IMG/VR virus record: IMGVR_UViG_3300044533_000985 | Location: 1-20,264 of that record | DNA length: 20,264 bases | Source of the DNA: a virus | Reading direction: 5' to 3' (one strand) | Program-made: the position numbers and the translations under genes | In this document: piece after piece, positions 1 to 20,264 of the stretch | How positions within the stretch are numbered: the stretch's first letter is position 1 | Layout of the letters: each line of letters opens with the position of its first letter | The notes under the pieces: model-generated | The model's database searches: none | The model's input: only the letters and a program-made list of their open reading frames with translations | What the model was told of the DNA's origin: nothing

Positions 1-83
1 CTCATCGTCTTTTCGGGCAGATAGATGGACAGCAGTCCTTTGAATGTTAGGCGGTATTCCTCATTTTCGATTTGCTTGCTCAT
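1..83 (-). CDS. Partial hypothetical protein (N-terminal 27 residues)
   Basis: The first 27 codons of a gene that runs off the left edge of the window; the peptide begins MSKQIENEEY. Its ATG at 83-81 overlaps the TGA of the upstream gene in an ATGA junction, which implies translational coupling and supports this start. Too little is visible to assign a family. It is the last visible member of the ThyX / ribbon-helix-helix gene string. Confidence 0.7.
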   Translation of the reverse strand, partial: MSKQIENEEYRLTFKGLLSIYLPEKTM

Positions 84-241
84 TGTTGTTCCTTTCGCTT
101 GAGGTATTCACTGACTGCTTCGTCGGCCACAAACTGTAGCTTGTAGCCTTTGCGTTGCGCGTAGTCCTTCAGCTTCTTGTGCGTGTCGTCGCTGACCACA
201 AAGATCTTAGGGGTGGGACGTTTTGGTTTGGGGGGGGTCAT
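80..241 (-). CDS. Small ribbon-helix-helix-like protein (53 aa)
   Basis: A 53-aa protein. After a basic Pro/Lys-rich N-terminus it has a short beta-like segment (KIFVVSDDTH) and two predicted helices (HKKLKDYAQRKG and LQFVADEAVSEYLKRK), the layout of CopG/Arc-type ribbon-helix-helix DNA-binding proteins. Such proteins usually bind operators as dimers. The ATG at 241 is preferred over an upstream extension because it forms an ATGA overlap with the thyX stop, and its own stop overlaps the next start in the same way. A DNA-binding regulatory role is inferred from the fold-like pattern only; no partner toxin is visible, although the gene to its left is cut by the window edge. Confidence 0.7.
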   Translation of the reverse strand: MTPPKPKRPTPKIFVVSDDTHKKLKDYAQRKGYKLQFVADEAVSEYLKRKEQQ

Positions 242-888
242 TTGGAATCGCTCGTAATGGCTTCGTGAATGACCGCGAATTCCTTGGCAAAGATTTCGTC
301 GCGGATCTGGATGGCGATGTCGCGATGCTCCTTCTGAGTGCCTTTCGCACACCGCTGCTCGAAGTAATGAATCCATGAGCGGATGTTGCCGGTCATGTAC
401 AAGGTCGTCTGCGTACAGAGCGGCAAGACCATTCGCGCTGTCTCACGACTCACGCCTTCCTGAAGCAGAGTGCGATAGGTTCTAAAGGCTAGATCGACCG
501 ACTTGGCGACACATTCAATGGCCCACTCCTGCGGAAACACTTCCCCGCTTCCCTGGCGGTTTACACGGTCCTGAGTGCGAAGTTCAACTGGCTCCGCAGT
601 ATCACTCGGCGCATAGCGTTGGCTAAACTCTTGGAAGCAGAAGCTGCGATGTCTGAGAATTTGAGCGGAGATGGCGCGGCTGGTCTGAATCTCGACGGTC
701 ATGCTGGCCTGCTCGAAGATGCTCCAATGGCCGTGCTTGATGCAGTAGGCCAACAACTTCGGTGCGGTGAGCAGGCTCATCTGGTTCGATGGATTGCTGA
801 CACGGGCGGCGAACGTGATGAAGTCGGACGCGGTCATTGTTCCGTCGCCGACAAGGGGTTTGGTGATAGCTACAAGTCTGGTTCTCAT
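238..888 (-). CDS. thyX: FAD-dependent thymidylate synthase ThyX
   Basis: This 216-aa protein has the ThyX signature RHRX7S: R79-H80-R81 followed by S89 and then the RY pair. A second conserved stretch (SRETARMVLP) sits near residue 150, where the family places a substrate-binding Arg. ThyX converts dUMP to dTMP using methylenetetrahydrofolate as carbon donor and FAD/NADPH for reduction. Length matches the family. In a phage it supplies dTMP for genome replication. The ATG at 888 has no Shine-Dalgarno; the upstream stretch is A/T-rich. It is coupled by ATGA overlap to the downstream RHH gene. Family assignment is firm; activity is inferred. Confidence 0.95.
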   Translation of the reverse strand: MRTRLVAITKPLVGDGTMTASDFITFAARVSNPSNQMSLLTAPKLLAYCIKHGHWSIFEQASMTVEIQTSRAISAQILRHRSFCFQEFSQRYAPSDTAEPVELRTQDRVNRQGSGEVFPQEWAIECVAKSVDLAFRTYRTLLQEGVSRETARMVLPLCTQTTLYMTGNIRSWIHYFEQRCAKGTQKEHRDIAIQIRDEIFAKEFAVIHEAITSDSK

Positions 889-961
889 GGATACGAATTT
901 GAATTCTTAGGTTGATTGCGAGCGTTATCGCGGAATGCGCTCCCCTCCGTGCTTGGGATGC

Positions 962-1390
962 TTAGAACGGCTTCTCCTCGGTATCGCTGGCAACCGGGGC
1001 GACAGCCTTCATGCCTTTGAGGCGAAGAGTCTTCTTCCGCTCGCCGTTGTACTCGTATTCTTCGAATCGAGTCGTGATGACCAGATCCAGACCGATCATC
1101 GACTTGAGGAAGTTCGCGTAGCTGCCCTTCACACCGAGGAAGTCAACCTGCGTACCGTCCGGCACGTTGTGGTTGGTGGCGGCGACAAGCTGGTTCACGC
1201 GGAACCAAGTGTTTTCCTGATTGAGGAAACGGTCGGTGATGCTGGCACCGTCGCCAGTCGTGAACGTCACCTTGCAGACCTCGCGGCCCTTTGGATCGAG
1301 GTTCTCCTCAACTTTGGTGACGGATACAGTGTACTCGCCTTCGGCATCGATGTATCGGCCTCCGGCATCCTTACGGTTTACTTGGAACAT
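962..1390 (-). CDS. DUF669-like phage protein, possible ssDNA-binding/recombination accessory
   Basis: A 142-aa protein. Near residue 17 it has an EGEYTVSVTKVEEN segment, then alternating beta-like strands, and an acidic C-terminal tail (DTEEKPF). That arrangement, a compact beta-rich body plus an acidic tail, resembles phage DUF669-type proteins and, loosely, single-stranded DNA-binding proteins whose acidic tips recruit partners. It lies directly downstream of the exonuclease and RecT-like genes, so a recombination or replication role is likely by context. The gap to the exonuclease stop is 24 nt and carries a TAA-ACC junction and an AACAATT-ATG start with no Shine-Dalgarno. The gene is clear; the function is inferred. 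Confidence 0.75.
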   Translation of the reverse strand: MFQVNRKDAGGRYIDAEGEYTVSVTKVEENLDPKGREVCKVTFTTGDGASITDRFLNQENTWFRVNQLVAATNHNVPDGTQVDFLGVKGSYANFLKSMIGLDLVITTRFEEYEYNGERKKTLRLKGMKAVAPVASDTEEKPF

Positions 1391-1414
1391 AATTGTTAGG
1401 TTTCGATTTTGGTT

Positions 1415-2209
1415 TTAGCTCTCTGACTTATTCAAGACCCACTTTGGGCAAGAAAGGGTTTGTACGGCAGTTGGATAGGCTGGCCAACTGTCCAATGCTT
1501 TGCATTCGTGGAGCAGCGTGATGGCTTTGCGACGCAGGTTCGCACCGGCCTGAAGCCATTCGGCGTCCAGCTTGTAGATGCCGACTGCATACGGTGCCTT
1601 ACGCTCGACGGCCACGAAAACGAAGTTCTCGGCCTGCGCCATCTCCAGATAATGCGCGGCCTGAATGTGGTAGCCGAACGAGGTGATGGTTCGTGTGAAT
1701 GCTTCCGGCGAGGCGTCGTCGGTCGTCTTTACATCGACAAGCGTATGATCCTCGACCCACAGATCGGGGCGCGCTTTGAGCGGTAGGCCAGTTTCCTCAT
1801 CCTCGGCGAAGATTGATGCCTCAATCTTGTGGTTCAAATGAATGATGTCCCAGAACGGATGGCGGCGGACGCTATTCGCGACGCCCTGGATGTCGATGTC
1901 CTCGGCATGGGTCAGATGAATGCGCGACTTGTGCGCTTCCTTCCACGCCTTACCTTCCTTCGTACGACCGTCGATGTCAGGCGGAACGACCGCTACGACC
2001 TGCGAGTATAGGTGCGGTTCGAGGACAGCGGTATGAATCGCCGTCCCCATCTGCATCGCCTTCGTCGGCTCCTGATGCTCCTCCAGCGCGGCACGATAAT
2101 GCGCCGGGGACTTGAGGATCTTGGACATCATGCTTTTGGAGAGAGCATCGACGGCATGATACTTCTCGGCTGGCATGTCGAAATTGATGTGGCGGTTTAG
2201 AATGCTCAT
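1415..2209 (-). CDS. RecE/Cas4-type PD-(D/E)XK exonuclease (DUF3799-like)
   Basis: A 264-aa protein with the catalytic pattern of RecE C-terminal / YqaJ-like exonucleases. It has a GTAIH motif with H59, RPD with D149, LVDVK with D159 and K161, and a downstream QAAHY motif (Q183, Y187). Enzymes of this type resect double-stranded ends to give 3' overhangs for an annealing protein. The preceding gene encodes just such a protein (RecT-like), and the two overlap by ATGA, the usual coupled arrangement. The product should act in the cytoplasm on replicating phage DNA. The N-terminal region (YHAVDALSKSMMSKILKSPAHY) matches the start common to this family. Confidence 0.88.
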   Translation of the reverse strand: MSILNRHINFDMPAEKYHAVDALSKSMMSKILKSPAHYRAALEEHQEPTKAMQMGTAIHTAVLEPHLYSQVVAVVPPDIDGRTKEGKAWKEAHKSRIHLTHAEDIDIQGVANSVRRHPFWDIIHLNHKIEASIFAEDEETGLPLKARPDLWVEDHTLVDVKTTDDASPEAFTRTITSFGYHIQAAHYLEMAQAENFVFVAVERKAPYAVGIYKLDAEWLQAGANLRRKAITLLHECKALDSWPAYPTAVQTLSCPKWVLNKSES

Positions 2210-3027
2210 TCGATTGTCGGGTTGGAGAACGCCTTCGCTTTGATCAGGAAGCTGTCGCTATCGGAGATGATCATGTTGGCCACCTTGGTGCTGACATCGC
2301 GGAAGTTCTGACCTTCCTTGATCAGGTTCTTCGAGAGGAGGAACGCATTGGCGATGTCGGAATGTGGCTCAAGAATCTGCTCAAGCTTCTCAACCAATGA
2401 GAACTGCGGTTCCGGCGTCACATTGACCGTCTGGCGCGTCGTAGCGGTGACGGTGGGTGCTGGTGCCGGGTTGGAGAAGTCGGCGGCTTCTTCAGGCGAA
2501 TATAAACCGGCGACAACTTCAGGTGCGAGCATTCGAATAGCCTTCGAGATGCAGCGCGCACGAAGCATGGCCGCAGGATCTTTCTGCCAGCCGCTTCCAG
2601 GCTTGGCGGGTAGCAGGCCAGCAATCTTCGCGTCCTCGGTCGTGAATCCGATTTCGCATTCGTTGCCGTCATACTTCCAGACGCCAATCGCAGCGGTCGA
2701 ATCGAACTGCTTCCAAATAACCTTGCCACCACGGGCGCGGTATCCGGCAAGCATAGCGTCGGAACGCATCGTCAGGGAGCCGTTCACAAGGTGGAACTCG
2801 CGCTTGAAGTCGAACGGAGTCTTGCGAGTCGCCAGACATTCGAGGGCAATCATGTTGCCTTGCTCATCTTTCTGGCAGTTGAAGACGCCGCTTCGTGCAA
2901 TCCATGATCCTAACTCCTTGACAGCCTCAAGCGAGGTGCCAATGCGGGAGTAGAATTCTGCGCTGTCAGGACTGGCCGGACTCAGGGGCTGCGTTTGTGA
3001 TGTCGGAACTAGGTTGCTGCTGCTCAT
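2206..3027 (-). CDS. RecT-like single-strand annealing recombinase
   Basis: A 273-aa protein whose central part (residues about 60-180) carries the RecT-type pattern: an ECLATRK segment, LTMRSDAMLAGYRARGG, a FTTEDAKIAGL stretch, then a Trp followed by DPAAMLRARCISKAIRMLAPEV and GLYSPEEA. RecT proteins coat single-stranded DNA and promote annealing and strand invasion with a partner exonuclease, here the next gene. The first 24 residues are Ser/Pro-rich and probably disordered; they lie inside a 62-nt overlap with the upstream HTH gene. The linker near residue 190 is Pro/Ala/Thr-rich. Assignment to the RecT superfamily is by pattern; a more distant annealing family is the alternative. Confidence 0.8.
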   Translation of the reverse strand: MSSSNLVPTSQTQPLSPASPDSAEFYSRIGTSLEAVKELGSWIARSGVFNCQKDEQGNMIALECLATRKTPFDFKREFHLVNGSLTMRSDAMLAGYRARGGKVIWKQFDSTAAIGVWKYDGNECEIGFTTEDAKIAGLLPAKPGSGWQKDPAAMLRARCISKAIRMLAPEVVAGLYSPEEAADFSNPAPAPTVTATTRQTVNVTPEPQFSLVEKLEQILEPHSDIANAFLLSKNLIKEGQNFRDVSTKVANMIISDSDSFLIKAKAFSNPTIE

Positions 3028-3247
3028 TTGTATTCTCGGTTTGTTGTTTTTGTTTTCTCGGTGCGTAGGGATTCACGGCTCCGGTCATTGCGCGACTCTC
3101 AAGAATCGCCGCTATGTCGGCTTCCGTGAACAAAATGCGTCGGCCAATTCTCCGGTGCTGGATGCCGTCGACGCGAACGATACGACGAAGCGTCTCGGTG
3201 CAGATTTGCAGCATCTTTGCCGTGTCTTTGGCGGTGTAGACTTTCAT
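2966..3247 (-). CDS. Helix-turn-helix (MerR/excisionase-type) DNA-binding protein
   Basis: A 93-aa protein. Residues 1-52 are a typical MerR-like helix-turn-helix: VYTAKDTAKMLQICTETLRR, then a wing segment with HRRIGRRILFTEADI. The C-terminus is a low-complexity Gln/Asn/Ser tail that overlaps recT by 62 nt in another frame. The family includes excisionases, terminase small-subunit-like proteins and transcription regulators. Being first in the recT-exonuclease operon, it may be an autoregulator. I chose the ATG at 3247; a TTG three nt upstream is possible. There is no Shine-Dalgarno: the start is preceded by a C-rich run immediately after the three-way-junction element. Confidence 0.82.
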   Translation of the reverse strand: MKVYTAKDTAKMLQICTETLRRIVRVDGIQHRRIGRRILFTEADIAAILESRAMTGAVNPYAPRKQKQQTENTNEQQQPSSDITNAAPESGQS

Positions 3248-3257
3248 CAAAGGGGGA

Positions 3258-3336
3258 TGGCAACTGGATGTTCAATCAGGGGAGAAAATCCAATACCCCG
3301 TAGCAGGCTCTCCCTGCTCTCTATTTCCAGTTGCCA
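3258..3336 (-). promoter_or_regulatory. Structured leader: three-way-junction RNA-like element
   Basis: An 11-bp perfect inverted repeat (3258-3268 with 3326-3336, core GGCAACTGGA / TCCAGTTGCC) encloses two further hairpins. One is AGCAGG/CCTGCT (3302-3307 with 3313-3318, 5-nt loop); the other is GGGG/CCCC (3279-3282 with 3296-3299). Together they fold as a closed three-way junction of about 79 nt. It ends 10 nt before the HTH gene's ATG and lies in the 5' leader of the HTH-recT-exonuclease operon. It may be a cis-regulatory RNA or an operator. The structure is visible; the function is inferred. Confidence 0.6.
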
Positions 3337-3360
3337 AAAATTGGTCATCGTTGCGGACGT

Positions 3361-3389
3361 AGTGTTGCAGTTGTCTGGAGTCGTGTCAA
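3361..3389 (-). promoter_or_regulatory. Putative promoter of the HTH-recT-exonuclease operon
   Basis: Reading the minus strand, a perfect TTGACA (3389-3384) is followed after 17 nt by AACACT (3366-3361), a weak -10 sharing three of six bases with TATAAT. Transcription would start near 3354, so the mRNA would contain the whole three-way-junction leader. The -35 overlaps the stop codon of the upstream coiled-coil gene. A second TTGACA with the same 17-nt spacing precedes that gene. Confidence 0.35.
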
Positions 3390-3967
3390 CGGCAAATCAT
3401 CATTGCCTTGCGAAGATTTTCTTTTTGCTCCGCTTCCAGCTCTTTTTGACGCTTTTCTTGGGCGATCAGCGCAATTCGGTTGGCCTCCTCCATGTCGATG
3501 TATGGAATGAACGCGTCGCTGTCGTCGATTTCAGTCCGCTCATCATGCTCGACCGGCGAATCCTCTGCATCACCCTCTTGCTTCTCATTGCCGTTCTTGC
3601 GCTTGGACTTGGTTCGCTTCTTCAAAATCTCGACCTCCTTGGCCAACCTTCGAAGCTCGGATCGAACCGCAGCAACCTGCCGCTCCAAGGACCGATGCTC
3701 ACGCAGGATCGAAAGCTCGCTTGTCTCCGCATCGCTCGGTCTGAACGAACAACCCTTCCATTGCCGCTCGATCTTATCGAAGACCAGCACCCGACACTTC
3801 GGATGGCGCATCGAGTTGAAGAGCCGAACCGCCTTGGACATGTCGCAGGACATCTCCTGGCAGATGTAGGCCAGTACTTCAGACTTCGCCGTGTCAACGT
3901 CGTGCGTCTTCGGCGGCATCTCGCTGAACATTGTTCTGGGGGTCTTCCCCGTTGGTAGAAAGCTCAT
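3386..3967 (-). CDS. Coiled-coil protein of unknown function (193 aa)
   Basis: Not recognised. Residues about 22-60 form a compact mixed region (DTAKSEVLAYICQEMSCD and so on). A heptad-like segment (SELSILREHRSLERQVAAVR and onward) at about 83-115 should be a coiled coil, followed by a Lys/Arg-rich stretch near 117-125, an acidic stretch and a final charged helix rich in Glu, Lys and Gln. The layout suggests a DNA- or protein-bridging accessory. It stands alone, with a structured non-coding segment upstream and a leader region downstream. Met13 and Met17 are alternative starts. Confidence 0.65.
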   Translation of the reverse strand: MSFLPTGKTPRTMFSEMPPKTHDVDTAKSEVLAYICQEMSCDMSKAVRLFNSMRHPKCRVLVFDKIERQWKGCSFRPSDAETSELSILREHRSLERQVAAVRSELRRLAKEVEILKKRTKSKRKNGNEKQEGDAEDSPVEHDERTEIDDSDAFIPYIDMEEANRIALIAQEKRQKELEAEQKENLRKAMMICR

Positions 3968-3977
3968 AACGAACTCT

Positions 3978-4006
3978 AGTCTGCGGTTAGATCATCCTCT
4001 TGTCAA
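3978..4006 (-). promoter_or_regulatory. Weak candidate promoter for the coiled-coil gene
   Basis: On the minus strand a perfect TTGACA (4006-4001) is followed, 17 nt later, by CAGACT (3983-3978), which has only three matches to a -10 consensus. The same -35, spacing and A-x-A-C-T -10 pattern occurs before the HTH gene, so the two may be served by the same polymerase form. The start site would lie very close to the ATG at 3967. Confidence 0.3.
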
Positions 4007-4087
4007 CACCATGTTTTTCGTTTTCTGAATTCACGGTTCGTTTCCTGCACTTCTCGGTTAGCTTGCGCTGTTAGCTATTTCACTAAA

Positions 4088-4275
4088 ATGAAACCCTCCT
4101 TGGTATTAAAAAACCAAGGAGGTAAGGGTTTCATCACGAAACCGTTTTGCTTCGCTCCCCGCCTTGAACGGCGGTGTCGCAAACGGTTCGGATGAAACGG
4201 AAGAGAAAACGCCGCTCAATCGACCCATCGACATAGCGTTCAAACGCTCTAAACGCCTCGCTGGCGCGTTTTGAT
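4088..4275 (-). other. Hairpin-rich non-coding segment with mutually exclusive stems
   Basis: The gap between the genes ending at 4400 and starting at 3967 is 432 nt. It holds four inverted repeats. Stem A pairs 4088-4096 with 4126-4134 and encloses 4097-4103 with 4114-4120. Stem B pairs 4128-4150 with 4179-4198 (20 bp with three single-base bulges) and encloses CCGCC/GGCGG (4159-4163, 4170-4174). There is a tight AGCGTT/AACGCT palindrome at 4235-4248, and AACGCC/GGCG(c)GTT lies at 4252-4270. Stems A and B share 4128-4134, so only one can form at a time. A 78-aa reading frame (4106-4342) spans the segment but looks like a by-product. Possible roles are an attenuator, non-coding RNA, origin or packaging site. 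Confidence 0.5.
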
Positions 4276-4399
4276 TGTCGGATGATGTGTTGGTAGCGGA
4301 CGGGGTTTTCGCGACGCTAGAATCGAATCGGTGAAATGACATGGGTTTGGATGCGCTAGGGTTGGCCGACGGTTGGTAGAAAGTTAGATGGACTGGAAG

Positions 4400-4654
4400 T
4401 TAGACGGACTTTCCGCCATCACGCTCAACGACCGGATACACATCATAATCCTCCGCCATGTCCTTCGGCACGACCCTGATCCGACCTTGCGTGTACTCGT
4501 TGGGGTTGAGGTCTTTGGCCGCTTGCTCCGCCTCCTTGCGCGTGGCGAATATGATCGTCTCGTAGCTCACCGTCCGCTGCTTCACGTCGGACCAGCCAAT
4601 CGACCCGCTGATCTGAACCTTGTAACGCGTCGGCGCGAAAAGATTGCGGCTCAT
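4400..4654 (-). CDS. Small hypothetical protein (84 aa)
   Basis: Not recognised. The sequence has the look of a small alpha/beta protein: strands around YKVQISGSIGWSDV and YETIIFATR, a helix EAEQAAKDLN, then a strand GRIRVVPKD and an acidic tail. The ATFA-like 'ATRKEAEQAAKDLNP' segment resembles small phage proteins that carry an amphipathic helix after a beta hairpin. Its ATG overlaps the stop of the MazG-like gene (ATGA), so it is translationally coupled. It is the last gene before the hairpin-rich segment. Confidence 0.72.
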   Translation of the reverse strand: MSRNLFAPTRYKVQISGSIGWSDVKQRTVSYETIIFATRKEAEQAAKDLNPNEYTQGRIRVVPKDMAEDYDVYPVVERDGGKSV

Positions 4655-5016
4655 GGCTGGGTTTCCGTTCGTTTGATTCCCAGAACCTTCCGCGCATCAT
4701 CTCGGATAGACGCGGAAACCGTGTAACCAAGGTCCGATGGATTGAGAAATCGCTCGGCGAAGGCTTGAAGATCTTTGATGGCAGGATTTTGGCCCACCTC
4801 CCGATTGTCCAATTCCTCAATCGCTCGCTGGAGATAGATGGCATGGTCGAGCGACTCCTCAAGCGCATGCTGCAGCCAGTCGCGCAGCGTGAGCGGATTG
4901 GCCTGCACGGTCGTGCCGTACTTCTCAATGCCCTGCATCTGGCGTTCGGCGATGAGCATGCAGACGCGGTACTCGGTGCCGGTGAGCAGTTCAAACGGAT
5001 CGTAGTCGCATCTCAT
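4651..5016 (-). CDS. MazG-like all-alpha protein, possible nucleotide pyrophosphohydrolase
   Basis: A 121-aa, mostly helical protein. Its core runs ERQMQGIEKYGTTVQ, then LRDWLQHALEESLDHAIYLQ and RAIEELD. The GIEKYG motif followed by a helix with EE-x-x-D is shared by many phage proteins related to MazG / all-alpha NTP pyrophosphatases, which cleave non-canonical or excess dNTPs. With ThyX in the same arm, a role in nucleotide pool control is plausible. I chose the ATG at 5016, not 5022: GGAGG lies six nt before it and it forms an ATGA overlap with the upstream stop. Confidence 0.68.
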   Translation of the reverse strand: MRCDYDPFELLTGTEYRVCMLIAERQMQGIEKYGTTVQANPLTLRDWLQHALEESLDHAIYLQRAIEELDNREVGQNPAIKDLQAFAERFLNPSDLGYTVSASIRDDARKVLGIKRTETQP

Positions 5017-5303
5017 TCGCATCCTCCGGTTCGGATCAGGGAAACAACCGTCTCCGCATCATCGATGAGCATTCTCCGCAGGTTAGCCCCTTCGACTGTC
5101 GTGTCGCGGTACATCCGCGCATAGAAAAGCGAGTCCTCAAGGATAGTCGCCGCGCACGATGCGTTGCGAAGACGGTTTGCCGCTTCCTTGAAAATTTGCG
5201 ACTGACAGGAATGAGCCATCCATTCGAGATTCTTAATCAGCTCTTTAAGGGGCATCGTGCTGCATCGCACGAGAGCCGTTTCGGATAGGTTGCGGTCGAT
5301 CAT
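5013..5303 (-). CDS. Small helical hypothetical protein (96 aa)
   Basis: Not recognised. The protein is predicted to be almost wholly alpha-helical (PLKELIKNLEWMAHSCQSQI, FKEAANRLRNASCAATILED and later helices) with four Cys residues that do not form a recognisable metal-binding pattern. It is coupled on both sides by ATGA overlaps, with the upstream gene at 5300-5303 and with the MazG-like gene at 5013-5016, and it carries that gene's GGAGG ribosome-binding site in its final codons. Confidence 0.72.
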   Translation of the reverse strand: MIDRNLSETALVRCSTMPLKELIKNLEWMAHSCQSQIFKEAANRLRNASCAATILEDSLFYARMYRDTTVEGANLRRMLIDDAETVVSLIRTGGCE

Positions 5304-5533
5304 TGCAGTGTCTCCGGTTCTCCCTGCTGAACGATCCTGTCTCCCTCCTCACGCTCGATGATCAGTTCCAGAATCTGCTCGCCGTTCGCCGCGACGATGC
5401 TGCAAATGTGCTTGTCGTCGTCGTAGATTGAGAGCGGTTGCGCGCCGTGTTCCTGCACCTCTCCGTTGATGATTGCATTGAAGAGGTCGATGATCGTTTG
5501 GGCGTTGGTTTTTGACTGAATGGTTAGTTTCAT
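5300..5533 (-). CDS. Small hypothetical protein (77 aa)
   Basis: Not recognised. The frame extends upstream to 5572, but the ATG at 5533 is preferred: it lies four nt after the stop of the lysozyme-like gene, with an AGG-containing stretch just before it, and avoids overlap. The product starts MKLTIQSKTNAQTIIDLFNA and then has a beta-rich half (LSIYDDDKHICSIVAANGEQ and so on) with an acidic end. It is coupled to the next gene by an ATGA overlap. Confidence 0.72.
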   Translation of the reverse strand: MKLTIQSKTNAQTIIDLFNAIINGEVQEHGAQPLSIYDDDKHICSIVAANGEQILELIIEREEGDRIVQQGEPETLQ

Positions 5534-5537
5534 ATTT

Positions 5538-5924
5538 TTACCTGCGAGTTTCGTTTGTACCTGCGAGTTCAACCGTCAAGGATTCGTTGACAGTTCGCTG
5601 CCGATCTAGCTCGCGCATGACCCGTCGGCCATAGGCGCGTGTGGAGGATTTCTTAGCTCCTTTTGGCCCACCTTGCCAGAGCCGAGCTAAGGATTCGTCG
5701 CTGAGGTTTTTGCCGTAGTGGCTGAGATAGGCGTTGGCGATGAATGTCGCGGTTGCGCGGTTGGTTACCTGCGAGTGAACGTAGTGCGTTCCCATGATTC
5801 GGTTTACGTCGCGCACGAGGATTGCACGGATTTGCAACGCGCCTAGCTCGCCGTGACGGCCTTTAGCTAGGTCGTTGCCGCCGGATTCGATCTGGATAAG
5901 GGCGGACAGAAGGAGTGGATGCAT
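5538..5924 (-). CDS. Lysozyme-like / lytic transglycosylase-type protein
   Basis: A 128-aa protein starting MHPLLLSALIQIESGGN, in which E13 fits the catalytic Glu of SLT-type transglycosylases, followed by GELGALQI, the usual glycine-rich motif. Later helices include ATATFIANAYLSHYGK and SLARLWQGG, also typical of the fold. Such enzymes cleave the glycan strands of peptidoglycan. No signal peptide is visible. It is small and lies in the early arm, far from the holin at 15479, so it may help entry or nucleoid/envelope remodelling instead of final lysis. Its last codons contain an 11-12 bp duplication (5539-5550 and 5558-5569). Confidence 0.78.
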   Translation of the reverse strand: MHPLLLSALIQIESGGNDLAKGRHGELGALQIRAILVRDVNRIMGTHYVHSQVTNRATATFIANAYLSHYGKNLSDESLARLWQGGPKGAKKSSTRAYGRRVMRELDRQRTVNESLTVELAGTNETRR

Positions 5925-5945
5925 GATTTGATGCGTGAATAAGGT

Positions 5946-6128
5946 TTATTCGTTCGATTTAAGTTCCTCGATGAGCTTGTTCCACTCGCGCACACGCTGG
6001 CGAGCCTGCTCAATCGCAAACCCCCATTCCTGCTCCTCGCGCCACATTCCGCGCACAACCTGCGGCCTGATGCCAAGATCATGCAGACGCACCATCTCGC
6101 ATAAAATCTCAATCGTACTCATGCTCAT
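5946..6128 (-). CDS. Small helical hypothetical protein (60 aa)
   Basis: Not recognised. It is predicted to be helical, with a possible coiled-coil end (QARQRVREWNKLIEELKSNE) and a segment LHDLGIRPQVVRGMWREEQE that could be a small DNA-binding fold; this is speculative. The ATG at 6128 is chosen because it overlaps the TGA of the HTPGPW gene (ATGA) and has a GAGGGGG Shine-Dalgarno-like run just upstream, one of the few in this arm. A second ATG lies six nt downstream. Confidence 0.72.
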   Translation of the reverse strand: MSMSTIEILCEMVRLHDLGIRPQVVRGMWREEQEWGFAIEQARQRVREWNKLIEELKSNE

Positions 6129-6400
6129 TTCCCCCTCGCATTTGCGATACAATCGCGCGCATAGCTTAGATCCTCATCGTCGGCCATTGGGTGAACCAGT
6201 CGTTCAAGCGCGAGGAGAAGGTCCGGGGCTGCGGCAATGAGGCGAGCATTGGCTTCTCGCTCTTGCTTGTAACCTTTACAGTCGGCGACTTCGAATATTC
6301 CAATTTGCTCTTTATCATTCGCGATTGAGAATCGCGGACCATAAACCGTTGCGTCCCCGTCAACATTCCACGGGCCGGGAGTGTGTTTTGATTGATTCAT
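6125..6400 (-). CDS. HTPGPW-family phage protein
   Basis: A 91-aa protein with the well-known phage signature: HTPGPWNVDGDATVYG near the N-terminus and NARLIAAAPDLLLALERLV near residue 60. The family is widespread in tailed phages and prophages, mostly in early or accessory regions, and its function is unknown. The start at 6400 fits the family's usual N-terminus, with the signature only six residues from Met1. The stop overlaps the next start. Confidence 0.9.
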   Translation of the reverse strand: MNQSKHTPGPWNVDGDATVYGPRFSIANDKEQIGIFEVADCKGYKQEREANARLIAAAPDLLLALERLVHPMADDEDLSYARDCIANARGK

Positions 6401-6484
6401 TTTGTATGCTTTTGGTTGCTGCGGATAGGTGGCCTACCCTTTCGCACCACTCTTGCGAATGGCGCGCGTAGGATGGGTCAGACC

Positions 6485-6820
6485 TTAGATCAGCGCACCT
6501 TCGGTCGATTGCATCTCCAGCGCGTCGATGGCCGCGCGCATAAGATCTTCCACATAGCAGTTTTCCGCAGGGTCGAGTGGGTTTTCGTAACCAACGCACA
6601 TACCGACGGAGTCCGCGTGATGCCACTGGCCGTCCGCGAGGTATTCGGAAACGACAAACCAGCAGCCGGTCCGCTCGATTTGGTCGATGATTTCCTGTCG
6701 CTCCTGCGCGGAGTCCGGCTCGCCATAAACGTCGAAATAAGACTCAGTTTCGGGAAGCGCGCGGAGGCGGACAAGGCCGTCGGATTCAAGCGCGCGGAAG
6801 GTTTCGATGGTGGATTGCAT
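6485..6820 (-). CDS. Acidic hypothetical protein (111 aa)
   Basis: Not recognised. The protein is acidic and starts MQSTIETFRALESDGLVRLR, followed by ERQEIIDQIERTGCWFVVSE and a Trp/His segment (YLADGQWHHADSVGM), ending with a helix containing YVEDLMRAAIDALEM. The frame is open upstream to 6937, but the ATG at 6820 is preceded by the recurrent ATCAAATCACC leader seen before several neighbours and begins 11 nt after the previous stop. Arg and Ala codons here are strongly biased to CGC and GCG, as in the next three genes. Confidence 0.75.
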   Translation of the reverse strand: MQSTIETFRALESDGLVRLRALPETESYFDVYGEPDSAQERQEIIDQIERTGCWFVVSEYLADGQWHHADSVGMCVGYENPLDPAENCYVEDLMRAAIDALEMQSTEGALI

Positions 6821-6831
6821 GGTGATTTGAT

Positions 6832-7044
6832 TTATTTGATGGCCGCGCAGAATGATCGGAAATCGATTCGGTTGGTCAGGTAGTCCGCGTATGCGCGCGA
6901 ACGTTTTTCTGGCCAACCGACAGAGCCTGTCAGCCAATCGAATATGTCGGAATATGTCAGGCCGCGCGCGGATTTGCGCGCCTGCGTGAGGTTGCCGTTA
7001 ATGAGGTTCGAAACGGCGGTTTCTATGCGTTGGATTGATGCCAT
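6832..7044 (-). CDS. Small hypothetical protein (70 aa)
   Basis: Not recognised. It runs MASIQRIETAVSNLINGNLT, then QARKSARGLTYSDIFDWLTG and a C-terminus with RAYADYLTNRIDF. It is helical, with a central segment that could be a small winged-helix or adaptor fold. The ATG at 7044 lies 19 nt after the previous stop and is preceded by the TAA-ACC junction and the ATCAAATCAAAACC leader common to this cluster. Its own stop codon lies within the leader of the following gene. Confidence 0.72.
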   Translation of the reverse strand: MASIQRIETAVSNLINGNLTQARKSARGLTYSDIFDWLTGSVGWPEKRSRAYADYLTNRIDFRSFCAAIK

Positions 7045-7063
7045 ATGGTTTTGATTTGATGGT

Positions 7064-7246
7064 TTAGGACAGGTTGAAATGCGCGCGAAAGTCCGCGTAG
7101 TCGTAACAAAGATCGGTGGCGAAGCGGTACACGCCGATATCTTCGGCACCGTCCGCGCGGCGGATCGTGACGAATTGCCACTTTTCGCCATGCATGATGA
7201 AAGGCTCTTCAAAGGCGCGCGCGCGTAGGAATTCTGCCAGTTTCAA
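7064..7246 (-). CDS. Small hypothetical protein (60 aa)
   Basis: Not recognised. It begins MKLAEFLRARAFEEPFIMHG and continues with a beta-like stretch (KWQFVTIRRADGAEDIGVYR) and a Tyr/Phe/Asp-rich end (CYDYADFRAHFNLS). Its ATG overlaps the stop of the upstream gene (7243-7246, ATGA), so translation is likely coupled. GCGCGC-rich codons at its start are part of the compositional island of 6.46-7.75 kb. Confidence 0.68.
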   Translation of the reverse strand: MKLAEFLRARAFEEPFIMHGEKWQFVTIRRADGAEDIGVYRFATDLCYDYADFRAHFNLS

Positions 7247-7656
7247 GCGATTACCTTTCCCGCTTTGCGCGCCTCAAATTCCGCGCGGTAGGTTTGGTGC
7301 AGGTCGTGCAGCTCGCGCAGGGTGTCCAGATCGGTGTAGATCTGTCGGTCTTGAAGATCGGAATAGATGCCGTCTAGGTCATCGCCCAACAAATCGCGCA
7401 GGGTTAGATATTGCCACCTTACGGGCAGGGGGAATTCGGCCTGAACCGCGCTCCGGTAGTCTAGATACGCGCGCGAAAGGTTTTCCTGTAGTGCCTTGTG
7501 TTTTTCTAGGGCCGATTCAAACGACATGGAAAGTTTTAAAACCTTCCAACCGAATCCCTCGTTTTTGAGGACTTTCCCGTTTGAGCGGAAGGACAGACTG
7601 TATTTCAGCGCGTCCACGCGAAAGACTTCGCTTCCGTTTTTGCTTAAGACTGCCAT
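7243..7656 (-). CDS. Hypothetical protein (137 aa)
   Basis: Not recognised. A beta-like N-terminal half (MAVLSKNGSEVFRVDALKYS, then a GFGWKVLKLS segment) is followed by a helical half with LEKHKALQENLSRAYLDYRS and ELHDLHQTYRAEFEARKAGK. The frame is open upstream to 7776; the ATG at 7656 follows a TAA-ACC junction and an ATCAAAAC leader and leaves a normal 25-nt gap, so it is the likely start. Coupled to the next gene by ATGA. Confidence 0.75.
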   Translation of the reverse strand: MAVLSKNGSEVFRVDALKYSLSFRSNGKVLKNEGFGWKVLKLSMSFESALEKHKALQENLSRAYLDYRSAVQAEFPLPVRWQYLTLRDLLGDDLDGIYSDLQDRQIYTDLDTLRELHDLHQTYRAEFEARKAGKVIA

Positions 7657-7681
7657 AGTTTTGATGCGTTCAGGTTTAGGT

Positions 7682-7915
7682 TTAGAAAGTGCAACAACCG
7701 CAGCATGGCGCATCTTCGCAACGGCCGCGCGCATTACGGGTGCCGGACCAACCGGATGAGGTCTTGACGCACACAAGACCAGAGTTTTCCGGCATGTTTC
7801 CGGTGCATGCGTTGCAGTCTATGCGCCAAACGCGGCCGCGTTTGGTGACGGTGCCAAGGCCTGAAGGCACGTATTCGTGGCATTGGACACATTGTCCGGG
7901 GTATCGGTTGGTCAT
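7682..7915 (-). CDS. Small Cys-rich (zinc-ribbon-like) protein (77 aa)
   Basis: A 77-aa protein starting MTNRYPGQCVQCHEYVPSGL. It carries paired Cys knuckles C-x2-C near residue 9 and C-x2-C in the DCNACTG segment, the spacing of a zinc ribbon. An additional Cys-rich tail (CEDAPCCGCCTF) follows. The family is not recognised but is often seen in phages and plasmids as a small Zn-binding protein. The start at 7915 is preceded by two copies of an 11-bp repeat (7921-7931, 7940-7950) in a leader of 79 nt that also contains a hairpin. Confidence 0.75.
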   Translation of the reverse strand: MTNRYPGQCVQCHEYVPSGLGTVTKRGRVWRIDCNACTGNMPENSGLVCVKTSSGWSGTRNARGRCEDAPCCGCCTF

Positions 7916-7920
7916 TGGAT

Positions 7921-7983
7921 TGATGGATTGAGTTTTGATTGATGGATTGAAGAGACGCGTCAACCTACTCTTTCGAATAGGTT
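7921..7983. repeat. Leader repeats and hairpin between the Cys-rich and DUF7227-like genes
   Basis: Two copies of TGATGGATTGA lie at 7921-7931 and 7940-7950 (19-nt period). Next to them, AACCTA (7962-7967) and TAGGTT (7978-7983) form a hairpin with a 10-nt loop. Read on the minus strand the hairpin comes first and the repeats end just before the ATG at 7915. The repeats belong to the ATCAAATC-type leader family of this cluster; the hairpin may mark an mRNA processing or pause site. Confidence 0.5.
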
Positions 7984-7994
7984 AAAGCGGACCG

Positions 7995-8663
7995 TCAACC
8001 GGCCGTTGTGATTCGTTGAACGCGTTTGGCACCCGTTCCATGTGGCTTGAAACCGACAATGAAGCCACGGTTGCCCTTGGCGCATAGGCGGCACTTGTCG
8101 CATGACAGGCTGTCAACGCGCTGCGCAGGACACACGACAACGCGGTTGCCTTCCGGTGTCGTGAAACGGTCCGGGCTGTCCTGAGGGATAACAGCTGCAA
8201 CCGGAAGGCCTAGTTTGACCAATTGGTCGGCATGCGAAACAGAGTTTGCAGACAGATTGACAACGAAACCGCGCTCATTGGCGGACCGAATCGCGGACAG
8301 GTTATCTGGAGTCAGCGGCTTGTGAGTATAGGTGAAACCGCGCTTTCCGGTGTTTGCTTCCGTCAATTGCGAAAGAGCGGTTGCGTCAATATTGTCACCG
8401 ACACCGGGCAAGTCACCGGCTTGGTTGTGACGCCACAATTGACCAGCTGGGAAAGTGCGGACCTTGGCAAGGAAGGAAGACCAGTCGAAACCGCGCTGTC
8501 CGCTTGTAACCTTTGACCAGTGCAACGCAAGCGGACCGGAGTCGGCATAGCAACCGTCTTTCTTGAACGGGCATGCGTCAGAGCAAGTGACGGCCGACGA
8601 TGTGGAAACCGGAATCGGTCCGGTTTTCGCGTTGGAAGAGACTAGAGTGAGGTGGACTTTCAT
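7995..8663 (-). CDS. Cys-cluster phage protein resembling DUF7227
   Basis: A 222-aa protein. It starts MKVHLTLVSSNAKTGPIPVS and carries an N-terminal Cys cluster (C-x3-C-x5-C in TCSDACPFKKDGCYA, residues about 27-40) and a C-terminal cluster (C-x2-C-x2-C in SCDKCRLCA, about 187-194). The middle has alternating alpha/beta elements, for example GDLPGVGDNIDATALSQLTE and TGKRGFTYTHKPLTPDNLSA. Sequences of this type occur in many phages and plasmids, related in style to mycobacteriophage Gp88 proteins, with unknown function. The Cys pattern suggests an Fe-S or zinc site. Its ATG follows the 39-aa membrane protein by 19 nt with an ATCAATCAAATCC leader. Confidence 0.8.
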   Translation of the reverse strand: MKVHLTLVSSNAKTGPIPVSTSSAVTCSDACPFKKDGCYADSGPLALHWSKVTSGQRGFDWSSFLAKVRTFPAGQLWRHNQAGDLPGVGDNIDATALSQLTEANTGKRGFTYTHKPLTPDNLSAIRSANERGFVVNLSANSVSHADQLVKLGLPVAAVIPQDSPDRFTTPEGNRVVVCPAQRVDSLSCDKCRLCAKGNRGFIVGFKPHGTGAKRVQRITTAG

Positions 8664-8682
8664 GGATTTGATTGATTGAGGT

Positions 8683-8802
8683 TTAGAATTGAGAGCGGAA
8701 GAAAATGAAGAAGAAGGCGTAACCTAGGGCAGCGTAGGTGATGGATTGGAAAAGGAGGGAGAGGAGTTTTTGACGCAAGGTTTTGTTCACGGCGGACAGC
8801 AT
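8683..8802 (-). CDS. 39-aa single-pass membrane protein
   Basis: A short gene: MLSAVNKTLRQKLLSLLFQS and then a hydrophobic aromatic segment (ITYAALGYAFFFIFF) ending in RSQF. It reads as a basic N-terminal amphipathic helix followed by one membrane segment. It is supported by the junction after its stop, TAA-ACC with an ATCAATCAAATCC leader, which is the same gene boundary found after other genes of this cluster. It is the first gene of the minus arm, next to the divergent control region, so it is probably expressed early. Function unknown; no Shine-Dalgarno. Confidence 0.6.
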   Translation of the reverse strand: MLSAVNKTLRQKLLSLLFQSITYAALGYAFFFIFFRSQF

Positions 8803-8856
8803 GGGGCGGACAGGTGAAAGAGTCAAAGAAAAAGTTTGAAAAAGTTTTAATGGAAG

Positions 8857-8889
8857 GGAAAACGAGGGAATTCCTTAGGAAAACGAGGG
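8857..8889. repeat. Two 12-bp direct repeats in the divergent control region (operator-like)
   Basis: GGAAAACGAGGG occurs at 8857-8868 and 8878-8889, start to start 21 bp, or two helical turns. The repeats flank a GGAATTCC palindrome-like stretch. They lie in the 109-nt gap between the diverging minus and plus arms, just upstream of an HTH-encoding gene. This is the layout of an operator or a pac/TerS binding site. No convincing sigma-70 promoter was found on either strand here. Confidence 0.5.
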
Positions 8890-8911
8890 TTTTTGATGGG
8901 GCGAAAAGGCG

Positions 8912-9412
8912 ATGCAAGCGGTTGCAATCACAGGGTCAACCCGTCAACCTTCCAGAATGACCGTCAAAGAATGGGAAAAGGCTAAGGCTCTCTACGTCTC
9001 GGGAAAGGGCTGGAAAGCGATTGGAGAGCAACTAGGACTAAACGTCGATACTCTGAAGAGCAAGGCATCCAGAGAAGGCGTGACGCAATTGAGGAGAGAG
9101 ACGGAAGCAATTCTCTCTTCTGAAATTTCTGTAAAGACAGAAAAGAGTCTTGAGGCTCTCTCGGTTCTCGTCCGTTCCAAACTTGCGGCCGATGCCGCTT
9201 CTACGCTAGAACGCATAGACAGCTACAGCCTCGAAGGAATTAAAGACGAAGCGACTCGCGAGACTATTCTAGGCTCCGTTGCCAAACGCAGCGCGCTTGT
9301 GTTTGGCTGGTCAGAGCAAGGTGAGCAAGCGAGTGTGAGCATTAATCTACTCGGTCAAATGCCGGATCGGCAGTCTGTCGAAGTCAACGTGAACGAATCC
9401 GATTCGAAGTGA
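8912..9412 (+). CDS. HTH DNA-binding protein, possible terminase small subunit
   Basis: A 166-aa protein. Residues 16-60 form a helix-turn-helix (MTVKEWEKAKALYVSGKGWK, then AIGEQLGLNVDTLKSKASRE), as in phage TerS and other DNA-recognition subunits. A helical middle follows (SLEALSVLVRSKLAADAAST) and the end is acidic. It is the first gene of the late arm, near the expected position of terS, but no large terminase follows within the window, so a transcription regulator is an equal alternative. Its first ATG has a weak AAAGG nearby; Met16 at 8957 is another possible start. Confidence 0.62.
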   Translation: MQAVAITGSTRQPSRMTVKEWEKAKALYVSGKGWKAIGEQLGLNVDTLKSKASREGVTQLRRETEAILSSEISVKTEKSLEALSVLVRSKLAADAASTLERIDSYSLEGIKDEATRETILGSVAKRSALVFGWSEQGEQASVSINLLGQMPDRQSVEVNVNESDSK

Positions 9413-9439
9413 ACATAACACACCTTGTGCATCGCAGGG

Positions 9440-9470
9440 AAACTTATGGTCAGCATAAGTTTTGCTTATG
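9440..9470. repeat. Three phased half-sites (CTTATG / CATAAG / CTTATG)
   Basis: CTTATG (9443-9448), CATAAG (9454-9459) and CTTATG (9465-9470) alternate in orientation with 5-nt spacers, so successive half-sites are 11 bp apart, one helical turn. The first pair extends to a 9-bp inverted repeat (9440-9448 with 9454-9462). They lie about 50-80 bp upstream of the sigma-54-like promoter, the region in which activator-binding sites usually occur. An operator is likely; a hairpin is the alternative. Confidence 0.5.
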
Positions 9471-9521
9471 ACAGAAAAGGATTGTTTTCCTAGGGGTTGG
9501 CACGATTGTTGACGTAGGACC

Positions 9522-9536
9522 TGGCACCCCCTTTGC
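9522..9536 (+). promoter_or_regulatory. Sigma-54-type promoter (-24/-12)
   Basis: TGGCAC (9522-9527), a 5-nt spacer and TTGC (9533-9536) match the RpoN -24/-12 consensus at all ten fixed positions with exact spacing. A second, imperfect copy (TGGCAC at 9498-9503, 5 nt, TTGA at 9509-9512) lies exactly 24 bp upstream. Transcription would start about 12 nt downstream, near 9548, 40 nt before the PD-(D/E)XK gene. Sigma-54 promoters need an ATP-driven activator bound upstream; the phased half-sites could serve that. Confidence 0.5.
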
Positions 9537-9588
9537 GGGTGGGCTTCGTTTACGATACCCCCCTCAAAAATTTTCCACCTTTTTGACC

Positions 9589-10119
9589 ATGCTAAATAAA
9601 ATCAAAATTGGTCAAACTGTATCTTTAACAACCGCTGAGAGGAAGTTGGCCCACTTCATCGCCAAGAATCGAAACGGCAGCAATCGCTCGTTCAACGTGA
9701 CGAATCTGAAGATCAGCTTGGACGACGCTGCGACTGTGGACTTGGAGGGAATGTGCGGTGAGATAGCGTTCTGTAAGCTCTTCAACGTGTATCCCGATCT
9801 GGATACCGACCGCGAGCCTCCGCATCCGCTTTACGACGCGGTCATCCCGCCTCCGCCAGGATTCCGCATCGATGTCAAAACGACCAAGTACGACACCGGC
9901 AAGCTGCTGGTCGATGCGCGCAAAGGTAAAAAGACGGACGGTGTGGATTTCTACGCGCTAATGACCGGAAGTTTCCCAGGTCCGTACACATTCAGAGGCT
10001 TCATCGCCAGAGAGCAGATCATCCAGCCACATAAACTTGGCCTACTCTGCGGGTACAAGAGCTACATGGCGGAGCAGTCGGAACTCACGGACGAAATTCC
10101 CGATCCTCCACTATTCTGA
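9589..10119 (+). CDS. PD-(D/E)XK nuclease-like protein (176 aa)
   Basis: A 176-aa protein with a restriction-endonuclease-type core: E58 in a GEIAFCKLF helix, D83 in LYDAVI, and the catalytic strand RIDVKTT with D95 and K97, about 12 residues after D83. The following segment (KLLVDARKGKKTDGVDFYAL) is a strand-helix-strand as in the fold. Phage proteins of this kind are DNA nucleases of uncertain role (packaging, host DNA cleavage or superinfection). The ATG at 9589 is chosen over a TTG at 9583. The gene precedes the capsid gene by 191 nt. Confidence 0.72.
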   Translation: MLNKIKIGQTVSLTTAERKLAHFIAKNRNGSNRSFNVTNLKISLDDAATVDLEGMCGEIAFCKLFNVYPDLDTDREPPHPLYDAVIPPPPGFRIDVKTTKYDTGKLLVDARKGKKTDGVDFYALMTGSFPGPYTFRGFIAREQIIQPHKLGLLCGYKSYMAEQSELTDEIPDPPLF

Positions 10120-10235
10120 TTGACATTGCGGCCATTCATATGCGTCAGTCCGCTCATCGACCCTAAGCAAGGCGGCGGCTTGGTCAGCCATCGCAAAACT
10201 GTCTAAGCGGCAATGACGCTCCGCATCGGTGAGGA

Positions 10236-10278
10236 GGTAGGATAATCATCCACCGTGTGGTGGAATAGATGGCCTACC
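10236..10278 (+). promoter_or_regulatory. Nested hairpin in the capsid gene leader
   Basis: The 191 nt before the capsid gene contain a nested structure: GGTAGG (10236-10241) pairs with CCTACC (10273-10278), enclosing TCCACC (10249-10254) pairing with GGTGGA (10259-10264) around a 4-nt GTGT loop. A smaller ACCGA/TCGGT follows. The structure ends 32 nt before the ATG. Structured 5' leaders can stabilise abundant capsid mRNAs. Upstream, TTGACA at 10120-10125 has no convincing -10 partner. Confidence 0.45.
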
Positions 10279-10310
10279 GATAGATAACGTCGGTTTACAT
10301 ATTTCATCTC

Positions 10311-11558
10311 ATGTCTTGTCCCAATGTCTTCAACGCCTTTGCCGTTGCGACTGAGTCGCTCGCGCAGGACGTTTACAAACGCGCCTCGTACCGTTCGATG
10401 TGGCTCAACCTCATTGAGCGCGGCGAGTATCCCCAAGGTACTGGTCTGACCCAGACCTCGTTCACCACCACCTCCATCGAGCCGACTGCGGCTGAGGAGT
10501 GGTCTGCTATCACCCTCGCCAGCGGTAATCCCGGCGATAACGGTGGTGCTTGCGATGTCACCTACAATGACGTTCCGGTCGGCTACAACGCTGTCACCTG
10601 GGGGCCTGAGCGTTTCGCCCTCAAAGGTCCGCTCCTATGTAAGGACGATCTGACCTTCGACCATCGCGTCGAGGCGTTCTTGCGCGTGTACTTGGAGAAG
10701 CTCTCGATCCGCGCTCAGCGTTCGTGGGAGACTCGCTACCAGAACATGTTCGCCAAGTACGCCATCAAGGCGGTGGCCGACTCGTCCTTCACTCAGGTGG
10801 AGACGATTCCGAGCGGTGTGAACGAGTTGCCCTGGATTCAGACTGGTTCGGTTGGTCAGGCGTTGAATCAGGCTACCTCCGAGCTGACGCAGGAGATGCT
10901 CGATGTTGCCGCCGCCACGCTGATCCGCAATGGCGCGACGAATCCTGATAGCTCCGGCTTCATCAGCTTCTCCAGCGATGGTCCGGTGTTTCCGTTGTAC
11001 ATCGGCATGGAGGCCAGCCAGCGCATCGCTCAGAACAACGCCGCGCTGCGCGAGGATCTGCGCTTCGCCGATATGGGTTCTGGTCCGGGTGCCGAGCTGC
11101 TCAAGCGGATTGGCGCGAATCGGGTCATCAAGAACTTCCGCCATATCCCGAACCTGTTCCCGCCCCGCTTTAGCTACGCTGGCGGCAAGTACACGCTCAT
11201 CCAGCCCTTCACCAGTTCGTCTGGCACGAAGGGTACTGTGTTCAGCGTTAACCCGAGCTGGACGACCGCCTTGTACGAAGGTGCGTTCATCCCGACTCCG
11301 TACGTCATCAAGAGCCACATCGTTCGCCCGGTGAACCGTGTTGGCGATTTGAGCTGGCAGCCGACCAACTACATGGGCGAGTGGCAGTGGGTGACTGGTG
11401 CCTACAAGCTCGATGTGGATTGCGCCGATCCGCTGGAGAAGAAGGGTCAGCACTACGCTGAGTTCGTTCATGCCGTAGAACCCGTCTTCACGAACCAGGG
11501 CATGACGATTATCTTCCGTCGTTGCACAGGCGCGCTGACTCAGATCATTTGTAGCTGA
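10311..11558 (+). CDS. Probable major capsid protein
   Basis: A 415-aa protein identified by length, position and style. It has no signal peptide or membrane segment and is rich in Asn, Ser, Gly and aromatic residues. A long helix-rich middle (EAFLRVYLEKLSIRAQRSWE; QALNQATSELTQEMLDVAAA) is followed by a beta-rich second half with FRHIPNLFPPRFSYAGG, YEGAFIPTPYVIKSHIV and NYMGEWQWVTGAYKLDVD. This pattern occurs in HK97-fold major capsid proteins of environmental phages. It has its own leader hairpin and terminator, as expected for a heavily expressed gene. No prohead protease is seen, and the scaffold-like gene is 4.6 kb away on the other strand. Confidence 0.72.
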   Translation: MSCPNVFNAFAVATESLAQDVYKRASYRSMWLNLIERGEYPQGTGLTQTSFTTTSIEPTAAEEWSAITLASGNPGDNGGACDVTYNDVPVGYNAVTWGPERFALKGPLLCKDDLTFDHRVEAFLRVYLEKLSIRAQRSWETRYQNMFAKYAIKAVADSSFTQVETIPSGVNELPWIQTGSVGQALNQATSELTQEMLDVAAATLIRNGATNPDSSGFISFSSDGPVFPLYIGMEASQRIAQNNAALREDLRFADMGSGPGAELLKRIGANRVIKNFRHIPNLFPPRFSYAGGKYTLIQPFTSSSGTKGTVFSVNPSWTTALYEGAFIPTPYVIKSHIVRPVNRVGDLSWQPTNYMGEWQWVTGAYKLDVDCADPLEKKGQHYAEFVHAVEPVFTNQGMTIIFRRCTGALTQIICS

Positions 11559-11579
11559 AAAGCCCAGTAAATACGCGAG

Positions 11580-11611
11580 AATCCGCAGGTCGAAAGGCTT
11601 GCGGATTTTTT
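11580..11611 (+). terminator. Rho-independent terminator after the capsid gene
   Basis: AATCCGCA (11580-11587) and TGCGGATT (11600-11607) form an 8-bp stem with a 12-nt loop, followed by a run of six T (11606-11611). It begins 21 nt after the capsid stop. It would isolate the highly expressed capsid mRNA from the HNH gene. Confidence 0.85.
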
Positions 11612-11649
11612 GTTGCCATGTTCAGTCGATGCGTCTATTTTTACATCGC

Positions 11650-12417
11650 ATGGAGCAAGATGAACCAAAACGTGGCGACGTACGCGAATCGGATGGAATG
11701 GTCTGCTGGGGTTACACCTGGAAAGACCAGCAGGGAAACAAGCGGTATCAATGGTTAACGCCCGAGCGTTTCGCTGAGAAGATGGCCGCTGATAAGGAAA
11801 GGTTGGCCAAGTACATGGCCGACAACGCTGAGACGATCCGCGTGAAGCAGGCTGAGAAGTATCTCAAGAATGCGGAGTATTACAAAGCAGCGGCTAGGGG
11901 ATATTACGCGAACAACAAGGAAAGGATGACTAAGCTAAACAAGCAGTATCGAAAAGAAAACGCCGAGCATCTTAAGAAGAAAGCCAACGAGTACCGCGCC
12001 GCGAATCGCGAGAAAGCAAGAGGCTGGAACAAGAAGTACAGAGTGGCCAACCATGTTAAAATCATCGACAAGCTCCGCGAGAAGCGTCGATCAGATCCTA
12101 TGTTTCGACTGAAGGATGCGATTCGCGGCTCGATCCGCGCGTATCTCGGAAGCAAGAAGACTCGTCGCGGATCTACCTTCGAGATTGTCGGCTGCACTCC
12201 AGATTTCCTGCGTGAGCATTTGGAGAGGCAGTTTAAGCCTGGAATGACTTGGGATAATTACGGCTCGCATTGGCATGTTGATCATCGCATACCACTGGCC
12301 AGCGGTCGTACTTCTGATGAGGTAAAAGGCTTGAGTCATTGGACTAATCTCCAGCCGTTGGAAGCGTTGGAGAACCTCATTAAGAGCGACAAGGTTCCAC
12401 AGTCGGTAATGCCTTGA
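11650..12417 (+). CDS. HNH endonuclease (free-standing homing-type)
   Basis: A 255-aa protein. The last 60 residues carry an HNH core: HWHVDHRIPLASG, then LSHWTNLQPLEALENLIKSD, with the His-Asp-His and NLQPL...N..K pattern of the fold. The N-terminal two thirds contain repeated helices of the form Y-x-x-N-[KR]-E (for example YYANNKERM, YRKENAEHL, YRAANREKA), a DNA-binding array found in related homing enzymes. It sits between the capsid terminator and the next virion gene, a common insertion site. Earlier starts exist (11629, or a TTG at 11599), but 11599 lies inside the terminator; 11650 is best. Confidence 0.82.
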   Translation: MEQDEPKRGDVRESDGMVCWGYTWKDQQGNKRYQWLTPERFAEKMAADKERLAKYMADNAETIRVKQAEKYLKNAEYYKAAARGYYANNKERMTKLNKQYRKENAEHLKKKANEYRAANREKARGWNKKYRVANHVKIIDKLREKRRSDPMFRLKDAIRGSIRAYLGSKKTRRGSTFEIVGCTPDFLREHLERQFKPGMTWDNYGSHWHVDHRIPLASGRTSDEVKGLSHWTNLQPLEALENLIKSDKVPQSVMP

Positions 12418-12447
12418 CATCGCACCCCATAATCTGATGCTCCCCGT

Positions 12448-12732
12448 ATGCCGAGTTTTACTCTCCCCGAAGGCGTTGAGATTCCCGAGAATTTGAAGGA
12501 AGGCGAAGCGTTCCAGACGATGGCGACGATTGTCCTCGGTAAGAACGGTAAGGCCGAGTTCATCGAGATTGATGGTATGGCTATTCCCGGCTACGAGAAG
12601 AAGTCGAATGGCAAGAAGCTGGCCGAGCGCGGGGAGGAGATGGAGGAATACGAGGAGGAGGAGGCAGCTCCCGGCGGCGGCGGTTTCATTGCTGAGGTAA
12701 TGCAGCGCGGTCGTGGCGGCCCGATGGCCTAA
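12448..12732 (+). CDS. Small acidic virion-region protein (94 aa)
   Basis: Not recognised. It starts MPSFTLPEGVEIPENLKEGE, has a segment resembling a short beta-sheet (ATIVLGKNGKAEFIEIDGMA), a run of acidic residues (EEMEEYEEEE) and a Gly-rich end (PGGGGFIAEVMQRGRGG). It lies within the late structural region, so it could be a decoration, head-tail joining or assembly protein; there is no direct evidence. No Shine-Dalgarno is seen; the gap to the HNH gene is 30 nt. Confidence 0.7.
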   Translation: MPSFTLPEGVEIPENLKEGEAFQTMATIVLGKNGKAEFIEIDGMAIPGYEKKSNGKKLAERGEEMEEYEEEEAAPGGGGFIAEVMQRGRGGPMA

Positions 12733-12755
12733 GGTTCAACCCATAGAAAAACGAT

Positions 12756-13181
12756 ATGCCAAGTATCACATGCGATGAGGCGGAGACGCTGATCAATGAG
12801 GCGGCATCGCTTGGATGTCGTTCTCCGTGGGAGGTTGAGCTTGCGAAGCTCGCGCTGGAGAATCGCATCGCGACGTATCTTCAGGGTGGCGGAGCGACGC
12901 GCGGCGCGTATCGGAGCGTTACGGCTACCGGCAATGTGGTGAGCGGCGATTATCTGATCATCGCTGATGCGACTGGCGGCGCGATTACGATGGCATTGCC
13001 GCCTGCCGCGCTGGTTCCAGGTCGTATCTACGCTTTTAAGCGCGTCAATAGCGGCGCGAATGCGGTTGTTATCGATCCGAATGCGTCCGAGACGATTGAC
13101 GGCGCGGCGACGTATACGCTATCGGCTCAATGGAATTCCGTGACGATCATGTCGAACGGAACGGCGTGGTTCATTATCTGA
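12756..13181 (+). CDS. Probable virion/tail accessory protein with N-terminal Cys module
   Basis: A 141-aa protein in two parts. Residues 1-40 (MPSITCDEAETLINEAASLG, CRSPWEVELAKLALENRIAT) form a helical module that is also present at the start of the next gene. Residues 50-141 are beta-rich with a tail-fibre-like repeat style (SGDYLIIADATGGAITMALP; GRIYAFKRVNSGANAVVIDP; a Trp-Asn-Ser-Val-Thr end), as in phage tail and baseplate-associated domains. It probably attaches a structural beta domain through the N-terminal module. Assignment is by pattern and position. Confidence 0.7.
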   Translation: MPSITCDEAETLINEAASLGCRSPWEVELAKLALENRIATYLQGGGATRGAYRSVTATGNVVSGDYLIIADATGGAITMALPPAALVPGRIYAFKRVNSGANAVVIDPNASETIDGAATYTLSAQWNSVTIMSNGTAWFII

Positions 13182-13188
13182 GAATTCT

Positions 13189-13398
13189 ATGGCCAACATC
13201 TCCTGTAGCGAAGCGGCGGCATTGATTGCGGAGGCGTATGGCGCGTCCTGCAAGAGCAACCGCGAGAAGAACCTGCTGGAGATTGGCCTACTCTGGGAGG
13301 CTGCGACTCTTGGCGGAAATGCGGATATCACGGCGGATAACACGGTGATAAGTGCGGACAGCACGATCATCACGGCTGACATGACCGAGTTTTTCTAA
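13189..13398 (+). CDS. Small paralogue of the preceding module (69 aa)
   Basis: A 69-aa protein whose first 40 residues (MANISCSEAAALIAEAYGAS, CKSNREKNLLEIGLLWEAAT) align with those of the preceding gene: both have I-[ST]-C-x-EA near the start, a second Cys near residue 21, and a Glu-rich helix. The C-terminus carries a short repeat of the form I-[TS]-AD-x-T, three times. The tandem arrangement suggests duplication of a linker or attachment module followed by domain loss or gain. Confidence 0.7.
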   Translation: MANISCSEAAALIAEAYGASCKSNREKNLLEIGLLWEAATLGGNADITADNTVISADSTIITADMTEFF

Positions 13399-13425
13399 GA
13401 CCGAAAGAAACCCCTTACATAGATT

Positions 13426-14670
13426 ATGGCACAGCAAACGATTAACGTAGGCGCAGCTCCGAATGACGGAACGGGAACGCCGCTGCGTACGGCATTCCAG
13501 TACACGAACAGCAACTTCAGCGAGCTGTACACGGCTGTCGGGCCGAGCGGCAACAACATCGTCGTACCCGGCTCCGCCACCATCACCGGCGATCTGACGG
13601 TGGCGACTGATCGGCTGAAGGTTACTGGTGGCAATGTTGGTATTGGCACTGCCACTCCTACCAATTACGCGAATTACACGACGCTAACGATCAATGGAAC
13701 CAATGGTGGCGAGATTGATCTAACCGATGGTGGGACGTTGCGCGGTCAGTTGTTTTCCGAAAGCACTGGACTCACGCTGGCTGCTGTTGGCGGGTTGATT
13801 AAGTTTGGTGCTGGAACTGGCGGCACTGAAAAAATGCGCATTGACTCCTCCGGCAACGTCGGCGTGGGGGTTACGCCGAGTTCAGCCAAATTGGAAGTTA
13901 ATGGTGCTGGTCGATTTAGTGGATTCGGAGTCAATTCGATTGGACTTAACACCACCGGAACTGCTCAAAACTTTGTTCGATACACCACCGCAGGTGCTGA
14001 TTGCTACATCGGAACCGAATCTAGTGTTGCTGGAGGATTCTTCACCGGATCTACTGCTTACGCCACTTGCATTTACAACGCTAGCAACACTCCGATCCAG
14101 TTCTTCACGAATGGGTCAGTGAAGGCTACGCTCGACGCGAGCGGGAATTTGTTGGTGGGGACGACGAGTTCGCTTCCCTCGTTTGCAAATGGAAGGATTG
14201 AGGCTCTTGCTGCCGCTTCTTCTTACGGGATGGTGATTGACGCAACTGATACATCTGCATCTGGAATCGGAATCCGTGGAAACACATCAACTGTTGCCGA
14301 GAGCTATTTTAACGCATCTGCTGGAACAACAGTTGGAAGCATTGTAATCAATGCTGGTGGAGTTTCTTTCAACAACACGTCTGACTATCGAATAAAGAAA
14401 GACGTTCAACCTTTGACCGGAGGTCTAGCCCGTGTTAATGCGCTGAAACCTTCTGTCTACAAGTTCAAACATGATGATTCAACCGGAGAGGGCTTCTTGG
14501 CCCACGAACTGGCCGAGGTTGTTCCGCTCGCTGTTACCGGAGAGAAAGATGCCGTAAATGAGGATGGTTCGATCAAGCCTCAGGGAGTCGATCTGTCAAA
14601 GGTCGTCCCGATCTTGGTTGCCGCCATCAAGGAACTGGCCGCTGAAGTTAACGCTCTGAAGAACGCCTAA
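13426..14670 (+). CDS. Tail fibre/spike with C-terminal S74 intramolecular chaperone
   Basis: A 414-aa protein. The N-terminus (MAQQTINVGAAPNDGTGTPL) is a short virion-attachment segment. The middle, residues about 50-310, is a repetitive beta-rich shaft of Gly/Thr/Ser/Asn with motifs such as GNVGIGTATPT and GNVGVGVTPSS. The end, from about residue 318 (SDYRIKKDVQPLTGGLARVN), is an S74 peptidase domain that folds the trimer and then cuts itself off; SDYRIKK contains the Ser-Lys pair of the family, and HELAEVVP and DLSKVVPILVAAIKELAAE follow. The shaft region has more A/T-rich codons than its neighbours, as expected for swapped host-range segments. Confidence 0.9.
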   Translation: MAQQTINVGAAPNDGTGTPLRTAFQYTNSNFSELYTAVGPSGNNIVVPGSATITGDLTVATDRLKVTGGNVGIGTATPTNYANYTTLTINGTNGGEIDLTDGGTLRGQLFSESTGLTLAAVGGLIKFGAGTGGTEKMRIDSSGNVGVGVTPSSAKLEVNGAGRFSGFGVNSIGLNTTGTAQNFVRYTTAGADCYIGTESSVAGGFFTGSTAYATCIYNASNTPIQFFTNGSVKATLDASGNLLVGTTSSLPSFANGRIEALAAASSYGMVIDATDTSASGIGIRGNTSTVAESYFNASAGTTVGSIVINAGGVSFNNTSDYRIKKDVQPLTGGLARVNALKPSVYKFKHDDSTGEGFLAHELAEVVPLAVTGEKDAVNEDGSIKPQGVDLSKVVPILVAAIKELAAEVNALKNA

Positions 14671-14671
14671 T

Positions 14672-15130
14672 ATGAACATCTCCATCAACTGGATCATCGA
14701 ACGCCTTCTCGTTAAGCCCACCGAAGGCACTCTCACCGATGTCGTCATCACCGCCGACTGGAGGTGCAACGGCACGCAGGATAACTACAGCGGCACCTGC
14801 TACGGCTCGTCGTCGTTTGCTCCGCCTACTGGATCGTTCACGCCTTACGATCAGCTCACGCAGGATCAGGTGTTGGGCTGGTGCTTCGCCAACGGCGTTG
14901 ATCAGGCGGCTATTGAGGCGAACGTGACGCAGCAGATCCAGAACCAGATCGACCCGCCGGTTGTCGTTTTGCCGCTGCCGTGGGTGCCGCCGGTTCCTCC
15001 TGCGCCGGTTGTCGTTCTGCCGCTGCCGTGGGTGCCTCCTGCGCCTGATCCGGTGCCGCCGATGCTGCCTTACATTGCGCCGGTTTTGGTTGCGAATGAT
15101 GCTCCCGTCGCCGATGCTTCGGCGGCATGA
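14672..15130 (+). CDS. Tail-associated protein with Pro-rich tandem repeat (DUF7936-like)
   Basis: A 152-aa protein. Residues about 20-95 (DVVITADWRCNGTQDNYSGT, FAPPTGSFTPYDQLTQDQVL, and a helix with EANVTQQIQNQID) resemble a small phage protein family that I believe is catalogued as DUF7936; the FTPYDQLT and VLGW elements are shared by memory only. The C-terminal half is Pro/Val-rich with a 16-residue tandem repeat (PVVVLPLPWVPP...). It directly follows the S74 fibre (one nt apart), so a tail or fibre-accessory role is likely. It overlaps the next gene by ATGA. Confidence 0.72.
   Translation: MNISINWIIERLLVKPTEGTLTDVVITADWRCNGTQDNYSGTCYGSSSFAPPTGSFTPYDQLTQDQVLGWCFANGVDQAAIEANVTQQIQNQIDPPVVVLPLPWVPPVPPAPVVVLPLPWVPPAPDPVPPMLPYIAPVLVANDAPVADASAA
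14956..15036 (+). repeat. 48-bp-period tandem repeat inside the Pro-rich protein
   Basis: A 33-nt unit at 14956-14988 recurs at 15004-15036 with one base different (period 48 nt, 16 codons). It encodes PVVVLPLPWVPP twice. Repeats of this kind expand or contract by slippage and may vary between isolates. Confidence 0.75.
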
Positions 15131-15291
15131 TTACAATCCAACTAACGACCGAACAAGTTAACAACCTGCTGCAACTCATCGATATCTCGATTAAGGCTGG
15201 CGGCTTTCAGAACGCAAAAGTCGGAGTACCTCTGGCTGAACTGATTCTGGAAGCCGCCAAATCTTCGCAGCAGATTGAAATAGCCAAGTAA
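15127..15291 (+). CDS. Small hypothetical protein (54 aa)
   Basis: A 54-aa gene that starts in an ATGA overlap with the previous stop. It reads MITIQLTTEQVNNLLQLIDI, then SIKAGGFQNAKVGVPLAELI and a helical end. Similar small helical proteins with LT-x-EQV and AGG-x-QNA elements are common in phages and of unknown function. It lies between the tail genes and the lysis cluster. Confidence 0.7.
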   Translation: MITIQLTTEQVNNLLQLIDISIKAGGFQNAKVGVPLAELILEAAKSSQQIEIAK

Positions 15292-15299
15292 ATCATCCC

Positions 15300-15482
15300 A
15301 TGACTGAATCCCACTTCATGCGAGACATGCTTGCGGCGGTAAGTGGGCCAGCCATCGGAATACTCGGGAACGCGGTTTTCTCAGACCCGAACCTCAAGAC
15401 GGCATCGCTCGCGTTCGGTGCCGTCACTGCTTTTATTGTCTGCCTGTCCAAAGCCATCGACCTGTATCGAAAGTTCAAATGA
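15300..15482 (+). CDS. Small membrane protein in the lysis cluster (60 aa)
   Basis: A 60-aa protein with two hydrophobic stretches, AAVSGPAIGILGNAVF (residues 12-27) and SLAFGAVTAFIVCLSKAIDL (36-55), ending in a basic tail (YRKFK). Size and topology fit a small holin or antiholin-like protein. It overlaps the Pam3-gp28-like holin by ATGA, so the two may form a holin/antiholin or pinholin pair. No clear Shine-Dalgarno. Confidence 0.65.
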   Translation: MTESHFMRDMLAAVSGPAIGILGNAVFSDPNLKTASLAFGAVTAFIVCLSKAIDLYRKFK

Positions 15483-15667
15483 ACCCCAATCTCACCTCTC
15501 TCATCCGCCATCTTCTATCCGCCGCTGGTGGTTTCCTCGTCGCCAAAGGTCTGGCTTCAGCCGATCAGGTCGCCGAACTTGCCGGTGCCACTGTGAGCAT
15601 CATCGGCGTCGCTTGGTCGATCTTCAATAATAAGAGCAAGAAGGCCGAGAGCGAGAAACCTGAGTGA
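15479..15667 (+). CDS. Holin (Pam3-gp28-like)
   Basis: A 62-aa protein with two membrane segments, LIRHLLSAAGGFLVAKGL (8-25) and VAELAGATVSIIGVAWSIFN (31-50), a short acidic turn (ASADQ) and a Lys-rich tail (NNKSKKAESEK). This fits the Pam3-gp28 type of holin, which forms inner-membrane holes to release the endolysin. It starts at an ATGA overlap and is followed by an overlapping TGATG junction. The endolysin itself is not in the immediate vicinity; the only lysozyme-like gene is at 5538. Confidence 0.8.
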   Translation: MNPNLTSLIRHLLSAAGGFLVAKGLASADQVAELAGATVSIIGVAWSIFNNKSKKAESEKPE

Positions 15668-15846
15668 TGAACTTTCTGGCCGACTTGGTGATGAAGCTGG
15701 TCATCTGGCTTCATGCGCTGACGAAGCAGGATGTCTCAAGTGAAGACGCCAAGAAACAACCTGATCTTAAGCGCGGTCTTCTTGATCGCATTGATGAGCA
15801 TGAGCGTGAGCTGCGCGAGCCGGGTGATTTACGTCCCCCACGGTGA
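15667..15846 (+). CDS. Small membrane-anchored protein, possible inner spanin
   Basis: A 59-aa protein: an N-terminal membrane segment (FLADLVMKLVIWLHAL) followed by a charged, coiled-coil-like half (EDAKKQPDLKRGLLDRIDEH, then ERELREP). This is the topology of an inner spanin (Rz), although much shorter than usual. An out-of-phase lipoprotein-like gene starts inside it (15731) and runs past its end, the classic Rz/Rz1 nested layout. ATG at 15667 overlaps the holin stop by one base. Function is inferred from topology and context only. Confidence 0.5.
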   Translation: MNFLADLVMKLVIWLHALTKQDVSSEDAKKQPDLKRGLLDRIDEHERELREPGDLRPPR

Positions 15847-15970
15847 GCCTGTGCGCCTCGCTGAGAGCGTTGAGGCCAAGGTCTGGACTGTTGACGCCAG
15901 CGGCAAAACGGTGCGTAGTAAGAACCGAATTACCATCCATGAGGGCTGGTATGCATTGCCAAAGGAGTAA
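15731..15970 (+). CDS. Lipoprotein-like protein, possible outer spanin
   Basis: A 79-aa protein with a short basic start, a hydrophobic segment (LILSAVFLIALMSM) and a Cys (C28) preceded by SVS, an imperfect lipobox since the -3 position is Ser. The mature part (VIYVPHGEPVRLAESVEAKV and a C-terminus with HEGWYALP) occurs in many phages near the lysis genes. An outer-spanin or small outer-membrane lipoprotein role is likely. It overlaps the preceding gene by 116 nt in another frame, and AAAGGAG near its end serves the next gene as ribosome-binding site. Confidence 0.65.
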   Translation: MSQVKTPRNNLILSAVFLIALMSMSVSCASRVIYVPHGEPVRLAESVEAKVWTVDASGKTVRSKNRITIHEGWYALPKE

Positions 15971-16117
15971 ATGAGCTATAACGCACCATATCGTGGTTCG
16001 CCGTCAGTCTCACGACCGAGCGGAAGCGGACCTTACAAACAGTCGCCACCGCCGAAACCTCCGGTTAAGCCGGTTGCAAGGCCGGTTCCGAGCGGAAGCG
16101 GTCCGTATCGAAAGTAA
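15971..16117 (+). CDS. 48-aa Pro/Ser/Gly-rich repeat protein
   Basis: A short gene with one of the best ribosome-binding sites in the window (AAAGGAG, five nt before its ATG) abutting the upstream stop. The protein contains a duplicated motif, RPSGSGPYK near residue 16 and VPSGSGPYR at the end, separated by a Pro/Lys-rich linker (SPPPKPPVKPVARP). It is probably disordered. It is the last gene of the late arm before the terminator. Function unknown. Confidence 0.65.
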   Translation: MSYNAPYRGSPSVSRPSGSGPYKQSPPPKPPVKPVARPVPSGSGPYRK

Positions 16118-16123
16118 ACGAAA

Positions 16124-16156
16124 AGCCCCCGGTGGTAATTGAAACCATCGGGGGCT
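16124..16156. terminator. Bidirectional terminator between converging arms
   Basis: A 13-bp stem (16124-16136 with 16144-16156, one G-U pair, 7-nt loop, GC-rich AGCCCCC/GGGGGCT base). It is followed by TTTT on the minus-strand reading and by a weaker T-rich stretch on the plus strand. It lies between a plus gene ending at 16117 and a minus gene ending at 16164, so it should end both transcripts. Confidence 0.8.
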
Positions 16157-16163
16157 AATTGTT

Positions 16164-17333
16164 TCAGCGTCCCAGAGACTTTAGAACGCTCGCCACAAAG
16201 TCCTCGCTCTTGGCGTTGTTTACATTGGCCGACTTGAAGCCGGGATTCATCGCCTTCGAGCTGACACCAGGCTCGCTTCCACGGTACTTCGCCAGTTCGG
16301 CTTGCAAGCGTTTGTTTACCTCAACCTGAGAATAGAGAAGCTCGCGGTATTTCGGCGCGGCAGCGGCCCAAAGAGCAGCCTTGGCGAGGTCTTCTTCGCT
16401 ATTCTCACCATTGAAGATTTGCTGCGCGAGGCTTAGACGCTGGTTCAGTTCACCATTCCATTCCTCATCGCCCTCACGCGGCTCGAAGATTTCAAGAGCG
16501 CGAGCATTCTCGCTCACCTTCGCCCAGGTCTTACTGGCCGACTCCAATGCAGCCTTCGTCCCCTGCTCGTTGTCCTGCTGATACTTCGAGATGATGGCGT
16601 CGTAATCGGACTTAGCCTCGGACATCTCCGCAGCCTTCTCGCCGTTAATCTCGTCGTAGCGAACGATCAGCGCGCCGAGCTTGGCCTTCTTGGAGGGCGA
16701 AAGACCGTCAACGATGTCGTCGATCTGCGAGTTCCGGTAGTCGCTCTCGGGCGACTTGAGTAGGCCAACAAGTCGCTCTCCATCGGTTCCGACAAGACCT
16801 TTCACAGACTCGAAGACGCTATTGATCTTGCCTTCGTACTTCTTGACGAACTCAGGGTGACGCTCGATGTCGAGCAGTCGAACACGCTCGGAAAGCGCGT
16901 CACGCTCCTCCTGCAAGGTCTTGAGTTGAGCTTCGAAGTTAGGATTAGTGGTCTTGCCAGCCTTCAGCTCGTCCAGTTGCTTGGCCAACTGCGCCTTCTC
17001 CTCCTTGATCTTGCGGAATGCGTCAGCGGCTTTCGTAGACTTAATCGTCTCGGGAATATCGGAATCAGCGTCCGTAGAAGTCGGAGCCTCGGCGGCCTGC
17101 TTCTTTGAAGATCCGAACAAACGCTCGATGTCCTTCTCGGACTTGCTGGCAGGCTTGGTCGTTTCGGCGGCTGGCGTAGCTGCCTTCTTAGCAGGCTTAG
17201 GCTCCTCGGTAACCGGAGTCGATACGCCTTCATCGGCTTCAGCTCCCATACGGTTGAATGCGTCGAGAATCGAGTTGCCAAAGTCAGGTTGCGACGCCGG
17301 ATTTGTCAGCGGAGAATTCAGTGGTTCGTCCAT
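16164..17333 (-). CDS. Scaffold-like coiled-coil protein (389 aa)
   Basis: A 389-aa protein with the typical architecture of a capsid scaffold. It has a disordered, Pro/Ala/Lys/Thr-rich N-terminal 90 residues, a central coiled coil (AADAFRKIKEEKAQLAKQLD; AQLKTLQEERDALSERVRLL) and charged helices to the end, where a short basic-hydrophobic tip (DFVASVLKSLGR) could contact capsid subunits. It is acidic overall. The gene is on the opposite strand from the putative capsid gene and 4.6 kb away, which is unusual for a scaffold. A structural or tail-length protein is the alternative. Starts at ATG 17333 after CAAATT without Shine-Dalgarno. Confidence 0.55.
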   Translation of the reverse strand: MDEPLNSPLTNPASQPDFGNSILDAFNRMGAEADEGVSTPVTEEPKPAKKAATPAAETTKPASKSEKDIERLFGSSKKQAAEAPTSTDADSDIPETIKSTKAADAFRKIKEEKAQLAKQLDELKAGKTTNPNFEAQLKTLQEERDALSERVRLLDIERHPEFVKKYEGKINSVFESVKGLVGTDGERLVGLLKSPESDYRNSQIDDIVDGLSPSKKAKLGALIVRYDEINGEKAAEMSEAKSDYDAIISKYQQDNEQGTKAALESASKTWAKVSENARALEIFEPREGDEEWNGELNQRLSLAQQIFNGENSEEDLAKAALWAAAAPKYRELLYSQVEVNKRLQAELAKYRGSEPGVSSKAMNPGFKSANVNNAKSEDFVASVLKSLGR

Positions 17334-17339
17334 AATTTG

Positions 17340-17663
17340 TTAGTATTGCTTTTCGAAGGTTGCTTCAGGTTCCTTAGTTGTTTCATTCACCGACAATTTT
17401 CGAAGGTTTTCAAGACAATGCGCGTAGCCAGCGGTTACACCGGCAGCGAAAATGATGTCAGATTCCTTCGCTCCATGAGACGGCATCGGCACCGGCATGG
17501 ATTCAGCAACGATGCGGATTGCCATGCGTAAGAGCGGAGTCTGTAACAGCTTTGAGAATTCAGCACTCTCACCGCTTGTCATCCAGTCCGCCATATTTAC
17601 GTCAGGCAGATTCTTCAGGTCCGATTTCTGGGTCTTCGTTGAGCCTTTCAGCCAATTTATCAT
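17340..17663 (-). CDS. Hypothetical protein (107 aa)
   Basis: Not recognised. It starts MINWLKGSTKTQKSDLKNLP, has a central helix-rich part (FSKLLQTPLLRMAIRIVAES) and a segment DIIFAAGVTAGYAHCLENLR. Its first 62 nt overlap the end of the beta-propeller gene in another frame; an internal ATG at 17594 (MADWMTS) would avoid this overlap and lies just after that gene's stop. Only six nt separate it from the scaffold-like gene, which implies co-expression. Confidence 0.65.
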   Translation of the reverse strand: MINWLKGSTKTQKSDLKNLPDVNMADWMTSGESAEFSKLLQTPLLRMAIRIVAESMPVPMPSHGAKESDIIFAAGVTAGYAHCLENLRKLSVNETTKEPEATFEKQY

Positions 17664-18945
17664 ACTTTGTCTTCTTGTTTCGTTTCAGTTTATGCCTCTG
17701 CGGAATTGGGTCGAGAACCTCGTCTAGTTTGATCGGTTTCTCAGGTGTAACGACATCTCGCTTGGGTCTAATCACCTTCGTCACCTCCAGCATGTCGGCT
17801 AGTGGCAGCTTGATGTAGCCGCAATCAACGTCGTTGATGCCGTATGAGACGACGAAATGATTCTTCGCGCTGTCGTAGAATGCGCCGCACGGGAATACGA
17901 CCGCAGGCAATCCCGGCCACCAGTCCTGCTGATTCGTGCCGGTGAGAAGCGGCAGCGTCGTCATGCGGACAATGCGGAATGGAGCCTTAGCCTCGAATGC
18001 GTAAGCTCCCATGTAGTAACGACGCTTCTTATTTATCCACGGCAGCGAGCTGTGAAAAAAGGTCCAGTACAAGCCATCGACCAGAATGGGATTCGAGCCG
18101 CCGCGCACCTCGCCAAACTTCCAGAGCGGATTGAACTCGTCGGTGACATACTCCGCTTCCTTCTCAAGACGCCCATTAAGGCGCACTACGACATGAGGAT
18201 TAGCTGAATACACCATGTGTGGCGTGTTGTCGTGGACGAAGTAAAGCCAGTTCTTCTCATGGCCATCGTTCACCATCGCCTGGGCGTAGTTGTTGCCGTA
18301 GATCGGATCGAATCGGGCGACGTTCAGGAACTGCTTGTCCAAGACGAACATTGCCTGATGCGCGTAGCTCTTGAACGGGACGAACGTGCAGCAGCTTAGT
18401 CCGTACTTGTCGCCGAACTTGACCACTCGCGGATCTTCGAACTGCTCTCCCGGCATGTGCGAGGTAAGTGTCAGCAACGCCTTCTTGATGGCTCCAAGAT
18501 CCTTGGTCAGCTCGAAGACAACGATGTCGTTCTTCTCAAGGTAAACGTCCTCATCCTTCTCGCGCTTGTTGCGGCAGCGTCGGGCGAAAAGCAGGATCTG
18601 ACCGCTCGGTTCCTGAATGATTGCAGGGTTGAAGTAGTAGGTTCCAACCTCCTCAGGAAGCGTGATTTTGCCAACCTCCCAGTCGCACTGTTCGGCCAGC
18701 TTGGGTACGTCGTTCTTTGCGTAGCTCATTAGAAACTCGGCTGCGAATTTGATTTCGTCGTATTGAGCAAGCCAATGGTCGCGCTCCTCGCGGACCTCGG
18801 TTAAATGCTCTTCGTTTTCTTTGGTTCTAATCTCAAGCGTCTTCTGCAAATCCTCGATCTGCATCAGCAAATCGGCCTGACCATCACCGCCATTTGCGAA
18901 TCGTTTGAGAGCTTTAAGAGACAGACTTCGGATGATGTCTTTCAT
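17602..18945 (-). CDS. GH130-like five-bladed beta-propeller with N-terminal coiled coil
   Basis: A 447-aa protein. Residues 25-62 form a coiled coil (DLLMQIEDLQKTLEIRTKEN); residues about 95-395 are a beta-propeller. The EDPR motif at 170-173 (D171) corresponds to the catalytic Asp region of GH130 glycoside phosphorylases, followed by EKNWLYFVH, GEVRGGSNPILVDGLYWTFF, YYMGAYAFEA and VVFPCGAFYDSAKNHFVVSY. The last 40 residues are basic. GH130 enzymes act on beta-mannosides; propellers of this type also occur fused or adjacent to glycosyltransferases. Start overlaps the GT25-like stop (TAATG). Substrate unknown. Confidence 0.78.
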   Translation of the reverse strand: MKDIIRSLSLKALKRFANGGDGQADLLMQIEDLQKTLEIRTKENEEHLTEVREERDHWLAQYDEIKFAAEFLMSYAKNDVPKLAEQCDWEVGKITLPEEVGTYYFNPAIIQEPSGQILLFARRCRNKREKDEDVYLEKNDIVVFELTKDLGAIKKALLTLTSHMPGEQFEDPRVVKFGDKYGLSCCTFVPFKSYAHQAMFVLDKQFLNVARFDPIYGNNYAQAMVNDGHEKNWLYFVHDNTPHMVYSANPHVVVRLNGRLEKEAEYVTDEFNPLWKFGEVRGGSNPILVDGLYWTFFHSSLPWINKKRRYYMGAYAFEAKAPFRIVRMTTLPLLTGTNQQDWWPGLPAVVFPCGAFYDSAKNHFVVSYGINDVDCGYIKLPLADMLEVTKVIRPKRDVVTPEKPIKLDEVLDPIPQRHKLKRNKKTKYDKLAERLNEDPEIGPEESA

Positions 18946-19574
18946 TATGGATACAATTTTGTGTTCTCCTGCGTCGCAAGCCTCGGAAGAATCCCGTAAA
19001 AGTTCATCCTAGGCATCGAATCGACCAGCATCTGGATGTCGATTGGACCCCAAACCTTCTGATTCGTTTCGAGGAGTTTGCAGACACCTTCGTAATTTAC
19101 AAGGTAAGCATGCGTACACATGCCTCGGACCAGCTTGTAAAGATTCGACGCGATGTAGCCGTGGTCTTCAATCGGGTCGGCGCAGCAGCTTCCGATGTAG
19201 ACGACATGCCAGTCGCTCGGGAGGTAGTCCAGATTGTCGGCCAGCTTTGCCTTCCAATCGGCGCATGTGAACTCAACGTCGTCCTCGACAATCAGAAACG
19301 TCCGATGATCAGTCACCTTCGACTCAACCATCCATTTGATGGCCGACCAGACGGAGAAATGGCTGAGTCCGGCGACGATTGTTTTGACCTTTGCCTTCTC
19401 CTTCTCGCGTGTGTGGTAGTAGTCGGTCGAGATGCCACAGTTCTCAGCCCTGAATCCATACATCGGAACCGCATCGATTCCGAATGTCTTCATGTAGCGG
19501 ATGCAACGTCTTTCCTTCTCGCTTTCAGGCTTCGAGACGATGAAGCACGGCGTCTTTTCGAGCTGTAGTTTCAT
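18945..19574 (-). CDS. GT25-like glycosyltransferase
   Basis: A 209-aa protein with the hallmarks of LPS-type glycosyltransferase family 25: PCFIVSKPESEKERRCIRYM at the start, an AGLSHFSVWSAIKWM helix (68-82), the nucleotide-sugar/metal-binding EDD motif in FLIVEDDVEF (E97-D98-D99), and a C-terminal HAYLVNYEGVCKLLE plus IDIQM. GT25 enzymes transfer sugars (often galactose) from UDP-sugars to glycolipids or proteins. The ATG at 19574 is chosen: it overlaps the stop of the methyltransferase (ATGA). It is the middle gene of a sugar-related operon. Confidence 0.85.
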   Translation of the reverse strand: MKLQLEKTPCFIVSKPESEKERRCIRYMKTFGIDAVPMYGFRAENCGISTDYYHTREKEKAKVKTIVAGLSHFSVWSAIKWMVESKVTDHRTFLIVEDDVEFTCADWKAKLADNLDYLPSDWHVVYIGSCCADPIEDHGYIASNLYKLVRGMCTHAYLVNYEGVCKLLETNQKVWGPIDIQMLVDSMPRMNFYGILPRLATQENTKLYP

Positions 19575-20161
19575 CGGTTCGGGAGGATGTAGATGATGCC
19601 GCGACGCGCACCTACGCATCGGCTGGGATGGTTGTAGTAGAAGCTGTAGCCGTACTTCTGCGTCAGGGTTTTGGCCTTATAAATTGCGTCCAGCTTTTCC
19701 TTGATGTAGCCGAGGCAGATGTCGTGGCCGTTGTAGCTGTCGTATCCAAGCTGTCCGGTCGGCTCCTTGAAATCGTGAATTGCAATGACCGGATGCAGGT
19801 CGTAGCGGTTGATTGCCTCAAGCTCTTCGAGCAGCGGCAGATAATCGTTCCAATGGGCGTCGAGGAAGAAGATTGTGTCGTGTCCAATTCCGTGATGCGG
19901 AATGAACCAGTTCATGCAGGCATCGCTGCTGCCCTCGAACATTTCGACGTAGACCTTCTCGCGCTTGAACTTCTCCTTAGCTCTCTCAACCAAGTCGTGG
20001 TTCAGCTCGCATGAAACGGTCTTGAGGAAGTTCTTGGCCAACCAAACGGTAGTGTCCGCTTCGTGAGTGCCGGTTTCGACAGCAGTCGTTAGCTCGAAGC
20101 GTTCTTTGAGGTAAAGAAACTCCTGCTCGATGAATGTGTCTCCATTGAAAGGTGAACCCAT
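19571..20161 (-). CDS. Class I SAM-dependent methyltransferase-like protein
   Basis: A 196-aa protein with a Rossmann-type glycine motif: LTTAVETGTHEADTTVWLAK (motif I, 29-38), an acidic end of the second strand (SCELN, 49-53), and FFLDAHWNDY (98-107) and IAIHDF (126-131) later. It resembles FkbM-like and related sugar- or glycan-linked methyltransferases. Situated between two GT25-like genes, it may methylate a glycan or its precursor. The ATG at 20161 is preferred to a TTG at 20200, since it follows the previous gene's stop by four nt; the start lacks Shine-Dalgarno. Confidence 0.72.
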   Translation of the reverse strand: MGSPFNGDTFIEQEFLYLKERFELTTAVETGTHEADTTVWLAKNFLKTVSCELNHDLVERAKEKFKREKVYVEMFEGSSDACMNWFIPHHGIGHDTIFFLDAHWNDYLPLLEELEAINRYDLHPVIAIHDFKEPTGQLGYDSYNGHDICLGYIKEKLDAIYKAKTLTQKYGYSFYYNHPSRCVGARRGIIYILPNR

Positions 20162-20165
20162 AATT

Positions 20166-20264
20166 TTAGTCGGCCAAAGGACAGTCTTCTTGATCGGCAA
20201 CTCGCGGGAAAATTGTGAAGCATTTCAGATGCTGGCGGCTCTTGAAGTACATCTGCAAATCGAT
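20166..20264 (-). CDS. Partial GT25-like glycosyltransferase (C-terminal 32 residues)
   Basis: The last 32 codons of a gene that enters from the right edge. Its end aligns with the end of the GT25-like gene at 18945: both have ID-[IL]-QM, then I-x-PR-[LV]-A-x-QE with identical spacing, 12 of 32 residues identical without gaps. A second, paralogous glycosyltransferase is therefore likely. It ends four nt before the methyltransferase start and would be its operon partner. Confidence 0.6.
   Translation of the reverse strand: MDLQMYFKSRQHLKCFTIFPRVADQEDCPLAD

Follow-up and report, generated by a model that had tools for sequence, protein, structure and literature searches.

The put RNA of HK022, which acts directly on RNA polymerase, is an example of conserved stem-loops that follow one another in early phage transcripts. 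Where RNase III processes phage messages, long double-stranded RNA lies between genes of one strand. In lambda, the nut site and the N protein place a structured RNA in an early operon beside a phage regulatory gene (PMC4496710).

The locus presented here belongs to an uncultured bacterial virus, the 20,264-base virus record IMGVR_UViG_3300044533_000985; this whole stretch of DNA is called the window. Its minus-strand genes span positions 8663 down to 80, in the order small genes, p84, a 432-nt gap, p193, an excisionase-like gene, RecT, exonuclease VIII, a single-strand binding protein and ThyX, with no clear Shine-Dalgarno motif at the gene starts. Searches with p193 and p84 led to many viral contigs carrying three hairpins of different letters directly upstream of p193. 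For the present analysis they were grouped into eleven sequence types (A to K), which are related and not independent lineages.

Three hairpins in the gap upstream of p193

Comparison with the related contigs placed three consecutive hairpins, P1 to P3, on the minus (transcribed) strand. The features of the gap and its flanking genes are as follows.

4400-4654, minus strand: p84, a conserved upstream gene
4381-4403, minus strand: a tandem pair of CTAACTT motifs at the gap's upstream end
4128-4198, minus strand: P1, a long hairpin whose outer helix, at its base, is the stem B discussed below
4095-4122, minus strand: P2, a GC-rich hairpin with a U-rich loop
4077-4094, minus strand: P3, GTTTCAT-TTTA-GTGAAAT, followed by AG
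4106-4342, minus strand: an open frame of 78 aa overlapping P1 and P2, judged to be no gene
4001-4006, minus strand: TTGACA, resembling a -35 element, 39 nt before the ATG of p193
3386-3967, minus strand: p193, always the next gene after the hairpins

The gap length given in an earlier note on this DNA was confirmed (3968-4399). That note had missed P3, the 5' arm of which supplies one strand of the note's stem A, and had listed further hairpins up to 4270; these were not confirmed as a feature, since 4342-4199 folds no better than shuffled sequences (z +0.35). For the minus strand of 4198-4075 the folding energy is -58.5, and its shuffles average -29.3 (z -8.1, 0/1000). The plus strand of the same interval also beats its shuffles (z -6.7). 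The minus strand is the more stable one in the representatives of all eleven types and in 41 of 45 unique sequences, which indirectly favours P1-P3 acting as RNA on the transcribed strand.

The tip of P1, CCGCC..GGCGG, is almost invariant across types. The loop of P2 is UUUUUAAU in the window and UUUA or similar in other types, and TAG follows P3 in every type. A P2+P3 descriptor found each locus to have a single copy of the hairpins, constant in place and strand, with no further copies of the element in the loci examined. Rfam 15 gave no family at or above its gathering score, either for the window or for eight relatives belonging to other types (best weak match E 1.4, far under the cut-off). 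Elsewhere in the window, its strongest terminator-like hairpin (16124-16156, 13 pairs) lies between converging operons and holds in its loop and tail TTGAAAC and TTGTTTCAG, the same words as in the arms of P1 and P3.

Covariation among the relatives

The hairpins are kept in all eleven types although their stems differ. Because the relatives keep them while almost every letter changes, the RNA shape is, on this comparative evidence, under selection. In an alignment of types A, B, C, G and H, 81.2% of cells pair, a level reached by 0/500 shuffles and compared with 37-59% in slid versions. Most of the covariation of this alignment sits in P1, where 9 of 17 pairs have changed on both sides. P2 and P3 are weak in it (2/12 and 1/5 pairs) because the aligner shifts helices between types, P3 by one column, and these two hairpins were therefore counted in gapless rows.

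In those rows, which were picked after folding, both-side changes were found at 7/7 pairs of P2 (19 cells vs 5.4 in shuffles; two inner arms joined, loop removed, type J omitted) and at 4/6 pairs of P3 (12 cells vs 4.2; types F, I, J and K omitted), the omitted types having unfit loops or lengths. Since the rows were selected as hairpins, their 100% pairing is circular and it is the variety of pairs that constitutes evidence. For each of P1, P2 and P3 the both-side cells exceeded all 500 shuffles; the number of further pair types alone was not above shuffles in the P2 and P3 rows. Across types the loops are conserved and the stems change. A comparison of arms, with stem limits set by hand after folding, agrees with the covariation (0.92-0.94 within types vs 0.42-0.65 between types).

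The p193 gene and a proposed transcription border

The p193 protein consists of an N-terminal part, a coiled coil and exchangeable C-terminal tails. The tails (3386-3500 in the window, and in relatives) are of several short kinds, and similar proteins have exchanged one kind for another. The N-terminal part is perhaps a winged helix, according to a model of low confidence (pLDDT ~70, Z ~3); a second model lacks the wing. Foldseek with this domain returned no match under E 0.1, and fold searches of p193 gave no clear match, an absence that tells little. An NCBIfam assignment to MoeZ was disregarded (18 bits vs a cut-off of 647). A Pirellula bin has p193 on a single short contig, and the search found it in no other genome of that phylum (391 covered), so the host is a hint only. 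No tyrosine integrase was found in 12 long, possibly incomplete records. In the literature searched, nothing describes the three-hairpin element or planctomycete phages of such kind.

Because a protein search alone could create the link between hairpins and p193, loci were also fetched with the hairpin sequences of types C and E/F as the only query (n=71, some on contigs already known). Four were too short; p193 was the next gene in 67/67 testable loci, and 62 of them had TTGAC at -38/-39. Distances between elements correlate with those of the p193 N-terminus (r 0.88), the p193 C-terminus (0.63), the excisionase-like gene (0.46), p84 (0.16) and recT (0.04). Coupling is 0.67 for the sequence just upstream of the hairpins vs 0.85-0.86 for the promoter region and p193. 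This pattern fits an exchange between phages of hairpins, promoter region and p193 N-terminal half, largely as one cassette. It may also come from linkage alone, because coupling falls off with distance, as linkage would also produce.

Between p84 and the hairpins some relatives carry other genes: cytosine methyltransferase-like, acetyltransferase-like, or a short frame. This cargo site is seen in L002, L010, L048 and L061, in L006 and L082, and in L008 and L013. The 47.7 kb contig IMGVR_UViG_3300042456_000346, whose two ends hold L044/L253 and L007/L085, has a type C element at one end and one of type A at the opposite end, perhaps reflecting populations mixed at the cassette.

In 155/159 loci TTGAC lies 38 or 39 nt ahead of the p193 start. 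The -10 hexamers are poor (CAGACT, 3978-3983, in the window), and a consensus sigma-70 scan found no promoter at the TTGACA site. From the position of the motif we infer a putative p193 promoter with a very short leader. In L147 and L149, TTGACGCGAGCAGAAGTGAA occurs twice in tandem before p193, as if the promoter had been duplicated. An exact 12-nt direct repeat, GTTGGTAGAAAG, lies at both ends of the gap (3951-3962 and 4372-4383).

The reading that we favour, with chances somewhat short of even, is that P1-P3 are an RNA marking the border of two transcription units, with hairpins, promoter and p193 N-terminal half forming a cassette. P1-P3 would act as RNA within transcripts coming from the upstream gene block; by stopping these messages or having them processed, they would mark where that block ends. 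Then p193 and the recombination genes behind it would be read from a promoter of their own, with a leader that is minimal or absent.

P2 ranks with the window's best terminator-like sites and is the GC-rich hairpin expected of an intrinsic terminator. A U-rich stretch (6-9 of 12) follows it in 7/11 types. A U run directly after the hairpin is not general: in types D, E, F and K the 12 nt behind P2 contain just 3-4 U, and in these types P3 has no U run behind it either. Intrinsic termination cannot be the general function because these four types are without the U stretch, and processing, protein binding or another role must therefore be allowed.

Other explanations and known systems

One alternative is that p193, or a host factor that it recruits, would bind the P1-P3 RNA and so control read-through or expression, as lambda N does at nut, or bring about autoregulation. 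It would explain why p193 always follows the hairpins, why hairpin type goes with p193 N-terminal type more closely than the upstream sequence does, and why loops are conserved and stems change. We still consider it rather unlikely: linkage could give the same association, the presumed p193 transcript begins downstream of the hairpins, and the predicted p193 fold resembles, weakly, DNA-binding winged helices. As a partner of the RNA, p193 is an attractive and unproven candidate. A bolder version, in which P1-P3 and the p193 N-terminal domain are a cognate RNA-protein pair, a transcription-control system not yet described, in uncultured phages (probably of planctomycetes) whose stems and protein types are exchanged together, is more doubtful still.

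The gap could instead work as a DNA element, a replication origin or operator region where p193 is initiator or regulator at the TAACTT motifs. TAACTT occurs at 4.49 per kb in the gap region of relatives vs 0.16 elsewhere, a 27-fold enrichment at fixed places; p193 is possibly a winged helix, and replication and recombination genes follow it. Against this, the strand preference in every type is as expected for RNA with G-U pairs, and the motif stays constant across hairpin types. The earlier note had also thought of an origin, and its proposed check by GC skew gave no support: cumulative minima in four genomes lie 2-4 kb away from the element and do not all fall on the same side of it (a fifth had no usable minimum). 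We regard a DNA element as an improbable account.

It was first proposed that this was an attenuator, a switch between two exclusive stems, or a phage ncRNA. A conserved structured phage RNA is upheld by the covariation across the many relatives; the switch is not. Both stems are real, and in the window each is fully complementary (stem A, 10 nt, 4088-4097/4125-4134; stem B, 8 nt, 4128-4135/4191-4198), with GTTTCAT at 4128-4134 common to the two and an inner hairpin within each, and stem A is present in types A, B and C. However, with the P1 5' arm and the P3 3' arm blocked in the fold, the stem A state is 10.2 kcal/mol worse in the window (probability ~1e-4), 10-16 kcal/mol worse across types A, B and C, and 10-20 kcal/mol worse in types other than the window's. 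Stem A is missing from types D-K, and two comparably stable exclusive folds are not kept in relatives. A further idea, that P3 must always repeat an earlier arm and would so preserve some competition, was also rejected; it was drawn up post hoc and covers 6/11 types, D, E and F being related, with 370/5000 swaps as high. The switch is thus rejected on energies and relatives, and we give it very little probability.

That the hairpins are part of a 78-aa protein gene deserves hardly any credence, for although most types have long open frames and the stretch ARRLERL is well conserved, the frame conservation that the earlier note had itself set against an RNA is absent, with substitutions even over codon positions (46/48/45), a synonymous share of 0.20 vs 0.25 expected, early truncation in several loci and hence no coding selection.

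P1-P3 are a well-supported structured RNA beside a gene family missing from the isolated-phage collection searched; no match came from Rfam, PHROG, Pfam or the isolated phages. Its many natural types amount to compensatory mutants already at hand, so that it is directly testable whether RNA pairing is needed and whether it has to suit p193.

Like intrinsic (rho-independent) terminators, the element has in P2 a GC-rich hairpin, with a U-rich stretch in most types, at a transcription-unit border. Unlike them it has not one hairpin but three, all conserved and with conserved loops, and some types lack the stretch. With RNase III sites it shares the predicted long double-stranded P1 between same-strand genes. 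With HK022 put RNA it shares consecutive conserved stem-loops; sequence and host differ. Searches made with p193 gave no likeness to lambda N. The hairpins here lie upstream of the presumed p193 promoter, unlike lambda nut, and only co-inheritance ties them to p193; what recalls nut and N is the type-specific pairing of an RNA with its adjoining gene (PMC4496710).
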